This document shows positions 1 through 64,000 of a stretch of 64,000 nucleotides of DNA, piece after piece. Within the stretch, counting starts at the first letter, position 1, and each line of letters begins with the position of its first letter. The notes under the pieces were generated by a model. That model saw only the letters and a list, made by a program, of their open reading frames with translations, searched no databases and had not been told where the DNA came from. A program made the translations under genes and the position numbers. This DNA comes from Elusimicrobiota bacterium (GTDB taxonomy: Bacteria; Elusimicrobiota; Elusimicrobia; UBA1565; UBA9628): assembly GCA_003151975.1 (NCBI GenBank), contig PLZD01000027.1:62001-126000 (forward strand). Direction: 5' to 3'.

Positions 1-296
1 TCGAGGATGGCGGCGCGGTCAGTCGAGCTCATCCAGGCGATGATCTGGCCCGGAACGACCTTCGAGCCTTCATCCACCAGCAGCTTTTCGATGCGGCCGG
101 AGACTGTCGGCTTGACTTCGACGCGGTCCTTCGGCAGAACGGCGCCGGTCGCCTCGACGGTCTCCTCGATGGAGGCCTGGGTCACCTTGACGGCAAGAGC
201 TTCCGTGCGCGCGGGCTTGGACAATTTGGCCTTCACGGCCCAGCCCCCGGCGCCGAGAACAACCAGGCCCGTCAAAATGATTACGGTGTTCTTCAT
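1..296 (-). CDS. RND/ABC efflux periplasmic adaptor (HlyD/MacA family), N-terminal part
   Basis: The reading frame starts with ATG at 296 and runs off the left edge of the window, so only the first ~98 residues are seen. It begins with a Lys-Asn N-terminus and a hydrophobic segment (about residues 4-20) that would anchor it in the inner membrane. The following stretch has the biotinyl-lipoyl half-motif typical of membrane-fusion proteins: 'VEATGAVLPKDRVEVKP' then 'VSGRIEKLLVDEGSKVVPGQ'. Family knowledge: these adaptors link an inner-membrane pump to a TolC-type channel. It follows the upstream TolC-like gene with a gap of 2 bases, so it belongs to the same operon. Whether its pump is RND or ABC depends on the gene beyond the edge. 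Confidence 0.85.
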   Translation of the reverse strand, partial: MKNTVIILTGLVVLGAGGWAVKAKLSKPARTEALAVKVTQASIEETVEATGAVLPKDRVEVKPTVSGRIEKLLVDEGSKVVPGQIIAWMSSTDRAAIL

Positions 297-298
297 TC

Positions 299-1594
299 TT
301 ATTCTCCCAAAGCCTTGCCGAGCGATTTTTCCCAGGCCGCTTGGGCTATCGCGGCGGTCAAACGAGCCTGGATCGCCTGCTGTTCGGCGCTGACCCACTC
401 GGTGATGATGACTTCAAAGTTGTCGTAGGTGAGCAGGCCGCTGGCGTAGCGCACGGCCCCCTCGTCATTTCTCTGGCGCGCGGCAGCCAGCGCCGAGTCC
501 GCGGCGATCGACTGGTCCACGGCGTTGGCGTAGGCCGCCCAAGTGTTCTCGAGGTCGACGACCGCGGAGTTGCGCACGGTGCGCAGATCCTGCTCCGACT
601 TGTCGTAATTTTTCTTCGCCGCCTTCACGTTGTAATACGTCGCCGTGGGGCCTCCGCCGAAGACCGAGAGGCTCAGCGTCGCTCCCGCCGACCAGCCGTA
701 AGTGGGATCGGGGAACTGATAATTCCCGCTCCGAGTCCGGTTGTAGTTGGCCGAAAGGCTCGGGAACAAAGGGCTCTCCGCCGAGTCGACGGCGGCGAGT
801 TGGACCTTGACCACGGCCTTTTGGACCGCCACGTCGGGACGCAGCGAGACGAAATCCTCCATGCGCGCGGGAAAATCCGGGGGGGTCTCAGCGACCAACG
901 ATCCCGTCGCCGCCACCTCCACGAAATCGTCCAAGCCGAGCTGGTTGTCGAGAGACCTGCGGGTGGTCCGCAGCGCCCTGAGCGACTGATAAAGAGTGGC
1001 TTGGGCCTGAAGGACCTGCGCCTTCGCGTTCATCATGTTGCCCTTGTATTCGTTTCCGGACTGATAGCGCAGCCCCACTTCCTCCGCGTTCTTCTCTTGG
1101 ATGTCCAGAATCTTGCGGGCGATATCGATGTTCTTCTCCGCAAAGTAGGCCTGGGAGAAGGACTGGCGCAGGCTGAAGCGCAAGTTGGCCGATGCCACCC
1201 TCAGGTTCGCCTGGGCCTGCGTGTAGCTCGCGGAGGCCGACTTGATGCTGGCCACCTGGCCCATGTTGAAGAGGTTCATGCTGGCAGAACCGGTCGCCGT
1301 GTAGCTCGGCTGGCCTCTCTGCGAGGTGATCGACGCGGAGTAGCCGTCGGACAGGGTCAGCGACGGCAGAAGCCCGTTAAAGCTGCTCAGATAAGTCGCG
1401 TGACCGGACTGGCTCGAGTAATCGGCCGACAACAGCGCCGGATTTTTTATGGCCGCCAGCGCGACGCAGTCCTCCCACGTCAGGGTCTTCGCGGCAGAAA
1501 CTTCAGGAGGAAGGGGGGAAGCGTGCTGAGCCAGAACCGGCTCAACGGCGCCCGTGAGAATCGAGACGGTGAGAACGACGACAAGTCTTTTCAT
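299..1594 (-). CDS. TolC-family outer-membrane efflux protein (second of two)
   Basis: About 431 residues, the usual size for TolC-family outer-membrane factors. A signal peptide is visible from the ATG at 1594 (MKRLVVVLTVSILTGAVEPVLA). Long Ala/Gln/Ser/Leu-rich helices with repeated 'A..A.....L..A..NL' patterns in both halves match the two tandem OEP repeats. An in-frame ATG at 1615 would add seven charged residues; I prefer 1594 because it gives a clean signal peptide. The gene lies 25 bases after the MFS stop and 2 bases before the adaptor gene, which suggests that it pairs with the adaptor at the window edge rather than with the RND pump upstream. Confidence 0.85.
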   Translation of the reverse strand: MKRLVVVLTVSILTGAVEPVLAQHASPLPPEVSAAKTLTWEDCVALAAIKNPALLSADYSSQSGHATYLSSFNGLLPSLTLSDGYSASITSQRGQPSYTATGSASMNLFNMGQVASIKSASASYTQAQANLRVASANLRFSLRQSFSQAYFAEKNIDIARKILDIQEKNAEEVGLRYQSGNEYKGNMMNAKAQVLQAQATLYQSLRALRTTRRSLDNQLGLDDFVEVAATGSLVAETPPDFPARMEDFVSLRPDVAVQKAVVKVQLAAVDSAESPLFPSLSANYNRTRSGNYQFPDPTYGWSAGATLSLSVFGGGPTATYYNVKAAKKNYDKSEQDLRTVRNSAVVDLENTWAAYANAVDQSIAADSALAAARQRNDEGAVRYASGLLTYDNFEVIITEWVSAEQQAIQARLTAAIAQAAWEKSLGKALGE

Positions 1595-1619
1595 GGATTT
1601 CTTTCGCAGAAGCATACCA

Positions 1620-2882
1620 CTATTTGACGCCGAGACTCTGCAGAATGTGTCGGTCGTCGCCCTCCGGAAGCGCGATAATAAGGGAACGCCGCAGATAGAT
1701 CGCCCCGGCGGCGGCGCAGCACAAACCGCCGAAGGCGACCGTCATCGGAGCGCCGATGCGGTCGGCCGCGAAGCCCGAGATGAGGTTACCGAAGGGCGCC
1801 ACGGCCATAAAGGTCATCGTGAAGAGGCCCATGACGCGGCCGCGCATCGCATCGGAAGTCAGCGCTTGAAGCAAGGTGTTGCAGCCCGTGAACATGGTCA
1901 TCATGCAGAAGCCCGTCAGCGTCAGCAACGCGAGGCTCACGGGCATGCTGCGGGAGAAGGAGAATAGGATTAGGCTCACGCCAAAGCCCGCGGAAGTCAG
2001 CCCCGCCACGCGGTCGAGGCCCGAGGTGAAGTTGCGCCGCGCCAGGAAGATGGCGCCGGCCATCGCGCCCAGGCCCGAAGCGCCCATGAGCCAGCCCACT
2101 CCGGTCGCGCCGCCGCCGAGGATCTGGTCGGAGAAGATCGGCAGGAGCACCATGAACGGCACACCGGCCACGCTGATCATGGCAAGAAGTACGAGCAGCG
2201 CGCGGATGTCCGGATTCCTCCAGGCGTAGCGCAGGCCGTCCTTGATGTGGCGGCCGGTCTGCTCGAGGGTTTGCGCGCCGCGCTCCTGCCTCTCCGGCAT
2301 CCGCATCATGAGCAGGCTCGCGATGACCGCCAGAAAGCTCAACGAGTTGAGGAGAAAGCACGTCCCTTCGCCCCAGACGCCGACCAGCACGCCGGCCACC
2401 GCGGGACCCACGACGCGCGAGCCGTTAACGAGCACCGAGTTCATCGCGATCGCGTTGCCGAGGTCTTCCCGGTCGTCGACCATGTCGACGACGAAGGATT
2501 GCCGGGCGGGCATGTCGAAGACGTTGACGATCCCGATGGCGACGGCCAGAGCGAAGACGTGCCACACCTGCACGCGGCCCGTCACGGTCAGCACGCCCAG
2601 CAGCAGCGCCTGGACCATCGCCGCGGTTTGCGTCACGAGGACGAGCTTGCGCCTGTCGAAGCGATCGGCCGCGGCTCCGCCGAGAAGGCCGAAGACGATC
2701 GACGGGATTTGTCCCGCGAAGCCCACCAAGCCCAGCAGCGAGGACGAGTGCGTCAGCCGGTAGACCAGCCACATCTGCGCCATGGTCTGCATCCAGGTGC
2801 CGCACATCGAGATGAACTGCCCGACGAAGTAGAGCCGGAAATTCCGGTGGCGCAGGGAGCGCAGTGTGTGCGAGAAAGTCAC
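1620..2882 (-). CDS. MFS transporter, EntS-like (MFS_3) family
   Basis: A 420-residue polytopic inner-membrane protein with about 12 hydrophobic segments. The N-terminus 'LRHRNFRLYFVGQFISMCGTWMQ' and 'DRFDRRKLVL' are typical of the MFS_3/enterobactin-exporter-like group, which exports small molecules by proton antiport. I choose GTG at 2882: it sits four bases after the RND stop and has a GGAG Shine-Dalgarno stretch overlapping that stop. An upstream ATG at 2939 would overlap the RND gene by 53 bases and add a non-conserved Arg-rich tail. The protein has no obvious partner in the cluster and could act alone; the substrate is unknown. Confidence 0.85.
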   Translation of the reverse strand: MTFSHTLRSLRHRNFRLYFVGQFISMCGTWMQTMAQMWLVYRLTHSSSLLGLVGFAGQIPSIVFGLLGGAAADRFDRRKLVLVTQTAAMVQALLLGVLTVTGRVQVWHVFALAVAIGIVNVFDMPARQSFVVDMVDDREDLGNAIAMNSVLVNGSRVVGPAVAGVLVGVWGEGTCFLLNSLSFLAVIASLLMMRMPERQERGAQTLEQTGRHIKDGLRYAWRNPDIRALLVLLAMISVAGVPFMVLLPIFSDQILGGGATGVGWLMGASGLGAMAGAIFLARRNFTSGLDRVAGLTSAGFGVSLILFSFSRSMPVSLALLTLTGFCMMTMFTGCNTLLQALTSDAMRGRVMGLFTMTFMAVAPFGNLISGFAADRIGAPMTVAFGGLCCAAAGAIYLRRSLIIALPEGDDRHILQSLGVK

Positions 2883-2886
2883 GCGC

Positions 2887-5800
2887 TCAACTCCGCGCTG
2901 CCGCGGGTTCGCGCCGTCCGTGCAGCGGCTTCTCGTCATCTTCGCCGAGCTCGCGCAGCGCTTCCTTTAATTCCGCCTCGTGAGCGGTGCTCTCGAAGGC
3001 GCTCATCACCTCGTAGAAGCAGGGCACGACGAGCAAAGTCAGGCAGGTCGAGACCAGCACGCCGCCGATGACGGTGACCGCCATCGGAACCATGAGTTCG
3101 TGGCCGGCGCCCTTCGAGAGGGCCTCAGGGATCGCGCCCGCGACGGTGGCGGCCGAAGTCATCAAGATCGGCCGCAGTCGGATCGGGCAGGCGTCGAGCA
3201 GGGCGTCCTTCACGCCCAGGCCGTGGCGCCGGCGCTCCGTCGTGAAGTCGACGAGCAGGATCGAGTTCTTCTTGACGATTCCCATCAGCAGGATGAGGCC
3301 GATCATGCTGTAGATGTTGAGGCTTTGGTGGGTCAGCCAAAGCGCCGCGAACGCGCCGGTCGCGGAAAACGGCAGGGCCATGAGCACGGTGACCGGGTGG
3401 ATGAAGCTGTTGTACTGCGTCGCGAGGATCATGTAGGCGACGAATATGCCCAGAACCAGCACGAAGAGCAGGCTCTGAAACGACTCCTTGAAAAGCTGAG
3501 AGTTTCCGGACATCTCGATGTGGTAGCCTTCCGGCAGGATGCCTTTGGCCATGTCCTGCACGGCTTGAAGCGCCTCGCCCTGCGACTTGCCCGGCGCGGG
3601 ATTGGCGAAGACGGTGATCGAGCGCTCGCGGTTGTAGCGCGTGATCGCGAAAAGCGAGGGCTTGATCTCCGAGGTGATCACTTCGGGCAGGCGCACGACG
3701 TTGCCGTAATTGTCGCGCACCCAAATCCGGCTGAAGTCCTTGGGACTATGGCGGTCCTTGTCCACGAGGCGCACGCGCACGTCGTAGCGCTTGCCGCGGC
3801 CCGTAAATTTTCCGTATTTGAGGCCTCCGATCATGGCGTTGACGGTATCGCCGATGGCCTTGGAGGTGATGCCGCGCGCAGTTCCCTTCATGCGGTCGGG
3901 CTTGATCTGGATCTCGGGCATGCCCGGGTTGTAATCGGTGTCGACGTCGGTCATGAGGCCGGTCGCCTTCATCTTGTCGCGGAAATTCGCGGCGACCTCG
4001 GCGAGCTTGTCCCAGTCCGGGCCTTGCACGAGGAATTGAATGGGATAACCGCGCTGCGCCGAGAAACCGGCCTGGGAGAGGTCCATAATGGACACACGCG
4101 CGGTCTTGTCGCCTGGGAAGTATTCGGCGATCCGCGCCGAGAACTCCTTGCGCACCAAAGCCATGAACTCGGCCTGCGTCTCGTGATGCCCGTTGAGCAT
4201 CGGACGCTTATCGATAGGCTTCATCGTGAGGAAGAAGATGCCGGTGTTGACCTGCCCGCCGGTGAAGCCGCCGATCGCGCAGTAATAGCCGTCGAGCTCG
4301 TCCCGTTTCTCGAGCCAGGGTTCCATATCCTTCTTAAAGACGGCGTCGGTGCGGTCGAGCGAGACGCCGAGCGGCAGGATGATGTTGGTGATGAAGCGGC
4401 TTTGGTCTTGGGAGGGGATAAACTCCTTCTGCAGCGCGCGCACCAAGGACAGCGAGCCGAGGAAGAGCAGCAAGGAGGCGGCCAGAACCGTCTTGGGCAT
4501 CGCCAGGCAAGCGCTCAGCGCCGCGCGATAGCGGTCGCGCAAGCCGTTCATGAAGCGGTCCATCGCGCGGCTCACGGCGTTGGTCGCCCCGACCTCCAGG
4601 AACTGCGAGCAGCGCATGGGAGCGATCGTCAGCGCTTCCAAGAGCGAAATCATGACGGCCACGGAGATCGTCACGCCGAATTGGTAGAAGAACTTGCCGA
4701 CGATGCCCTGCATGAGGACGACGGGCAGGAAGATCGCCAGGATGGCCAAAGAGGCGGCCAAAGCCGCCGAGGTGATCTCGCGCGCCCCGACCAGAGCGGC
4801 CTGCACCTTCGACATGCCCTCTTCCCGGTAGCGCGCGATGTTCTCCAGCACCATGATCGCGTCGTCGACGATGATGCCGATCACCAGCGAGAGGCCCAGC
4901 ATCGTGAAGCTGTTGATCGTGAAGCCGCAGAAGTACAAAGCGATGAACGTTCCCAAAATGGACGTCGGGATCGCCAGCAGCACGTTGAAGGTCGCGCTCC
5001 AGGAGCCCAAGAAGAGCAGGCAGACCAAGGAGGTCAGGATGACCGAGCGGACGAGCTCGGTGTTGAGCTCATGGACCGACTCCTTGATGAAGTCCGTCGT
5101 GTCGAAGACGATCTTGATCTCCATGCCCTTGGGCAGGGAGGGCTCGAGCTCTTTAAGCCTCTTGCGGAGGTTCTCGCCGACCTGAACCGCGTTGGTGCCG
5201 CGCTGCTTGATGATCCCGAGGCCCACCGCGCGCTCGCCGCGGAAGCGCGAGATGCGGCGCACGTCGTTGAGACCGTCTTCCACGGTTCCGACATCCGAGA
5301 ATCGGATCTTATTGTAGATCGAGCCGCCGCGCACGCGCGTCGGGATGATGAGCTTGGCGAAATCCTCCGGGCTATAGGCCTCGCCGTAGACGCGGACGTT
5401 GTACTCCTTGTCTCCGGAGTCGATGTAGCCGGCGGGGCGGTCGGCGTGCTGGCTGTCGATGGCGCCGAGCACGTCCTCGACGGTGATCTCGCGGGCGGCC
5501 ATCTTGTCGGCATCGAGCCACACTCTCAGGTTCGGATCGACATAGCCGCCCATCTGAATGTTGCCCACGCCTTCGGTCATCGCGAGCTCGTCGCGCAGAT
5601 GCTCGTTGATGTAGCGGCAGATGTCCTCGAGGCTGGTGTTGGAGCCGGGCTTGGCGCGCAGGGCCATCCAAACGATGGGCTGATCCTCGGGATTGACCTT
5701 CTGGATGATGGGTGGATCGATCTGCGACGGAAGATTTCTCTGCGCCTGCGCGATGTGGCTCTGCACGTCGGACACGGCGGCGTCGATGTTGCGGCTGAGA

Positions 5801-6087
5801 TTGAACTCGATGGTGATGTTCGTCTGGCCCAGGCTCGAGTTCGAATAGATGTCGCGGATGCCCTCGACGCTCATGACGGCGTCTTCCACGATGTCGGCGA
5901 CCTGCGTCTCCATGATCTCGGGCGCGGCGTTCTCCCAAGTGATCGTGACGGTGACGACGGGGAAATCGATGTCGGGCAGCTGGCTGATGCCCATGCGCGA
6001 GAAGCCGATCCAGCCGAAGACCATGAGGCCGATCATGAGCATCCAAGCGAAGACCGGGTTCTTGATCGAGAGGTCGGAGAGAGTCAT
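2887..6087 (-). CDS. RND multidrug efflux permease (AcrB/HAE-1-like)
   Basis: 1066 residues, full length for a hydrophobe/amphiphile efflux RND pump. It starts 'MTLSDLSIKNPVFAWML' with the first transmembrane helix, and the porter-domain signature 'LPDIDFPVVTV' follows. TM4 carries the paired aspartates D408-D409 (GIIVDDAIMVLENI) and a TM10 lysine is present in 'MGIVKKNSILLVDF', so the proton relay is intact. The C-terminal half repeats the layout of the N-terminal half. Its ATG directly follows the TAA of the upstream TolC-like gene. No adaptor gene is adjacent, which is unusual: the nearest one is separated by the MFS and second TolC-like genes. Expected role is proton-driven export through a TolC channel. 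Confidence 0.95.
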   Translation of the reverse strand: MTLSDLSIKNPVFAWMLMIGLMVFGWIGFSRMGISQLPDIDFPVVTVTITWENAAPEIMETQVADIVEDAVMSVEGIRDIYSNSSLGQTNITIEFNLSRNIDAAVSDVQSHIAQAQRNLPSQIDPPIIQKVNPEDQPIVWMALRAKPGSNTSLEDICRYINEHLRDELAMTEGVGNIQMGGYVDPNLRVWLDADKMAAREITVEDVLGAIDSQHADRPAGYIDSGDKEYNVRVYGEAYSPEDFAKLIIPTRVRGGSIYNKIRFSDVGTVEDGLNDVRRISRFRGERAVGLGIIKQRGTNAVQVGENLRKRLKELEPSLPKGMEIKIVFDTTDFIKESVHELNTELVRSVILTSLVCLLFLGSWSATFNVLLAIPTSILGTFIALYFCGFTINSFTMLGLSLVIGIIVDDAIMVLENIARYREEGMSKVQAALVGAREITSAALAASLAILAIFLPVVLMQGIVGKFFYQFGVTISVAVMISLLEALTIAPMRCSQFLEVGATNAVSRAMDRFMNGLRDRYRAALSACLAMPKTVLAASLLLFLGSLSLVRALQKEFIPSQDQSRFITNIILPLGVSLDRTDAVFKKDMEPWLEKRDELDGYYCAIGGFTGGQVNTGIFFLTMKPIDKRPMLNGHHETQAEFMALVRKEFSARIAEYFPGDKTARVSIMDLSQAGFSAQRGYPIQFLVQGPDWDKLAEVAANFRDKMKATGLMTDVDTDYNPGMPEIQIKPDRMKGTARGITSKAIGDTVNAMIGGLKYGKFTGRGKRYDVRVRLVDKDRHSPKDFSRIWVRDNYGNVVRLPEVITSEIKPSLFAITRYNRERSITVFANPAPGKSQGEALQAVQDMAKGILPEGYHIEMSGNSQLFKESFQSLLFVLVLGIFVAYMILATQYNSFIHPVTVLMALPFSATGAFAALWLTHQSLNIYSMIGLILLMGIVKKNSILLVDFTTERRRHGLGVKDALLDACPIRLRPILMTSAATVAGAIPEALSKGAGHELMVPMAVTVIGGVLVSTCLTLLVVPCFYEVMSAFESTAHEAELKEALRELGEDDEKPLHGRREPAAARS

Positions 6088-7362
6088 TTAAGGAAGCTCC
6101 TCGTCGGCGATCTTAAGCTGCAGCGAGTCGATCTTCATCTGGATGAGAATCTGGTCGAAGGAGGTCTTGGCCGAGATCAGGGAGTTGAGCGCGGTCATCA
6201 CGTCGAGATTGTTGACGAGGCCAAGGCGATATTCCTTGTCCTCGACGCGGTAAGTCTCGTCGGCCTTCACATAGGCGCGTTCGGCCGCCTCGGCGCTGGC
6301 CACCGCGGCGCGCAGCGCCACGAACGCGCTGTGTATGTCGGTGCGCGCCTGGCGCAGCTGCAGCTCGAGGTTGTACTGCGCCTGGCTGAGCTGGGATTTG
6401 GCCTGGCGCACGGCGGCGAGCTGACCGCCTCCTTGATAGAGCGGGACGCTGCCGCTGACGGCCGCGTCCCAGCTGACGGGCGCGAGGAAGGTGGTCCTTT
6501 TGGTGTAGTAGTTGCCGAGGAAGCTCACCGTCGGAAAGAAGGCGCCCTTGGCGAGCTGAATCTGGTCCTCCTGCGATTCCACGGTCTTGCGCAGCGAGCG
6601 GACGTCGGAGCGGTCGAGCGCGCGTCCCAGGGATTGCTCCTCGGCGCCGAGAGCCCGAACTCGGTCCATCTTGTCGGCGAGCTTGGCCTGACCCATATCC
6701 TTTCCGGTCAAGAACGAGAGCACCGAGCGGGCGGCGTCGATCTGGCCTTTAATGACCTCGGCCGACGCCTCGAGGGTCGCCTCTTGCGATTCGACCAAGG
6801 TCACCTCGCTGTGCCGCGACTTGCCGAGCTCCTCGAAATGCTTGAGCTCCTTGAGCCTTTTAGTGGCCAAATCGACGGCCATGGTCGTGTCGGCGAGCTG
6901 CGTCTCCAGATTGAGCACGAGGTAAAACGCGTTGACGACGTTTTGATAGACCACCGTATGCGCGTGCCGCAGGCTTAGTTCGGCCGCTTGGCCTTGATGT
7001 TTGAAGGACTTCATCGCGGCGAACTCGCGGAAGCCGGAGAAGAGCGGCTGCGCGAGGCTGAAGCCGATGTTGGGCTGAGGGCTCGCGAAGAAGACGCCTC
7101 CGCTGGCGGCCAAAGGAGAAGAGGTGTCCTGCCACTTCTCCTGGGCGAAGAAATTAAGGTTGGGCAGGGCCGAGGCGAGCACCTGCTTGTACTGCTGCTC
7201 GAGCTGGTAGATCTGCTGCTCCTGCATGCGCAGGGATTCGGCCTGCTCGACGGACCACGCGTAGCATTGCGAAAGATCGGCCTCCGCGGGAGGGGGGATC
7301 TGTCCGAACGACTCGGCGCGCGCCATGCCGGAAAAGAGAGCCAACACGAGGAGGAGGCTCAT
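6088..7362 (-). CDS. TolC-family outer-membrane efflux protein (first of two)
   Basis: 424 residues with a short signal peptide (MSLLLVLALFSGMARA). The two-repeat helical OEP layout is clear: 'ALPNLNFFAQEKW', 'QPLFSGFREFAAM' and later 'GAFFPTVSFLGNYY' with 'VPLYQGGG' mark the beta-strand/helix junctions of each half. Its ATG overlaps the TetR stop as ATGA, and its own stop abuts the RND start, so regulator, channel and pump are translationally coupled. The channel would serve the RND pump downstream. Confidence 0.9.
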   Translation of the reverse strand: MSLLLVLALFSGMARAESFGQIPPPAEADLSQCYAWSVEQAESLRMQEQQIYQLEQQYKQVLASALPNLNFFAQEKWQDTSSPLAASGGVFFASPQPNIGFSLAQPLFSGFREFAAMKSFKHQGQAAELSLRHAHTVVYQNVVNAFYLVLNLETQLADTTMAVDLATKRLKELKHFEELGKSRHSEVTLVESQEATLEASAEVIKGQIDAARSVLSFLTGKDMGQAKLADKMDRVRALGAEEQSLGRALDRSDVRSLRKTVESQEDQIQLAKGAFFPTVSFLGNYYTKRTTFLAPVSWDAAVSGSVPLYQGGGQLAAVRQAKSQLSQAQYNLELQLRQARTDIHSAFVALRAAVASAEAAERAYVKADETYRVEDKEYRLGLVNNLDVMTALNSLISAKTSFDQILIQMKIDSLQLKIADEELP

Positions 7363-7949
7363 CGGCCGGCTCCAGCACCCTTAAGATAGAAATCGAGGAC
7401 TTTCTCCGCCTGGTCGGCCAGGGGGTCGTCGGAATGGCTCATTATTTTCTCCATCATCGCGGCGCGGCAAAGCCCGAACAGGGCCAAGGTCTCGTAGGCC
7501 GCGCCTTTTGTTTTTGCGCCGCGGTGCGGCAGAGCGGCGGAGAGGATGCGCGAGACTTTCTCATTATTCTCGCGGAACTTCTCCATCAGGCGTCCGCACG
7601 AGCGGGCGCCGCAGGAGGGGAACTTGCCGATGCCGAACTGGGACATGAAGTCCTTGTTGTCCTCGAAGCTGCTCAGGATGCAGATCACGGCCTTCTCCAA
7701 CAGCGAGCGGCCCTTGAGGCCCGTGGCCAGCGTCTCCTCCAACGAGCGCCCGAGCCGATCGACGAAATCCGAATAGGCGGCCGTGAAGAGCTCGTCCTTG
7801 TTCTTATAATAAAGGAAGAGCGTGCCCTTGGCGACGCCGGCCTCGCGCGCGATGTCGTCCAGCGCGATGTCTTGAAAGCCGCGCGCGGCGAGCAGGCGCC
7901 GCGCCGCGTCCAGGATGAGAAGCTTCTTGTCCTCTAGCACTTGGGCCAT
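7359..7949 (-). CDS. TetR/AcrR-family repressor of the efflux operon
   Basis: 196 residues. The N-terminal TetR helix-turn-helix is unmistakable: 'ILDAARRLLAARGFQDIALDDIA' then 'REAGVAKGTLFLYYKNKDEL'. The C-terminal ligand domain is divergent and contains a 'PSCGARSCG' cysteine pair. It is the first gene of the efflux operon and its start lies one base from a perfect palindrome, so autorepression relieved by a pump substrate is the obvious model. ATG at 7949 is preferred; an in-frame ATG at 7970 lies inside the operator and would precede the expected transcription start. Confidence 0.92.
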   Translation of the reverse strand: MAQVLEDKKLLILDAARRLLAARGFQDIALDDIAREAGVAKGTLFLYYKNKDELFTAAYSDFVDRLGRSLEETLATGLKGRSLLEKAVICILSSFEDNKDFMSQFGIGKFPSCGARSCGRLMEKFRENNEKVSRILSAALPHRGAKTKGAAYETLALFGLCRAAMMEKIMSHSDDPLADQAEKVLDFYLKGAGAGR

Positions 7950-7950
7950 A

Positions 7951-7970
7951 ATGACTGACTGGTCAGTCAT
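7951..7970 (-). promoter_or_regulatory. TetR-type operator palindrome
   Basis: Two perfect 9-base arms, ATGACTGAC and GTCAGTCAT, are separated by two bases. The palindrome covers the predicted transcription start and ends one base before the tetR start codon. TGAC/GTCA half-sites are common for TetR-family repressors. Placement immediately downstream of the -10 box would block initiation. Confidence 0.85.
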
Positions 7971-7999
7971 ATGATACCAATCCGCGGTGCAAGTGTCAA
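7971..7999 (-). promoter_or_regulatory. Sigma-70-type promoter of the efflux operon
   Basis: On the minus strand the sequence reads TTGACA (7999-7994), 17 bases, TATCAT (7976-7971). This is a consensus -35 with optimal spacing. The start site would fall around 7964, inside the operator, giving a leader of about 15 bases without a clear Shine-Dalgarno sequence. Confidence 0.85.
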
Positions 8000-8012
8000 T
8001 CCGCGCCGCGCC

Positions 8013-8041
8013 TTGTTTTTGTAACACAGTCCGGCTACAGT
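8013..8041 (+). promoter_or_regulatory. Promoter of the coiled-coil gene
   Basis: TTGTTT (8013-8018), 17 bases, TACAGT (8036-8041), the -10 being preceded by GC as in many promoters of this window. The ATG follows 22 bases later. It is divergent from the tetR promoter and only 13 bases from its -35 box. Confidence 0.55.
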
Positions 8042-8063
8042 ATCGCGCTACCGGCACCATATA

Positions 8064-11000
8064 ATGGAAGACAAGCCACAGACGCATACGCCGCAGGAGA
8101 TTCTGAGCGTCGACACGATCCAGAATCTCGACACGGCGCGCATGGCCCTGCGCTGGGCCCTCGAGCGGATGCACAAGCTCGAGCAGGAGAAAGCGTCTCT
8201 CGCCGACACCGCCGCCGAATCCGAGCGGGGCAAGTCGCGGGCCCAGGAAGAATACGCGGCCATCCAGAAAACGCTTTCTTCGCGCTCGGCCGACGCCGAC
8301 CAGCGCGAGCTCTACTACTCGAAGATGGAGGAGTACCTCTCGCTCCAGCTCGGCGGCAAGCTGGATCTCGCGGGCCTGGGCCGGCGCGAGCTCGAAGTCA
8401 GCCGGCTCCAGGAGCTGCTCTCCCAAAAAGAAGTGGCGCTGCAGCGCGAGCTGACCGCCAAGCGCGCCTCGCTGGAGCGCGAGGTCGAGAAGCTCAAAAC
8501 CGATCTCGAGGCGCATAGCCGTTCCAAAACGCGTTCGGTCGAGCAGGCCTACGAGCTCAAGCGCTCCTCTCTTGAGGCCGACTATCTCTCGCGCATGGCC
8601 AACGTCCACGAGAAGGAAATCCTGCACAAGCAGGAATCCGCGGCCCTGGCCGAGCGCCAAGCCCATTTCGAGCATTACTACTCGACGCAGCGCGCCCAGC
8701 TTCAGAGCCAGGTCAAGAATTTCAAGGCCGAGGTCGACGACCAAGTCGACTTCCGCCTCAACATCTCCGAGAAGATCGTCGCCGAGCGCTACACGGGGCT
8801 CGAGGCGGCGTGGAACCAGGAGAAGCAGCTGCTGGTGCGCGAGCTCGAGTCGTGGCGCGCCAAGGCCACCGAGGCGGGCCCCCGCGCGCTCGATCTCGAC
8901 AAAGCTCTTTCGATGGCCGAGGAGCGCGCACGGCACGCGCAGTCGATGGCCGACCGCCAAGCTTTGCTCATCGCCGAAGTCCGCCGCCAGGGACGCGACG
9001 CCGACCTTGCGGCGCAAAATCGCGAGAAGGCCTTGGCCGATGAGCGCGCCAAACTGGCCGGCGAACTGGGCCGTCTTCTGGAAGAAACCGCGCGCCGCGA
9101 GGCCGTGATCGCCGAACTGCAGAACCGCATGCCGATGCGCCTCAAGAATTGGGAGCATGCCCAGGCCGACGCCAAAGAGCTTTTCCTGCGCTGCGACGAG
9201 CAGCAGACCAAGATCGCCGAGCTCCAGCGCGATTTGGAAGCCGCGCGCAACGAGGCCGCGGGCAAGTCCCTGCGCGCCGGCCGCGAGGAGACCCTGCGCC
9301 TCGAGCTCGAGAAGCAATTCTCGGACGAGCGCCTTGCGTTGAAATCCGAATTGGCCCACGGCCAGGAACAAATCAACAATCAGGCCGCGCGCCTCGGCGA
9401 GATGGAGGCGCGGCTGCTGGAAAGCCGCAAGCAGCATCAAAACGAGGCTTCCGCCGCGGCTCTGCGGGGCCTCTCTCTCAACGACGAGCGCCAGCGCTCG
9501 GAAGAGCTCCGCCGCGACCTCGAAAAGCGGCTCTCCATCGTCGAGGACGCTTACCGCAACGCGGAGATCATGGCGCAGCAGGCCGGAGAGCGGCTCGCCG
9601 AACGGGAAAAGGCCGCGCGCGCCGAGGAAACCGCGCTGGCCGCCGAGATCGGTTCCTTGCGCGAGCGCCTCGAGGCCGCGGTCTCCGCGGGCCGCGACGA
9701 CGCGCGCCAAGCCGAGGCTGCGGACGAAGTCCGCCGCCGCCTCGTGGACGCCGAACGCAATCTCTCCGTGACGCAGGACGCCCTGACCCAGGCGCAAGCG
9801 GAAATCCGCCAAACGCAGGAGCGCTTCGAGGCCGGCAAGCAATCCTCGGACGAGGCCGGAGCCTCCGCGGTCCGCCGCGAGGAGACTCTGTCGAAAGAAA
9901 TCGGCGCGCTCAAGGCCGAGCTTGTCCGCGTTCAGGAAGAGTCGCGCGGCCGCGCGGCCCGCTTGTCCGAATTGGAAAGCACCGTCCCCGGCGCGGCCGC
10001 GGCCGCCCGCGAGCAGACGCGGGGCGCCGTCGAGATGCAGGCCGCCGTGTTCGAGGAAAAGCGCCTGGCCTGGGAGGAAGAGAAGGAAGTCCTGCTTTCG
10101 GAACTCGGCGAGTGGAAAGAGAAGCTCTCCGAGAGCGTCGACCAGGCCGCCGCGCTGGAGAAGAGCCGCCGCGCCGCCGATGTCTCTTCTCAGCGCGCCG
10201 ACGCGGGGCTTGCCGCCGCCCACGAGCGCCTGTCCCGGCTCGAGGCCGAGCTGGCGGAGTCGCGCGGACGCGAGCAGGAGAACCTCGCGCGCTTCCTCAT
10301 CGTCGCCAAGAGCATGGCCAAAGCCGAAGGCTCGCAGACCGCCATGGCGGAAATCGAGAAGTCGCTGGCCGGAGCCATCGACGCGGCGCGCCAGGCCGAC
10401 ACGCGCGCCGCGATAGAGAGCGAGGAGCGCCAGAGCCTCGAGGCCCAGAAGCGGCTCCTGCTCGCCGAGCTCGGGCACTTGAAGGACAAGCTCTCCGAGC
10501 GCCAGACTTTGGCCGGCGCCCAGCTTCACGCCCAGCTCGAGTCGGAATTGTCCGCCGCGCGCGAGCGCGCCGACCGAGCGCAGCGCCGCATCAACGAACT
10601 CGAAGCCGCACGGACCGAAGCGCAGGACGCGCAAGCCCTTAAGGCGGAATTGGAGGAGACCAGGCAAGCGGCGGCGCTCGCCAACGAGCGCGCGCGCCAT
10701 GCCGAGGCCGAGGCCGGCCGCCACGCCGCGACCCTGGAGGCGCATCGCCGCGGGACGCAAGTCGAAGCCGAGGCTCTCGCCGCGGAGCGCGATGCGGCCC
10801 GCAAGGAGAACGCCAAGATCTCGCTTCTGCAGAAAGCCGCGGCGCTTGCCGAAGAGCGCGCGCGCCAAGCGGAGGCCGCGGCCGACCGCCAGGGCGCGAT
10901 TCTCGAGGAGCACCGGCGCGCGGCGCTGTCCGAGGCCGCGGACCTGGCCGACCAAAAGACGACTTTGCTGGCCGAGCTCGGCCGGCTCAAGGCGGAGCTC

Positions 11001-11465
11001 GCGGCAAGCCAAACGCGGGCCGACGCGGCGTCGTCGGCCGCGCAGGACAAGATCGCTCTGGCTCACGAGATCGACTCGCTGCGCGCCAACTGCAAGGAAC
11101 TGGCCGGCAAAGCCAGCGAATTGGAGACGGCCGCAGAGCTCGCCGAGGAGCGCGCGCGGCAGGCTCAGGCGGCCGCGGACCGGCATTCCGCCGTGCTTGA
11201 AGAGCACCAGCGCGGGTCTTTGGGCGAGTCGGCCGCGCTGCAGACCGAGGCTCAGCAATGGAAGGAGAAGGCCGCGGGCCACCTCGCGGAACTCCTGCAG
11301 CTGCGCGAGAAGAGCGCGATCCTCGACGAGGGCCTGCGCGAGATGGTCGCGCTGTCCCAAGCCCAGGCGGCGCGCTTCGACGAGCGCAACCGCGCCTGGG
11401 ACAGCGAGCGCAAGGAGCTCCTCGCGCGCATCGAGAACCTCAAGCGCGAGCCCCCGTCCCGCTGA
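8064..11465 (+). CDS. Very long coiled-coil protein of unknown function
   Basis: 1133 residues, almost entirely heptad-like sequence rich in Ala, Glu, Arg, Leu and Gln. I see no signal peptide, membrane segment or catalytic motif, so it is probably cytoplasmic. A repeated unit close to 'L-A-x-E-R-A-R-x-A-x-x-x-A-x-R' occurs at about residues 284, 872, 928 and 1026, pointing to internal duplication. Aligned glycine-poor helices suggest a rod tens of nanometres long. SMC- and myosin-like names given to such proteins reflect composition, not homology. It is divergent from the efflux operon and followed 25 bases later by an SGNH-like hydrolase gene. A cytoskeletal or scaffold role is possible but unproven. 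Confidence 0.75.
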   Translation: MEDKPQTHTPQEILSVDTIQNLDTARMALRWALERMHKLEQEKASLADTAAESERGKSRAQEEYAAIQKTLSSRSADADQRELYYSKMEEYLSLQLGGKLDLAGLGRRELEVSRLQELLSQKEVALQRELTAKRASLEREVEKLKTDLEAHSRSKTRSVEQAYELKRSSLEADYLSRMANVHEKEILHKQESAALAERQAHFEHYYSTQRAQLQSQVKNFKAEVDDQVDFRLNISEKIVAERYTGLEAAWNQEKQLLVRELESWRAKATEAGPRALDLDKALSMAEERARHAQSMADRQALLIAEVRRQGRDADLAAQNREKALADERAKLAGELGRLLEETARREAVIAELQNRMPMRLKNWEHAQADAKELFLRCDEQQTKIAELQRDLEAARNEAAGKSLRAGREETLRLELEKQFSDERLALKSELAHGQEQINNQAARLGEMEARLLESRKQHQNEASAAALRGLSLNDERQRSEELRRDLEKRLSIVEDAYRNAEIMAQQAGERLAEREKAARAEETALAAEIGSLRERLEAAVSAGRDDARQAEAADEVRRRLVDAERNLSVTQDALTQAQAEIRQTQERFEAGKQSSDEAGASAVRREETLSKEIGALKAELVRVQEESRGRAARLSELESTVPGAAAAAREQTRGAVEMQAAVFEEKRLAWEEEKEVLLSELGEWKEKLSESVDQAAALEKSRRAADVSSQRADAGLAAAHERLSRLEAELAESRGREQENLARFLIVAKSMAKAEGSQTAMAEIEKSLAGAIDAARQADTRAAIESEERQSLEAQKRLLLAELGHLKDKLSERQTLAGAQLHAQLESELSAARERADRAQRRINELEAARTEAQDAQALKAELEETRQAAALANERARHAEAEAGRHAATLEAHRRGTQVEAEALAAERDAARKENAKISLLQKAAALAEERARQAEAAADRQGAILEEHRRAALSEAADLADQKTTLLAELGRLKAELAASQTRADAASSAAQDKIALAHEIDSLRANCKELAGKASELETAAELAEERARQAQAAADRHSAVLEEHQRGSLGESAALQTEAQQWKEKAAGHLAELLQLREKSAILDEGLREMVALSQAQAARFDERNRAWDSERKELLARIENLKREPPSR

Positions 11466-11478
11466 TCGAAGTTTTTGC

Positions 11479-11484
11479 TAAAGT
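11479..11484 (+). promoter_or_regulatory. Extended -10 box, leaderless-type, before the SGNH gene
   Basis: TAAAGT preceded by TGC (extended -10) ends six bases before the GTG start at 11491. No Shine-Dalgarno sequence is visible. Initiation would start at or next to the GTG, giving a leaderless mRNA independent of the coiled-coil gene. Confidence 0.5.
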
Positions 11485-11490
11485 GGCCGC

Positions 11491-12948
11491 GTGAGCAGCA
11501 AACTCAAGGCCGCGCTCATTCTCGCCGTCTCGGTCTTTCTGCTTTTTTCCTGCGAGCTGATCCTGCGCCGACGCCTGGGAGGCGATCCCGACAAAATGGA
11601 CCGGCTTTTTCAAAACGAGGTCCTCTACCTAGACGCCGAATCCAAAGTGCCGTTCTTCAAGCGCGACGGCGCAGACTGGGTGACCGCGCGCCCGCGCGCG
11701 CTGCCGCAGCGCTTTCCCGCCGCCAAGGCCGAGGGGGAGCTGCGCGTATTCGTGGCCGGCGAGTCGGTCGCGCTCCGTCTCGGGACGCGGCCGTTGGAGG
11801 ATGCTCTCGGGCGAGACTTTCCCGATCGCCGAGTGCGCGTTATCAATTGCGGCATGGGCAGCTACGATTCCTCCCGCACGGCGGCCGTCCTCATGGAACT
11901 GCAAGCCTACGGCCCGGACTTGTTCGTCGTTCTGGTCGGCAACAACGACGGCCGGTCGCAGGCGGGGGGCTCGGCACTGCTCGCGCGGCTGAATATCGCC
12001 TTGCGAGAGCTGTGGACCTGGCGTCTCGCCCAGGACGCCGTCGCGCGCGCGCTGGCGCCGTCGCGATCCGAGCGCCGGGCCCGCGTCGAGCGGCGCTTTG
12101 CGCGGAACTTGGAATCCATGGCGGAGGGGGCCAAAGCCGCCGGCGTTCCTCTCGTGCTGTGCACCTTGCCCGTCAACGCGCGCGATTATCCGCCGCTCGG
12201 AGCTCTGCCGAGCTCGGACGGGGATTTTTCCTGGGGCTGGGCTTCCTTCGAGCGCGGCCATTTTTCCGGCGCCGTCGCGGGCTTTCGGGAATTTTCGGGG
12301 CGCAATCCGGACGATGCGATGGTCCACTACTGGCTGGCCCGCGCGCGAGAGAAGATCAAGGACCCGGCCGGCGCGCGGTGGGAATACCGCAAGGCGCTGG
12401 AGCGCGACTTTCCCGACCGCTGCACGCCCTCGCGCAACGAGACGATCCGGGGCGTCGCGCGCGAGCAGGGCGCCGCCCTGGCCGATCTCGAACGGCTCTT
12501 CGAACGCTTGAGCCCCGGCGGCCCTCCCGGCTGGGCGTTATTTGACGACGGCGTGCATTTCCGCGAGCGGACCTATCCGGCCGTCGCCTCCGCGATCGCT
12601 TCCTCGGCCTCCGGCCGCAAAGCCGGGGCGCCGGCTTCCATCGATACGAGCTGGCAAGCCGGCCCAGAGCTCGAAGGCGTCGCGCTCGACGCTTTGTCGC
12701 AGGCCGTGCAGGCCGGGCTTCAGGACCCGCCGGTGATTTTGGAGCGCGCCGTCGCCGAGCTGATTCTCGTGGAGCGCCATGATCCGGCCCTGATCAAGCA
12801 CTTGACCCAGAGGCCCGAGGCGCTTGCGACGGCGCTATCGGATAACGACTGGGCCCGACCCGTCGCCGCCGCCGTTCCCGCGGGCTGGGAGAGCGTCGTC
12901 CGCCACGTCGACGAGGCAGAGCGGCGCAGATTGCAATGGCGAAAATAG
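11491..12948 (+). CDS. Membrane-anchored SGNH/GDSL-like hydrolase
   Basis: 485 residues starting at GTG 11491. An N-terminal hydrophobic helix (about residues 7-22, ending with a Cys) anchors or exports it. The four SGNH blocks can be followed: nucleophile Ser92 in 'FVAGES' (GES instead of GDS), Gly123 in 'NCGMGSYD', Asn152 in 'VGNND', and D353-x-x-H356 in 'FDDGVHF'. Between blocks III and V lies a TPR-like pair of helices ('GHFSGAVAGFREF', 'MVHYWLARAREK'). Family knowledge: SGNH enzymes hydrolyse esters or acyl groups of lipids and polysaccharides. The bound substrate is unknown; acetyl removal from envelope glycans is one option. Confidence 0.75.
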   Translation: MSSKLKAALILAVSVFLLFSCELILRRRLGGDPDKMDRLFQNEVLYLDAESKVPFFKRDGADWVTARPRALPQRFPAAKAEGELRVFVAGESVALRLGTRPLEDALGRDFPDRRVRVINCGMGSYDSSRTAAVLMELQAYGPDLFVVLVGNNDGRSQAGGSALLARLNIALRELWTWRLAQDAVARALAPSRSERRARVERRFARNLESMAEGAKAAGVPLVLCTLPVNARDYPPLGALPSSDGDFSWGWASFERGHFSGAVAGFREFSGRNPDDAMVHYWLARAREKIKDPAGARWEYRKALERDFPDRCTPSRNETIRGVAREQGAALADLERLFERLSPGGPPGWALFDDGVHFRERTYPAVASAIASSASGRKAGAPASIDTSWQAGPELEGVALDALSQAVQAGLQDPPVILERAVAELILVERHDPALIKHLTQRPEALATALSDNDWARPVAAAVPAGWESVVRHVDEAERRRLQWRK

Positions 12949-12959
12949 GAATTGTGAGC

Positions 12960-12965
12960 TACACT
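12960..12965 (+). promoter_or_regulatory. Probable -10 box of the six-gene envelope operon
   Basis: TACACT preceded by GC lies 35 bases before the ATG at 13001, which has its own purine-rich ribosome-binding site. The matching -35 (TGGCGA at 12937-12942) is poor, so an activator may be needed. Confidence 0.4.
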
Positions 12966-13000
12966 GATTGTGGCGGGTTCGTTGCGAAGGAAATAAAGAG

Positions 13001-13354
13001 ATGAAACGCGGATTCAGCGGTCTTTTGAGCGCAGCGCTCCTCTTCTCCGTGGTGGGGGGAGGGGCGAAGAGCGTTTGCCGGCCTTCGCTGGCGAAGGATT
13101 GCTGCGGCAAGTCGGCCCCCGCCGCTCCCAAGACGCCGTGCGCCCAGATGCTCTGCTGCACCGCCGCCCTGCCGCCGACCGCGGTCGGCGGCGCGCCCGT
13201 CGTTCAATCTGTGGCGTTCGCGCTTCCCGCCTTGCCGTCGCCGTCCGCGAATCTCGCGCACCTTCGCGTCGACGCGTACCCTGAGTGCGGTCCGCCCGAT
13301 CGAAACCAAGAAACGTATGCCGGCCGTTCCCCGCCGTTCACCCGCCTCGGCTAG
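13001..13354 (+). CDS. Small secreted cysteine-rich protein
   Basis: 117 residues. A signal peptide is visible (MKRGFSGLLSAALLFSVVGGG). The mature part carries Cys26, Cys34-Cys35, Cys47, Cys52-Cys53 and Cys96, with 'DCCGK' and 'LCC' clusters, followed by a low-complexity Ala/Pro/Val tail. I do not recognise a family. The ATG at 13001 is preceded by GAAGGAAATAAAGAG; an upstream in-frame ATG lacks this and spoils the signal peptide. It opens an operon for a porin-like protein, an FMN-binding-like protein and an ABC transporter. Cys pairs could bind a metal or form disulfides. The function is open. Confidence 0.65.
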   Translation: MKRGFSGLLSAALLFSVVGGGAKSVCRPSLAKDCCGKSAPAAPKTPCAQMLCCTAALPPTAVGGAPVVQSVAFALPALPSPSANLAHLRVDAYPECGPPDRNQETYAGRSPPFTRLG

Positions 13355-13412
13355 TCCCGCCGTTCCCACGCCTAGTCAGTTCCGCCGCACGACCGAAGTC
13401 CCTGGAGGGACC

Positions 13413-14588
13413 GTGATTCTTGGCTTGACGCTTTTGCTGCTCTGCTCGCCCGCGCGGGCCGCTATATCCGCGACCGATCCGTTTGCCGGCGTCGCGGAAA
13501 GCACAGCCGCCGTCGAGCCGCCCGCCGGCACGTGGGCAAAGCGGTTTTTCAATGACAACTTCGGCTTCCGCAAGGAGCTCATGTCGGAGTTCGCGACGAG
13601 CGCGCACGCGCCGGCCTACAGCCGCCAATCCGCGGGCTTCGAGACGCTCAAGAAGTTCTCGTCGGAGACGGCGACGATCGCCGCCGTCGACTTTCAGGGC
13701 CGGCTCGTGCGGCGGGACCGGTTCGTGCCCGTTCTCAACGATCAGGAAGGGATGAGCAGACCGGGCTGGTGGTTTGAATACCACAACGCCTATCTCGATC
13801 TGTACAACGTGCTCGATCCCGTCCTCAGCGAGAAGCGGCAGGCCGACAACATCGGGCGGTTCAATCTTCGCGCGGGACGGTTTTACGTTCCTTTCGGGCT
13901 CAACCTTCAGACCGACACGCACGGCACGATCCTACAGCTCTCCAACGAGCGCAACTTCGGCTTCGAACGCGATTGGTACTCGGGCCTGTGGGGTTCCATT
14001 AATGAGAATCTCAACTACGACGCCTATTACCTGGCCGGCTCGGGCTACGATTTGAAATGGAAGGGCCAAAGCGGCCTGGGCGCGGCGCGGTTGAGCCTGG
14101 CGAACAAGTACAGCTCCGAATACGGGCTGGAGGGCGGCTTGTCCGTCCTCGGCGGGCAAAGGCTGTCGCCCGAGGCCGCGCAGCGGGACCCGCTCGTCGC
14201 GGCGCGCGGCGGGACTTCAAGTGTCGTCGACACGCAGCGCGTCGGGCTCGACGGACGCTACCGCCAGACGATCCCGACAGGCCTGCTGACTTGGACCTCG
14301 GAGCTGAGCGGCGGCCAGGACAGGCCGGACGCCGTGTTCGCGCAGCTCTATCAAGCCGAGTATCTCCACTCCTCGCGCCGTTGGGGGCTCAGCGCTCAGT
14401 ATCGGCGGTTCTGGCAGGACGGGCCGGGCGTCGACGACTCGATCATCGGCGAGGCGACCTGGTATTTCCGTAACGACGTCGGCAACTCGAGTCTTCATTG
14501 GATCAAGGTCAACGTCGAGAGAAAGCTGGAGCAGATTCAAGGTCGGACCGACACGATCGTCGCGTTCCAGTATTACCGCTATTGGTAG
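13413..14588 (+). CDS. Outer-membrane porin-like beta-barrel protein
   Basis: 391 residues from GTG 13413, which has an excellent GGAGG eight bases upstream and gives a clean signal peptide ending 'CSPARA'. An ATG further upstream at 13317 would overlap the previous gene and hide the signal. The mature protein alternates aromatic and polar residues in strand-like runs ('WFEYHNAYLDLYNVL', 'NLRAGRFYVPFG', 'YLHSSRRWGLSAQY') and ends in aromatic residues '...FQYYRYW', as expected for the last strand of a BAM substrate. Probable role is an outer-membrane pore or conduit for whatever the downstream ABC transporter handles. Confidence 0.75.
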   Translation: MILGLTLLLLCSPARAAISATDPFAGVAESTAAVEPPAGTWAKRFFNDNFGFRKELMSEFATSAHAPAYSRQSAGFETLKKFSSETATIAAVDFQGRLVRRDRFVPVLNDQEGMSRPGWWFEYHNAYLDLYNVLDPVLSEKRQADNIGRFNLRAGRFYVPFGLNLQTDTHGTILQLSNERNFGFERDWYSGLWGSINENLNYDAYYLAGSGYDLKWKGQSGLGAARLSLANKYSSEYGLEGGLSVLGGQRLSPEAAQRDPLVAARGGTSSVVDTQRVGLDGRYRQTIPTGLLTWTSELSGGQDRPDAVFAQLYQAEYLHSSRRWGLSAQYRRFWQDGPGVDDSIIGEATWYFRNDVGNSSLHWIKVNVERKLEQIQGRTDTIVAFQYYRYW

Positions 14589-14597
14589 GAGGATTAA

Positions 14598-15290
14598 ATG
14601 AAAATATTGTTCGCAGTTATGACCGTGGCTCTGCTGGCGATCCCGCGGGAGGCGTTCGCGGCGATCGGCTGCACGCTGAGCAACCCGGCCCAGGACCTGA
14701 AGTATCTGTTCCCCGAAATGACCTCTTACAAGGAGGATCTCAAGGAATTCCCCCGATTGAATGACGGGGCCGAGCTGTTCAAGTCGCTTAAGGCGCGCCT
14801 GGGCAGCGACCTCGACCCGATCTACGAGACCTATGAGACGCCGTACACGGTCTACGGTATTTACAAGGGCAAGACCAAGATCGGCGTCGTCCACGGCGTC
14901 AACGTCTCCGGCAAGGGCGGCGTGATTCAAGTTTTTCTGTCGACCGATCCGAATACGGCGGCGATCAAGAAATTCTTCTTCCAACGGCTGGAAAGCCCCG
15001 CCTCCACGGCTCTGCGCGACAAGGCCTTCCGGTCGCAGTTCGAGGGATTGACGCTCGCCGATTTTTACAAGCACGACTACTACGCGGTAGCCGAGCCGGG
15101 CGCTGCGGCAGACAAGGTTGGCAAGCTCGCCGTGCCGAAGATCGACGCCGCGGGCAAGCCCGACTACGACGCGACGATCCGCGGAATCCGCAAGAATCTG
15201 ATCTTGCTCGATTTCTTCGTCTACGGAAAGCGATTCGAGCCGTTCTTCGAGAAGGCTCAGACCGTGAAAGCCGGGGGAACAAAACAATGA
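14598..15290 (+). CDS. Exported protein with FMN-binding-domain-like region
   Basis: 230 residues with a signal peptide (MKILFAVMTVALLAIPREAFA). An AGGAGG sequence precedes the ATG. The central part (about residues 75-160) resembles FMN_bind/RnfG-like domains: a 'VYGIYKGKTKIGVVHGV' hairpin, then 'RLESPASTALRDKAFRSQFEGLTL', reminiscent of the ETPGLG...F..QF.G block. A 'DATIRGIRKNLILLDFF' stretch could take the place of the flavinylated S/G-A-T motif, but the canonical SGAT is not present, so covalent FMN is doubtful. Family knowledge: such proteins transfer electrons at the membrane. The assignment is a resemblance, not proof. Confidence 0.5.
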   Translation: MKILFAVMTVALLAIPREAFAAIGCTLSNPAQDLKYLFPEMTSYKEDLKEFPRLNDGAELFKSLKARLGSDLDPIYETYETPYTVYGIYKGKTKIGVVHGVNVSGKGGVIQVFLSTDPNTAAIKKFFFQRLESPASTALRDKAFRSQFEGLTLADFYKHDYYAVAEPGAAADKVGKLAVPKIDAAGKPDYDATIRGIRKNLILLDFFVYGKRFEPFFEKAQTVKAGGTKQ

Positions 15291-15661
15291 AGAAAATATT
15301 CGCTCTTTGCGCCGCCGTCCTAATCGCGGCAGGCGTCATGATCTACCGATCGACGCGGCTGCCGAACAAGTTCGGGACGTTCACCGGGGCGCCCGCGGTC
15401 GCAGTCGCGGAACTCATCGCGCGGCCGAAGGATCATCTGCGAAAGACTCTCGCGATCGAGGGTGTCATACGCAATCAATGCACGTCGATGGGCTGCTACT
15501 TCTTCTTTTTCGAGGGCAACGACATGCTGCGCGTCGATCTTCAGGAAGTCGCGATGAACGCGCCGCGGGGAATGAACGGACACCGCGCCCTTGCCGAGGG
15601 AGTGCTCGTGCCTTTCAACGGCGGTTATCAATTAGCCGCCACGGCGGTTGAGTTCAAGTAA
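15287..15661 (+). CDS. DUF4920-like small exported OB-fold protein
   Basis: 124 residues with an N-terminal hydrophobic helix (about residues 4-20). The body resembles DUF4920/OB-fold proteins: 'LAIEGVIRNQCTSMGCYFFF' matches the family pattern 'G.V..VC...GCW', followed by a conserved-looking 'RVDLQEV..NAP..MNGHRALAEG'. Cys65 and Cys70 are the family cysteine pair (C-X4-C), thought to bind a metal or act in redox chemistry; that is inference. The start overlaps the previous stop (ATGA). Confidence 0.6.
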   Translation: MKKIFALCAAVLIAAGVMIYRSTRLPNKFGTFTGAPAVAVAELIARPKDHLRKTLAIEGVIRNQCTSMGCYFFFFEGNDMLRVDLQEVAMNAPRGMNGHRALAEGVLVPFNGGYQLAATAVEFK

Positions 15662-15670
15662 GGAGGGGTT

Positions 15671-16927
15671 ATGCTCACGCGTTATCTTAGTCTGGCGGTC
15701 AAGAACCTTCGGAGACGGCTGGTGCGCACGACGCTGACCGTGGCCGGCGTCGGCCTGGCCGTAGCGGTCGCCGTGTCTCTCGGGGGCTTCGTGCTTGGCT
15801 ACCGCGAGGCCATCGACAAGAGCATCGAAATGCTCGGCTTCCAGGTCATGATCATGGCCAAGGGCTGTCCTTATGAGGCCGCCACATTGATGCTCAAGGG
15901 CGGTACGGGACTGCTCTACCTGCCCTCCGACACATACGAAAAGGTCAAGCGCGACGACGCCATCGACGCGATCACGCCGATCTTCGTCGGCATCGCGCAG
16001 AAGGAGGCGAGCAGCATCCGCGACGAAGGCTCGGAGAAGACTTTCACCGTCGTCGACGGCATCGAGGTGCCGAGCTTCACGGCGATGAAGCCGTGGCTTA
16101 AATTCAAAGGCGGCGCCGGATACGCGGGAGGGAAATGGTTCGATCAGGCGAGCAAAGACGAGGTCGTGCTCGGCTACGAGTTGGCTGAATACGAGCAGCG
16201 CAAGGTCGGCGACACGTTCTATGCCACGATCACGCCTTTCGGCAAGCCCGACCTGGTCCGGCACGAGTTCAAGGTCGCCGGCGTTTTGGAGCGCACGGGA
16301 ACTCAGGACGACGGCACGGTCTTCATGCCGATCGACGCGGCCCGCGCGGCTTTCAATCGCCCGAACCAGCTGACGATCCTGGGCCTTAAGCTCAAGCAAT
16401 TCAACGCGGCCAACATGCGGGAGTTCGAGACCAAATGGCTCAAACTGCCGGAAGTCCAGGTCGTGAGCCTGCAACAGGTCAAAACCACTCTCATCAGCCT
16501 CGTGTCCACCGCTCAGACGATGATCGCCGCCGTCGCGGTGATCGCCGTCATCGTCGCGTTGATCGGCGTCATCAACACGATCTTGATGAGCGTCTACGAG
16601 CGCACGGGCGAGATCGGCATCATGAAAGCGCTGGGGGCGCGGCGCAGCGACATCTTCCAGCTTGTTTGGCTGGAGACGCTGATGATCTGCTTGATCGGTT
16701 CGATCGTCGGCTCGATCGGCGCCTGGGTGGGCGCGGGCCTCGTAGAGAAGGCCATAAAATCGCTGGCCGACCTCGGCGTTTCAGGTTCGATCGTTCGGAT
16801 CACTCCCGGCGTGATCGGCTGGGCCATGTCCGGCTCGATCGCGCTGGGATTTTTCGCCGGGCTCTACCCGGCGTGGCGCGCCGCCTCGATGCGGCCCGTC
16901 GACGCGATCCGCGAGGGGGCATCCTAA
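15671..16927 (+). CDS. ABC transporter permease, MacB/LolC (FtsX-fold) type
   Basis: 418 residues with AAGGAGG before the ATG. Topology is that of the MacB/LolCE family: one helix near residues 18-40, a large periplasmic domain (about 45-265), then three helices at about 270-300, 335-360 and 375-395. The pre-helix motif 'MSVYERTGEIGIMKALGARRSDIF' and the end 'LYPAWRAASMRPVDAIREG' are diagnostic. Family knowledge: these are mechanotransmission transporters working on periplasmic or outer-leaflet substrates rather than classic importers. With the periplasmic proteins before it, it may drive movement of a lipoprotein, haem, metal complex or peptide across the envelope. Confidence 0.9.
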   Translation: MLTRYLSLAVKNLRRRLVRTTLTVAGVGLAVAVAVSLGGFVLGYREAIDKSIEMLGFQVMIMAKGCPYEAATLMLKGGTGLLYLPSDTYEKVKRDDAIDAITPIFVGIAQKEASSIRDEGSEKTFTVVDGIEVPSFTAMKPWLKFKGGAGYAGGKWFDQASKDEVVLGYELAEYEQRKVGDTFYATITPFGKPDLVRHEFKVAGVLERTGTQDDGTVFMPIDAARAAFNRPNQLTILGLKLKQFNAANMREFETKWLKLPEVQVVSLQQVKTTLISLVSTAQTMIAAVAVIAVIVALIGVINTILMSVYERTGEIGIMKALGARRSDIFQLVWLETLMICLIGSIVGSIGAWVGAGLVEKAIKSLADLGVSGSIVRITPGVIGWAMSGSIALGFFAGLYPAWRAASMRPVDAIREGAS

Positions 16928-16928
16928 C

Positions 16929-17627
16929 GTGAACAACACGATCATCGAAGCGCATGGACTCAAGAGGTACTACCACCGCGGTGCCGAGACAGTGAAAGCT
17001 CTTGACGGAGTGGATATCTCGATCCGGGAGGGGGAAATGGTCTCGATCCTAGGGCCGTCAGGTTCGGGGAAGACGACGCTCATCAACCTTCTCTCCTGCC
17101 TCGACGCGCCGAGCGAGGGAACGCTCACGGTGGCCGGCAAATCGGTGGCCGGGCTAGAGGAAGACCAGCTCGTCGAGGTGCGGCGCGGCGTGCTGGGCTT
17201 CGTCTTCCAGCAGTTCCATCTGCTGCCGACGCTGACCGTGACCGAAAACGTCGAGCTGCCGCTGACGTTCCTGGGGCGCACGCCCGTCCCCAACCGCACC
17301 AAGGAGGTCCTTGCCATGGTCGGCCTCTCCGACCGCGCGACGCACTTGCCCAACGAGCTCTCGGGCGGTCAGATGCAGCGCGTGGCGATCGCACGCGCGC
17401 TGATGATCGAGCCGAAGATTCTCGTCGCCGACGAGCCGACCGGCAACCTCGACAGGAAAACCGGCGAGTCGATCTTTCAGCTTTTCAGGCAGCTGACGAC
17501 GAAGGGGCTGGCGATCATCATCACCACGCACAACACCGCGTTCGGCGACGAAGCCGACCGCGCGATCACCCTCGAGGACGGGAAGATCGTCAGTGAAGAG
17601 ACGCCGGGGCGACCGCGGGCTGCTTGA
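16929..17627 (+). CDS. ABC transporter ATPase, MacB/LolD type
   Basis: 232 residues from a GTG start one base after the permease stop. All nucleotide-binding motifs are present: Walker A 'GPSGSGKT' (residues 42-49), Q-loop 'FVFQQFHLLPTL', signature 'LSGGQMQR', Walker B 'ILVADEPTGNLD', and H-loop 'TTHN'. The 'HLLPTLTVTENVELPL' stretch is typical of LolD/MacB ATPases. It is the last gene of the operon and its 3' end overlaps the convergent M23 peptidase gene by 38 bases. Confidence 0.95.
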   Translation: MNNTIIEAHGLKRYYHRGAETVKALDGVDISIREGEMVSILGPSGSGKTTLINLLSCLDAPSEGTLTVAGKSVAGLEEDQLVEVRRGVLGFVFQQFHLLPTLTVTENVELPLTFLGRTPVPNRTKEVLAMVGLSDRATHLPNELSGGQMQRVAIARALMIEPKILVADEPTGNLDRKTGESIFQLFRQLTTKGLAIIITTHNTAFGDEADRAITLEDGKIVSEETPGRPRAA

Positions 17628-18318
17628 TCCAAAGGCCGCGGTGATCCTTGGGACTGCAGGGGCCGAGCCACGGATCGACGGGATCGTAGAACAGCGCGCC
17701 CCAGACTTCGAAATGCAGATGCGGCGCGGTCGAATGCCCGGCGCTGCCGGCCTGCGCGATGACCTGGCCGCGCCTGACGCGCTGGCCTTCCTTCACTAGG
17801 ATCGAGCCTTTCTTCAGGTGATCGTAGCGCGTCGCGAATATGCCGGCCTCTTGATGACGGATGACGACGACGTTGCCGCCCGCGAAGCACCAGAAACATT
17901 GACCTGCTCTGGTTCCGTCGCCGCAGAACGGCCCCAGCGGCGTGCAGACGTTCGTGCCGTCGTGCGCGCCCGGGTGCGCGGGCCCGGACTCGCGGCAGTC
18001 GGGCTCCGACGGATTGGGACAGCGGTCGTACTTGCCGTCGAACACCCAAAGCACGACGCCGTCGTCGGCCGCGAGCACCGAGACGCCGCGGTCCATGAGC
18101 TCCTGCGAGATCGTGATGTCGGTGCCTTCGTGGCCCGGGATGGAATTCTTGCGGCAGAAGGCCGTCTGGCCCGTGCGTCCCGGGTCGGGCCAGTTCGAGA
18201 TTCCGCAGTCGCGCCCGAGTTGACAGTCTATCGGCCAGACGAGCCCGGCGCTCACGCAGGTGCCGAGACAAAATTGCACCGCGAGAATAACACCGGCTGA
18301 TCTCTCCCGCAGGGTCAT
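17590..18318 (-). CDS. Secreted cysteine-rich M23 (LytM-like) peptidase
   Basis: 242 residues from ATG 18318, or 247 from ATG 18333. A signal peptide precedes 'VSA-GLVWP'. The M23 zinc site is complete: H-E-G-T-D (H68/D72 in the longer numbering) and the terminal H-L-H (H205/H207), with the extra His in 'YDHLKKG'. Family knowledge: such enzymes cut peptidoglycan cross-bridges or, when degenerate, regulate amidases. The mature part has ten cysteines, many inserted between the two halves of the active site (residues 105-149), implying a disulfide-bonded insertion. No ribosome-binding site separates the two candidate starts. Confidence 0.85.
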   Translation of the reverse strand: MTLRERSAGVILAVQFCLGTCVSAGLVWPIDCQLGRDCGISNWPDPGRTGQTAFCRKNSIPGHEGTDITISQELMDRGVSVLAADDGVVLWVFDGKYDRCPNPSEPDCRESGPAHPGAHDGTNVCTPLGPFCGDGTRAGQCFWCFAGGNVVVIRHQEAGIFATRYDHLKKGSILVKEGQRVRRGQVIAQAGSAGHSTAPHLHFEVWGALFYDPVDPWLGPCSPKDHRGLWIKQPAVAPASLH

Positions 18319-18373
18319 GCCATAGTCAATCATTTTTTAAAACCACTCATGTACGAACGCATCGCGAAAAGCG

Positions 18374-18379
18374 TATACT
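18374..18379 (+). promoter_or_regulatory. Probable -10 box for the aldo/keto reductase gene
   Basis: TATACT lies 39 bases before the ATG at 18419. No good -35 is seen. The gene has its own GGGAGGA ribosome-binding site about ten bases before the ATG. Confidence 0.35.
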
Positions 18380-18415
18380 CGAAAATAATTGCGGCGCCGT
18401 TCGCGGGAGGACTGA

Positions 18416-19414
<999 letters not shown>

Positions 19415-19424
19415 GGGGGAAATC

Positions 19425-19820
19425 ATGCCATTGGTCCGAATCGATCTTCTTGAAGGAAAGACGCCGGAGTATCGCGTGCAGGTTGGTCAGATCGTCTACC
19501 AAGCCATGGTGGATGTGCTGGCCGTGCCGCAGAACGACCGCTTCCAGGTCATCACCGAGCATTCCAAAGCGGGCTTGCAGTTCGACCGCGATTACCTCGG
19601 CGTCCATCGCACCGACGACTGCGTTTTCCTGCAGATCACCCTGAACAGCGGACGCGCCGTCGAGCTAAAGCAGCGCTTCTACAAAGCGGTCGCCGACGGC
19701 CTGCACGAACAATTGAAGCTGCGCCGGGAAGACGTCCTCATCAGCCTGGTGGAAGTGACGAAGGAAAACTGGTCCTTCGGCAACGGCGAAGCGCAGTACG
19801 TGCCGAAAAATCCGGCCTAG
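19425..19820 (+). CDS. Tautomerase-superfamily protein (Tautomerase_2-like)
   Basis: 131 residues, the length of the double-size tautomerases such as malonate-semialdehyde decarboxylase-like proteins. The required N-terminal proline is exposed after Met removal (M-P-L-V-R-I). The motif 'VTKENWSFGNGEAQY' near the C-terminus is characteristic of Tautomerase_2. AAGGGGG precedes the ATG. Family knowledge: the amino-terminal proline acts as general base or acid for keto-enol chemistry. It is cotranscribed with the aldo/keto reductase. Its end is only two bases from the convergent rhodanese gene. Confidence 0.88.
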   Translation: MPLVRIDLLEGKTPEYRVQVGQIVYQAMVDVLAVPQNDRFQVITEHSKAGLQFDRDYLGVHRTDDCVFLQITLNSGRAVELKQRFYKAVADGLHEQLKLRREDVLISLVEVTKENWSFGNGEAQYVPKNPA

Positions 19821-19822
19821 AC

Positions 19823-20245
19823 TTACTGCTTGGTCGGCGTGCTGATCGGCTGGCCGGCGTCCTTCCAGCCCATGATGCCGTCGGCCATCACGCTGACGTC
19901 GAGATAGCCGGCCTTGACGGCTTTTTCGGCGGCGCCGTGCGAGGCCATGCACTTCGTGTTCGCGCAGTAGAATACGACGGCCTTGTTCTTGTCGGTCGGC
20001 AAGGTCTTCTTCACGCTGAACTTTTTGTAATTGGGCAGGAGCACCGCGCCGGGGATGACGCCGTACTTGGAGCGCGTGTCGGCGTTGTTGGCGTCGAAGA
20101 CGGCGGGCGGTTGAGAGGACTCCAGCGCGGTCGCGAGATCGGAGACGTGAATGAGCTTGAAGCCTTCGTCCTTCTTGGAAGCATCATTGGCGAGCACCGG
20201 CAACGCCAGCGAGGACATCAGCACGACGGCGAGTATCTTGTTCAT
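19823..20245 (-). CDS. Secreted single-domain rhodanese-like protein
   Basis: 140 residues from ATG 20245, preceded by AGGAGC. A signal peptide (MNKILAVVLMSSLALPVLA) directs it to the periplasm. The rhodanese fold is seen in 'PPAVFDANN', 'IPGAVLLPNY', and the active-site loop 'VVFYCANTKCMASHGAAEKA', followed by 'MADGIMGWKDAG'. The loop cysteine is kept, so persulfide or redox chemistry is possible. Family knowledge: single-domain rhodaneses carry sulfur or act as redox adaptors. The frame is open further upstream but only through the tRNA-His gene, so the longer start is rejected. It may be cotranscribed with the tRNA. Confidence 0.88.
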   Translation of the reverse strand: MNKILAVVLMSSLALPVLANDASKKDEGFKLIHVSDLATALESSQPPAVFDANNADTRSKYGVIPGAVLLPNYKKFSVKKTLPTDKNKAVVFYCANTKCMASHGAAEKAVKAGYLDVSVMADGIMGWKDAGQPISTPTKQ

Positions 20246-20270
20246 GATCGCTCCTTTAGCGTCTTTAAAA

Positions 20271-20348
20271 TGGGGTGGCTGAGGGGACTTGAACCCCCGA
20301 CCTCCTGGTTCACAACCAGGCGTTCTAACCAGCTGAACTACAGCCACC
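20271..20348 (-). tRNA. tRNA-His (anticodon GTG)
   Basis: Cloverleaf on the minus strand: acceptor GTGGCTG pairs with CAGCCAC, the anticodon stem CCTGG/CCAGG encloses TTGTGAA with anticodon GTG, and the T-arm has GGTTCAAGTCC. The extra G at position -1 (20348) opposite discriminator C73 is the histidine identity element. The 3' CCA is encoded (20271-20273). Confidence 0.97.
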
Positions 20349-20357
20349 AACGCCGCA

Positions 20358-20363
20358 ATTATA
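20358..20363 (-). promoter_or_regulatory. -10 box of the tRNA-His / rhodanese transcript
   Basis: A consensus TATAAT preceded by TGC (extended -10) reads on the minus strand and ends nine bases before the tRNA G-1. No recognisable -35 is present at the usual distance, which fits an extended -10 promoter. Confidence 0.65.
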
Positions 20364-20388
20364 GCAATTCACGGCCTTTTGGCGGGTA

Positions 20389-20408
20389 GGTCCTTTGGCC
20401 CAGGCCAA
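20389..20408. promoter_or_regulatory. Crp/Fnr-like palindromic element upstream of the TPR gene
   Basis: GGTCC, then the 14-base palindrome TTGGC-CCAG-GCCAA preceded by one T. It has the TTG-N8-CAA architecture of Crp/Fnr boxes. Seventeen of its 20 bases match the element at 22591-22610. The centre is about 60 bases upstream of the predicted start of the TPR gene, an activator-type distance. Confidence 0.55.
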
Positions 20409-20448
20409 AATTGACCCAATGACCCTGACGCTGAAACGGCTCTGCTGG

Positions 20449-20454
20449 TACACT
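20449..20454 (+). promoter_or_regulatory. -10 box of the TPR gene, leaderless-type
   Basis: TACACT ends nine bases before ATG 20464. No Shine-Dalgarno sequence is present and the -35 region is weak (CTGACG, 18 bases upstream), consistent with dependence on the Crp/Fnr-like element at 20389-20408. Confidence 0.45.
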
Positions 20455-20463
20455 CTTTTAATA

Positions 20464-21798
20464 ATGAGAAACAGACACATCTCCCTCGCCTCACTCATTG
20501 CGTTGTCCGCGGCTTTGCCCGCGGCGTCTTCGATTCCCTCGTCGGGCCGGCACGGCGGCAAGGTTTTCCACGCTTTCAAGACGAGGCTTAAGCCAGCCGC
20601 CCCCATGGACGCGTTCCATATGGGAATGCAGGACATCGACAACCGCCAGTACGATTCCGCCGTCGCTCAGCTTTCCAAGGCCGTCGCGCAGCGCCCGTCG
20701 GCCGCGCGCTATTTCATGCTCGGCTACGCGCATTATTCACGCGGCTTCGCGAGCGGCACGCCCGAGACCGCCAATAAAATGGACGCGGTCAAGGTCGTCG
20801 AAAACTACAAGGCGGCCCTCGCCCTCGATCCCAAGTTCAAGGAGATCAAGCAGCCCTACAAGCTCTACCACGGGCTCGGCATGGCCTACGAGGCGCTCGG
20901 GATCAACGACAAGGCGCTCACTTCGTACCGCCAAGCTTTCATGCTCGCTCCGACCGATCTCGCCTTGCCGATCTACGGCGCGCGCCTGCGCATGAAGATG
21001 GGCGCGACCAGAAAATCGCTGGCTAATTTCGAAATGGCCCTCAAGCTCGCCAGCCAAAGCGGCCAGCAGGCCTCCATCCAAGCCTTCTTGAAGTCCAATC
21101 CGATGTTCAAGGACATGCTCAAGGATCAGGCCCACTCCGATCTCGTCGCCAAGTACGAAGCTCCCATCTCGCCCGCCAACGGCCCGTCGGCGGCACCCCA
21201 GCCTGCCGGCTCGCTTGCCAACATGGTCGCGATGGAGCCGATGATCCCTCCGGGTGATCCGTTCGGTCTGCGCGACTCCGTGCGCAGCCCCACGCGCCCC
21301 AAGCCCGCAGCAGAGCCTAGCGCCGCCGAGCAGGAAGTCTTGCAGGCCATCGCCGCGGGCAACGACGAATTTAAATTCCGGCACTGGGCCAAGGCGATCG
21401 ACCGGTACGATTGGGCGCTGTCCTTGAGCAGGCACTCCCAGACTTTGGGCCCGGGCGAGATCGCGTTCGTCAACGAGCGCATCGGCACCGCCTACAACAA
21501 GGTCGGCCGCACTTCGGAGGCCGTGACCAGCCTGCGCCTCTCGGTGATGGCGATGCCCTATAACTGCGCCGCGCATTATCAGCTCGCCTTGGCCTACAGC
21601 CTCTCCGGCCACTACGCCGAGGCGACGAAGTCCCTGCGCGAGGCGCTCAAGACCGCGCCCTCGCCCAGCGAGCTGCGCAAGACCGTCCTGCTCGCCAAAA
21701 CCGATTCCGAACTCGAGCCCCTGCGCGACCTTCCGGCGTACAAGGCCGCGATGCAGGAATTCGCTCCGGCGCCGGCCTCCTCCCAAGCCCGGCGCTAG
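20464..21798 (+). CDS. Secreted TPR protein
   Basis: 444 residues from ATG 20464, which begins a signal peptide (MRNRHISLASLIALSAALPAASS). TPR units are visible at about residues 40-75 ('FHMGMQDIDNRQYDSAVAQLSKAV'), 105-160 ('GLGMAYEALGINDKALTSYRQAF') and again in the C-terminal third ('RIGTAYNKVGRTSEAVTSLRLSV', 'ALAYSLSGHYAEATKSLREAL'). A Pro/Ala-rich linker (about residues 235-290) separates the two TPR blocks. It probably acts as a periplasmic scaffold. It lies directly before the Crp/Fnr gene and shares a regulatory element with the Cys-repeat peptide gene, so the three may form one functional unit. Confidence 0.8.
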   Translation: MRNRHISLASLIALSAALPAASSIPSSGRHGGKVFHAFKTRLKPAAPMDAFHMGMQDIDNRQYDSAVAQLSKAVAQRPSAARYFMLGYAHYSRGFASGTPETANKMDAVKVVENYKAALALDPKFKEIKQPYKLYHGLGMAYEALGINDKALTSYRQAFMLAPTDLALPIYGARLRMKMGATRKSLANFEMALKLASQSGQQASIQAFLKSNPMFKDMLKDQAHSDLVAKYEAPISPANGPSAAPQPAGSLANMVAMEPMIPPGDPFGLRDSVRSPTRPKPAAEPSAAEQEVLQAIAAGNDEFKFRHWAKAIDRYDWALSLSRHSQTLGPGEIAFVNERIGTAYNKVGRTSEAVTSLRLSVMAMPYNCAAHYQLALAYSLSGHYAEATKSLREALKTAPSPSELRKTVLLAKTDSELEPLRDLPAYKAAMQEFAPAPASSQARR

Positions 21799-21849
21799 CC
21801 CAGCCGCCGGAAAAATTGTTATCCTTTCTCCAAGTTCGGGGAAACCCTT

Positions 21850-22557
21850 ATGCCTTTTACAAAACGCGACGCTCCCAATTGCGAGTGGTGCCCACATAAG
21901 AAGAACTGCTTGTACGAACTCTTGGGCACGAAAGAATCGAAGAAGGCCTGGCGCGAGATGCGCCTGGCCAACCCCTTCAAGTCCGGCGAGGTCGTCTTCC
22001 ACGAAGGCACGATGCCGCAGGGCGTCTACGTCGTGTGCAAGGGCAAGGTCAAGATTTACAAATCGAGCCGCACGGGCCAGCAGCTGATCACGCGCGTCGA
22101 GTCGCCCGGTGACCTCGTCGGCCACATCAGCCTGCTCGCCAAAGAAGGCGCCTACACCGGCACGGCCGAGGCCCTCGAGCCCGCGACCGTCTCCATGGTC
22201 GACGAGCGCACGTTCGTCGACTTCCTGGCAAAATATCCCGTAGCGTCGTTGGCGCTCATGCGCGAGATGGCCAAGGACGTGCGGCGGGGGGAGAATAAGG
22301 CCCGCGACATCGCCTTCAAGCCCGCGCGCGGCCGCCTGGCCGACACGATGCTGCGCATGATGAAGCCCGGCAAGCCGCACCCGATCGTCGAGGGCCTCAA
22401 GCGCCGCGATCTCGCCGAGATGGCGGGGCTCACCATCGAGACCGCCGTCCGCCTGCTCAAGGACTTCGAGGAGCGCGGCATTCTTCGAAAGAAAGACAAA
22501 GACTTGCTCATCGTCAACGAGCTGCAGCTGCGCTCGATGTCCGCCTCCAGCGTCTAG
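21850..22557 (+). CDS. Crp/Fnr-family transcriptional regulator with FNR-like cysteines
   Basis: 235 residues. The cyclic-nucleotide-binding-type beta-roll spans about residues 40-135 ('FKSGEVVFHEGTMPQGVYVVCKGKVKIY', 'GDLVGHISLLAKEG'), followed by the dimer helix and an HTH_Crp domain ('LKRRDLAEMAGLTIETAVRLLKDFEERGILRK'). The N-terminus has C11-X2-C14-X5-C20, the same spacing as the cluster cysteines of E. coli FNR, and a further Cys63 could complete a [4Fe-4S] site. Oxygen or redox sensing is therefore likely but inferred. The recognition helix differs from FNR. Near-consensus TTGAY-N4-RTCAA boxes lie downstream and a related box lies upstream. Confidence 0.92.
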   Translation: MPFTKRDAPNCEWCPHKKNCLYELLGTKESKKAWREMRLANPFKSGEVVFHEGTMPQGVYVVCKGKVKIYKSSRTGQQLITRVESPGDLVGHISLLAKEGAYTGTAEALEPATVSMVDERTFVDFLAKYPVASLALMREMAKDVRRGENKARDIAFKPARGRLADTMLRMMKPGKPHPIVEGLKRRDLAEMAGLTIETAVRLLKDFEERGILRKKDKDLLIVNELQLRSMSASSV

Positions 22558-22578
22558 CCGCGGCTAGGCCCTCCGACC

Positions 22579-22596
22579 AGGACCCGCCTGGGTCCT
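22579..22596 (+). terminator. Short hairpin after the Crp/Fnr gene (possible weak terminator)
   Basis: AGGACCC-GCCT-GGGTCCT is a perfect seven-base stem with a four-base loop, 22 bases after the stop. Only three T follow, so termination would be weak. Its right arm is part of the conserved GGTCCTTTG block of the Crp/Fnr-like element. Confidence 0.3.
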
Positions 22597-22624
22597 TTGA
22601 CCCAGATCAATTGATTCGCGTCAA
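22591..22624. promoter_or_regulatory. Tandem Crp/Fnr-like boxes upstream of the Cys-repeat peptide
   Basis: TTGAC-CCAG-ATCAA (22597-22610) is followed without gap by TTGAT-TCGC-GTCAA (22611-22624). Each differs from the FNR consensus TTGAT-N4-ATCAA by one base. With the -10 box TATCAT at 22671-22676, the centres are about 80 and 66 bases upstream of the predicted start, suited to class I activation. Confidence 0.6.
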
Positions 22625-22670
22625 GCGATTGCCTTGACCGCTCTCATTTTTTGAGGACCGCCCGCGGCGC

Positions 22671-22676
22671 TATCAT
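22671..22676 (+). promoter_or_regulatory. -10 box of the Cys-repeat peptide gene
   Basis: TATCAT preceded by GC, 32 bases before the ATG. No good -35 is found at 16-18 bases, which fits activator dependence. Confidence 0.45.
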
Positions 22677-22708
22677 GTCTTATCAACGAAACGATAAGGA
22701 GAAAGAAA

Positions 22709-23026
22709 ATGATCAACCTGATTCTCGCCGCGATGCTCAGCCCGATGCTCCAGCCCGCCATGGCCCAGGTCACGACCTGCCAGTGGCCCAACAAGTGCGC
22801 GGCCAAGGCCGAAACGCCGGTCACCACCTGCCAGTACCCCAACAAGTGCGCCGCCAAGAAGCAGCCCGTCAAGGAAGTCCCCGTGACGACCTGCCAGTGG
22901 CCCAACACCTGCGTGTCCGACGTCAAGGCCGTGAAGGCCTCCTTGGTGCCCGTCACGACCTGCCAGTGGCCCAACACGTGCGAGACCCCGGTCCACACCT
23001 GCGATTACCCCAACAAGTGCTCTTAA
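22709..23026 (+). CDS. Secreted peptide of five tandem C-X5-C repeats
   Basis: 105 residues. AAGGAGAAAG precedes the ATG. A signal peptide (MINLILAAMLSPMLQPAMA) is followed directly by five copies of the unit V-[TH]-T-C-[QD]-[WY]-P-N-[KT]-C at residues 21-30, 38-47, 59-68, 82-91 and 95-104. The cysteine pairs are 24/30, 41/47, 62/68, 85/91 and 98/104; linkers are 3-13 residues, Lys/Ala/Val-rich, and each ends in Pro. There is nothing else in the mature protein. I do not recognise a family. Each unit could be a disulfide-closed loop or a soft-metal site. It is followed by a strong terminator, so it is expressed as a single gene. Confidence 0.85.
   Translation: MINLILAAMLSPMLQPAMAQVTTCQWPNKCAAKAETPVTTCQYPNKCAAKKQPVKEVPVTTCQWPNTCVSDVKAVKASLVPVTTCQWPNTCETPVHTCDYPNKCS
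22769..23020 (+). repeat. Five coding repeats of the Cys-Trp/Tyr-Pro-Asn-Cys unit
   Basis: The DNA core coding for T-C-Q-W-P-N is nearly identical in the copies (acctgccagtggcccaac in several), with unequal linker lengths of 9-39 bases. Short, exactly repeated DNA with variable spacers implies recent duplication or gene conversion within the gene. It is coding, not a CRISPR. Confidence 0.85.
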
Positions 23027-23047
23027 GATAGTACCCGCCGCTCCGTA

Positions 23048-23094
23048 AAAAAGAAGAGGCCCCGATGATAGAGTCATCGGGGCCTCTTCTTTTT
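23048..23094. terminator. Strong bidirectional terminator
   Basis: Near 20-base arms built on GAAGAGGCCCCGATGA and its complement enclose TAGAG, with T-run on one side and A-run on the other. It terminates the Cys-repeat gene on the plus strand and the convergent secreted-protein gene on the minus strand; the stop of the latter lies at its right edge. Confidence 0.93.
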
Positions 23095-24127
23095 AGGGCA
23101 ACTGAGTGGACTTGATTTCCTCGACGGCGCCCTCGGCGGCCTTGGGGTCGACTTTTGGCGCGGCCGCCGGATGGGCCTTGGTGTAACACGTATCGGGTCC
23201 CAGCCCGAAGTTTGAGCCGGCAGGCACATTCGCGGGAGGAAGCTTCGCCGGCTTGCCGCAGGCGCCGGGTTCGTATTTATATCGGGCGTTGCCGACCTTG
23301 GTGTTGACCTCGTTTTCCCAGTCCTTGTTGCAAAGCGGGTCCGACTCGTGGTCCCAATTAAACGCCAGCGTCAGCTCCACGACATGCGCGTCGTTGAGCC
23401 CGCAGACCCCGCGGCGGTCGCTGAGTCCCGCCGTGGAATGCGCGTCGCTGCTGAAGAAATGGAAGGTCGGGCCCTCGGAATTGGAGACGGGCGACCAGCA
23501 AGGCTCGAAGGCGCCGCCCCAGCAGATCATGTCGCGCTGGTCGAAGGGATCGTGCGGACCGCCCGGGTCGTTGGACTTCTCCCAAATGTTGTAGCCCTTG
23601 GCGCGTTTCGGATTGAGAGAGTCTCCGTCATGGGCCGCGCGCATCGCGGCCAACGCCGCGGCGTCGAAGCCGATGAAAACGCGGTTGGAGTCGTAGCCGC
23701 CGCAGGAGCCGCCGCCGGAGGGCACCGGAGGCGCGATGATATCCGCCAGACCGGAGCCGTTGATGCTGTAAAGCTTGACCGCGTGATCGAGCGCCGCGTC
23801 GTCGCTGGCCGAGGGCGGGGAATGCAGCCGGCTTTCGCAGCTGCCCAGGTACGCAGTGACGACCTCGAAGATGGCTTGCTCGTCAGGGCTCAAGTTGGCC
23901 CACAGCTGGCACGGCTCGATTTTCTGGTGGAGGATCTGCGATTTCTCATCGGCCAGGCTCGCCAGGAGTCTGTCGCGATTTTCGCGCAGCCGAAACGTGT
24001 GCGGCTTGCCGTCGGCGCACACGTCGGTCCCGGGAGCGGGCTTGGATGACGCTTGGTCGGCCGCGCGGGCGGCGGGAAGGAGCAGGACCAGCAGCGCTGC
24101 GACAAAACGCGGAAGAGATCGCTTCAT
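23093..24127 (-). CDS. Secreted protein of unknown function, 344 residues
   Basis: ATG 24127 has GGAGG eight bases upstream and opens a signal peptide (MKRSLPRFVAALLVLLLPAARAA). The mature protein contains nine scattered cysteines and several Gly/Pro/Trp/His-rich segments: 'PSGGGSCGGYDSNRVFIGFD', 'DMICWGGAFEPCWSPVSN', 'GPTFHFFSSDAHS', 'VELTLAFNWDHESDP'. I recognise no catalytic signature or family. The frame is open further upstream through the inverted repeat but without a ribosome-binding site. It is convergent with the Cys-repeat peptide gene and shares its terminator. Confidence 0.75.
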   Translation of the reverse strand: MKRSLPRFVAALLVLLLPAARAADQASSKPAPGTDVCADGKPHTFRLRENRDRLLASLADEKSQILHQKIEPCQLWANLSPDEQAIFEVVTAYLGSCESRLHSPPSASDDAALDHAVKLYSINGSGLADIIAPPVPSGGGSCGGYDSNRVFIGFDAAALAAMRAAHDGDSLNPKRAKGYNIWEKSNDPGGPHDPFDQRDMICWGGAFEPCWSPVSNSEGPTFHFFSSDAHSTAGLSDRRGVCGLNDAHVVELTLAFNWDHESDPLCNKDWENEVNTKVGNARYKYEPGACGKPAKLPPANVPAGSNFGLGPDTCYTKAHPAAAPKVDPKAAEGAVEEIKSTQLP

Positions 24128-24152
24128 GAGACCTCCGAGGGGCTTCCGCATT

Positions 24153-24181
24153 AGCATAGCCCTGCTCGAGGAATTTCGCAA
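24153..24181 (-). promoter_or_regulatory. Promoter of the 344-residue secreted protein
   Basis: On the minus strand: TTGCGA (24181-24176), 17 bases, TATGCT (24158-24153), the -10 being preceded by GC. The leader to ATG 24127 is about 20 bases and holds the GGAGG site. Confidence 0.65.
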
Positions 24182-24224
24182 GGGGCGCGAGGCGCCAATC
24201 ACTCCTCGCCGATTTCCAAATTCT

Positions 24225-24268
24225 CCCTCTAGGGTTTTGTCACTGTTTAGTGACAAAACCCTAGAGGG
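24225..24268. repeat. Perfect 20-bp inverted repeat with 4-base loop
   Basis: Arms 24225-24244 and 24249-24268 (CCCTCTAGGGTTTTGTCACT and its complement) enclose GTTT. It lies in an AT-richer gap between two divergent genes. No adequate T-run follows on either strand, so it is not a standard terminator. It may be a palindromic interspersed repeat or the remnant end of a mobile element, given the IS5-type domain next to it. Confidence 0.8.
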
Positions 24269-24323
24269 GAAAATCAGAAAAATAAATCGGGAACAAAAGA
24301 GGGGGGCAAATCGTATATATATT

Positions 24324-24752
24324 ATGGGTCCCTGGCAAAGCATCGGTCCCGACTGGCCCGGCTTCAGGCCGTGGCATCACAACATCTTCCGCGTTCTCCT
24401 GCCGCGCCCCAAGAAGCCGTTCCTGAGGGCCGAGCGCAAGGGCGGGCGGCCCCGCAATAGCGATGTGCGGAATTTCGAAGCGATCCTCTGGATATTCCGT
24501 ACGAACTGTCCGTGGACCGCTCTGCCAGAACGCTTCGGATCACAAAGGACCGTCTTCCGTCGCCTGCTGTGCTGGCAACGCGATGGAAATCTGCGCAGGC
24601 TTTGGGAATGCTATCTCTCGCACCTGGGGCGCGAGGACTTCGAAGGATGGTGGAAGGTGCTCGAGCGAAATCGACTCAGCCGACAGCCGCTCTGGAAATT
24701 CGAGCTTGATTACATCTACTCCATGCGCGCGGGCCGGCCGCTCGCGACCTAA
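24324..24752 (+). CDS. Solo DUF4096 domain (IS5-type transposase N-terminal part)
   Basis: 142 residues from ATG 24324, just after a TATATAT run. Residues about 47-105 match the DUF4096/IS5 N-terminal domain: 'GRPRNSDVRNFEAILWIFRTNCPWTALPERFG' with the 'W..LP..FG' hallmark, then 'VFRRLLCWQRDGNLRRLWE'. The catalytic DDE domain is absent and the frame ends after a further 40 residues, overlapping the convergent upp stop by four bases. It is either a decayed transposase or a domesticated DNA-binding protein. The intact frame and tight packing with upp argue against very recent decay. Confidence 0.65.
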   Translation: MGPWQSIGPDWPGFRPWHHNIFRVLLPRPKKPFLRAERKGGRPRNSDVRNFEAILWIFRTNCPWTALPERFGSQRTVFRRLLCWQRDGNLRRLWECYLSHLGREDFEGWWKVLERNRLSRQPLWKFELDYIYSMRAGRPLAT

Positions 24753-25378
24753 GTCGTCGCGAAGAGCCGGTCGCCGGCGTCGCCGAGGCCGGGCACGATG
24801 TAGCCCATCTTGTTGAGCTGGGCATCCACCGCGGCGGTGTAGATCGCGACGCTCGGATGCGCGTCGTGGACGCGCTTGATGCCCTGGCGCGACGAGAGCA
24901 GCGTCACCAGGATGATCTGGCGCGCCCCGTCGGTCTTGAGGATGTTGATCGCCTCGACGGCGGACCCCCCGGTGGCGAGCATCGGGTCGCAGAGCACGAC
25001 GAAGGAATCGGCGATGTCCTTGGGCAGGCGCACGTAGTAGCGCACGGGGTTGAGGGTCTCATCGTTGCGGTAGAGGCCGATGTGGCCCACAGAGGCGTCC
25101 GGGACTAGGCGCAGCAGTCCCGAAAGCATGCCCAAGCCCGCGCGCAGGACGGCGACCATCGACACGGGCTGGTCGACGAACTCGGCCGGGGCGGCTTTAA
25201 TCGGCGTCTGCACTTGGGTCTTGCGCGTACGGATGTTGCGCAGGGCTTCGTAGCCGATGAGCGCCGCGACCTCTTCCATCAAAAGGCGAAACTCCTCGGG
25301 TCGGGTGTGCTTGTCGCGCAGGTCGGCGAGCTTTTCCTGAATCAGCGGGTGGTCGCAGACGACGAGTTTAGGGGCCAT
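24749..25378 (-). CDS. upp: Uracil phosphoribosyltransferase
   Basis: 209 residues, the standard length. It converts uracil and PRPP to UMP in pyrimidine salvage. The PRPP loop is seen in 'VVLCDPMLATGGSAVEAI', the flexible loop in 'LRAGLGMLSGL', and the uracil-binding C-terminus in 'GYIVPGLGDAGDRLFAT'. The gene lies 12 bases after the thymidine phosphorylase gene, so uracil released by that enzyme can be recaptured. Confidence 0.97.
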   Translation of the reverse strand: MAPKLVVCDHPLIQEKLADLRDKHTRPEEFRLLMEEVAALIGYEALRNIRTRKTQVQTPIKAAPAEFVDQPVSMVAVLRAGLGMLSGLLRLVPDASVGHIGLYRNDETLNPVRYYVRLPKDIADSFVVLCDPMLATGGSAVEAINILKTDGARQIILVTLLSSRQGIKRVHDAHPSVAIYTAAVDAQLNKMGYIVPGLGDAGDRLFATT

Positions 25379-25390
25379 GTTCCTCCGGTC

Positions 25391-26692
25391 TTACTTCAAT
25401 ATTTTTTGAATGACCCGCACGGTCTTGGGCTTGCGCGAGTCTATGCGGAACGCCGATTGAAAAAAAGCGTGGGCTTCGTCGAGCTTGGCGGGATCGTTGG
25501 CGTAGAGCCGCGCGACGCACTCGCCTTTTGACACGCGCTCGCCGACTTTCTTGTCGAGGATGATCCCAGCGCCATAGTCGAGCTTCTGCTCCATGAAAGT
25601 GCGGCCCGCGCCGAGGATCACGCCGGCTTGGCCGACGAGGCGCGCGTCCAACCGGCCGATGTAGCCGTCCTTGGGCGCGGCCGCGGCCTTGGAGTGAGCG
25701 GCTTGCGGCAGCTTCCTCAAATCGTCGATGACGCTCGTGTCGCCGCCTTGCGCCTTGATCATCTCCTTGAAGCGCGCGAGCGCCGAGCCGTCGCGGATGA
25801 GGGCTGAAAGGCGCCGCGCGCCTTCCTCGGGAGACTTCGCTTTGCCCGCAAGGTGAACCATCCAGCCGCCGAGACCTAGCAGGACTTCGACGTAGTCGCC
25901 GGCGGTGCAGTCGCCCTGAAGGACCTCAACAGCCTGGCGCACCTCGAGCGCGTTGCCAACGTACTTGCCGAGCGGCTGGTCCATGCCCGTCAACAGCGCC
26001 ACGCACTTGATGCCGAGGCCCTTGGCGGTCTTTACGAGCGCGCGGCCGAGCACCTCGGCCTGCTTGGCTTCCTGAAAAATCGCGCCTGAGCCGACCTTGA
26101 CGTCGAGCACGAGCGCGTCGAGATCTTCTGAAAGTTTCTTGGAGAGGATGCTCGCCACGATCAGCGGCAGCGACTCGACCGTCGAGGTCGCGTCGCGCAA
26201 ATGATAGAGCTTGCGGTCGGCGGGAGCGAGCTTCTCGCTCTGGCCGAACATCGAGACGCCCATCTCCGCGAGCTGCTTCAAGATCTCGTCGAGGTCGAGC
26301 TTGACCCGCACGCCGGGAATCGATTCGAGCTTATCCAGCGTGCCGCCGGTGTGCCCGAGGCCCCGGCCGCTCATCATCGGCACAACGAGTCCGGCGGATG
26401 CCACGAGGGGGGCGAGAGCCAGCGAGATGCCGTCACCGACGCCCCCGGTCGAGTGCTTGTCGACCTTCGGAGCGGGCAAGGCGTCCAAGCCGAGGCTCGC
26501 GCCGGAAGCCGCCATCGCCCGCGTGAGGCTGACGGTTTCGGGCTCGGTCATGCCGCGGCAGCAGACGGCCATGAGCCAGGCCGAGAGTTGATAGTCAGGA
26601 ATGCTTCCCTTCGACGCGCCGTCGGCGATGAACGCGATCTCGTCGGGCGTGTGCTTTCCGCCGGTGCGCTTCTTGGCGAGCAGGTCGATCAT
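25391..26692 (-). CDS. deoA: Thymidine/pyrimidine-nucleoside phosphorylase
   Basis: About 433 residues. It phosphorolyses thymidine or uridine/deoxyuridine to the base and (deoxy)ribose 1-phosphate. The family signature 'SGRGLGHTGGTLDKLESIPG' and the phosphate-binding 'KHSTGGVGDG' are present, as is the C-terminal PYNP domain ('GYIGRLDARLVGQAGVILGAGR', 'DKKVGERVSKGE'). Whether it prefers thymidine (DeoA) or all pyrimidines (Pdp) cannot be told from motifs. Start is ATG 26692 or 26698 (two residues longer). It lies between the purine nucleoside phosphorylase and upp genes in one operon. Confidence 0.93.
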   Translation of the reverse strand: MIDLLAKKRTGGKHTPDEIAFIADGASKGSIPDYQLSAWLMAVCCRGMTEPETVSLTRAMAASGASLGLDALPAPKVDKHSTGGVGDGISLALAPLVASAGLVVPMMSGRGLGHTGGTLDKLESIPGVRVKLDLDEILKQLAEMGVSMFGQSEKLAPADRKLYHLRDATSTVESLPLIVASILSKKLSEDLDALVLDVKVGSGAIFQEAKQAEVLGRALVKTAKGLGIKCVALLTGMDQPLGKYVGNALEVRQAVEVLQGDCTAGDYVEVLLGLGGWMVHLAGKAKSPEEGARRLSALIRDGSALARFKEMIKAQGGDTSVIDDLRKLPQAAHSKAAAAPKDGYIGRLDARLVGQAGVILGAGRTFMEQKLDYGAGIILDKKVGERVSKGECVARLYANDPAKLDEAHAFFQSAFRIDSRKPKTVRVIQKILK

Positions 26693-26705
26693 CCGCATGG
26701 ATGAC

Positions 26706-27536
26706 CTAAAGCGCTTTGATGAAGTCCTGCAGGACGGAGCTCAGGTCGGCCGAAACCTTCGCGCCGAGAGCGAGCACGTCGGGGTGGCTGAGCGTGGCGC
26801 CCTTCATGCCGCTGGCCATGTTCGCGACCCAGACCAAGGCGGCGGTGCGCAGGCCCATCTGCCGGGCCACGATGACTTCGGGCACGACCGACATGCCCAC
26901 CACCGCGCCGCCGAGCATGCGGTAGGCGCGGATCTCGGCGGGAGTCTCGTAGGACGGGCCGCCGGTGGCGACGTAGACGCCCTCGTGGACCGGAATCTTG
27001 TTCTTGCGCGAGGCCTTGATGGTGAGGTCGCGCAGCTTCGCGTCGTAGGCCGCGGAGAGGTCGGGGAACATCTCGCCGAATTCTTCCTCGTGAAACGCCC
27101 GCAAGGGGTTTCTGCCCATGAAATTGATGTGGTCGGTGATCGCGACAAAGTGCCCGGGCTTGGCCTTGGGGTTCATCGAGCCGACGGCCGAGGTGATCAG
27201 CAAAGTCTTGAGGCCCATGTACTCGAGCATGCGGATCGGAAGCGCAATCGACTCCATCGAGTGGCCTTCATAATAATGAAAGCGGCCCTGCATGACCGCG
27301 ATCTGGCGCCGGTTGTACTCGCCGACGATCAGCTTGCCTTCGTGGCCAGTGACTGTCGTACGCGGGAATCCCGGGATTTCCGAATATGGGATCGTTTCAG
27401 CGCCGGCCAGCGGCGGCACTGCTTTCGAGAGACCGCTGCCGAGGATGATGGCGACCTCGGGCTTGAAGCCGGAGGCGCGGGAGCGGACGAAGTCCGCGGC
27501 GCGGCGGATGCTGCCGACATAGGTCTTAACTTCCAT
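26706..27536 (-). CDS. punA: Purine-nucleoside phosphorylase, trimeric class
   Basis: 276 residues from ATG 27536, the size of trimeric PNPs. Motifs: phosphate-binding 'ILGSGLSKA', 'MQGRFHYYEGHS', 'LLITSAVGSMNP', and 'GPSYETPAEIRAYR', with the base-binding Glu and later Asn in 'NMASG'. The last differs somewhat from the common 'TNAAGG' order but is well inside family variation. It cleaves guanosine or inosine to base and ribose 1-phosphate. I reject a start 13 residues upstream because ATG 27536 follows a TGC-TAGAAT -10 box by eight bases. First gene of the salvage operon. Confidence 0.93.
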   Translation of the reverse strand: MEVKTYVGSIRRAADFVRSRASGFKPEVAIILGSGLSKAVPPLAGAETIPYSEIPGFPRTTVTGHEGKLIVGEYNRRQIAVMQGRFHYYEGHSMESIALPIRMLEYMGLKTLLITSAVGSMNPKAKPGHFVAITDHINFMGRNPLRAFHEEEFGEMFPDLSAAYDAKLRDLTIKASRKNKIPVHEGVYVATGGPSYETPAEIRAYRMLGGAVVGMSVVPEVIVARQMGLRTAALVWVANMASGMKGATLSHPDVLALGAKVSADLSSVLQDFIKAL

Positions 27537-27544
27537 CGCGAAGA

Positions 27545-27550
27545 ATTCTA
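27545..27550 (-). promoter_or_regulatory. Leaderless-type -10 box of the nucleoside salvage operon
   Basis: TAGAAT preceded by TGC on the minus strand ends eight bases before ATG 27536. There is no Shine-Dalgarno sequence in the remaining gap. Confidence 0.55.
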
Positions 27551-27558
27551 GCACATTG

Positions 27559-27587
27559 TTGCGGGAGGCCGGCAAATTTTCTACACT
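27559..27587 (+). promoter_or_regulatory. Leaderless-type promoter of the transketolase operon
   Basis: TTGCGG (27559-27564), 17 bases, TACACT (27582-27587), then six bases to the GTG start. It is back-to-back with the salvage-operon promoter within a 57-base intergenic region. Confidence 0.65.
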
Positions 27588-27593
27588 AGCTTC

Positions 27594-28430
27594 GTGCCCA
27601 CCGCCACCGAGCCGAAGACGACCGACTTGAAGACGCTCACGCGCGACATGCGCGTCGACATCATCCGCATGATCGAGGCTGCTGGTTCAGGTCATCCAGG
27701 GGGTTCGCTCTCGATCATCGACATCCTGGCGGTGCTCTACTACAAGCACCTCAAGCACGATCCCAAGAACACGACTTGGCCCGACCGCGACCGCGTGATC
27801 CTCTCCAAGGGCCACGCCTGTCCCGCGCTTTACACGGTCATGGCCTACACGGGCTACTTCCCGAAAGAGCAACTCCTCACTTTGCGCAAGCTCGGCAGCC
27901 CGCTGCAGGGACATCCCGACCGGATGCGCCTGCCCGGCATCGAGGCCTCGACCGGCTCGCTCGGCGTCGGTCTCTCGATGGGCATCGGCATGGCGCTGGC
28001 CGCCAAGGCCGACAAGAAAGATTTCCGGACTTACGTCCTGCTCGGCGACGGCGAAGTGCAGGAAGGCCAGGTCTGGGAGGCCTTCATGGCCGCGCCCAAA
28101 TTCGGCCTCGACAATCTGACGGTGATCCTCGACCACAACAACGGCCAGATCGACGGCCCCGTCGACCAGATCATGCCGATCGACTCGATGACCGACAAGC
28201 TCGCCGCGTTCCACTGGGACATTCAATCCATCGACGGCCACGATTTGACGCAGATCGACAAGGCGCTCGCGAAAGCGAAGACCGTCAAGGGCAAGCCGCA
28301 GTTCATCGCGGCCAAGACGATCAAGGGCAAGGGCGTCTCCTTCATGGAGAACAACATTGCTTGGCATGGGAATGCCCCTAAGAAGGAAGACGCCGACAAG
28401 GCCGTCGCGGAGATCATGAAAAATGGGTAA
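27594..28430 (+). CDS. Transketolase, N-terminal (thiamine-pyrophosphate) subunit
   Basis: 278 residues from GTG 27594. It contains the PP-binding half: 'GSGHPGGSLSIIDILAVLYY', 'DRVILSKGHACPALYTVM', 'STGSLGVGLSMGIGMALAAK' and the ThDP motif 'LLGDGEVQEGQVWEAFMAAPKFGLDNLTVILDHNN'. Together with the next gene it makes a split transketolase for the non-oxidative pentose phosphate pathway. Split forms are common in archaea, Firmicutes and several deep bacterial phyla. It is divergent from the nucleoside phosphorylases, whose product ribose 5-phosphate feeds this enzyme. Confidence 0.96.
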   Translation: MPTATEPKTTDLKTLTRDMRVDIIRMIEAAGSGHPGGSLSIIDILAVLYYKHLKHDPKNTTWPDRDRVILSKGHACPALYTVMAYTGYFPKEQLLTLRKLGSPLQGHPDRMRLPGIEASTGSLGVGLSMGIGMALAAKADKKDFRTYVLLGDGEVQEGQVWEAFMAAPKFGLDNLTVILDHNNGQIDGPVDQIMPIDSMTDKLAAFHWDIQSIDGHDLTQIDKALAKAKTVKGKPQFIAAKTIKGKGVSFMENNIAWHGNAPKKEDADKAVAEIMKNG

Positions 28431-29364
28431 GGCCACTCGCGCGGCGTTCGGCGACGCGATCATGGAGTTGGCGGACGCGCACCCGGAGATCGTGGTGCTC
28501 GACGCGGACCTCTCCAAGTCCACGATGACTCAGCCGTTCATGAAGAAATACCCGGCCCGCCACTACGAGTTCGGCATCGCCGAGCAGAACATGATCGGCG
28601 CCGGCGCGGGTCTCGCGCTCTGCGGCAAGATTCCTTTCGTCACGAGCTTCGCCTGTTTTCTGATCGGCCGGCTTGAGACCATCCGCATCTGCGCGGCCTA
28701 CAACCAGACCAACATCAAGCTCGTCGGCACGCACGCCGGAATCGGCATCGGCGAAGACGGCACCTCGCAGATGGCTCTGGAAGATCTGGGCGCCATGCGC
28801 TCTCTGCCGCACATGACCGTTTTGCAGCCGGCCGACGCCAACGAGACCAAGCAGGCCGTCGCCTGGGCCGTCGCGCACAAGGGCGCCGTCTACCTGCGGC
28901 TCACGCGCCAGAACATGGAAGACGTGCACGGCCCCGACTACAAGTTTCAGATCGGCAAGGCCGACGTGATTTGGGAGCCGGCCTCAAAACCCAAGCACTA
29001 CCAAGCGACCATTTTCGCGTCAGGCGGTCCCGTCCCCGAGGCGATGAAGGCGGCCAAGGATCTCGAGGGCCGCGGCTTCATGGCGCGCGTCGTCAACGCC
29101 TGCTCGCTCAGCCCTTTCGACGACGAAGCGGTCGTCAAGTTCTCCAAGGACTCCGACCGGATCGTGACCGTCGAGGACCACAACATCGTGGGCGGACTCG
29201 GAACGGCCGTCTGCGAAGCGGCGGCCGCCCGCGCCTGCGCGGTTCCGGTCGTCAAGATCGGTGTGCGGGATTTCGGCGAGTCGGCCTCTCCCGAGCAGCT
29301 TTACGACAAGTACGGCCTCTCCGCGCCGCACATCGTCGAAGCCTGCCTGCGCAACCTCAACTAA
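28423..29364 (+). CDS. Transketolase, C-terminal subunit
   Basis: 313 residues; its ATG lies eight bases inside the upstream gene. It holds the pyrimidine-binding domain ('HYEFGIAEQNMIGAGAGLALCGKIPF', with the ThDP-activating Glu in 'GIAEQN', and 'THAGIGIGEDGTSQMALEDLGAMRSLP') and the C-terminal transketolase domain ('IVTVEDHNIVGGLGTAV'). It pairs with the N-terminal subunit to form a functional heterotetramer. A hairpin follows two bases after the stop. Confidence 0.96.
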   Translation: MGKATRAAFGDAIMELADAHPEIVVLDADLSKSTMTQPFMKKYPARHYEFGIAEQNMIGAGAGLALCGKIPFVTSFACFLIGRLETIRICAAYNQTNIKLVGTHAGIGIGEDGTSQMALEDLGAMRSLPHMTVLQPADANETKQAVAWAVAHKGAVYLRLTRQNMEDVHGPDYKFQIGKADVIWEPASKPKHYQATIFASGGPVPEAMKAAKDLEGRGFMARVVNACSLSPFDDEAVVKFSKDSDRIVTVEDHNIVGGLGTAVCEAAAARACAVPVVKIGVRDFGESASPEQLYDKYGLSAPHIVEACLRNLN

Positions 29365-29365
29365 A

Positions 29366-29390
29366 AGGCCCTCCTTTTCTCGGAGGGCCT
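29366..29390 (-). terminator. Terminator between transketolase and the secreted paralogues
   Basis: AGGCCCTCC and GGAGGGCCT enclose a seven-base loop. On the minus strand the hairpin is followed by TTTTAG, so it ends the operon at 29418-31836. It may also attenuate read-through from transketolase. Confidence 0.8.
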
Positions 29391-29417
29391 AAAGCCTAAC
29401 CTCGCGGCTAGATCGTT

Positions 29418-30467
29418 CTATCTTTCAGTCGGCGGATCGACGAGTCCCGCATGCGGCTCGTCCATCAAATTCGTCCGGCCGCCCTCGCCTGCAGCCGAGA
29501 TCACGACGTGGGTCTGCTCGAAGTGGCCGACGACGGTGCCGCGCGGCGACAAGCGAAAGTCCCCGCGCAGCCGAACGCTCTCTCCGGGCCGCAGAAGAGG
29601 GATGTCGCCGCGGCTTGCGTCGGAAGGCAGCAGCCGCCCGGAGCCCTCAGCGACGAACTGCTCCTGGGCCATTGCGATCTGAAGATTCTTGAGCGGCGCG
29701 ACTCCGGTATTGACGACTTCGATTTCGTAATCGAGCCGCGAATCGTGCACGTAGACGGCATAGTCGCCCCAATAGCGCTGAGGCAGGACCTCGTCCCTCT
29801 CTCGCTCTCCGCGACCATCGGCCACAACACAGGTCACCCCCGTCGCGTCGGCGCGGCTGCGGCCCATTGGATTCAAATAGGTCACGCGCAAGCGAATCCC
29901 GCGGCCGACGATCCAGGCTCCCGGCATCGGCTCGATCTTTCCGATAAAGTTTGCGACCACTTCCGGCAGCCAACCGAGGGCGGACCGCGGGGTCGGCTCG
30001 GGCACGATCAGGATGCGATCCTCCGGCGCCCGGGGAGCCGCGGCGTCGGCGGAGGGCGCGGCGGCCGGAGTCTCGGCGGGCAGGCGCGCAAGATCAATCG
30101 GCGCGAAGATGTTTTCGGCCGGCGCGGGATCGCGGAAGATGTTTTTCGCGTTGGACCAAGCCGTCGTCGCGAGCTCCGACGGCAGGCGCCACGCCGAGCG
30201 CACCCAATCGCGGCCCGACAAAAACTCCTCGACGGCGATCTCGCCGAAGGCCAAGACATAGAAGCCCCATTCGGCCGGGGGCTCCACCTTCGGAGCCGCT
30301 GCGGCCTTGACCGGGACCGATTGCAGGGCCTGCATGGACGGCGGCGGCATCATATTCCGCGCCGCCGTCGGAGCCCCGATCATCGCCAGGCTCGCGGCGC
30401 CCGTGGTTTGCGCGGTGAACGAAAACATCACCGTCCAGAGGCAAGCGAGTCTCGCGATTTTTTTCAT
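29418..30467 (-). CDS. Secreted protein with DUF11/CARDB-like domain (paralogue B)
   Basis: 349 residues with a signal peptide (MKKIARLACLWTVMFSFTAQTTGA). The N-terminal 50 residues are nearly the same as in the upstream neighbour: 'ASLAMIGxPxAARNMM', 'PSMQALQ', 'EWGFY.LAFGEIA'. A Pro/Ala-rich middle follows. The C-terminal ~170 residues form an immunoglobulin-like region: 'YWGDYAVYVHDSRLDYEIEVVNTGVAPLKNLQI' and 'PGESVRLRGDFRL', as in DUF11/CARDB adhesion-type domains. I infer an extracellular or surface role. The specific function is unknown. It lies ten bases after paralogue A. Confidence 0.75.
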   Translation of the reverse strand: MKKIARLACLWTVMFSFTAQTTGAASLAMIGAPTAARNMMPPPSMQALQSVPVKAAAAPKVEPPAEWGFYVLAFGEIAVEEFLSGRDWVRSAWRLPSELATTAWSNAKNIFRDPAPAENIFAPIDLARLPAETPAAAPSADAAAPRAPEDRILIVPEPTPRSALGWLPEVVANFIGKIEPMPGAWIVGRGIRLRVTYLNPMGRSRADATGVTCVVADGRGERERDEVLPQRYWGDYAVYVHDSRLDYEIEVVNTGVAPLKNLQIAMAQEQFVAEGSGRLLPSDASRGDIPLLRPGESVRLRGDFRLSPRGTVVGHFEQTHVVISAAGEGGRTNLMDEPHAGLVDPPTER

Positions 30468-30477
30468 CGGCTCGCGC

Positions 30478-31836
30478 TCACAGGTCCGGCGGCGGGTCGA
30501 TCAAGCCCGCCTGATACGCCTCGGCCAGAGTCTCGGTCGTTCCACCGACGCCGCTCTGGGACGTCATCAGCACGTGCGTCTGCTCGAGGCTGCCGTGCCA
30601 AGCCCAGTCGCTCGTGATCTTGAACTGGTTGCGCAGCTTGACGGTCTCGCCGGGGTTGAGCGTCTCGATTTTCTGCACGCCGGCCTCGGTCGGCAAGCGG
30701 CGGCCGGCCTTGCCCTCGCGGCTGAAGACTTCCTGCGCCGCGACGACGGTCATGCCCTTGATCGCCTTGGTTCCCGTGTTCTGGACCTCGACGACATAGT
30801 TTACGGTCTGGCCGTGATTGTAGATCGCGTAGTTGCCCCAATATTCCGTGGGCAGGACCTCGGCCGGGTTCTCGAGCAGCTTGCCCGGCATGTTGTACTT
30901 GAAGCCGGCGCCGTCGGCTTGGCTGAAGCCCACCGGGTTGAGGTAGACGATCCGGAAGCGGATGCCCTTGCCCTGGTTCCAACTGCCCTCCATGCGGGCC
31001 GCGACGCCCTTGTTGAGCCGGCGATGATCGAGCCCCGGCATCTTGAAGGCGAAGGCCTTCGATGGATTCAAGTGGGGGAACTGGCGGATGTTCTTGACGT
31101 CGTTGATGGGATGCGCCAGCGCGCGCTCCGCGTCTTCACCCTGAAGAGTCTGCATCGCGCGGGCGTTCTTCGCGATCTCCGGTTCGAGCGTCACGGGTTC
31201 GAGTCTTCCCGGCAACGGGGGAGTGAAAACCTCCGGGACCTCGGTCTTGTCCTCGGCGACGCCCACGGCCTCGACCGGGTTGACGAGCAGGCCGGAACGG
31301 CTGATCGGCATCTCCTCGCGCACCACGAGCATCGATTGCTGAGGCGCGGCCTTTGCTTCCGGCATCACGATGAGGGGAGCGGGAACGGCCTGCTCCGGCT
31401 GAGCCGGCGGAATCGGCGCCGCCAGATCGATGGGCGCGATCGTCTCGGGAGTCTCGGGCTTCTCTTGAAGGAACTCCGCTCCGCGCTTGAGCGCATCGTT
31501 GGCAGACCTGCGCGCGGCCTGCATGGCGTTATTAAAGGAAGACTTGGCGTGGGCCAAGGATTCGAACGCGATCTCGCCGAACGCCAGGATGTAGAAGCCC
31601 CACTCCGCCGGGACCTCGACCTTGGGCGCGATCTTCTTGGGGGCCGGCGCCGCCTTGATGGGCGCGGGCGCGGCCTTGAGCGGGATCGCCTGCAGGGCCT
31701 GCATGGAAGGAAGCGGCATCATGTTGCGCGCCGCCATCGGGCTGCCGATCATCGCGAGGCTCGCCGCTCCCGTCGTCTGCACGGCCATCGAGAACAGCGT
31801 GATCCAGATCCCGGCCAGCTTGAAGAGCTTTCTCAT
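30478..31836 (-). CDS. Secreted protein with DUF11/CARDB-like domain (paralogue A)
   Basis: 452 residues. Signal peptide MRKLFKLAGIWITLFSMAVQTTGA, then the block shared with paralogue B. Its middle region is about 100 residues longer, with Ala/Pro/Lys repeats ('KAAPAPIKAAPAPKK'). The C-terminal domain reads 'YWGNYAIYNHGQTVNYVVEVQNTGTKAIKGMTVV' and 'PGETVKLRNQFKI', ending 'YQAGLIDPPPDL' against 'HAGLVDPPTER' in B. AGGTGAG precedes the ATG. The pair arose by tandem duplication. No catalytic residues are apparent, so an adhesion or matrix role is more likely than an enzyme. Confidence 0.75.
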   Translation of the reverse strand: MRKLFKLAGIWITLFSMAVQTTGAASLAMIGSPMAARNMMPLPSMQALQAIPLKAAPAPIKAAPAPKKIAPKVEVPAEWGFYILAFGEIAFESLAHAKSSFNNAMQAARRSANDALKRGAEFLQEKPETPETIAPIDLAAPIPPAQPEQAVPAPLIVMPEAKAAPQQSMLVVREEMPISRSGLLVNPVEAVGVAEDKTEVPEVFTPPLPGRLEPVTLEPEIAKNARAMQTLQGEDAERALAHPINDVKNIRQFPHLNPSKAFAFKMPGLDHRRLNKGVAARMEGSWNQGKGIRFRIVYLNPVGFSQADGAGFKYNMPGKLLENPAEVLPTEYWGNYAIYNHGQTVNYVVEVQNTGTKAIKGMTVVAAQEVFSREGKAGRRLPTEAGVQKIETLNPGETVKLRNQFKITSDWAWHGSLEQTHVLMTSQSGVGGTTETLAEAYQAGLIDPPPDL

Positions 31837-31921
31837 CGGCGCTCACCTCTCCCTGCTGATGCAAGAGTAGCCGATCCGTTTAACGCAATTGTTTCCGGTG
31901 AATAAAGGCTCGGTAAAGTCT

Positions 31922-32023
31922 TCAGTCCCGTCGGAGCAGGCGCGATAGGACGACCGCAAGAGCGGCTCCGATCGCCATGTTCACGAAGAAGCCCGCCGTC
32001 ATGAAAAGTCCGGGATCGCTCAT
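31922..32023 (-). CDS. 33-residue single-span membrane peptide
   Basis: ATG 32023 overlaps the stop of the preceding small gene (ATGA). The product is MSDPGLFMTAGFFVNMAIGA then ALAVVLSRLLRRD: one hydrophobic helix of about 20 residues with a positive Arg-rich C-terminus, which would stay in the cytoplasm. No family is recognised. The translational coupling is the main support for it being real. Confidence 0.5.
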   Translation of the reverse strand: MSDPGLFMTAGFFVNMAIGAALAVVLSRLLRRD

Positions 32024-32187
32024 GGCCGCAGGGAGGACGCGAAGTAGAAAGTCAGCTTGCCGGCGCTTTCCTCGTGCTTGTCCCAAAGCTCCTCGAGGTC
32101 CTTGCCGTGATCGATCACCTCTTGCCGCTTGTCCAGAACGACCCACTCATCCTCGAACCACGCGCTGATATCCAAGATATTGAGCAT
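32020..32187 (-). CDS. 55-residue DUF5678-like small protein
   Basis: GAGGAGG lies six bases before ATG 32187. The product starts MLNILDISAWFEDEWVVLDK and continues RQEVIDHGKDLEELWDKHEE; the layout 'W-V-x-L-D-x-x-x-x-V-I-x-H-G-K-D-L-E-E-L' resembles DUF5678 proteins, small cytoplasmic proteins of unknown function. It shares a 4-base ATGA overlap with the 33-residue membrane peptide gene, so the two are probably made together. Confidence 0.6.
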   Translation of the reverse strand: MLNILDISAWFEDEWVVLDKRQEVIDHGKDLEELWDKHEESAGKLTFYFASSLRP

Positions 32188-32276
32188 CGCACGCCTCCTC
32201 TGATCGGAGACATTGTCGCACAGGCGTGTTTACTTCTTGTTACGAATCACCGCCAAATATTCTTCAATAGAAGGCC

Positions 32277-33068
32277 ATGATGATGCCGCTCGCGTTGGCC
32301 GCCGGTTTGTCCCTGTGCGCTCCTGCCGCGCGTGCGCAGGACATTCCGGAAAATAATTGGCCCACCTCGATGACGGTGCACTTCATCATGCACCACCAGT
32401 CCGTGCGTCTGCCGCCGGGCTTTCTCCTCAACATGGAAGGCATCCACCGTGAGATCACGCGCGAGCTCTGGTTCATCGCCGACGGCATGCAAAGCGAGAA
32501 GATCGACTTCTATCTCTACCCCGACCGCGCGAGCTATCTGGCGGGGAGCTTCCATCCGCCGTCGTGGAGCGCGGGGCGCTCCGAGAGCCGCGGCTATCCG
32601 AGGCCCAAGAAAGTCTTCGTCACCTACGACGGCGCGCGCAAAGAGCTCATCAAGCACGAGCTCACCCACTTGTTTTTCGCCGCCTACTGGAAGCGGCCCG
32701 ACATGGCCCCGCCGCCAATCTGGCTCAACGAGGGGCTCGCCGTCACGATGGAGGGCAAGCACACGCCCGTGGTCCGGCCGATCCCGATGCGCGACTTCCT
32801 GAATACCGCCCCGCAGACCGACGATCCCGCCTCGCGCGTCAACGACTGGTACGCGCAGGCCGGCTCGGTCACGAATTTCCTGCGCAAGAGCCGCCCGAGC
32901 TACCACTTCAAGGGCCTGCTCGAAGCCCTGCGCGACGGCGAGCCGCTCGTTGACGCTCTGCGCCACGCCTACGGCTTTCACAGCATCGAGGACTTCGAGA
33001 AGGCCTGGAAGAGCTACGCCGCGATCGGCCTCGAGCGAGGAGCCGCTTCGGCCAAGGCCGCGCCATGA
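32277..33068 (+). CDS. Secreted gluzincin-type metallopeptidase (peptidase MA-like)
   Basis: Up to 263 residues; three successive Met codons (32277, 32280, 32283) compete, and the AGAAGG site favours the second or third. Signal peptide ends 'APAARA'. The zinc motif H127-E-L-T-H131 and the third ligand E152 in 'WLNEGLA' define a gluzincin like the peptidase MA family. The domain continues with 'QAGSVTNFLRKSRP' and 'LRDGEPLVDALRHAYGF', the usual end of MA-type domains. It would act in the periplasm or outside. Its stop overlaps the start of the glycosyltransferase gene, so it is cotranscribed with envelope glycan genes. Confidence 0.85.
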   Translation: MMMPLALAAGLSLCAPAARAQDIPENNWPTSMTVHFIMHHQSVRLPPGFLLNMEGIHREITRELWFIADGMQSEKIDFYLYPDRASYLAGSFHPPSWSAGRSESRGYPRPKKVFVTYDGARKELIKHELTHLFFAAYWKRPDMAPPPIWLNEGLAVTMEGKHTPVVRPIPMRDFLNTAPQTDDPASRVNDWYAQAGSVTNFLRKSRPSYHFKGLLEALRDGEPLVDALRHAYGFHSIEDFEKAWKSYAAIGLERGAASAKAAP

Positions 33069-33781
33069 GCGAAATCCGCAAGGTCTCGGTCGTGATCCCC
33101 GCCTACAACGAGGAGGCCACCATCGAGCAGATCATCGCGAAGGTCCGCGCCGCCGACGTCTGCGGCCTCGAGCTCGAGATCGTCGTCGTCGACGACGGCT
33201 CGAAGGACCGCACGCGCGCGATTCTCGAAAAAATGCCCGGCATCAAATACATCGCCCACGAGCGCAATCGCGGCAAGGGCGGCGCCGTCAAGACGGGCTT
33301 TGCGACCGCGAGCGGCCAGATCGTCATGATTCAAGACGCGGATCTGGAGTACGACCCCAAGGATTATCCCGCTTTGATCAAGCCGATCCTGAACGGCGCC
33401 GACGCCGTGATGGGCTCACGCTTCGCCTACGAGCGGCCGACTTTCTTCTCGGGCCCGAACCGCTCGCCTTTTTTCTCGCACTACATCGGCAACATCTTGA
33501 TCACGGGCCTGACCAACTTGCTCTACGCCAACGCGGCGACCGACTACTACGCCTGCTACAAGGCCTTCCGAAAATCCGTGATCGATTCGATCGCCATCGA
33601 GAGCGACGGCTTTCAATACGACAACGAACTGCTCTGCAAGCTGCTCCGGCGCGGCGTCAAGATCGTCGAGGTGCCCGTTGTTTACCGGCCCCGGTCCTAT
33701 AAAGACGGAAAGAAGATCAACTGGACTGACGGCGTCGCCATCATCTGGACCATAGTCAAATGGCGCTTCAAGGGATTCTAA
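33065..33781 (+). CDS. Family 2 glycosyltransferase, polyprenyl-phosphate mannose/glucose synthase-like
   Basis: 238 residues, the size of soluble DPM1-like enzymes without the C-terminal GtrA part. GT-A motifs: 'SVVIPAYNEEATIEQII', 'IVVVDDGSKDRT', 'NRGKGGAVKTGF' and the metal-binding 'MIQDADLEYDP', then 'GSRF'. The 'DGFQYDNELLCKLLRRGVKIVEVPVVYRPR' segment is typical of the dolichol-phosphate mannose synthase group. It would load a sugar onto a lipid-phosphate carrier, the donor used by GT-C enzymes such as the next gene. Confidence 0.93.
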   Translation: MSEIRKVSVVIPAYNEEATIEQIIAKVRAADVCGLELEIVVVDDGSKDRTRAILEKMPGIKYIAHERNRGKGGAVKTGFATASGQIVMIQDADLEYDPKDYPALIKPILNGADAVMGSRFAYERPTFFSGPNRSPFFSHYIGNILITGLTNLLYANAATDYYACYKAFRKSVIDSIAIESDGFQYDNELLCKLLRRGVKIVEVPVVYRPRSYKDGKKINWTDGVAIIWTIVKWRFKGF

Positions 33782-35046
33782 AAAGCCGCGCTTGGTGCGC
33801 GGCGTTGATTTTCACGGCGGCGCTGGCTACGAGGCTTTGCTACACGGCCGCCACGACGCAAGGCGCGGGCGAACTGCAGGGAGACGCCGCCGAGTACCAG
33901 AGCTACGCGCTCAATCTCTCCGAAGCCGGCCGTTACGAGAATTACGATGGGCTCAAGGCCTCGCGCATGCCCGGCTATCCTTTGTTCTTGGACGCGGTCT
34001 ACACCGTCTGCGGACGTTCGGTGCTCGCGGTCCAAGTCGCGCAGAGCCTCGCTGGGGCCGCGACGTGCGTGCTCGTGCTCCTGCTCGCGTGGGAGTGGTT
34101 CGACCCGCGCTGGGCGCTGGCGGGAGGACTTGCCGCCGCGTTCTATTTCGACCTGATCTCGCCGTGCGCGCGCGTCACGACGGAAGCTCTGACGACTTTT
34201 TTTCTGACCGCGGCCTTCTGGCTGTGGTGCCGCAAGCGCTCTTTGCGATTCACCGATGGATTTCTCGTTGGCGTTGCCGCCTCATCGGCATATCTTCTGC
34301 GCTCCGAGTTCATGATATTCGTGTTTCTGCTAGCCGCGGCGGCGGGCTGGGCCGGCAGAAGGGACCTCAAGCGCGCCTGGAAAGCTCCCGCGGGAATTCT
34401 TCTCGCCTTCGCCTTGATCTCCCTGCCATGGATCTTGCGCAATCAGCGCGAACTCGGCCGCCCGATCGCGACCTCGACGGCCGGACCAGTGAACCTCTAT
34501 CTCGGCGTCCCGTGGACGATCCACGACCGCCTCGGCGGGCTGCAAGGCAGTTTCGTGCCGCTTGCCGACCTGCAGGCGCGTCAGAAGTTGGGGGAACTGG
34601 AATCAGCGGACTACTTCTCGCGCGTCGTTCCGGGCCTCTACCGCGAGGCAACGCTTTCACAGATCGCGCGCGCTCTCGTCTTCAACCTGCTGATCCAGTA
34701 TTATCCCTTCTCGCCCGCGTATGACGCGACCTTCGTCTTCTTCCTGCCGTTTTGGCTTTGGGGAATCTGGCTTTGCCGCAAAGACGAGCGCCGTTGGCCG
34801 CCGCTGATCGCCGTGCTGTTCAAGACGGCCCTGCATTGCGGCGTCGCCGTCATGCAGTCGCGCCACCGTCAAGTGACAGCCTCCGCGGTGATTCTTCTCG
34901 CGCTCACCGGCCTTTTCGAGTTGCGGCGCCGCTCGCCCAAGGCGTTCAAAACTCTGGTCCCAGGCTGGGCCGCCGCCAACGCCTTCGTCTGGGCGCTCGC
35001 CCCTTGGTTTCGCGCGCTCGCCCTGCGCGTCCGGGACCTGCTGTAA
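33760..35046 (+). CDS. GT39/ArnT-like membrane glycosyltransferase
   Basis: 428 residues with about ten hydrophobic segments. The first periplasmic loop carries an acidic 'ELQGDAAEYQ' motif in the position of the catalytic Asp of GT-C enzymes, followed by 'SRMPGYPLFLDAVYTVCG', typical for ArnT/PMT_2 proteins. The start lies 22 bases inside the GT2 gene, so the two are tightly coupled: GT2 makes the lipid-linked sugar and this protein transfers it outside the membrane. The acceptor is unknown. Confidence 0.85.
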   Translation: MALQGILKSRAWCAALIFTAALATRLCYTAATTQGAGELQGDAAEYQSYALNLSEAGRYENYDGLKASRMPGYPLFLDAVYTVCGRSVLAVQVAQSLAGAATCVLVLLLAWEWFDPRWALAGGLAAAFYFDLISPCARVTTEALTTFFLTAAFWLWCRKRSLRFTDGFLVGVAASSAYLLRSEFMIFVFLLAAAAGWAGRRDLKRAWKAPAGILLAFALISLPWILRNQRELGRPIATSTAGPVNLYLGVPWTIHDRLGGLQGSFVPLADLQARQKLGELESADYFSRVVPGLYREATLSQIARALVFNLLIQYYPFSPAYDATFVFFLPFWLWGIWLCRKDERRWPPLIAVLFKTALHCGVAVMQSRHRQVTASAVILLALTGLFELRRRSPKAFKTLVPGWAAANAFVWALAPWFRALALRVRDLL

Positions 35047-35075
35047 AGCGCTGTGAATTGTTAACAATTCCGACC

Positions 35076-35104
35076 TTGCGGGTCTTTGGTGTTTCCTTTA
35101 TACT
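35076..35104 (+). promoter_or_regulatory. Promoter of the GYF-like membrane protein gene
   Basis: TTGCGG (35076-35081), 17 bases, TATACT (35099-35104), then eight bases to ATG 35113. The AAAGAG in this gap might act as a weak Shine-Dalgarno sequence, but it would lie at the very 5' end of the mRNA. Confidence 0.65.
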
Positions 35105-35112
35105 TCAAAGAG

Positions 35113-36510
35113 ATGGCACAAGATCGATATTGGCTCTTCGATGGCAATGACGCCGTCGGGCCGTTCTACTCCGACGAGCTCAAACGCCAGCCGTTTTTCG
35201 GGCCTGAGTCGCTGATTTGCCCCGACGGCTCCGAGGACGCCAATCTTTGGCGCGCGGCCAAGTACTACCTGATCAAGGGCCCGGGCCTCAAGCCCGACGC
35301 GCCTCGGGAGATCGAAGCGGAGCCCACTGTTGAGCCCCAGATGAACGCGCTGCCGAGCGTAGCGCCCGCACCCGCGCCGGCGCCGGCACCCTTTCCGAAA
35401 AAGATGGCGGCGATCATCGCGGCCTCGATTCTCGTTCCGACGCTGTCGTATCTCGCTTATCGCCACAGCAAGAAGCCCGCAATGGTTCCGACTCCCGCGC
35501 CGACGGCCAACGCGACGCCGGCAACGCCTCCGGCCGCCGATGTCAACCAAGAAGCCGTGGATTTCGTCATGAAATTTCCCGTCATCAGCGAGGGCACGAC
35601 GCTGCCGGCCTCGACCGACGATATTTTCACCGCAAAAAAATGGCGCACGCCGGTGAGCGTGGGCGAAGCTCTCGACATGAAATCGCTCTACACCTTGGGC
35701 CAAACGGCGAGCCAGCTCCTGCAGAAGCAGGGCCGCGGCCCGCAGTCGGGCGAGAGCGAGGTGCGCAAGAACCACGATCATTGGGACGCGTACTCTCAGC
35801 GCTATCTCAAAGCCAACTATCGATTGGGTTGGACCACGGAACTCGCCGTCGCCGGCGCCAACAAATTCCACGTGACCGCCGAGGCGCGGTACCACCGCGA
35901 GGGCCCGCGCGAGACGCACGATTTCGAGGCGGACCTCGACCGGCGCACGCTCAAGCCGCTCAATCTCGACGCCTGGTACGACATCGACCCCGAGGGCTGC
36001 GCCAATTGGGCCGACAAGAACGTCGAGCTCGGCGAGCCCGTCGACGAGGCCAAGCTCGCGGCCGCGTCCCCGAGCTACTCCTATCCTTTGCCCAATCGCG
36101 GCACGCACAAGAAGATGCCCAAAGGCGGAGCCCCGATGGCGGCCAACGAGACGCCCAAGAAGAAGAAGGCTCCCGCGAAAGCTCCGATGGTCGTGCCGCC
36201 GGTCGAGGAGTCCGATTATCCCGACGAGGGCGCCTCAAACGACGAGAATCCGCTGATCAAAGCCACGTCCGAGCCGCTGGCCCCGCCCGGAGCTAAGCCT
36301 CAGAAGTCGCCGGCTCCGGCCAAAAACGCCTCGGCGTCGCCTAAGCCGGCCGCCCCGAGCCAACTGCCGGACAAGAACCCGTCCAAGCCCGTCGCCAGCG
36401 CCGACAACAAGCCGGCACAGGGCGAACAGGCCCAGAAGGCCAAGGACGCCAACGACATGTCGGTCGATGAGCTCGAGAAGTATCTGAGCCGCGGGGCGCA
36501 GAAGAACTAA
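35113..36510 (+). CDS. Membrane protein with GYF_2-like N-terminal domain and low-complexity tail
   Basis: 465 residues. Residues 1-55 ('YWLFDGNDAVGPFYSDELK...LICPDGSEDANLWRAA') match the layout of GYF_2-type domains, which bind peptides in the cytoplasm. A Pro/Ala linker and one transmembrane helix (about residues 96-115) follow. The next ~190 residues form a globular, presumably periplasmic domain ('HDHWDAYSQRYLKANYRLGWTTELAV', 'YDIDPEGCANWADKN'). The last ~130 residues are Pro/Lys/Ala-rich, ending in a short helix 'MSVDELEKYLSRG'. Topology suggests a trans-envelope signalling or anchoring protein. The function is unknown. Confidence 0.7.
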   Translation: MAQDRYWLFDGNDAVGPFYSDELKRQPFFGPESLICPDGSEDANLWRAAKYYLIKGPGLKPDAPREIEAEPTVEPQMNALPSVAPAPAPAPAPFPKKMAAIIAASILVPTLSYLAYRHSKKPAMVPTPAPTANATPATPPAADVNQEAVDFVMKFPVISEGTTLPASTDDIFTAKKWRTPVSVGEALDMKSLYTLGQTASQLLQKQGRGPQSGESEVRKNHDHWDAYSQRYLKANYRLGWTTELAVAGANKFHVTAEARYHREGPRETHDFEADLDRRTLKPLNLDAWYDIDPEGCANWADKNVELGEPVDEAKLAAASPSYSYPLPNRGTHKKMPKGGAPMAANETPKKKKAPAKAPMVVPPVEESDYPDEGASNDENPLIKATSEPLAPPGAKPQKSPAPAKNASASPKPAAPSQLPDKNPSKPVASADNKPAQGEQAQKAKDANDMSVDELEKYLSRGAQKN

Positions 36511-36878
36511 CCCGCCGTAAAGGCGTCGGCGATGTGCTCGAGCTTCCCGGCCGAGACCGCGATCACATCGAAGCGCATCGGGCAATCCAAGCCGCGCAGC
36601 GTCGCGTACATCCGCGCCGCGTGCACGATCCTGGCGCGCTTGACCGGCCCGACCGTCTCCGCCGCCGTGCCGAAGCGCACGGAACTGCGCGCCCGCACCT
36701 CGACGAACACGACCGTGTCGCGGTCCTTGGCGACGATGTCGATCTCTCCGCGCCTGGTCCGGAAATTTCGGTCCAGCACGGCGTAACCGCGGCATTCCAA
36801 GAATTCCGCGGCCCTTTGCTCGAAGGCCCAGCCCGTCTGTAGTGTGGTGGTTATAAAGAGTATACGATTGACCCCCAT
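36507..36878 (-). CDS. yraN: YraN/UPF0102 family nuclease-like protein
   Basis: 123 residues from ATG 36878. The endonuclease-fold core is clear: 'AAEFLECRGYAVLDRNFRTRRGEIDIVAKDRDTVVFVEVRARSS' with the family E-x(n)-D-x(n)-E-V-R/K catalytic pattern. The C-terminal 'RFDVIAV' is also typical. The frame is open to 36938 but runs over the terminator of the caspase gene, so the longer start is rejected. In many bacteria yraN sits beside rnhB and trmD; here it is ten kilobases away. It converges on the GYF-like gene with a four-base overlap. Confidence 0.88.
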   Translation of the reverse strand: MGVNRILFITTTLQTGWAFEQRAAEFLECRGYAVLDRNFRTRRGEIDIVAKDRDTVVFVEVRARSSVRFGTAAETVGPVKRARIVHAARMYATLRGLDCPMRFDVIAVSAGKLEHIADAFTAG

Positions 36879-36900
36879 AAAAAGTTCCACTTCCCAATAC

Positions 36901-36930
36901 AAAACGAAAGGCCCCGCGCGTGCGGGGCCT
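36901..36930 (-). terminator. Terminator of the caspase-lipoprotein gene
   Basis: On the minus strand AGGCCCCGC, a four-base loop, GCGGGGCCT, then TTTCGTTTTG. The hairpin lies 34 bases after the stop of the caspase gene. Confidence 0.85.
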
Positions 36931-36963
36931 CGGTTCATCGATTGAGGACGCTCTAGGATCGGT

Positions 36964-38355
36964 CTACCTGCCTTGCCTCCACTGAGGATCCTGCTCGGCG
37001 TTGTACTCGCGACGCGCCACGCGCGACACCTCGGGCTTTAGGTAGTCGAACACGGCCCGAAAATCGTCGCCCTTCTCCTTAAGGCCCTTCAAGAAGTAGT
37101 AAGTGAATAATCCGTGGCCCTTTTCTTGATAGCTGCTGCTGATCTGGTCCCCCGCGGAGGCCGCGATCACCGTGAGGTTGGCCGGAACATCGGCCTGGAC
37201 CACGGAGACCAAAGGACGCGCGCCTTTAGCGATCACCGAGCGCCCTCCGGCGCCCGAGAAGCACGAATCCATCGCGACGTAAATCTGCTTGGCGGGGAGT
37301 TTCGAGAGCTGATCGTAGAGGCGCTTGACCGAGTAGCCGGTCTTCTCGATGTACGTCGGGTCGCCGTCGTACGGTACGAGGTAGGCTTCGCCCTTCGCCG
37401 GATTCGGAGCGCCGTGGCCCGAATAATAGACGTAGACCGTGTCGCCCGTCTCGACGTGGTTGGGCAGCCAGCTCTCGAAATACTTTTCGAAGTCGCCTTT
37501 CGCGGCGCGCTCGTCGGTCAAGACCACGACGTTGGCTTCCGGCACGCCGAGCACGCGCTCGAAGTACCGTGCCGCGAGCTTAGCGTCGCTCGCCGCGAAA
37601 TCGGCGTTGGGCAGCTTCTCGCGGTAATGCTCGACTCCCACGACGACCGCGTACGAATGCGGCCGCGCCGCCCGAGCCGCGGGCAAGACATCGACGTCCG
37701 ACGTCACGGCGGCGGCCGGCCGCTGCGCCGGCTGCGCTCGGGCCGTCTCAGCCGTGGGCGCCAGCCCCAACAGAGCGCGCGTCAATTTCTCCGATGCGAG
37801 CATGGCGCCGACCTTCCCGATCGCGTCGGCGAACGCGGCGTTGGCCGCCAGGTTCGGAGCCCCTCCGACCGCGGCGCCCCCGCCGACGGCGATCGCGCTG
37901 CCGCCGCCGACGATCTCTCCGCTCCAAACAGACCGGCGGCTCTTGTCCTTGATGGCCAGCTTGATGCGGACCACTCCGTTGACGGGTACGTTCATACCCC
38001 CGATCCACTTGACCGACGCCTCGGTCAAGGTGGCGTACAAAAGCGCCACGGCTTGGGCCTGATCCGAAGTCAAAGGAAGTCCGATGCGGCCGAACTCCGT
38101 CGCGAGCGCCTCGCGGAAGAGATCGGTCAGCGGGCCGGTGGGGGAGACGTGCGCCGCTCCGTCGAACTTGAACCCGCCGGTCAGATCGTCGGCCGCGGCC
38201 AAATAAACCTGCGGATATCCATCTTGGACCGGTTCAACGGCCATCGTCGGCTGATACTTCAAGACGACCGGGGAGGCGCACCCTGATAGCAACACCAGGA
38301 CCAACGTTAACCCAAAGGCGTCGCGGAGCCGAGGAATCTGGAATTTATTTCTCAC
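36964..38355 (-). CDS. Lipoprotein with C-terminal caspase-like (C14) domain
   Basis: 463 residues from GTG 38355. The lipobox L-L-S-G-C26 predicts lipid attachment. Residues about 30-195 resemble small lipoproteins of the YajG type ('LTDLFREALATEFGRIGLPLTSDQAQAVALLYATLTEA', 'VNGVVRIKLAIKDK'). The C-terminal ~230 residues are a caspase-fold domain with His314 in 'YVYYSGHG' and Cys365 in 'AMDSCFSGAGG', both catalytic residues intact, and 'YEKGHG..TYYFLKGL'-like end motifs. The start choice follows a TTGACT-17-CATACT promoter that ends seven bases before the GTG. Substrate and role are unknown; the active site would face the periplasm or the exterior. Confidence 0.88.
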   Translation of the reverse strand: MRNKFQIPRLRDAFGLTLVLVLLSGCASPVVLKYQPTMAVEPVQDGYPQVYLAAADDLTGGFKFDGAAHVSPTGPLTDLFREALATEFGRIGLPLTSDQAQAVALLYATLTEASVKWIGGMNVPVNGVVRIKLAIKDKSRRSVWSGEIVGGGSAIAVGGGAAVGGAPNLAANAAFADAIGKVGAMLASEKLTRALLGLAPTAETARAQPAQRPAAAVTSDVDVLPAARAARPHSYAVVVGVEHYREKLPNADFAASDAKLAARYFERVLGVPEANVVVLTDERAAKGDFEKYFESWLPNHVETGDTVYVYYSGHGAPNPAKGEAYLVPYDGDPTYIEKTGYSVKRLYDQLSKLPAKQIYVAMDSCFSGAGGRSVIAKGARPLVSVVQADVPANLTVIAASAGDQISSSYQEKGHGLFTYYFLKGLKEKGDDFRAVFDYLKPEVSRVARREYNAEQDPQWRQGR

Positions 38356-38362
38356 GCAACTC

Positions 38363-38391
38363 AGTATGACATCGTCTATGGCACGAGTCAA
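38363..38391 (-). promoter_or_regulatory. Leaderless-type promoter of the caspase-lipoprotein gene
   Basis: TTGACT (38391-38386), 17 bases, CATACT (38368-38363), then seven bases to the GTG start at 38355. It lies 13 bases after the hisIE stop. Confidence 0.7.
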
Positions 38392-38403
38392 GAGCCCGGC
38401 GAG

Positions 38404-39030
38404 CTACTTGGATTTCTTGACGAAAGGCTTGTTGCGCCGGGCGAGTTCCTTTGCGACCTCGCTCAAGCTCGAGCCCTTGGCGCGCATAAGAACGGCGAGG
38501 TGGAATAGAAGATCGGCCGCCTCGTCGTGCAGCTTGGCTTTCGGGCCGCGAGCCGCGAGAGCCACCTCGACGCCTTCCTCGCCGACTTTCTGGGCGATGC
38601 GATCGACGCCGGCCGCAAATAAGCTCGCGGTATACGAGCCCTTAGGCTTGTCGCGGCGGCGACTCTCGATGATATCCTCAAGCAAAGCGAAGAAGCCAAA
38701 ATCGGTCTCTCCCGCGTCGAAGCACGAGACGGCACCCGTGTGGCAGGTCGGTCCCTTGGGCTCGGCCAGCACGAGCAGCGCATCGCGGTCGCAATCTCTG
38801 CTGATGCCGCGCAGTTTGAGCCCGTTGCCGGAGGTCTCGCCTTTGACCCACAGCTTGTCGCGAGAGCGGGAAAAGAAAGTCACGCGGCCGGTCTTGAGCG
38901 TGCGCTTGAGCGATTCCGGGCTCATGTAGCCCAGCATCAGCACTCGACCGCTCTTGGCGTCCTGAACGATCGCCGGCAGCAGGCCGCCGCCTTTTTTCCA
39001 ATCAAGTCCGCTCAAAGATGTCTTTTTCAT
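38404..39030 (-). CDS. hisI: Bifunctional phosphoribosyl-AMP cyclohydrolase / phosphoribosyl-ATP pyrophosphatase (HisIE)
   Basis: 208 residues. The N-terminal half is PRA-CH: '[36 protein letters not shown]', with zinc ligands in 'DCDRDALL' and '[12 protein letters not shown]'. The C-terminal half (from about residue 112) is PRA-PH: '[10 protein letters not shown]', '[20 protein letters not shown]', '[18 protein letters not shown]'. Together they do steps 2 and 3 of histidine synthesis. The start overlaps the hisF stop (ATGA). Last gene of the his operon. Confidence 0.97.
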
Positions 39031-39791
39031 AGCCTCACCGGTATGCCTTTCGATTTAAGCTCCGCCTTGATCTGCCCGACCGTCACCTCGCCGCGATGGA
39101 AAATGCCGGCCGCAAGCGCGGCGTCGGCCCCAGCTGCGTAAGCTTCGACAAAATGAAGCGGCGTCTTGGCGCCGCCCGATGCGACCAGCGGGATGGACAA
39201 GACCGCGCGCGCGGCTTTGAGCTGTTCGAGATCGTAGCCTTCCCCGGTGCCGTCGCGGTCCATGCAGTTGAGCACGACCTCGCCGGCGCCGCGCTCCTGC
39301 GCTTCCTTGAGCCAACCGAGAAGCTCGCGCCCCGACTCGCGCGTTTTTTCCGCGCGGCCCGTGTATTGGTAAACCTTCATAGCGCCGCCGTCGCGCTTTG
39401 AATCGACGCCGACGACCACGCATTGATTGCCGAAGCGCGCGGCGAGCTCCGTGATGAGTTCGGGCCGCTCGAGCGCTGGCGAATTGACCGAAATTTTGTC
39501 TGCGCCGGCGTTGAGCACTTCCTCCGCGTCCGCGACCGAGCGGATGCCGCCAGCGACGCAAAACGGAATGTCGAGCGCCTTGGCCGTGCGGCGCACCCAA
39601 TCACGGCGCACGCTTTTCTTATCGGCGGAGGCGGCGATGTCGTAGAAGACCAGCTCGTCGGCGCCCTGCTCGCGGTAGCGCGCGGCGAGCTCCAGGAAAT
39701 CGCCCATATCCTTGTGCTCGCGGAAACGCACGCCCTTGACCACGCGGCCATCCATGACGTCGAGGCAGGCGATCACGCGCTTGGTCAGCAC
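39027..39791 (-). CDS. hisF: Imidazole glycerol phosphate synthase, cyclase subunit
   Basis: 254 residues from GTG 39791, which overlaps the hisA stop by seven bases. It starts '[22 protein letters not shown]', holding the catalytic Asp11, and has the second catalytic Asp in '[14 protein letters not shown]'. Phosphate loops 'CVAGGIRS', 'KISVNSPAL' and 'VASGGAKTP' are in order. With HisH it converts PRFAR and glutamine-derived ammonia to IGP and AICAR. Confidence 0.97.
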
Positions 39792-40504
39792 CGTGAGAGC
39801 GCCTCCTGCACGGTAAAGCGCTTCTCGTAGAGCGCCTTGCCGACGACGGCGGAATGGACTGGCACGCCTTTGAGCGCCGTGAGATCGTCGAGCGAACCGA
39901 CGCCGCCCGAGGCCTGGATCTCGAGGCCGGGGTAGGAGGAGACGAGGCGGCGATAGAGCTCCAGATTCGAGCCGCCCAGCATGCCGTCCTTGGCGATGTC
40001 GGTGCAGAGCACCCGCGACAAACCCAACGGGCGATACGACTCGATGAGCGTCTCGAGCGCGCCGGCCGCGCGCTGCCAACCCGAGACCGCCACGACGGCG
40101 CCCTTGCCCTCGACGCGAACATCGAAGGCGGCCGTCAGGCGCGTTCCAAAGTTCTCGAAGAAATGCGCGCCGACCTCGGGTTCGCGCGCGAGCACGGAGC
40201 CGAGCACGACGCGTTCGGCGCCCTGATCCAGAAGCTCGCGAGCGTCGTCGACGGTCCGCACGCCGCCGCCGATCTGCACTTTGAGCTTCGTGGCCTTCAA
40301 GAGCGAGGCGACGAGCTTGCGCTGGCGCTTTGCCGGGTCCTTGGCGCCGTCGAGATCGACGATGTGGACGCACTTGGCGCCGGCGTCTTCGAAAGCTTTC
40401 AGCTGATCGGCCGGAATGCCGTAGACGGTCTTGTCGTCGAAATGCCCCTGGCGCAAACGCGCGCAGCGGCCGTCCAACAGATCGATCGCGGGATAAAGGA
40501 TCAT
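39785..40504 (-). CDS. hisA: ProFAR isomerase
   Basis: 239 residues, standard (beta/alpha)8 length. Catalytic Asp in 'YPAIDLLDGRCARLRQG' and the second Asp in 'VLCTDIAKDGMLGGSN' are kept; phosphate loops are 'QIGGGVRTVDDA' and 'QASGGVGSLDDL'. It isomerises ProFAR to PRFAR. Four-base overlaps with hisH upstream and a seven-base overlap with hisF downstream imply coupled translation. Confidence 0.97.
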   Translation of the reverse strand: MILYPAIDLLDGRCARLRQGHFDDKTVYGIPADQLKAFEDAGAKCVHIVDLDGAKDPAKRQRKLVASLLKATKLKVQIGGGVRTVDDARELLDQGAERVVLGSVLAREPEVGAHFFENFGTRLTAAFDVRVEGKGAVVAVSGWQRAAGALETLIESYRPLGLSRVLCTDIAKDGMLGGSNLELYRRLVSSYPGLEIQASGGVGSLDDLTALKGVPVHSAVVGKALYEKRFTVQEALSRC

Positions 40505-41082
40505 GATTTCAGGAAGTTGGCCAATACCTTGCTGCCGGCCGCCGCGGAGCGCTCGGGGTGGAACTGCACGCCTGAGAAGTTGCCTTTCCGTACGACCGCC
40601 GGAACCGACTCTCCGTATTCGGCCGAGGCGGTGACCCAGGGCCCTTCCGGCGCGCGATAAGAGTGCACGAAATAAAAAAACGAGTTAGGGGGAACTCCCG
40701 CAAGCAACGCCTCGGAGCCGTCGGCCTTCACCGAGTTCCAACCCATGTGCGGGACGGGCAAAGGGCCTTTGAGCCGCGCGACCTCGCCAGGCAGCACGCC
40801 GAGACAGCGCGCCGGGCCTTCGGTCGACGACTCGAACAGAAGCTGCATGCCCAGGCAAATGCCGAGCACCGGCTGGGTCAGGCCGCGCAAAGTCTCGACG
40901 AGGCCGGCCGATGCGAGCCGCTTCATCGCATCCGCGGCGTTGCCGACGCCCGGCAAGATGACGCGCGGGCTCGCCTTGATGCGCGCCGCGTCCTTGGTCA
41001 GCTCGGCTGCCGCGCCCAGGCGCTCGAGCGCGTCGATGACGGAAGCGAGATTGGCGCCGCCGGTGTCGACGACGGCGATCAA
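40501..41082 (-). CDS. hisH: Imidazole glycerol phosphate synthase, glutaminase subunit
   Basis: 193 residues. The class I glutamine amidotransferase triad is present: Cys76 in 'GICLGMQLLF', and His and Glu in 'VQFHPERS'. The N-terminus 'VDTGGANLASVIDALERLG' is typical of HisH. The short 'PVPHMGWNSV' loop lies at the HisF interface. It supplies ammonia to HisF. The start overlaps the hisB stop. Confidence 0.96.
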   Translation of the reverse strand: MIAVVDTGGANLASVIDALERLGAAAELTKDAARIKASPRVILPGVGNAADAMKRLASAGLVETLRGLTQPVLGICLGMQLLFESSTEGPARCLGVLPGEVARLKGPLPVPHMGWNSVKADGSEALLAGVPPNSFFYFVHSYRAPEGPWVTASAEYGESVPAVVRKGNFSGVQFHPERSAAAGSKVLANFLKS

Positions 41083-42137
41083 AGCACGCCCTTCGTCGAG
41101 GGAATTCCGGCCGAGCCCGTGCGCGCGGCGGCCATGCGGATGCTGCGGCCGACGGCCTTGAAGGCCGACTCGACCATGTGGTGCTCGTTTTGACCTTCTA
41201 GCGTCAAGTGGAGCGTCGCGCCCATCGCCTCGGCGAGGCTTCGGAAAAAGTGCGGCACGAGCTCGGTCGGAAGGCCGCCGACCTTCTCGCGCTTGAATTT
41301 GCCGGAGAACTTGAAATACGGCCGGCCGGAAAGATCCAGCCCGACGCGGGCGCTGGCCTCGTCCATCGGCAGGAAGAAGCCGTAGCGCGCCACGCCCGCC
41401 TTGTCGCCCAAAGCGCGGCTCAGCGCCTGGCCCAACGCCAGCGCGACATCCTCGACGGTGTGGTGCTCGTCGATGTGCAGGTCGCCGCGGACTTTCAGGT
41501 CGAGATCGAAGCCGCCGTGCTTAGAGATCTGTTCGAGCATGTGATCGAAGAAGCCGATGCCGGTGGAGACCTTCGAGGCGCCGCCGCCGTCGAGATCGAC
41601 GGAGACCGCGATCGCTGTTTCCTTGGTGATCCGCTCGATGGTGGCCGTCCTCGCGCGTCCCAAAAGCTCTCGCGCGATTTTACTCCAAGAACCCATCTTG
41701 TAGCCGCGTATACCCATCGCCTTCGCCAAAGCGAGGTCCGTGTCGCGGTCGCCGATGACCAGGGATCGCTCCCGGTCCCAGCCCGGGTTGGCCAGATATT
41801 TTCCGAGCAGGCCCAAGGCGGGCTTTCGGCAACGGCAAAGGTCGGCCGGCAAGTGCGGGCAGATCAGAATGTCGTCGAAGACGATGCCTTCGCTTGCAAG
41901 TATGCCGAGCAGAAGCTTCTGGATCATCTCGTACTTAGCGCGCGGGTACTTGCGTGAGCCAAGGCCGTCTTGATTGCTGACCATGACAAAGCGGAAGCCG
42001 GCGTCCTTGAGCTTGGAGAGCGCGGTGAGCGTCCCCGGCACGAGGCGGAATTTCTCGAGGGAATCGATCTGCCAATCGCGCGGCTCGACGATCAGGGTCC
42101 CATCGCGGTCCACAAATAATATCTTACGCAAGCTCAT
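41079..42137 (-). CDS. hisB: Bifunctional histidinol-phosphatase / imidazoleglycerol-phosphate dehydratase (HisNB fusion)
   Basis: 352 residues from ATG 42137. The N-terminal ~160 residues are a HAD-type histidinol-phosphatase: D10-x-D12-G-T, and zinc ligands Cys93, His95, Cys101 and Cys103 in 'CPHLPADLCRCRKP'. The C-terminal ~190 residues are the dehydratase with both metal motifs: 'FFDHMLEQISKHGGFDL', 'DLHIDEHHTVEDVALALG', and 'NEHHMVESAFKAVGRS'. The fusion carries out steps 6 and 8. This arrangement is best known from gammaproteobacteria. Confidence 0.97.
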   Translation of the reverse strand: MSLRKILFVDRDGTLIVEPRDWQIDSLEKFRLVPGTLTALSKLKDAGFRFVMVSNQDGLGSRKYPRAKYEMIQKLLLGILASEGIVFDDILICPHLPADLCRCRKPALGLLGKYLANPGWDRERSLVIGDRDTDLALAKAMGIRGYKMGSWSKIARELLGRARTATIERITKETAIAVSVDLDGGGASKVSTGIGFFDHMLEQISKHGGFDLDLKVRGDLHIDEHHTVEDVALALGQALSRALGDKAGVARYGFFLPMDEASARVGLDLSGRPYFKFSGKFKREKVGGLPTELVPHFFRSLAEAMGATLHLTLEGQNEHHMVESAFKAVGRSIRMAAARTGSAGIPSTKGVL

Positions 42138-43222
42138 CCGAGGGCCTCCGAGAAACATTTTAGCGCGGCCGAATTTTCCGCGGGGCTGCCGACGCTGACG
42201 CGCACGCAGCCCGCGAGCCCCGGCTCGCCGCTCCGATCGCGCAGGATCACGCCGCGCCGACGGGCGGTCTTGAGCAGAAGTTCCGCGTTGACCACTTTCA
42301 CGAGCAGGAAATTGGCGTGAGTCTCGAAGAGCGACAAGACCCCCGGAACCTCCGCAAGCCGCGCCGCCAGCGCCTCGCGCTCTTTTAGGATGCGCTTGAC
42401 CGAGTCGCGCATGCGTTTGACGCCGCCAGGATGGAACACGGACGCCGCGAGGCGCACGGCAGCCTCGCTCAAAGGATAAGGCGCGCGAATGCGCTGCAAA
42501 AGCGCGATTAGGGCGGGATCTCCCAAAGTAAAGCCGCAGCGCAGACCGGCCAAGCCCCAGGCCTTGGAAAGCGTGCGCAGCACAACGAGATTTGAGGCGG
42601 CGCGCAAATCCTTCGTCAGGCTCGGCAGGTCGGAGAATTCTTGATAGGCCTCGTCGACGACGAGCAAGGAGCGTCCTTTGAGTCCGCGCGCCAGTGCGAG
42701 AAGCTCGCTGCGACCGTAAGCGGTCCCCGTCGGGTTGTTGGGCGTGCAAACGAACACGAGCTTGACCGGCCTGCTCTTTGAACCCCCTACCGCTTCAAGT
42801 ATGCGCCGCGCGTCGAGCCTAAAATCCGGCGGCGCGGCGTCGAGACGGACGGTCCCGCAGCCTTGGATCGCGGCGGCGGTCTCGTAAACGCCGTAAGTGG
42901 GGGGACAAAACAGAATGCGGTCCTTGCGCGCTTCGCAGAAACCGCGCACCAGCAGTTCGATGCCCTCGTCCGAGCCCCGCGTGACGAGCACCGATTCCGG
43001 CTTGACTCCATAAATCGAAGCCGCCGCAGTTCGAAGCGAAGGCGGCTGGGGGGAAGGGTACCGGTTGAGTCCCGAGAAGGACTTTCCCGAACGCAAAGGC
43101 CACGGGCTCTCGTTGGCGTCGAGCAGCAAACCCTCAGTGGCAAGGCTGCGCGCGCTTGTGTAAGGCTTGAGCGCGAGCACCGCGGGACGCGCCAGCGCTA
43201 AGACCGAAGACGGTCCCTTCAT
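42134..43222 (-). CDS. hisC: Histidinol-phosphate aminotransferase
   Basis: 362 residues, fold type I PLP enzyme. The Schiff-base lysine is Lys220 in 'LRTLSKAWGLAGLRCGF'; other markers are 'LDANESPWP', 'TRGSDEGIELLVRGFCE', 'TPNNPTGTAY' and 'LLVVDEAYQEF'. It converts imidazole-acetol phosphate to histidinol phosphate. Overlaps of four bases with hisD and hisB. Confidence 0.97.
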   Translation of the reverse strand: MKGPSSVLALARPAVLALKPYTSARSLATEGLLLDANESPWPLRSGKSFSGLNRYPSPQPPSLRTAAASIYGVKPESVLVTRGSDEGIELLVRGFCEARKDRILFCPPTYGVYETAAAIQGCGTVRLDAAPPDFRLDARRILEAVGGSKSRPVKLVFVCTPNNPTGTAYGRSELLALARGLKGRSLLVVDEAYQEFSDLPSLTKDLRAASNLVVLRTLSKAWGLAGLRCGFTLGDPALIALLQRIRAPYPLSEAAVRLAASVFHPGGVKRMRDSVKRILKEREALAARLAEVPGVLSLFETHANFLLVKVVNAELLLKTARRRGVILRDRSGEPGLAGCVRVSVGSPAENSAALKCFSEALG

Positions 43223-44511
43223 CGCGCCAACCTGCGGGCAATCGAGAGGCGGTGGCCGTCCAGCCGCTCGATGGAAGCCAGCAGTTCCACGGCGGGGCCG
43301 ATTGATTCAAGCCCCTTCCGAGAAAGCTCCTGAAAGGTGATCGGCTTCAAGAAGCTCTCAAAAATGAGTCCGCCGTAGGCGCGCGCGAAGCCGTACGTCG
43401 GCAGGACGTGGTTGGTGCCGCTCGCATAATCTCCGGCGGCCTCGGGCGACCACGGACCGAGGAACACCGAGCCCGCGTGCCGCACTAGCGAGGTCCAGGA
43501 CCTTGGATTCTTGACGTGCAGAATCAGGTGCTCGGGCGCGTAGCGATTGGAGACCTCGAAAGCCGTCCGTAGGTCCGGGACGATGACGGCGAAGCTGTTC
43601 TTGAGCGCCGCGGCCGCGATGTCCCGGCGCGGCAGGTCCGACAACTGGCGCGAAACTTCGGCCAGCACGCGCCCGGCCAGCGTCGTCGACGGCGCGACCA
43701 GCACGACCTGGGAGTCGCGGCCGTGCTCGGCTTGGGCCAGCAGGTCGGACGCGATGAACTCGGCATCGGCGCCGCCGCCCGCGATCACGAGCACTTCGGT
43801 GGGCCCCGCCGGCAGGTCGCAGGCCGCGCCTTCCGGATCGCGCGCCGCCTGCATCTTCGCCTCGGTGACCCACGAGTTGCCGGGGCCGAAAATCTTGTCG
43901 ACCTTCGGAACGCTCTTGGTTCCGTAGGCCATCGCGCCGATGGCTTGCGCGCCGCCGATCGCGAAGACGCGCGAAATTCCCACGACGGAGGCCGCGGCCA
44001 GCACGTGCGGGTCGACCGAGCCGTCCGCGCGCGGCGGCGTCGCGAGAATTTTAACGGGACAGCCGGCCAACGCGGCCGGCACGCCGAGCATGATGACCGT
44101 CGACGGCAGCACCGCGGTCCCGCCCGGAACGTAAAGCCCGACTTTTTCGATCGGCAGGAAGCGCCGCTCGCAGACGGTACCCGCCGAGATCTCGACTTTA
44201 AGGTCGCGCGGCCTCTGAGCGGCGTGAAATTTACGGACTCGTTTCGCGGCCAGCCGCAGGGCCCGCAAAACTTCCGGCGCAACGGTCTTAAGCGCGCGCC
44301 TCATCTCGACGGAGGAGACCTCGAGCTTCTCAAGAGAGACCTTATCAAAGCGGCGAGTGAAGTCTCTTACGGCGGCGTCGCCGCGCGCGCGCACCGCGTT
44401 GACGATCCGCGAGACGTCCTCCTGAAGCCGGGCCGAGCGCGCCAGAGCCGGGCGTTTGAGCAGCGCCGCGCGCTTCGGCTCGGAGAGCTTCGCCCAGGAG
44501 AACGTTTTCAC
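43219..44511 (-). CDS. hisD: Histidinol dehydrogenase
   Basis: 430 residues from GTG 44511, whose start overlaps the hisG stop (GTGA). Signature regions are all present: 'GLYVPGGTAVLPSTVIM', 'AIGAMAYGTKSVPKVDKIFGPGNSWVTEAK', 'CDLPAGPTEVLVIA', 'DLLAQAEHGRDSQV' (zinc and catalytic His/Gln), 'HLILHVKNP' and 'GTNHVLPT'. It oxidises histidinol to histidine with two NAD, the final two steps of the pathway. Confidence 0.97.
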   Translation of the reverse strand: MKTFSWAKLSEPKRAALLKRPALARSARLQEDVSRIVNAVRARGDAAVRDFTRRFDKVSLEKLEVSSVEMRRALKTVAPEVLRALRLAAKRVRKFHAAQRPRDLKVEISAGTVCERRFLPIEKVGLYVPGGTAVLPSTVIMLGVPAALAGCPVKILATPPRADGSVDPHVLAAASVVGISRVFAIGGAQAIGAMAYGTKSVPKVDKIFGPGNSWVTEAKMQAARDPEGAACDLPAGPTEVLVIAGGGADAEFIASDLLAQAEHGRDSQVVLVAPSTTLAGRVLAEVSRQLSDLPRRDIAAAALKNSFAVIVPDLRTAFEVSNRYAPEHLILHVKNPRSWTSLVRHAGSVFLGPWSPEAAGDYASGTNHVLPTYGFARAYGGLIFESFLKPITFQELSRKGLESIGPAVELLASIERLDGHRLSIARRLAR

Positions 44512-45392
44512 GCGACGATCTTCTCGATGTTGAGCACGAGGATCGAGGACGCGCCGACGCCCTTGAGCTTCTCTATCGTATCCCAGAAGACGTTCTCGCG
44601 CGCCACGGCGTGCACGGCGACCTTGTCGCCGGGGCCGCCCAGCGGTATGACGGAGGGGGACTCCATGCCGGGGATGATCGCCTGGATCGCCGGTAGCGCC
44701 GAGCGCGGCGCGTTCATCATGATGTACTTCGCGTCGACGGCCTGCAGGACGCCGTCGATGCGCTGCAGCAGGCGCTCGGTCTGCGCGCGCGCCGAAGCGG
44801 ACGGCTTGCGGCCGGAAATCAGCAGGGCCTGGCTGTGCAGAATGGGCAGGACCTCCTTGAGGCCATTGGAAGTCAGCGTCGCGCCGGTCGAGACGAGATC
44901 GCAAACAGCGTCGGCGACCTCGAGGCTCGGCGCGATCTCGACCGAGCCGCTGAGCTCGACGATCCGCGCCTTGACCTTGTTCTTATCGAGAAAGCGCTTG
45001 AGAATCACGGGATAAGTGGTCGCCACGCGCAGGCCGGCCAGGCTCTTCGGGCCCGCGAAGCGCGCGGCGTTGGGCACGGCGATGGCCAGGCGGCAGCGTC
45101 CGAAACCCAGCTCCCTAAGGGTCGTGACCCGATCATTCTCGGGGAACCTTTCCTCTAATACGTTGAGCCCCACGACGCCGAGGTCGCAGACGCCGTCGGC
45201 GACGTACTCCGGAATGTCGTCGTCGCGGACCAGCATCAGGTCGATGGGGAAATCGGCCGATTGATAGAGCAGGCGCTCTCGCCCGCGCTGCACGTCGAAG
45301 TTAAGCCCACATTGCGCGAGCAAGGCCAGGCTCTTCTCGTTGAGCCGGCCGGACTTCTGGACGGCGATGCGCAGTCTCTCTCTAGCGGCCAT
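44508..45392 (-). CDS. hisG: ATP phosphoribosyltransferase, long form
   Basis: 294 residues, the long form that has its own C-terminal regulatory (ACT-like) domain, so no HisZ partner is needed. Core motifs: 'LRIAVQKSGRLNEKSLALL', 'RDDDIPEYVADGVCDLGVVGLNVLEE', 'RVATTYPVILKRFL', 'LSGSVEIAPSLEVADAVCDLVSTGATL' (PRPP loop). The C-terminus 'VAVHAVARENVFWDTIEKLKGVGASSILVLNIEKIV' is the histidine-binding domain, so feedback inhibition is expected. First enzyme of the pathway; its start overlaps the regulator gene by 11 bases. Confidence 0.97.
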   Translation of the reverse strand: MAARERLRIAVQKSGRLNEKSLALLAQCGLNFDVQRGRERLLYQSADFPIDLMLVRDDDIPEYVADGVCDLGVVGLNVLEERFPENDRVTTLRELGFGRCRLAIAVPNAARFAGPKSLAGLRVATTYPVILKRFLDKNKVKARIVELSGSVEIAPSLEVADAVCDLVSTGATLTSNGLKEVLPILHSQALLISGRKPSASARAQTERLLQRIDGVLQAVDAKYIMMNAPRSALPAIQAIIPGMESPSVIPLGGPGDKVAVHAVARENVFWDTIEKLKGVGASSILVLNIEKIVA

Positions 45393-45699
45393 TGCGTGAT
45401 CTCCTGGGTTTCATCCTATCAAGAATCGTACGATAGCCGCCCTTATCTCGAGTCAGCCAGCGCGCCACGCGCGTCACCGTGGCTGTGCTGACCCCGGTCT
45501 TGGCGTTGATCTCGCGGTAAGGTAGGCCCTTATCGAGCAGCCGCGCGACTTTCCAGCGGTCGGCCATGTCGCAGAGCTCGGCCGGAGTGCAGAGATCGGT
45601 CAGGAACTCCTCGGTCTCCTTCTTATTCCTAAGACGGAGCAGGGCCGTAAAAAGGTCTTTCAGGCTCGCGGGGTCGGGACGGCGTCGTTCTTGTTTCAC
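45382..45699 (-). CDS. YerC/YecD-type TrpR-superfamily regulator
   Basis: 105 residues from GTG 45699. It matches the YerC family almost throughout: 'LKDLFTALLRLRNKKETEEFLTDLCTPAELCDMADRWKVARLLDKGLPYREI' followed by the helix-turn-helix 'NAKTGVSTATVTRVARWL' and 'GYRTILDRM'. Family knowledge: TrpR-like fold DNA-binding proteins, often next to histidine or aromatic amino acid genes. Being the first gene of the his operon, it is a good candidate for its autoregulated repressor. An ATG at 45720 would add seven residues but lies upstream of the predicted transcription start. Confidence 0.9.
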   Translation of the reverse strand: MKQERRRPDPASLKDLFTALLRLRNKKETEEFLTDLCTPAELCDMADRWKVARLLDKGLPYREINAKTGVSTATVTRVARWLTRDKGGYRTILDRMKPRRSRNGR

Positions 45700-45705
45700 T
45701 GTGAT

Positions 45706-45738
45706 AATATAGTAGCACATTAATACAACTCATTGCAA
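45706..45738 (-). promoter_or_regulatory. Promoter of the histidine operon
   Basis: TTGCAA (45738-45733), 18 bases, TGC-extended TACTAT (45714-45709), nine bases before GTG 45699; the overlapping TATATT (45711-45706) is an alternative -10, six bases before the start. The -35 lies inside the end of the upstream TPR gene. There is no room for an attenuator or T-box leader, so control must be at initiation or by feedback. Confidence 0.6.
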
Positions 45739-46512
45739 ACATTTGATTACTTCTCCAACTGCGGCGGCAAAAGTTGGCCGGCGCTTCGCAAACTCTGGCA
45801 AAAGAGTAAACTTCAGGAAAGGGAGGTCCTGCTCCAGCAATAACCCACCCAGTTTCTTGAGAGAGAGCGCCTCTTCCTCGGCCTGCGCGGCTCTCTTTAG
45901 ACCGATGAGCGCGGCGATCTTGTAAGGCAGCAGGTTAATCATGGCCCGATCCTCCGTTCCGCTCCCCAGCGCCAGACCTGCCTCAGCGTCTGCCAGGGCT
46001 CCCTGATAATCGCCCGCGTCCAACCTAAGGTGGCAGCGCTGACGGAGCAGGACGATATCGTCGCGGTCGAGGGAGAGCCCCGCGTCGCAATCGGATAGCG
46101 CTTCGGCGGTCCGACCATTCTTGCGCCTTAGAGAGGCACGCAGCGAGAACGCGGCCTTGTTCGGGGCCAAGGCGAGACTTTGATCCACTTTTTCAAGCGC
46201 CGACTCGCCGCGCATAAACCGCTCTCTGAGCATCGCCTGCTGAAAAAGAAGGGCGGCGTCGCCGAGCGCCTCACGGCCAACGATCTCACGGATCAGTCCC
46301 TGCGCCCTGTCCGGCCCCTCGATCCCGGAATAGTAATGGAAGAATCGCGTAATGGCCCAGCACGGAACCTCACTGTATCCCTTGAGGCCCAACTCTATAG
46401 AGCGCTCGAGTGTTCCGCGGATTTTCAAATCCCGCTCCGCCCCAGGCGGCGCAGAGTGAAGCTTGTCCGCCTCTTCGAGCACGGCCAGGGCTCCTTCATC
46501 GGGTGATGGCAT
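45730..46512 (-). CDS. TPR-like protein
   Basis: 260 residues without signal peptide or membrane helix. The middle shows TPR units: 'LFQQAMLRERFMRGESALEKVDQSLALAPN', 'SLRASLRRKNGRTAEALSDCDAGLSLDRD', 'QRCHLRLDAGDYQGALADAEAGLALG'. It probably acts as a cytoplasmic adaptor. Its stop overlaps the -35 region of the his operon promoter, and its own promoter sits within 42 bases after rnhB, so it is a single-gene unit between two large operons. Confidence 0.75.
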   Translation of the reverse strand: MPSPDEGALAVLEEADKLHSAPPGAERDLKIRGTLERSIELGLKGYSEVPCWAITRFFHYYSGIEGPDRAQGLIREIVGREALGDAALLFQQAMLRERFMRGESALEKVDQSLALAPNKAAFSLRASLRRKNGRTAEALSDCDAGLSLDRDDIVLLRQRCHLRLDAGDYQGALADAEAGLALGSGTEDRAMINLLPYKIAALIGLKRAAQAEEEALSLKKLGGLLLEQDLPFLKFTLLPEFAKRRPTFAAAVGEVIKCLQ

Positions 46513-46520
46513 CAGCGGGA

Positions 46521-46549
46521 AGTTTAGCCCGCTTCCGCCTTTAGGTCAA
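46521..46549 (-). promoter_or_regulatory. Leaderless-type promoter of the TPR-like gene
   Basis: TTGACC (46549-46544), 17 bases, TAAACT (46526-46521) preceded by GC, then eight bases to ATG 46512. No Shine-Dalgarno sequence. Confidence 0.75.
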
Positions 46550-46554
46550 GGACG

Positions 46555-47163
46555 CTAGGGTTTTAACAGCGCCGAGACCGGCGCGTAGGTGCGGCGATGG
46601 ATGGGGGAAGGCCCCAACGCGTTTAGCGCCTTCAAATGCGCGGCCGTGCCGTAGCCCTTGTGCTTCGAGAAGCCGTAGCCGGGATGGCGGCGGTCGAGGC
46701 GCGCCATCCAGCGATCGCGCACGACCTTGGCCACGATGCTGGCGCAGGCCACGGAAAGCGACAACTGATCTCCATCAATGATCGCTTTCTGATTGAGCGC
46801 GAGATCCGGGATTTTGTGGGGACCGTCTACGAGCACGAGGCCCTGTTGTTCCAGCCTCAGGACGGCGCGCCTCATGCTGAGGAGTGTGGCGCGCAGTATG
46901 TTGAGCCGCTCGATGTCGCGCGCATGCGCCCAAGAGACCGCGATGGACGCGTTCTGTCGGATCACGATGAAAAGCTCCTCTCGTTTGGACGCCGAGAGGA
47001 GCTTCGAGTCGCGGACTCCGGAGAGTCCGCGCGTGGAGCGCAGAATCACGGCCGCCGCAACGACGGGGCCGGCCAGGGGACCCCGGCCGGCCTCATCGAC
47101 GCCGATAGCCAAGTCCTCTTCGGCGCCGCGCAGCGTCCGCGCGTCGAAAGAGGCCAGGCTCAC
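46555..47163 (-). CDS. rnhB: Ribonuclease HII
   Basis: 202 residues. Catalytic residues Asp23 and Glu24 lie in 'IGVDEAGRGPLAGPVVAAAV', the third Asp in 'LVLVDGPHKIPDL', and the fourth in 'ASIVAKVVRDRWM'. It removes RNA from RNA/DNA hybrids and single ribonucleotides from DNA. The ATG directly follows the rplS stop. Last gene of the translation operon. The dyad 'GFSKHKGYGTAAH' is the usual C-terminal signature. Confidence 0.97.
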   Translation of the reverse strand: MSLASFDARTLRGAEEDLAIGVDEAGRGPLAGPVVAAAVILRSTRGLSGVRDSKLLSASKREELFIVIRQNASIAVSWAHARDIERLNILRATLLSMRRAVLRLEQQGLVLVDGPHKIPDLALNQKAIIDGDQLSLSVACASIVAKVVRDRWMARLDRRHPGYGFSKHKGYGTAAHLKALNALGPSPIHRRTYAPVSALLKP

Positions 47164-47649
47164 TTACTTGGGAGCTTGTGCGGCGCCCAAAGGGCGCTTG
47201 TCCGCGCCGGGCTCGGCGTGAGGCTTTTTGGCCTCGGCCTTGTCGGCGTGCTTGTGCGGCTTGGCAGCCGCGTCGTTGGCGGGGGCCGAGTGCTTTTCAC
47301 CCTCGGGAGCCTTCGCCTGGGACTCGGCCTCGTTGACGCGCGCGGCCTTGCCGGAAAGATTGCGCAGGTAGTAAAGGCGAGCGCGCCGGACGCGGCCCGT
47401 CTTCATGACCTCGATCTTGTCGATGTGCGGGGACGCGAGCGGGAAAGTGCGTTCCACGCCGACGCCGAACGAGATCTTGCGGACCGTGAAGGTCTGCGAC
47501 TCGCCTTGTCCGCGCCGCAGCATCACGGTCCCTTCGAACACCTGGATGCGCTCGCTGTCGCCCTCGACGACCTTGATGTGCACCTTGACGGTGTCGCCGG
47601 GACGGAAGTCCGGGATGTTCTTTTTCTTCTCAGACGGTTCTGCCACCAT
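47164..47649 (-). CDS. rplS: Ribosomal protein L19 with long C-terminal tail
   Basis: 161 residues from ATG 47649, which has AGGAGAT nine bases upstream; an ATG at 47676 lacks a site. The first ~110 residues are L19: '[32 protein letters not shown]', '[22 protein letters not shown]', '[18 protein letters not shown]'. The last ~50 residues are an Ala/Lys/His/Glu/Pro-rich tail ('[21 protein letters not shown]') absent from typical L19 (about 115 residues). The tail is likely disordered; its role is unknown. Confidence 0.96.
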
Positions 47650-47653
47650 ACTC

Positions 47654-48358
47654 TTATCTCCTGTGTTTATGCTCAAGCGCGCGAGCGCTGTTGTTATCCA
47701 GCAAATCGGGACGCTTCCGCTTGGTCGCGAGCCATGACTGCTTGTCGCGCCAATCGGCTATTTTCTTGTGATCTCCCGAGAACAGAATCTCGGGGACTCT
47801 CTTGCTGCGCCAGACCGGGGGCCTGGTGTACTGCGGAAAATCGAGCTTGTTCTCCGTGAACGACTCCGCGACCGCGGCGTCTTCCTTCTTCAGAACGCCG
47901 GGAAGCAGGCGCGCGACGGCTTCGGCGACGACCATCGCCGGCAGTTCGCCGCCGGTCAAAACGTAGTCGCCGATCGAGATTTCCTCGTCGAAAAGGTCCA
48001 TTGCGCGCTCGTCGATTCCTTCGTAGCGTCCGCAGACGAGCACGAGCCTCTTGTGCTTGGCCAGGCGCCGCGCGGCGGCCTGATCGAAGGACTTGCCTTG
48101 CGGCGAGAGGTAGACGACATGCGCGCCCTTCTTCGCGGCGCTCTTGATCGCGGCGCGCAGGGGCTCGGCCATCATGACCATGCCGGCACCCCCGCCGTAG
48201 GGCCGGTCGTCGACCTTGCGGTGCTTGTCCTTGGTGAAGTCGCGGGGATTGACGAAGCCCGTCTCGAGGGCTCCTTTCTCCACGGCGCGGCCCACGATGC
48301 CGGCGCTTTGCCAGCCCGCGAACAAGGACGGAAACAGCGTGACGAAGTCGATGCGCAT
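47654..48358 (-). CDS. trmD: tRNA (guanine-37-N1)-methyltransferase
   Basis: 234 residues. SPOUT-fold, trefoil-knot motifs: '[13 protein letters not shown]', '[17 protein letters not shown]', '[12 protein letters not shown]', '[37 protein letters not shown]', '[21 protein letters not shown]'. It methylates G37 of tRNAs to prevent frameshifting. It follows khpA directly; the rimM gene normally found between them is missing. Confidence 0.97.
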
Positions 48359-48359
48359 C

Positions 48360-48587
48360 CTAGTCGATGTCCACCGCCACTTTCTTGCCGGCCTTGGTGG
48401 CTGCGGCGGCCGCGACCGAGCGGATCGCCTTGATCACCTTGCCTTGCTTGCCGATGATCTTGCCCTTGTCTTCCTCGGCCACCGTCAGCTGGAGGCGCAG
48501 AACGCCGTTCTGCTCCGACTCCTCGACGGCGACGTCCTCCGGATGGTCGGCGAGGCTCTTGACCAGGTAAAGGACCAATTCCTTCAT
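48360..48587 (-). CDS. khpA: KH-domain RNA-binding protein KhpA
   Basis: 75 residues. A single type II KH domain with the GxxG loop 'IIGKQGKVIKAIRSV' and the N-terminus 'MKELVLYLVKSLADHPEDV' typical of KhpA (YlqC). It lies one base from both rpsP and trmD. Family knowledge: KhpA forms a dimer with KhpB/Jag and binds RNAs involved in cell division and elongation. Confidence 0.95.
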   Translation of the reverse strand: MKELVLYLVKSLADHPEDVAVEESEQNGVLRLQLTVAEEDKGKIIGKQGKVIKAIRSVAAAAATKAGKKVAVDID

Positions 48588-48588
48588 C

Positions 48589-48846
48589 TTAGGCCTTGGC
48601 CTTCTTCGCGGCGGCCTTGAGCAAGGTCGCCACCGTCTCCGACGGAAGCGCTCCGTTCTTGACCCAATGATCCACCCGTCCTTCCTTCATCTGAAGCTTC
48701 TTGCCCGCGGCTTCTTCTCGCGGATTGTAAGAGCCCAGCACCTCGAGCGGCTTGCCCGTGGCGCCGCGAGACTTCTCGATCGCGACGACGCGATAGTGCG
48801 CCTGGTGCGGCTTGCCTGTCCTTTGCAACCTGATGACGACTGCCAT
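48589..48846 (-). CDS. rpsP: Ribosomal protein S16
   Basis: 85 residues. 'VVIRLQRTGKPHQAHYRVVAIEKSRGATGKPLEVLGSYNPRE' and 'DHWVKNGALPSETVATLLKAA' are the S16 hallmarks. AGGAGGAAGGA precedes the ATG. It begins the rpsP-khpA-trmD-rplS-rnhB block, which here is fused to the upstream def-fmt-rpe genes with a 21-base gap. Confidence 0.97.
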   Translation of the reverse strand: MAVVIRLQRTGKPHQAHYRVVAIEKSRGATGKPLEVLGSYNPREEAAGKKLQMKEGRVDHWVKNGALPSETVATLLKAAAKKAKA

Positions 48847-48867
48847 AGTCCTTCCTCCTGTGTTTGC

Positions 48868-49533
48868 TTAAGAAATCTTCTTGATCAGCTCGCGCGCGGC
48901 GGCTTCCGGATCGGGCGCGGAAAATACCGCGCTGCCGGCCACCAGCGAGTCCGCGCCCGCCTTGAACGCCTTGTCGATCGTGCCCGAGTCAATGCCGCCG
49001 TCCACTTGAATCCAGTAGTCGAGCTTGCGCGAATCGCGCTCCGCGCTCAAGCGCTCGATCTTGGGCAGCATGTCGGCCATGAACTTCTGCCCGCCGAAGC
49101 CCGGCTCGACGGTCATGACGAGAGCGAGGTCGATCTGGCCGATGAAAGGCAAAAATTTTTCGATGGGAGTCTTCGGCTTGATGGCGAGCCCGCATTTGGC
49201 CCCGCGTTTACGGATCCCTTCCAAAGTTTTCGCCGGTGCCTCGCAAGCCTCGACGTGCACCGAGACAATGTCGGCCTTCGCATCGGTAAACCACGGATAG
49301 ACCGTCTCGGGATTGGAGACCATCAGGTGCGCGTCGACAAAGAACCCGCGCTTCTTGCAGAGCTTGACGAAATCGGGGCCGAAGCTGAGGTTCGGGACGA
49401 AGTGGCCGTCCATAACGTCGACGGAGACCCAGGTCACGCCCGCGCGCTTGACCGCGTCTAGATGCTCGCCGATCTTCGCCAGGTCCGCGGAGAGGATCGA
49501 CGGGACGATCTGCGCCCTTCGCGTCGCGGCCAT
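48868..49533 (-). CDS. rpe: Ribulose-phosphate 3-epimerase
   Basis: 221 residues from ATG 49533. Zinc/iron and catalytic residues occur in 'VPSILSADLAKIGEHLD', 'VSVDVMDGHFVPNLSFGPD', 'FVDAHLMVSNPE', 'VMTVEPGFGGQKFMADMLPKI' and 'IQVDGGIDSGTIDKAFKAGADSLVAGSAVF'. It interconverts ribulose 5-phosphate and xylulose 5-phosphate, complementing the split transketolase at 27.6-29.4 kb. The start overlaps the PASTA-protein stop (ATGA). Confidence 0.97.
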   Translation of the reverse strand: MAATRRAQIVPSILSADLAKIGEHLDAVKRAGVTWVSVDVMDGHFVPNLSFGPDFVKLCKKRGFFVDAHLMVSNPETVYPWFTDAKADIVSVHVEACEAPAKTLEGIRKRGAKCGLAIKPKTPIEKFLPFIGQIDLALVMTVEPGFGGQKFMADMLPKIERLSAERDSRKLDYWIQVDGGIDSGTIDKAFKAGADSLVAGSAVFSAPDPEAAARELIKKIS

Positions 49534-50498
49534 CACAAGTCTCTCTCCTCGACGAGAATGCCGTTGAGGAAAATCTTCACGCGGGCGCCGCCGGTCTCCT
49601 GGATGGGGAGATCGATCTTGGAGCCCGCCTTGCGCAGGCCGTTGAAGAGCTCGCGCTCGCCGTACTTGTCGACGACCACGATGCGCACCAGGCTGTCGGA
49701 GCCGCCCTGAGCGAGCTCGTAGTGAAAATTCTTGGCGGCCGCGTCCTCGGATCCGCCCTTGCCGGGCCGCCCGCTGATCACGAAGGTCACCTTCGTGTCG
49801 CCCGAGAGCACCGTGTCGGGATTGGGCTCCTGGGAAAGGATCGTGCCGTAGGGGAACAAGGAGCTCATGTCCTTGGACTCCTTGACGGTGATTCCGGCGC
49901 CGGAGGCCCACTCGCGCGCCTCGGCGACGAGCTTGCGCTGGAAGTCGGGCATCAGGCTGATGCCGGCGGGGGGAGGACCGCCCGAGACGACGACGTTGAC
50001 GAGCGCGTTGCGCTCGACGCTGGCCTCGGCCTTGGGATCCTGGGAGAGCACGACGCCCTTTTCCTGCTTGAGGGAGTAAGACTCGCTGACCTCGCCGAGC
50101 AAGAGTTGGCTTTGCCTGAGCATCATCTCGGCGTTGCGAAGCGGCAGGCCGATGACGGCGGGAGCGAGCTCGGTCTCGCCGCCCTGGGAGACGACGACCT
50201 TGACCACCTTGCCCTCGCGAACGACGGTGCCGGCCGGAGGATCCTGGCGCAGGACGGAGGAAATGGGAACGGCGCCGTCGAACTCAGTGCCGTCCTTGCG
50301 CAGGCCGAGATTGAGCGATGAGAGCTGGTCCAGGGCAGAGGAGAGCGACCGGCCCTTGAGGTCGGGCACGGTCTGCGTTTTGCGCGTATGAACGACTCCA
50401 TCCATTCCCCACTGCAGCATAAAAAAAGCGAATCCCGCCAGCGCCAACGACGCCAGCATTTTCTCCCACATCGACGGCACGCCCAAGCGTGTTTCCAT
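49533..50498 (-). CDS. Membrane-anchored PASTA-domain protein
   Basis: 321 residues from ATG 50498, two bases after the fmt stop. One N-terminal transmembrane helix (about residues 12-32) is followed by three PASTA domains: 'TVPDLKGRSLSSALDQLSSLNL', 'APAVIGLPLRNAEMMLRQSQL' and 'LMPDFQRKLVAEAREWASGAGI', then an unassigned ~90-residue C-terminal domain. There is no kinase domain. PASTA domains bind muropeptides or act as spacers in penicillin-binding proteins and PknB-type kinases, so a cell-wall sensing or assembly role is likely. Such stand-alone PASTA proteins next to def-fmt-rpe take the place occupied by stp-pknB in Firmicutes. Confidence 0.88.
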   Translation of the reverse strand: METRLGVPSMWEKMLASLALAGFAFFMLQWGMDGVVHTRKTQTVPDLKGRSLSSALDQLSSLNLGLRKDGTEFDGAVPISSVLRQDPPAGTVVREGKVVKVVVSQGGETELAPAVIGLPLRNAEMMLRQSQLLLGEVSESYSLKQEKGVVLSQDPKAEASVERNALVNVVVSGGPPPAGISLMPDFQRKLVAEAREWASGAGITVKESKDMSSLFPYGTILSQEPNPDTVLSGDTKVTFVISGRPGKGGSEDAAAKNFHYELAQGGSDSLVRIVVVDKYGERELFNGLRKAGSKIDLPIQETGGARVKIFLNGILVEERDL

Positions 50499-50500
50499 TT

Positions 50501-51430
50501 TCAAACAAAAGGCAAACGATCCCCCGCGCCAAGGCGGAGGCCGTTGAGATAATCCGCAGCTGCGACGGGCTTTTTTCCCTCAGGTTGTACTTCGAGGAGC
50601 CACAAACGGCTGCTACCGCCACATTGTACCAAAATTGCGCCGTTTTTATCAACGGAAACGATGGCGCCGGGTCGGCCTTCGCCGGACTCCTCGGCGAGCT
50701 TGGTCTTGAGAATCTGGACGCGAGAATCCTTGAGCGCGAACCAGGCCTTGGGCCAAGAACGAAAACCGCGCACGAGATTGTGAATTTCAGCCGCTGGACG
50801 CGCGAAGTCGACCCGCGCGTCGTCTTTCTCGATCAGCGGAGCCGTGCTGGGCTCACCGGCCTGAGGCTCGCGCACGGTCCTGCCGGCGGCGATCTCATCG
50901 AGGACCTCGCCGAGCGCTTGAACGCCGAGCGCGGTGAGCCGCTCCATGAGCGCGGGGGCGTCGTCGTCCGGTCCAATCTCCCTCTCCTTTTGAAGGAAGA
51001 TGGGGCCGGTGTCCATGCCTTCGTCGAGCCAGAAGATCGTCACTCCGGTCTTCTTTTCTCCACGGACCAAACTCCACTGGACCGGGGCCGCTCCCCGGTA
51101 TTTGGGCAGGAGGGAAAAATGGACGTTGAGCGTTCCGAGCCTCGGGGCCTTCAGGGCGTCGGCCTTGAGTAGCTTGCCGTAAGCCACCGCGACGGCGAGA
51201 TCGCAGGCGAGCCCTTTGACGGCCTCAAAAACCTGCGAGGATTTCTCGGGCTGAAGGACTTTTAAGCCCAGCCGGAGCGCGGCCTGCTTTGCGGGCGTTG
51301 GCTCCGTCTTCAGCGACCGTCCGGCGGGCTTGTCGGGCTGGCTCACCACGGCGACGACCTCCTCGCGCTTGGCGAGGAAGTCAAGAAAGGGAACGGCGAC
51401 GGCGGGAGTGCCGTAGAAAATTATTTTCAC
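50501..51430 (-). CDS. fmt: Methionyl-tRNA formyltransferase
   Basis: 309 residues. The formyl-transfer core is seen in 'LDFLAKREEVVAVVSQPDKPAGR', 'LNVHFSLLPKYRGAAPVQWSL' and 'GVTIFWLDEGMDTGPI' (catalytic Asn/His/Asp set), then the C-terminal OB-like domain from about residue 208 ('HNLVRGFRSWPKAWF'). It formylates initiator Met-tRNA. It is paired with def six bases upstream. Confidence 0.97.
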   Translation of the reverse strand: MKIIFYGTPAVAVPFLDFLAKREEVVAVVSQPDKPAGRSLKTEPTPAKQAALRLGLKVLQPEKSSQVFEAVKGLACDLAVAVAYGKLLKADALKAPRLGTLNVHFSLLPKYRGAAPVQWSLVRGEKKTGVTIFWLDEGMDTGPIFLQKEREIGPDDDAPALMERLTALGVQALGEVLDEIAAGRTVREPQAGEPSTAPLIEKDDARVDFARPAAEIHNLVRGFRSWPKAWFALKDSRVQILKTKLAEESGEGRPGAIVSVDKNGAILVQCGGSSRLWLLEVQPEGKKPVAAADYLNGLRLGAGDRLPFV

Positions 51431-51436
51431 GGAGTC

Positions 51437-51949
51437 CTAGGACCAGGTCGGCTTGAGCTCTTTGATGATGCCCATCACTTTGAGCTTCGCGAGGAAGTCG
51501 AGGTGATCGATGAACAGCTTGCCGTCGAGGTGGTCGGTCTCGTGCTGGAAGGCGCGCGCGAGCAGACCTTCTCCGGTCATCTCGTACGGCGCGCCGTTCT
51601 CGTCGAGAGCGCGGATCGTCACGCGCGAGCAGCGAGTGAGCTTGGCGTAGACCCCGGGCACGGAAAGGCAGCCCTCCTCCTCGTGGACGGAGCCCGATTT
51701 CGACAGGATCTCGGGATTGATGAGCACGATCCTCTGCCGTTTGCCCTCGGGTTTGACGTCGACGACCGAGAGGCGGATGTTCAGGCCGATCTGCGGCGCC
51801 GCCAGACCCACACCGCGCACCGACTCCATCGTGGCCCACATGTCCTTGAGCAGGCGCGGCAGTTCCGTCTTCATGGCCTCGTAGTCGACGGGAGCGCAGG
51901 GCTTTTTGAGAACGCTCTCGCCGTGCTTGGTGATCCGGAGGACCGCCAT
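51437..51949 (-). CDS. def: Peptide deformylase
   Basis: 170 residues from ATG 51949. All three motifs are present: 'GVGLAAPQIG', 'EEGCLSVPG' (Cys metal ligand) and 'QHETDHLDGKLF' (HExxH). It removes the formyl group from nascent proteins. The ATG lies two bases after the EIIA gene stop. Confidence 0.97.
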   Translation of the reverse strand: MAVLRITKHGESVLKKPCAPVDYEAMKTELPRLLKDMWATMESVRGVGLAAPQIGLNIRLSVVDVKPEGKRQRIVLINPEILSKSGSVHEEEGCLSVPGVYAKLTRCSRVTIRALDENGAPYEMTGEGLLARAFQHETDHLDGKLFIDHLDFLAKLKVMGIIKELKPTWS

Positions 51950-51951
51950 GC

Positions 51952-52467
51952 TCAGGCCTTCGATTTCTCGGCGGCGCGCACAAGCTCGAGGACGGCCTTG
52001 GGGGTCGCGGCCTTCTCGAGCGCGTCGATGAAGGCCGGCTGAAGCAAGCCCGCCACGGCCCGCAAGAGCTGGAGGTGCGCGGAGAAAAACTCCTTCTGGT
52101 TGGGCGAGAAGAACAGGAAAACGACGCGGATGGGAACCTCGGGCTGAGTGAAATCCTTGAGCCCTCCGGGGATCACGGCCAGGGCGGCGGCGATCTTCGT
52201 GATGCCGTCGACGCGCGCGTGAGGGAGGCTTGCGCCCGTGTCGAGGGTGGTGCTGATGCCGCGCTCCCGCTCGAGGACCTTCGCGACGATGGGCCCGGGG
52301 TCGGCCAAGGAGAGCTTGGCGCAAAGTCTTCCCGCCAAATCCGCGATGAGCGCTTCCTTGCTAGCGTCCTGAGGCGCGAGCACGATGACGTCCTCGCCGA
52401 GAAGATCGGAGACGCTGACCGGAGGCGCCGCGGGTTTCGCGGGATTATTGGAAGACCAGGCCGACAT
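51952..52467 (-). CDS. PTS EIIA (PtsN/fructose-type) domain protein
   Basis: 171 residues. EIIA type 2 features: 'ILVLAPQDASKEALIADLAGRL'-like opening, 'GISTTLDTGASLPHARVDGI' with the phosphorylatable His83, and 'PIRVVFLFFSPNQKEFFSAHLQLLRAVAGLL'. The short Pro-rich N-terminal extension is not conserved. No PTS permease is near, so it resembles the regulatory IIA-Ntr class rather than a sugar transporter component. First gene of the def-fmt-rpe-rpsP operon, perhaps coupling phosphate flux from PEP to translation genes. Confidence 0.88.
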   Translation of the reverse strand: MSAWSSNNPAKPAAPPVSVSDLLGEDVIVLAPQDASKEALIADLAGRLCAKLSLADPGPIVAKVLERERGISTTLDTGASLPHARVDGITKIAAALAVIPGGLKDFTQPEVPIRVVFLFFSPNQKEFFSAHLQLLRAVAGLLQPAFIDALEKAATPKAVLELVRAAEKSKA

Positions 52468-52473
52468 TTGTCT

Positions 52474-52502
52474 ATTTTCGCATATCCGCCCCCCGGGGTC
52501 AA
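52474..52502 (-). promoter_or_regulatory. Leaderless-type promoter of the translation operon
   Basis: TTGACC (52502-52497), 17 bases, TGC-extended GAAAAT (52479-52474), then six bases to ATG 52467. The -10 is imperfect at its first base. Confidence 0.5.
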
Positions 52503-52521
52503 ACGCTCGGGGCCGACATGC

Positions 52522-52527
52522 TATACT
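52522..52527 (+). promoter_or_regulatory. Leaderless-type -10 box of the lipoprotein hydrolase gene
   Basis: TATACT preceded by TGC (extended -10) ends eight bases before ATG 52536. It is divergent from the translation operon promoter; no clear -35 is needed or seen. Confidence 0.6.
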
Positions 52528-52535
52528 GCCCGACC

Positions 52536-53417
52536 ATGCGCGGGGTCTCGCTTTTTCTGATCGTGCTCTTTTCGGGCTGCGCGCTGCAGCGCGAGCATAC
52601 GCGGCGCAATTTTCATTTCGTACGCTATCGTCTCATGTCCGCGCCGCTCGCGATGGATTGCGGGACCGAGGGCGAGCTGCGCTGGTGCGTTTACCGCGCG
52701 AACGACGCGTCGTCGCGCGACGCGAAAGCGACGATCTATTTCCTGCATTACGCGACCGGCGACGAGAAGAGTCTCGCGCGTCTGGGCCTGGCCAACGCGC
52801 TGTACCGTTCGTACCGCCGAGCGCGGAAGCCCGTGCCGCGCTTCATCAGCGTTTCATACGGAACGCATTGGCTGTTCTCGAATCGTCCCGGCAAGCGTCA
52901 GACCGTCTCGACGGACAAATTCCTCGCCAAGACTCTGCCCGCGCTGGAGAAGCGCCTCGGCAGAACGGAAATCAATTTCCTTTGGGGCATGTCTCAGGGC
53001 GGCTACAACGCGCTCGAACTGGCGCTGGCCGAGCCCTTGCGCTTTCGCGCCGCGGCCGCCTCGTGCCCGGCTCTGCTCGCGGTGGATCCGTTCACCACCG
53101 ATGCCAAGTCTTTCGCTTCGCGCGCGGGGATTACGGAGTCGTGGGCGTCCGATGGGCTCGCTCTCTTTAATACGCGCCTGAAAGACGACGCCGCGTGGCA
53201 GGCCGAAGACCCCGTGGCGCGCGCGCGGACCTCGGCCCTGCCGCCGCTGCTGATTCAGGCGAACCTTCAGGACGAGTTCGGCTTCCTTGAGGGCTCCCGC
53301 GCGCTCGCTTCGGCAGTCAAGGCGCGCGGCGGCTCGGTCGTTCTACAGGAAGAAACCGGCAGCCACTGCGTCAACGACGTCGAGAAAGTCGGCGCGTTCT
53401 TCCAGTCAATTCCATAA
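52536..53417 (+). CDS. Lipoprotein alpha/beta hydrolase (esterase-like)
   Basis: 293 residues from ATG 52536. Lipobox L-F-S-G-C15. Alpha/beta-hydrolase features: nucleophile Ser153 in 'LWGMSQGGYNAL' (G-x-S-x-G), acid in 'ANLQDEFGF' and His in 'TGSHCVND'. The region 'YFLHYATGDEKSLARLGLANALYRS' fits the oxyanion-side loop. It resembles the esterase D/feruloyl esterase-like hydrolases. An ATG at 52518 lies upstream of the -10 box and is rejected. It would act on an ester or peptide substrate at the envelope. Confidence 0.82.
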   Translation: MRGVSLFLIVLFSGCALQREHTRRNFHFVRYRLMSAPLAMDCGTEGELRWCVYRANDASSRDAKATIYFLHYATGDEKSLARLGLANALYRSYRRARKPVPRFISVSYGTHWLFSNRPGKRQTVSTDKFLAKTLPALEKRLGRTEINFLWGMSQGGYNALELALAEPLRFRAAAASCPALLAVDPFTTDAKSFASRAGITESWASDGLALFNTRLKDDAAWQAEDPVARARTSALPPLLIQANLQDEFGFLEGSRALASAVKARGGSVVLQEETGSHCVNDVEKVGAFFQSIP

Positions 53418-53422
53418 CCGGC

Positions 53423-53451
53423 TTGACGCGGAGCCGTCGCGGGGCTAAGCT
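53423..53451 (+). promoter_or_regulatory. Promoter of the thioredoxin-like / CPXCG gene pair
   Basis: TTGACG (53423-53428), 17 bases, TAAGCT (53446-53451) preceded by GC, ten bases before ATG 53462. No Shine-Dalgarno sequence in the gap. Confidence 0.65.
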
Positions 53452-53461
53452 AACGAGTGCG

Positions 53462-54349
53462 ATGGCTCACCCGGCCCTGACGATTTTCCTGGCGCTCTGG
53501 ACCGCGGCCCCCGCGTCGGCCGCCACCCTCGAGGACGCCAAAGACAACGCCGACAACATCGTCCAAACCTATGTCGCCCAGCTCAGCGGCGGCAGCGGGG
53601 CCTGGGAAGTCCAGCAGCGCGGGACGAACAAGACTTTGCGGCTGACCTTTCAGTCCGTCGACAAGAAAACCGTGACGGCGCTTGGCGCCGACCGCTTCAA
53701 GGTCTACGCCGTCTTCTCCGGTGAAGACGGCCAAAGCCGCTCCTACGGCGAGTTCGACATCGACCTCGGCGGCGCGGACTGGAAGGTCGACAAGATGCGC
53801 TGGGTCAATCGCCGCGACATGGACGCCGCGGTCAAGGCCGGCGAGGCGTCCGCGAAGAAGGACGTGGCCCAACGCCAGGCCGCGCAAGTCAAGGCGCGCG
53901 AGCGCAAGGCCGAAACCGCCGCCAAGCGCAGGGCGGCTGGAAGCGCGGAGCTGCTCGCGGAGGTCGACCTGCCGACGCTCGGCTCGGAGGACGCCTCTCC
54001 CTATTATTCCTGCGCGGCCCAACGCTGCGTCGACGTCTACGTCGCGCCGTGGTGCCCGCACTGCAAGAACGTCACGCCGGGCATACTCAAGCTCAAAGAA
54101 TATTTGAAATCCGTCGGCGTCCCGATGCGCGTGACCGTCGGCATGGACAGCGAGGGCCCGGTGCTTGAGTACGCCTCGACCTTCGGCAAGGACACGATGC
54201 TCGATCCGGGGGGCAAGGCCAAGCCCGCGACGGGCGTGCCGAATTTCTGCGTTTACGAGGACGGAGGCAAGGTCGTCAAGCGCCTCGCCGGCGAGAGCGA
54301 CATGAGCGATCCCAAGCTGTTCGCCCAGAACGAACTCGGGCTCCCATGA
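53462..54349 (+). CDS. Secreted thioredoxin-fold protein
   Basis: 295 residues from ATG 53462, with a signal peptide (MAHPALTIFLALWTAAPASA). Residues 25-115 form an unassigned domain, residues 120-165 a charged coiled-coil-like helix (Ala/Lys/Arg-rich). The C-terminal thioredoxin-like domain has C198-P-H-C201 in 'VAPWCPHCKNV' and the cis-Pro loop 'TGVPNFCVYEDGG'. CPHC is the DsbA-type active site, so an oxidising or isomerising role in periplasmic disulfide formation is plausible. That would suit a window full of cysteine-rich exported proteins. The partner and direction are unknown. Confidence 0.85.
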   Translation: MAHPALTIFLALWTAAPASAATLEDAKDNADNIVQTYVAQLSGGSGAWEVQQRGTNKTLRLTFQSVDKKTVTALGADRFKVYAVFSGEDGQSRSYGEFDIDLGGADWKVDKMRWVNRRDMDAAVKAGEASAKKDVAQRQAAQVKARERKAETAAKRRAAGSAELLAEVDLPTLGSEDASPYYSCAAQRCVDVYVAPWCPHCKNVTPGILKLKEYLKSVGVPMRVTVGMDSEGPVLEYASTFGKDTMLDPGGKAKPATGVPNFCVYEDGGKVVKRLAGESDMSDPKLFAQNELGLP

Positions 54350-54540
54350 CCGAGGAGAAAGCCGTCGAGGTCGACTGCCCGTACTGCGGCGAGACCATTG
54401 AGCTGCTGATCGACGCATCGCAAGAGAAGCAGGACTACGTCGAAGACTGCCAGGTCTGCTGCCGGCCGATGAAGGTCCACGCGGAGATCGACGCCGAGGG
54501 CGAAGCGGACGTCAAGGTCTCGAATGAAGACGAGGCGTAG
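54346..54540 (+). CDS. CPXCG-motif cysteine-rich protein
   Basis: 64 residues; start overlaps the previous stop (ATGA). 'VDCPYCGETIELLIDAS' with C11-P-Y-C14-G and 'YVEDCQVCCRPM' with C35, C38 and C39 match the CPXCG family, a small zinc-ribbon-like cytoplasmic protein of unknown function. The acidic tail after residue 48 is unremarkable. Confidence 0.93.
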   Translation: MTEEKAVEVDCPYCGETIELLIDASQEKQDYVEDCQVCCRPMKVHAEIDAEGEADVKVSNEDEA

Positions 54541-54546
54541 CCGAGT

Positions 54547-54576
54547 TTGAAGTGCCGCCCCGAGCGTTGTTAGAAT
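54547..54576 (+). promoter_or_regulatory. Leaderless-type promoter of hemD
   Basis: TTGAAG (54547-54552), 18 bases, TAGAAT (54571-54576), then five bases to GTG 54582. No Shine-Dalgarno sequence is possible in this gap. Confidence 0.65.
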
Positions 54577-54581
54577 GATTC

Positions 54582-55343
54582 GTGACGCGCCGTCCCCTAT
54601 CCGGAAAGACCGTGGTCGTGACCAGGCCCAAGGCGCAAGCGCGCCCGCTTTCGGACGCGCTCGCCAAGCTCGGCGCCCGCGTCGTCGCCGCGCCGCTCAT
54701 CAAGATCGTCCCGCCTTCTTCCTTTAAGAGGCTCGACGCCTCGCTGCTCCGGCTCGCGGACTACGACGGCGTCATCTTCACGAGCCGCAACGCCGTCGAA
54801 AGCGTTTTCGCCCGCGCGAAATCCCTCGGCGTAAAACTCGCGAGGCCGAGAAAGCTTTTCGCGGTCGGCACCGAGACCGCCAAGGCTCTCACGCAAAAAG
54901 GATGGCGGGGGGCGAAGACTCCCAAAGCCCATCATGGCGAGGCGCTGGCGCGGTCGATGGGAAAAGTCCGCGGCCTCAAGCTGCTCCTGCCGCGCGCCAA
55001 GGTCGCGGGCGAGGCGCTGCCGCGCTTGCTGCGCTCCAAGGGCGCGCGTCTCACGATCGTCGAAGCCTATCGAACCGTGGTCGACCGCAGTTCAGCCTCT
55101 CTTCTCAAAAAGGAATCTCGAAATAGAATCCATGCGGTCACCTTCAGTTCCGGCTCGGCGGTCGAGCAGTTTGTGAAGATTTTCGGCAAAGCCCAAAGCC
55201 GCAAGCTCTTCAAAACGGCGCGCGCAGTCTCCATCGGTCCCGTGACCTCGAAGGCGCTGAGAGCCCGCGGCATCAGGCCCGATCAGGCGAAGGGGGCGAC
55301 GGCTCGCGCGCTGGCCCAAGCGGTCGTCGACGGACTCTCATGA
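54582..55343 (+). CDS. hemD: Uroporphyrinogen-III synthase
   Basis: 253 residues from GTG 54582. The two-domain HemD layout is visible: 'GKTVVVTRPKAQARPLSDALAKLGARVVAAPLIKI', 'LADYDGVIFTSRNAVESVF', 'FAVGTETAKAL', then 'KLLLPRAKVAGEALPRLLRSKGARLTIVEAYRTV', 'AVTFSSGSAVEQFV' and 'AVSIGPVTSKALRARG'. It closes the uroporphyrinogen ring for haem and corrin synthesis. No other tetrapyrrole gene is in the window. Sequence conservation in this family is low, but all landmarks are in order. Confidence 0.93.
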   Translation: MTRRPLSGKTVVVTRPKAQARPLSDALAKLGARVVAAPLIKIVPPSSFKRLDASLLRLADYDGVIFTSRNAVESVFARAKSLGVKLARPRKLFAVGTETAKALTQKGWRGAKTPKAHHGEALARSMGKVRGLKLLLPRAKVAGEALPRLLRSKGARLTIVEAYRTVVDRSSASLLKKESRNRIHAVTFSSGSAVEQFVKIFGKAQSRKLFKTARAVSIGPVTSKALRARGIRPDQAKGATARALAQAVVDGLS

Positions 55344-56125
55344 AGCTTTCCGTGATGCGTTCCGCTCTTTCCGAGGCCCTCGAGAAATCGGGCCAGGTCA
55401 TGCGCAAGCATTACGGGCGGGCTCGCATCTCTTATAAAGGGAAGGCCAATCTCGTCACGCAGGCCGATCTCGAGAGCCAGGAATCCATTCTCGCGATACT
55501 CAAGCGCCGTCTGCCCGATCACGATTACAAAGCCGAGGAAGCCGCCGTGAAGTCGACCGGCTCGGACTTCGTTTGGGTCATCGACCCATTGGATGGCACG
55601 ACCAACTACGCGCACGGTTATCCCGCCTGCTGCGTCTCGATCGGCCTTCTGCACAAAGGAAGCCCTCTGTTGGGAGGCGTCTACGATCCGTTCCGCGACG
55701 AATGCTTCACCGCGGAAAAAGGCGGCGGCGCGAAGCTCAATGGGAAAGCAATTCGGACATCCAGAATCAGAACCCTCGATAAAGCGCTGCTCGTCACGGG
55801 CTTCGCCTACGACCGCGCCCGGCGCTCGCGCTACTACGTCGAGTTCTACCGGAAATTCATGATCCGCTGCCACGACGTGCGCCGCTCGGGCACGGCCGCG
55901 CTCGACATGGCGTGGATCGCCGCCGGGCGCGCCGAGGGCTTTTGGGAGTTCAACCTCGCGCCGTGGGATGTCGCCGCGGGCTTGCTCCTCGTGACCGAAG
56001 CGGGCGGCAAGGTCACCGATTTCAATGGTAAACTGTGGCGCGGCCTGGCGGATTACGGCCGAAGAACGCTGGCCACCAACAGCCTCGTGCATCAGGAGAT
56101 GCTCTCTCTGCTCAAAGGACAATGA
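55340..56125 (+). CDS. Inositol monophosphatase-family protein
   Basis: 261 residues; start overlaps the hemD stop. Metal-binding motifs of the Li-sensitive phosphatase family: 'AEEAAVKSTGSDFVWVIDPLDGTTNYAHGYPACCVSIGL' and 'WDVAAGLLLVTEAGGKVTDFNG'. 'RRSGTAALDMAWIAAGRAEGFWEFNLAPWD' is also standard. Members dephosphorylate inositol phosphate, fructose bisphosphate, histidinol phosphate or PAP. Since HisB already has a phosphatase domain, histidinol phosphate is not the obvious substrate. Confidence 0.94.
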   Translation: MKLSVMRSALSEALEKSGQVMRKHYGRARISYKGKANLVTQADLESQESILAILKRRLPDHDYKAEEAAVKSTGSDFVWVIDPLDGTTNYAHGYPACCVSIGLLHKGSPLLGGVYDPFRDECFTAEKGGGAKLNGKAIRTSRIRTLDKALLVTGFAYDRARRSRYYVEFYRKFMIRCHDVRRSGTAALDMAWIAAGRAEGFWEFNLAPWDVAAGLLLVTEAGGKVTDFNGKLWRGLADYGRRTLATNSLVHQEMLSLLKGQ

Positions 56126-57261
56126 CCGAAACTTTCATCATCAGCGGCGCGCGCACGCCGTTTGCGATCTGGAAAAAAGGGACCTGCGGCGACGGGACCG
56201 AAGGGGGGAAGCTTGCCGAGTGCGACCCGTACGATCTCGCAGCCGCCAGCGTCAAAGGCGCGATGGGCAAGATCGACCTGGCGCCCGAAAAGATCGAGCG
56301 CGTCGTTTTCGCCAACGCTTACCACGCCGGCCAGTACGGCGTTTACGGCGGCCGCTACGTGGTGCTGCGCTCGGGCCTGCACCACTCCGTCACCAATCTC
56401 ACGGTCAACCAAGCTTGCGGCGCCGGAATGCAGGCCGTGATCTCGGGCGCGCAGGAGATCACGTGCGGCGAATACAACCTCGTCGCGGCCTGCGGCGCCG
56501 ACGTGCCCTCTCAAGTCCCGCGCAACGTGTTCGTTCCGTCATTCAACGATTGGGCCGCGGGCCGGCCGATCGCGCAGACTTCTCAGACCTGCTCCGCCGC
56601 CTTGGGATTTTCGCGCGCCGAGCAGGACGCGTGGGCGCTCAAGAGCCATCAGCGGGCCTTGGCGGCCCGCACGAAAGGCTATTTTAAGGAAGAGATCGTC
56701 CCCGTCGAGAAGGCTCCGAACGCCACTGAAGACGACGGGATCCTGAATAATCCGACGGCCGAGTATTTCGCGAACGCGAAAATCCTGTTCGAGGACGAGA
56801 ACCTCGGCGCGACCTCCGCCAACACCCACGCCATCGTGGACGCCGGCTCGGCGCTGCTCCTGGCAAATTCCAAGGGAGCCGCCGGAACAAATCCACTCGG
56901 CCGGTATCTCGGCGGCGCCGTCGTCAGCGTCGACCCGCAGAAGATGGCCTACGGCTCGGTCGAAGCTATTCGCACGCTCTTAGGCAAGCTCGCCTGGGAC
57001 ATCAAAGAGGTCGACCTCTTCGAGATCAACGAAACCTTCGCCTCGCAGATGCTCGTCGCCTTCAAGGAGCTCCAGCTTCCCGAGGACAAGGTCAACGTCA
57101 ACGGCGGCGGCATCGCGCTGGGCCATCCGTTCGGCGGCTCGGGCTGCCGGCTCGTGCACACTTTGCTGCTCGAGCTCAAGCGCCGCGGCCTCAAGCGCGG
57201 GATCGCGGCTATTTGCGTGGGCGGCGGCTCGGGCGTGGCGGTGGCGGTGGAGCGGCTTTAG
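56122..57261 (+). CDS. Thiolase (acetyl-CoA acyltransferase)
   Basis: 379 residues from ATG 56122 (ATGA overlap with the phosphatase gene). Catalytic Cys99 is in 'VNQACGAGMQAV', the His in 'GGGIALGHPFGGSGCR' and the second Cys in 'AICVGGGSGVAVAVERL' (usually C-x-G-G-G-Q/M-G). 'FEINETFASQML' corresponds to the NEAFA motif. It could run condensation (acetoacetyl-CoA) or fatty acid thiolysis. No other beta-oxidation gene is near. Its last 53 bases overlap the convergent TMTC-like gene. Confidence 0.94.
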   Translation: MTETFIISGARTPFAIWKKGTCGDGTEGGKLAECDPYDLAAASVKGAMGKIDLAPEKIERVVFANAYHAGQYGVYGGRYVVLRSGLHHSVTNLTVNQACGAGMQAVISGAQEITCGEYNLVAACGADVPSQVPRNVFVPSFNDWAAGRPIAQTSQTCSAALGFSRAEQDAWALKSHQRALAARTKGYFKEEIVPVEKAPNATEDDGILNNPTAEYFANAKILFEDENLGATSANTHAIVDAGSALLLANSKGAAGTNPLGRYLGGAVVSVDPQKMAYGSVEAIRTLLGKLAWDIKEVDLFEINETFASQMLVAFKELQLPEDKVNVNGGGIALGHPFGGSGCRLVHTLLLELKRRGLKRGIAAICVGGGSGVAVAVERL

Positions 57262-58708
57262 CCTTCGCCAGCCGCTCGCGCACGACCTCCAGGTTGTGCC
57301 GGGCCTTCGAGTTGCCCGGATCTTCCTTAAGCTCCTCCAAGAGCTCCTTCTCGGCCTGAGAGGGCTGTCCTAGCACGATGTACGCGATGGCGAGGTTGTT
57401 GTGGGCCTCCGCGTGGCGCGGATCGAGCGCCAAGCCCGCGCGGTACTCCGCGACGGCGTCCTGCAAGGCGCCCTGCTCGTAAAAGGCGTCGGCCAGGTTC
57501 ACGTGCACGCTCGCGCTCTCCGGATGGAACATCAGCGCGCGCCTGAACAACGTGGCGCCGTCCTGCCAATAGCGCAGCTGCAGGCCCGACGCGATCATCA
57601 GGGCGACGACGATGCCGGCTCCGGCCAAGATCTTGACCTGCTCGCCCACCGAATCCGGGACCGACCACGCCGCGGCGAGAGCCAGCCCGATGAGCGGCAG
57701 GTACATGTAATGGTCGCACATCGCCTGCTCGTGAAGCTGCACGAATCCCGAGTAGGGGACCAGGGCCGCCAGGAACCATAGCCAGCCGACGAAAAACCAC
57801 GGCTTCTGCCGCGCCCGCGCGATCGCGAAGACCGTGGCGGGGATGACCAGAGCTGAGCCCAGCGCGATTTTCCAAACGGGGACCTCGCGAACGAACGGGT
57901 AAAAGACGCATAGGGCGCTCGGCCAAACGGCCATGCGCAAGTATCCCTCCGCGTTGGCCAGCGCAAATCCGGCTCGCACGGTCAGCGGCAGCGGGACAGA
58001 CAACGAAGCGACTAGTCTCAGCGCCAACGCAGCGCAGGCGCCGGAGAGCAGAAGCAGGGGGACCTTCTCGAGGATCAGGCGCTTCCAAGAATCCTTCCGA
58101 CGCAAGGGCCAGAAATCGAGCAGGAGCAGGACCACGGGGAGGCCCACGACGACCGATTTCGACAGCAAGGAGAGGACGAAGGCGGCCATCATGCCCGCGT
58201 AGCGAGAGGCGCAAGGCCTGCGCGCATAGCGCGAGTAGAGCCACAGAGTCAGCATGAAGAAGAACCCGTTGAGCACGTTTTTGCGCTCGGCCACCCAGGC
58301 CACGGACTCGACCTGAAGAGGATGCACCGCGAAGACCGCCGCTACGAAAGAACTCCGCCATGGATCGGCAGTCATCTCAAGTAACGCCAGAAAAAGAAAG
58401 ATGGCCGCGGCCATATGAAAGAGGACGTTGCTGATATGGTGCCCGCCCGCGTTGAGGCCATAGAGCTGGCAATCGAGCATGTGCGAGACCAGCGCCAAGG
58501 GATGGGGCCAACCGCCCGGCGACGGCGTAGTGAAAACCTCGTGAAGGCCTCCCCGCGTCAGCCCGCGCTGCACCACCGGGTTCTGGGTCACGTAGAAGTT
58601 GTCGTCGAAATGGACGAAGGGGTAGCGTCCGACAGGCCAGTAGACCGCGGCGGTCATGGCGCACAGAAACAAACAGAAAGACCACGGAGCGGGAGCTGCG
58701 GTCTTCAT
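57209..58708 (-). CDS. TMTC-like membrane glycosyltransferase with C-terminal TPRs (copy 2)
   Basis: 499 residues from ATG 58708. Multi-span GT-C type protein: 'VYWPVGRYPFVHFDDNFYVTQNPVVQRGLT' with the paired Asp of the first outer loop, 'SHMLDCQLYGLNAGGHHISNVLFHMAAAIFLFLAL' and 'HPLQVESVAWVAERKNVLNGFFFMLTLWLYSRYA' are hallmarks of the bacterial TMTC/O-mannosyltransferase-like TPR proteins. From about residue 400, TPRs follow ('LADAFYEQGALQDAVAEYRAGLALDP', 'NNLAIAYIVLGQPSQAEKELLEEL'), then a Pro-rich end. Close paralogue of the gene at 60560. The start overlaps the GT39-like gene stop. Confidence 0.88.
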   Translation of the reverse strand: MKTAAPAPWSFCLFLCAMTAAVYWPVGRYPFVHFDDNFYVTQNPVVQRGLTRGGLHEVFTTPSPGGWPHPLALVSHMLDCQLYGLNAGGHHISNVLFHMAAAIFLFLALLEMTADPWRSSFVAAVFAVHPLQVESVAWVAERKNVLNGFFFMLTLWLYSRYARRPCASRYAGMMAAFVLSLLSKSVVVGLPVVLLLLDFWPLRRKDSWKRLILEKVPLLLLSGACAALALRLVASLSVPLPLTVRAGFALANAEGYLRMAVWPSALCVFYPFVREVPVWKIALGSALVIPATVFAIARARQKPWFFVGWLWFLAALVPYSGFVQLHEQAMCDHYMYLPLIGLALAAAWSVPDSVGEQVKILAGAGIVVALMIASGLQLRYWQDGATLFRRALMFHPESASVHVNLADAFYEQGALQDAVAEYRAGLALDPRHAEAHNNLAIAYIVLGQPSQAEKELLEELKEDPGNSKARHNLEVVRERLAKAKAAPPPPPRPSRRPRK

Positions 58709-60549
58709 CGGGTTTTTACCACGGCACATATCATCCCGCTCGGAAATTCCGGCGCGAGCTTCGCCGACGCGTTGGCGACGCCGATGCTCTCGATCCGAAC
58801 GGGAATACGGCTCTCGAGACCCAGCACCGCCCACCAGGCATACTCGCCTTCATTCCAGCCGATGTCGAGCCCCACGTGATCGCAGCCGCTCTTGACGATC
58901 GAATCCACCGACGCGCGAAAGGGCTTCTCCGAGGCCTTGGGGTAGCCCGTCAAATAAAGCGTCTCGCGATCGATGCTCAAGATGGAAGGCAGCCGGAACG
59001 GGCCCGCTAGACCGGGCGGCAAAGCCCACAGTGGGCGATGGACGGAGGTCGCGCCGTAGAACAGGCCGCAGACTCCCAGACCCGCGAGGAGCAGCTTCCG
59101 CGCTGGACCCGGGAGCCTCGGCTCGAGCAGCCTCGCTGTCAACGGCATCGCTAGGAGCGACAGCGGGAGCATCAAGCGGTTCGCCCATTTCTGCCATTTG
59201 AATAAGGCGCAGAAGACGAGGAATCCCAACATGAGGCCGGCCATGAGACAGGCCTGATCGCTCCGCGGGTCCGTTTTCCGGCGCCAGAGCGCCAGGCCCA
59301 GCGAGCCCGCCGCCCACAGAAAAAGCAGAAAATGGATGGGACTCGCCGCGAAATCCTCGTCGGGAAGCGCCAGCCTCAGGCAGAAGGCGCCTATATCGCG
59401 AGTGGCCTGCGGATCAAAGTTTCCGCCGGAATCCTCGGGGTCGAGTCCCAAAACGCGGCGCTCGACCGCCAGTACCCCGCGCCAGACGGAAGGGACGGGC
59501 AGCTCGACAGCGGCATTTTTTACGGCGCACGCCGCCGTTTGGCGAAAGCCCACGACGGTCTTCAATGTGCCCCCGTCCTCCGGCAGGAAGCTGCCGAGGC
59601 CGGTCTTGTTGCGCCAAAGCCAACCGGCCGACATCAGAAAGGAGAGCGCCAGAATCCCGCCCACCGTCGCCAAGCGACGAGACGACCGAGCCCACACGAT
59701 CAACAGCAGCGGCGCGCCGAAGACGAGTCCCGTCGGCTTGGTCAGGATCGCAAGCCCCAAGGACGCCGACAACCAGGCTAGGTCCTCGAGTTCGTATCGG
59801 CCTTCCTTCAGGCTGAAAGCGGCGAAGCACACCAGCCAGAACGCGGTCAGCAGATCGTATTGGGTCGTCTCGGCTTGCAGGACCGCCATCGGCAGGCTCG
59901 CGGCGAGTGCTGCGGCCAAGACCTGTCCCCGCGCTCCCGCCCCGAGACCGCGCGCGACCGTCGAGACCCCGACGATGCTGCCGACGAACGCCAGCCACTG
60001 TACGCCGTTGGCGAAGCGATCGGTTCCCGCGAGGATCTGGAGCTGAACGATGAGGTAGCCGGCGCCCGGAGGAAAGGCCAACTGGCGAAGATCATTCGTC
60101 GGGTAGTGCCGGACCCCGCGATTCTGGATCCAGTGCATCACTCTCGGCATGTGATAGGTCATCGAGTCGAAGTTGTTCGGCGGGCTCAAGAACGCGGTCG
60201 CCGCGCACACGACGACCGCAGCGCCCGCCAGCGCGAGCGACATTCGGTCCTCCCAAGCCAGCGCCTTAAAGCCCGAGGCCGCCCCGGAGACCCATGCCCC
60301 GGGTGACGCGAGGTACCGGCGTCTTCTCGCCGCGCCGCCCAGCTGCGCGGCGAGCACGAGCGCCCATGCGCAGAGGACGGGGCGAAACGCGAGCCAGGAC
60401 CCCAAGCTCAGCAGTTCGGTCAGGCCGGCGGCGATGAGCCCCGTCGCCACGGCCGCCTTGAGAAACGCTTCCCGCGTACGCCCGGGCGTACGCGCCGCGA
60501 TCAACGCGGTCTGCAAAAGGAGACTGACCGGCACAAGGCAACCAAACAT
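58705..60549 (-). CDS. GT39-like membrane glycosyltransferase
   Basis: 614 residues from ATG 60549, with about 12 hydrophobic segments. The first large outer loop has 'SPPNNFDSMTYHMPRVMHWIQNRGVRHYPTNDLRQLAFPPGAGYLIVQLQIL', the arrangement of ArnT/PMT_2 enzymes with an acidic residue at the start of the loop and a substrate-facing 'FPPG'. 'GLAILTKPTGLVFGAPLLLIVWA' is also typical. The C-terminal ~100 residues are soluble. It lies between two TMTC-like paralogues and overlaps the one downstream, suggesting a shared protein- or glycan-modification pathway. Confidence 0.8.
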   Translation of the reverse strand: MFGCLVPVSLLLQTALIAARTPGRTREAFLKAAVATGLIAAGLTELLSLGSWLAFRPVLCAWALVLAAQLGGAARRRRYLASPGAWVSGAASGFKALAWEDRMSLALAGAAVVVCAATAFLSPPNNFDSMTYHMPRVMHWIQNRGVRHYPTNDLRQLAFPPGAGYLIVQLQILAGTDRFANGVQWLAFVGSIVGVSTVARGLGAGARGQVLAAALAASLPMAVLQAETTQYDLLTAFWLVCFAAFSLKEGRYELEDLAWLSASLGLAILTKPTGLVFGAPLLLIVWARSSRRLATVGGILALSFLMSAGWLWRNKTGLGSFLPEDGGTLKTVVGFRQTAACAVKNAAVELPVPSVWRGVLAVERRVLGLDPEDSGGNFDPQATRDIGAFCLRLALPDEDFAASPIHFLLFLWAAGSLGLALWRRKTDPRSDQACLMAGLMLGFLVFCALFKWQKWANRLMLPLSLLAMPLTARLLEPRLPGPARKLLLAGLGVCGLFYGATSVHRPLWALPPGLAGPFRLPSILSIDRETLYLTGYPKASEKPFRASVDSIVKSGCDHVGLDIGWNEGEYAWWAVLGLESRIPVRIESIGVANASAKLAPEFPSGMICAVVKTR

Positions 60550-60559
60550 GGGCGGCTGA

Positions 60560-62026
60560 TCACTCTCCTTTTTTTTTCTCGGCCCGCATCCTGCGGACGG
60601 CGACGAGGTTGCGGCGAATGCCGTCGGACTCGGGGTCGATCTCCAGCGCGGCGGCCAATTCCTTCTCCGCCTCCCCGAGACGCCCCTGCAAGATGAGGGC
60701 CAAGGCGAGGTTGTTGCGCGCGTCCGCGTGTGCCGGGTAAAGCGCGATGCCCTCCCTGAATTCACGCACGGCGTCGTCGAAGTCGCCTTGGTTGGAAAAT
60801 TCGGCTCCGAGATAGGAGTGCACCAAGGCGCCCTCCGGATGCAGCGCCAGGGCGCGGGAGAAGAGCGAGACGCCGTCCTGCCAGTAACGCAGCTGCAGGC
60901 TTGAGCAAACCATCAAGGCGACGACGAGAGCGGCCGAGAGCAGGACCTCTCGCTGTCGGCCCAGCGACGCCGGCGCCGACCACGCCGCGGCCAGCGCGAG
61001 GCCGACCAGCGGCAAGTACATATAGCGGTCGGCCATCGCCTGCGCGCCCACCTGGACGAGCCCGGAGAAGGGCGCGAGCGCGGCCAAGAACCAAAGCCAG
61101 CCCACGATGAGCCACGGCCTGCGCTTGGTTTCCAGCGCGCAGAATCCCGTGAAGGAAAGCAGAAGCAGACCCGCCGAGACGCTCTTCCACGCCGCGATGC
61201 CGCGAGCATAGGGGGAGAAGACGCATAGGCCGCTCGGCCAGAACGCCTCGCGGACGTAAGACGCCGTCGAGACCACAGTGTTGGCGGCGCGCGCGGAAAA
61301 CGGCAGGGCGGCCAGCGGAGAGACCGCCTCGGCCGTTTGGAGCGCGATCAAGGCGCACGCGACGGAGAGCGCGAGCAGGGGCAGCTTCTCGACGATCAGC
61401 CGCCGCCACGGCCGCCGCCGCTCGAGCGGCCAGTAATCGAGCGCGAGCAGGACCAGCGGCAGGCTCACCATCACCGAGCGAGCCAACAGCGATAAGATGA
61501 AGGACGCAGCGACCGACGCGTAGCGGCTCGCGCTGGGACGCTTCGCGTAGCGCGCGTAAAGCCAGAGCGTCAGCATAAAGAAAAATCCGTTCAGGACGTT
61601 CTTGCGCTCGGCCACCCAGGCGACCGACTCGACTTGGAGGGGATGCAAGGCGAAAACCGCGGCAACGAATGAACTCCGCCACGGGTCAGCAGTCATCCCG
61701 AGGAGAGCAAGGAATAAGAAGATGGCAGCCGCAATATGAAGGAAGACGTTGGTGGCGTGATGCCCGCCCGCGTTCAGGCCGTAGAGTTGGCAGTCGAGCA
61801 TGTGCGAAACCAGCGCGAGAGGATGAGGCCAGCCGCCGGGCGAGGGCGTCGTGAAAATCGCATAGAGTCCGTCGAGTGTCAAGCCTTTTTGGACCGTCGC
61901 GTTCTGGGTGACGTAGAGCGCGTCGTCGAAGTGAATGAACGGATACGAAGCGACGGGCCAGTAAACGGCGGCGGTCAGCGCGCCGAGGAAGGCGGCGAAG
62001 ACCCACGAAGACGGGGCCTTGCCCAT
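60560..62026 (-). CDS. TMTC-like membrane glycosyltransferase with C-terminal TPRs (copy 1)
   Basis: 488 residues. Same architecture as the gene at 57209: 'VYWPVASYPFIHFDDALYVTQNATVQKGLT', 'SHMLDCQLYGLNAGGHHATNVFLHIAAAIFLFLAL', 'HPLQVESVAWVAERKNVLNGFFFMLTLWLYARYA', then TPRs from about residue 400 ('LGAEFSNQGDFDDAVREFREGIALYP', 'NNLALALILQGRLGEAEKELAAALEIDP'). The N-terminal ~180 residues of the two paralogues are almost identical, the membrane core and TPRs much less so. Family knowledge: related eukaryotic TMTCs O-mannosylate secreted proteins; the bacterial acceptor is unknown. Confidence 0.88.
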   Translation of the reverse strand: MGKAPSSWVFAAFLGALTAAVYWPVASYPFIHFDDALYVTQNATVQKGLTLDGLYAIFTTPSPGGWPHPLALVSHMLDCQLYGLNAGGHHATNVFLHIAAAIFLFLALLGMTADPWRSSFVAAVFALHPLQVESVAWVAERKNVLNGFFFMLTLWLYARYAKRPSASRYASVAASFILSLLARSVMVSLPLVLLALDYWPLERRRPWRRLIVEKLPLLALSVACALIALQTAEAVSPLAALPFSARAANTVVSTASYVREAFWPSGLCVFSPYARGIAAWKSVSAGLLLLSFTGFCALETKRRPWLIVGWLWFLAALAPFSGLVQVGAQAMADRYMYLPLVGLALAAAWSAPASLGRQREVLLSAALVVALMVCSSLQLRYWQDGVSLFSRALALHPEGALVHSYLGAEFSNQGDFDDAVREFREGIALYPAHADARNNLALALILQGRLGEAEKELAAALEIDPESDGIRRNLVAVRRMRAEKKKGE

Positions 62027-62030
62027 GCGC

Positions 62031-63002
62031 TCAGAAGCGGAAGGTCATCGCCACGCGGTTGGTCGTGCCGAGATCGCCGAAGGGCACCCAAGCGTAGTCG
62101 ATGCGGAAGCGCGCGATGTCGAGTCCGGCTCCGGCGGTCAAACCGGCGAAACCGTCGACGCCGCGCGAGTTGCTTTGGTTGTAGCCGAAACGCAAGGCGC
62201 CCGCCCAGCCCGGCTGCTTCTCCACGGCCTCGACTCCGAAGCTGACGTAGGGGCTCTGATCGACGGGCACGACGACGTCCAAAGCGGTGTTGAGAAAGGT
62301 CGCGGTGTGCCAAAGACTGCCGAGGCGGAAGCTCATCGGCAGCGGCGAGGACCCCGCGCCGACGCGGATGGGCGTTCCGAAGTTGCTCAGCGAGCCGCCG
62401 AGATCGAGGGCCCCGTCGCCGATCTCGGTCACGTGCGGATACTGCGCGCCGAAGTCGAGGGCCGCGCCCATGCCGGCGGTGTCGGCGACCGCCGATCGGA
62501 TAAGCTTGACGTTTCCGCCGAGAAGCAGCGAGTGAATGCGGCGCGCGTAGGAAAGGTTCAAGGCCGCGTCGTACGGCGTGAACGCGCCGATCGCATCGCC
62601 TTGGCCGTTAAAGCTCGTTTGAGGCGATTGGGAGAAATAGATGAGGCCCGCGCCGACCACTTGGTCGGTCTGGCCGACGCGCAGAGGGCGCGCGAAGGCC
62701 GCCGAGCCCGCGTAGGTCGTCTCAAGCAGATTGCTGTAGGCCATGGAGAGTTCCGGCCGCGACTCGGGCTCCATGCGCGCCAGGCCCGCGGGGTTGTAGA
62801 ACATCGCGCCCGCTCCCTCGGTGAACCCCGCCGCGGCGCCGCCCATCGCCTCCTCGCGGGCGCCCGTCGGGAACTTCAGGAAGGGCGCCGCGGTCGTTCC
62901 GGCCGCGTCGTTGGTGAAAGGATTGGGAGGAATGAGATTGGAAGCCCGAGCCGGGAGAACCGGAAGGACGGCGAGAAGAGCCAGGAGGATTCGGACCCGC
63001 AC
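62031..63002 (-). CDS. PorV/UPF0164-like outer-membrane beta-barrel protein
   Basis: 323 residues from GTG 63002, which shares one base with the stop of the upstream gene. Signal peptide ends 'LPARA'. 'GTTAAPFLKFPTGAREEAMGGAAAGFTEGAGAMFYNPAGLA' is the hallmark of the PorV/PorQ/UPF0164 barrels, followed by strand-like repeats and a terminal aromatic 'VAMTFRF'. Family knowledge: PorV shuttles cargo in type IX secretion, but many phyla have homologues without that system. No other type IX gene is seen here. It lies in an operon with glycosyltransferases, which suggests a surface-export role. Confidence 0.88.
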   Translation of the reverse strand: MRVRILLALLAVLPVLPARASNLIPPNPFTNDAAGTTAAPFLKFPTGAREEAMGGAAAGFTEGAGAMFYNPAGLARMEPESRPELSMAYSNLLETTYAGSAAFARPLRVGQTDQVVGAGLIYFSQSPQTSFNGQGDAIGAFTPYDAALNLSYARRIHSLLLGGNVKLIRSAVADTAGMGAALDFGAQYPHVTEIGDGALDLGGSLSNFGTPIRVGAGSSPLPMSFRLGSLWHTATFLNTALDVVVPVDQSPYVSFGVEAVEKQPGWAGALRFGYNQSNSRGVDGFAGLTAGAGLDIARFRIDYAWVPFGDLGTTNRVAMTFRF

Positions 63003-63964
63003 TAAATCGGCCAGACCGGGCCCTTTCGGGCCGGCTTGGGCGAAGACTCGGCGGCCGGGTCCGCCGGCTTGTCGGCCTTCTCCTGCGGCGGCTGCGCGGG
63101 CTCGGACGCCGCCGGCGCCGGAGTCTCGAAGCCGGGGCGGGTCGGCAAGGGGATGTCTTTATTGTCGGTGAGCTTCAAGGGAGAGATCGTGGGCTCGATG
63201 ACCATGGTCTTATCGGCGTCGGGGGTCGGTTCGGCCTTCTGGGGCGCCGGCTCCGGAGACTTGGGCTCAGGCGCCGGCGAAGTCATCGAGGCGATCTCGA
63301 TCTCGAGCGAGCGCATCGCCTCGGCCTTCGGCGCGGGGGCCGGCGTCGGAGCCGGAGGAGCGGCGCGCTCGAGCTCGAGCGTCGCCGGAAGATGGGTCTC
63401 GGCGGGCGCGGGGGCCGGCGCGGCGGCCGAAGCCGCCGGCATCGTCTCCAATTTGTCGGCCAAGTCCGCGAGCCGCTTCAAGATCGTGTCGTTTTGCGCC
63501 GCCTGCTGGCCGACCAAGGACTTCAGCGAGCCGATGTCCTTGTCGAGACGCTCCATCTGTTCCTTCAGATTCTGCATGTAAACGAGGGCGGGGCTCAACG
63601 GCCCGGTCGTTTCGGCCTTCTTCGCCGGCTGGGGGGCGGGTGCTGCCGCCTTCGGCGCGGGAGCTTCAACGATGAGAGGCTTGAGGGCCGGAGCTTCCGG
63701 GGCCGCCACGCTCTTGAGCGGCATGGGCGCGGGCTGGGGCGACGGCGCCACGGAGATAGGCTTAGGCGCCTCCGCGACGGGCTTGGGGATATAAATCTTC
63801 TCGGCCGGGCTGGAGGGGAGCGCGGGGCCGTCGGCAACGAGGTCCTCGTCCTCCGCCTCGACCGCGGCGCGGTATTGGCCTAGCAGGAAAACGAAGAGCA
63901 CGCAGCTGACGAGGAAACCGCCAGCGGAAATATAAAACCAGCCGTCGGCCCAGAGGCTAGCCAT
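63002..63964 (-). CDS. Pro/Ala-rich single-span membrane protein with coiled coil
   Basis: 320 residues. One N-terminal transmembrane helix (about residues 10-30, 'FYISAGGFLVSCVLFVFLLG') is followed by a Pro/Ala/Lys-rich segment, a short coiled coil ('LVYMQNLKEQMERLDKDIGSLKSLVGQQAAQNDTILKRLADLADKL' region, about 125-175) and another Pro-rich tail. No catalytic motif. Composition resembles TonB-like or cell-division spacer proteins, but the TonB C-terminal domain is absent. It probably spans the periplasm next to the PorV-like barrel, which it precedes in the operon. Confidence 0.7.
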   Translation of the reverse strand: MASLWADGWFYISAGGFLVSCVLFVFLLGQYRAAVEAEDEDLVADGPALPSSPAEKIYIPKPVAEAPKPISVAPSPQPAPMPLKSVAAPEAPALKPLIVEAPAPKAAAPAPQPAKKAETTGPLSPALVYMQNLKEQMERLDKDIGSLKSLVGQQAAQNDTILKRLADLADKLETMPAASAAAPAPAPAETHLPATLELERAAPPAPTPAPAPKAEAMRSLEIEIASMTSPAPEPKSPEPAPQKAEPTPDADKTMVIEPTISPLKLTDNKDIPLPTRPGFETPAPAASEPAQPPQEKADKPADPAAESSPKPARKGPVWPI

Positions 63965-63972
63965 CGTCGAAA

Positions 63973-64000
63973 ATCTTATGAGAATTGACCCGCCGTGTCA
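63973..64000 (-). promoter_or_regulatory. Leaderless-type promoter of the 57.2-64.0 kb operon (cut at the -35)
   Basis: On the minus strand xTGACA (the first base lies outside the window), 17 bases, TAAGAT (63978-63973), then eight bases to ATG 63964. No Shine-Dalgarno sequence is present. Confidence 0.65.

Follow-up and report, generated by a model that had tools for sequence, protein, structure and literature searches.

Our analysis of a 64,000-nucleotide window of the Elusimicrobiota contig PLZD01000027.1 leads us to propose, with about even confidence, that one of its short genes encodes an exported peptide made of autonomous C-x5-C loops, that this gene belongs to a gene set under Fnr-type control, and that the single loop would be the working unit. 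The features of the gene, its promoter, and the neighboring regulator are listed in Table 1.

Table 1. Features of the Cys-loop peptide locus, with positions counted from the first nucleotide of the window.
Feature	Position	Strand	Basis
Crp/Fnr-family regulator, N-terminal C-x2-C-x5-C (CEWCPHKKNC) and invariant VVC	21850..22557	+	Pfam, NCBIfam, alignment
Fnr-like box 1, TTGACCCAGATCAA	22597..22610	+	conserved in homologues' promoters
Fnr-like box 2, TTGATTCGCGTCAA, its centre 23 bp upstream of that of box 3	22611..22624	+	
Fnr-like box 3, TTGACCGCTCTCAT, with its centre near -41.5 relative to the predicted transcription start	22634..22647	+	
-10 element TATCAT; predicted transcription start near 22682	22671..22676	+	spacing in peptide promoters
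Shine-Dalgarno AAGGAG	22696..22701	+	sequence
Gene for the Cys-loop repeat peptide (105 aa; five C-x5-C loops)	22709..23026	+	ORF list; homologues
Hydrophobic N-terminal segment (probable signal peptide), MINLILAAMLSPMLQPAMA followed by Q	22709..22765	+	conserved M-x-x-L-I-L pattern; charge count
Loop 1, CQWPNKC (C24-C30)	22778..22798	+	translation
Loop 2, CQYPNKC (C41-C47)	22829..22849	+	translation
Loop 3, CQWPNTC (C62-C68)	22892..22912	+	translation
Loop 4, CQWPNTC (C85-C91)	22961..22981	+	translation
Loop 5, CDYPNKC (C98-C104)	23000..23020	+	translation
Intrinsic terminator hairpin with T-run	23048..23094	+	fold z-score

The translated product starts with MINLILAAMLSPMLQPAMAQVTTCQWPNKC, ends with CDYPNKCS, and contains exactly ten cysteines and five C-x-[WY]-P-N-x-C loops, with little besides after the hydrophobic N-terminus. 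An earlier note on this DNA had described five repeats, each opening with VTT. The five loops are present, but VTT precedes only four of them and the fifth follows VHT, so the quoted motif was slightly too strict. The same note had held this to be a real, regulated gene with its own promoter, Shine-Dalgarno site, and terminator; all of these were found, and other genera have homologues that are 40-50% identical. The ribosome site and a -10-like element on one side and a highly stable terminator on the other mark the gene as a single-gene unit; the hairpin and T-run of the terminator fold at -43 kcal/mol (z -9.9), a value reached by 0 of 200 shuffled sequences. Neighbors conserved at the locus are the regulator, a TPR protein, and upp, deoA, punA, and transketolase genes. 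The peptide gene and upp are neighbors in many relatives; between them in the window lies a minus-strand gene (23093-24343) whose 416-aa product matched nothing in Pfam or NCBIfam.

A single-sequence search recovered relatives of the peptide from 19 of the 44 genomes in its GTDB family (7 of 12 genera), and a profile search recovered them from 40 of 341 Elusimicrobiota genomes (17 of the 100 genera of the phylum). A scan of bacteria and archaea at one genome per species returned 32 loci, all in Elusimicrobiota-type MAGs (30 labelled Elusimicrobia or Elusimicrobiota, two in one MAG labelled just 'bacterium'), and a search of viral contigs and plasmids returned no relative. The family appears, from these searches, to be confined to Elusimicrobiota; nearly all genomes compared were metagenome bins, and absence from an incomplete one is weak evidence. 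Conservation beyond the contig, the lack of which would have counted against the repeat according to the earlier note, was thus evident in 55 distinct homologues with 172 loops.

Within the mature parts of these 55 homologues, 344 of 346 cysteines fall in C-x5-C pairs, and WPN-type proteins have 2-5 loops each. The second loop position is Trp, Tyr, or Phe in 167 of 172 loops and the third is Pro in 171, while the fourth is Asn, His, Lys, or Arg in all 172 (mostly Asn; His in 23). The invariant Pro, Val, and Asn of the unit are written with a variety of synonymous codons (CCC, CCG, and CCT for Pro; four codons for Val). Linkers from loop to loop span 13-62 residues, most of them 16-24, and A-Q-[FV]-x-[PT] precedes most units. 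Paralogues of the peptide occur in tandem. Genera without WPN loops carry SPCSPGHICVxPQIVSPCSPGHIC behind the same promoter (three loci; L137, L171, L174), and a one-loop form, PPPCAINHTCH, stands behind it at two others (L168, L169). Because these genera have either two CSPGHIC loops or CAINHTC, the constant element is the C-x5-C spacing, with Pro, Gly, or Asn and then Asn, His, or Arg inside, and not WPN. The precursor at L168 and L169, of about 53 aa, represents this one-loop form at its smallest: its signal segment is long and conventional, and the mature peptide, QDPGPPPCAINHTCH, is predicted to have 15 residues.

The earlier note could name no family with this repeat, and the absence of a described family was supported by searches of Pfam, NCBIfam, PHROGs, PDB sequences, and the literature. 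Pfam, NCBIfam, and PHROGs gave sub-threshold chance matches only, and our literature search returned no paper on the loop motif and none linking Elusimicrobiota with a secreted regulon. A PDB profile match to PIT54 (4.4e-5, no single stretch passing) was read as cysteine-composition bias. Rfam gave no match in window positions 21000-24500. AlphaFold2 returned no usable fold for the peptide (mean pLDDT 41); this low confidence is weak evidence for disorder because the input, an alignment of 12 divergent repeats, was poor.

Export of the peptide is likely, judging from its hydrophobic N-terminus, in which the M-x-x-L-I-L pattern is kept in homologue groups A1 and A2; the cleavage site in Table 1 was placed by eye. 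It falls short of proof because the N-terminus does not have the usual positive charge: all 50 of 50 homologues have a net charge of 0 or -1 over their first eight residues, so the signal peptide of the earlier note has no positively charged n-region. A hydrophobic N-terminus without positive charge makes for an unusual signal peptide, and most of the co-controlled proteins differ in this respect.

The array of boxes upstream of the gene is the same across homologues of other genera. The earlier note had mentioned neither these boxes nor the regulator gene beside them, nor the other exported proteins behind the promoter, the apparent confinement to Elusimicrobiota, or the constancy of C-x5-C rather than WPN. 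The centre of box 3 lies 30 nt from the start of the -10 hexamer, a spacing shared by most of the promoters, and a -10-like hexamer begins 59-60 nt from the start of the pattern in 31 of 35 peptide promoters. Relative to this predicted -10 element, box 3 is at the class II activator position (-41.5). We searched for the tandem-box pattern TTGAYN4RTCAA-N9-TTGAYN5TC[AC]T with the reversed pattern as control. Exact matches numbered 62 in 37 of 335 Elusimicrobiota genomes (control 0), and with one mismatch allowed the pattern occurred in 36 of the 42 genomes of the GTDB family (control again 0). The predicted leader of the window gene is 27 nt long and includes the ribosome site, while many of the co-controlled genes are predicted to be leaderless because the start codon often coincides with the predicted transcription start.

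Class II promoters of Escherichia coli Fnr carry TTGAT-N4-ATCAA at -41.5. The Elusimicrobiota promoters resemble them in box sequence and in the -41.5 centring relative to the -10 element, and the two regulators share C-x2-C-x5-C. In contrast to the E. coli arrangement, the boxes here are in tandem at about -78.5, -64.5, and -41.5, and the putative targets, many of them predicted leaderless, are mostly uncharacterised exported proteins rather than respiratory genes.

The gene immediately upstream encodes the best candidate for the protein that would bind these boxes. Its product has the Crp/Fnr fold according to its Pfam matches (cNMP_binding, PF00027, 5.4e-20; HTH_Crp_2, PF13545, 2.3e-11), and the three N-terminal cluster cysteines of C-x2-C-x5-C and the cysteine of VVC are invariant in 25 of 25 peptide-linked sequences. 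Since its score against the NCBIfam Fnr subfamily model (8e-18, 64.6 bits) is below the cut-off of 228, we regard it as Fnr-like and not as an orthologue of enterobacterial Fnr. It differs from E. coli Fnr in the fourth cluster ligand: in the region that we take to be equivalent to E. coli C122, the cysteine is not conserved and the residues vary (SMVD, SMID, SMIE; one C).

Of 42 genomes, 36 have the regulator as a single copy, and it adjoins the peptide gene in many genomes, including members of other GTDB families of the order. Three genomes without it (G041-G043) have 0 pattern sites and no match to the peptide profile. In three more (G011, G026, G028) the pattern is present and no regulator orthologue was detected, and three others have the regulator without the pattern, so that the association across genomes is modest (Fisher p = 0.03). 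The pattern-bearing genomes with no detected orthologue would fit a reading in which a different Crp/Fnr paralogue uses the boxes and the neighboring regulator is unrelated to the peptide, which seems improbable to us given the adjacency kept across families, the joint absence of regulator and pattern in G041-G043, and the fact that the regulator-missing cases include bins that are 62% and 86% complete.

The products of most other genes with a tandem-box promoter have N-termini that resemble export signals. A crude rule based on hydropathy and cleavage scored 64 of the 71 genes behind the pattern (~90%) as signal-like, against 57 of 187 background gene calls (~30%); the 71 sites include orthologues and so are not independent, a point that the p-value of the comparison overstates. 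For several of the seven genes that fail the rule, the near-palindromic pattern was read in reverse or an upstream start was chosen. The genes behind the pattern encode Cys-loop peptides, a protein family that we call family X, Pro-rich low-complexity exported proteins, and DUF333-containing proteins.

In the mechanism that we favor, an Fnr-family regulator, most likely the adjacent product, would bind the boxes and activate the peptide gene set while its putative iron-sulfur cluster is intact, that is, presumably at low oxygen. The peptide would cross the membrane, and each cysteine pair would close its own loop. The loops, strung on flexible linkers, would probably each bind a partner or take part in redox chemistry independently of the others, either in the envelope or beyond the cell. 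They may be displayed as a 2-5-valent string or be cut at the recurring A-Q into loop peptides of about 12-20 residues. A bolder version, which we put forward tentatively and consider rather doubtful, is that a whole order of uncultured bacteria has a dedicated Fe-S switch of the Fnr type that remodels exported proteins instead of respiration, and that at its centre stands a peptide of a new kind whose C-x5-C loops are released or displayed as separate units, possibly as an anaerobic signal or effector. For a phylum that has seen hardly any experiments, the analysis supplies a family that can be searched for and an exact promoter signature, and the orphan peptide becomes testable as a unit of one regulator, one DNA pattern, and a few exported targets. 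If Fnr-type control is true, this would be one of few cases in which a regulator of the oxygen-sensor type serves mainly exported proteins, and the loops would offer a new, simple scaffold of defined size.

Whether the loops would be closed bears on a possible if unlikely alternative, namely that the peptide is a thiol or metal buffer of the envelope, whose reduced cysteine pairs bind soft metal ions or scavenge oxidants or nitric oxide at the change between anoxic and oxic conditions, with repeats raising its capacity. Disulfide closure is not assured because recognisable DsbB (2 of 42 genomes) and VKOR (1 of 42) are mostly absent, though DsbA-fold proteins were found in 42 of 42. This scarcity suits a buffer, as do the constant pairing of the cysteines, the varying number of loops, the frequent His at the fourth loop position, and a control of the Fnr type, which is fitting for redox stress. 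However, the conservation of Trp or Tyr followed by Pro far exceeds what metal binding needs, the fourth position is mostly Asn and also Lys or Arg, the conserved neighbors of the peptide gene include none for metal transport or resistance, and Pfam identifies no metal proteins among the co-controlled products.

The possible cutting of the peptide into loops recalls multi-core RiPP precursors, in which each loop would be a core modified by a trans-acting enzyme and then cut out, a reading that we find very doubtful here. The near-identical units (2-5 in the WPN type, with A-Q ahead of most), the tandem paralogues, and the single-unit versions are what such a precursor would have, and near-identical short units with variable linkers and copy number are shared with cyanobactin-like RiPPs and repeated-pheromone precursors. 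In contrast to those, no maturation enzyme is conserved at the peptide locus (our genome-wide search for modifying enzymes covered the MNIO class), and cleavage between units is putative. Bufferins and other exported peptides modified by MNIO (DUF692) enzymes are likewise small and Cys-rich, but the peptide has no sequence match to such families and its locus has neither an MNIO nor a partner protein. MNIO (PF05114) occurs in just 13 of 42 genomes; the source genome encodes one elsewhere than at the peptide locus. An MNIO-made product is disfavored by the absence of the enzyme from many near-complete peptide-bearing genomes (among them G001, G002, G014, G019, G023, G025, G027, G039). It is also quite unlikely that the peptide is a surface adhesin or structural matrix peptide whose loops bind a polymer or neighboring cells under anoxia, since multivalent aromatic loops on flexible linkers and Pro-rich low-complexity proteins among the co-controlled exported ones would suit it but the peptide is very small and no anchor was seen (sortase motif, lipobox, or C-terminal signal).

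The exported proteins behind the pattern include family X, with a length of about 160-270 aa and conserved cysteines; searches gave it no Pfam match and no relative of solved structure. At one locus of the source genome (L106, G000, C13:5000-22000), three paralogues of this family lie side by side on the minus strand at about 7061-9580, within a pyrimidine and purine biosynthesis region. At least two of them stand behind the tandem Fnr-like promoter, and the third behind a weaker match to it. In the window itself, two adjacent minus-strand genes at 29418-31836 have near-identical signal-like starts ending in AQTTGAASLAMIG and are tandem exported paralogues.
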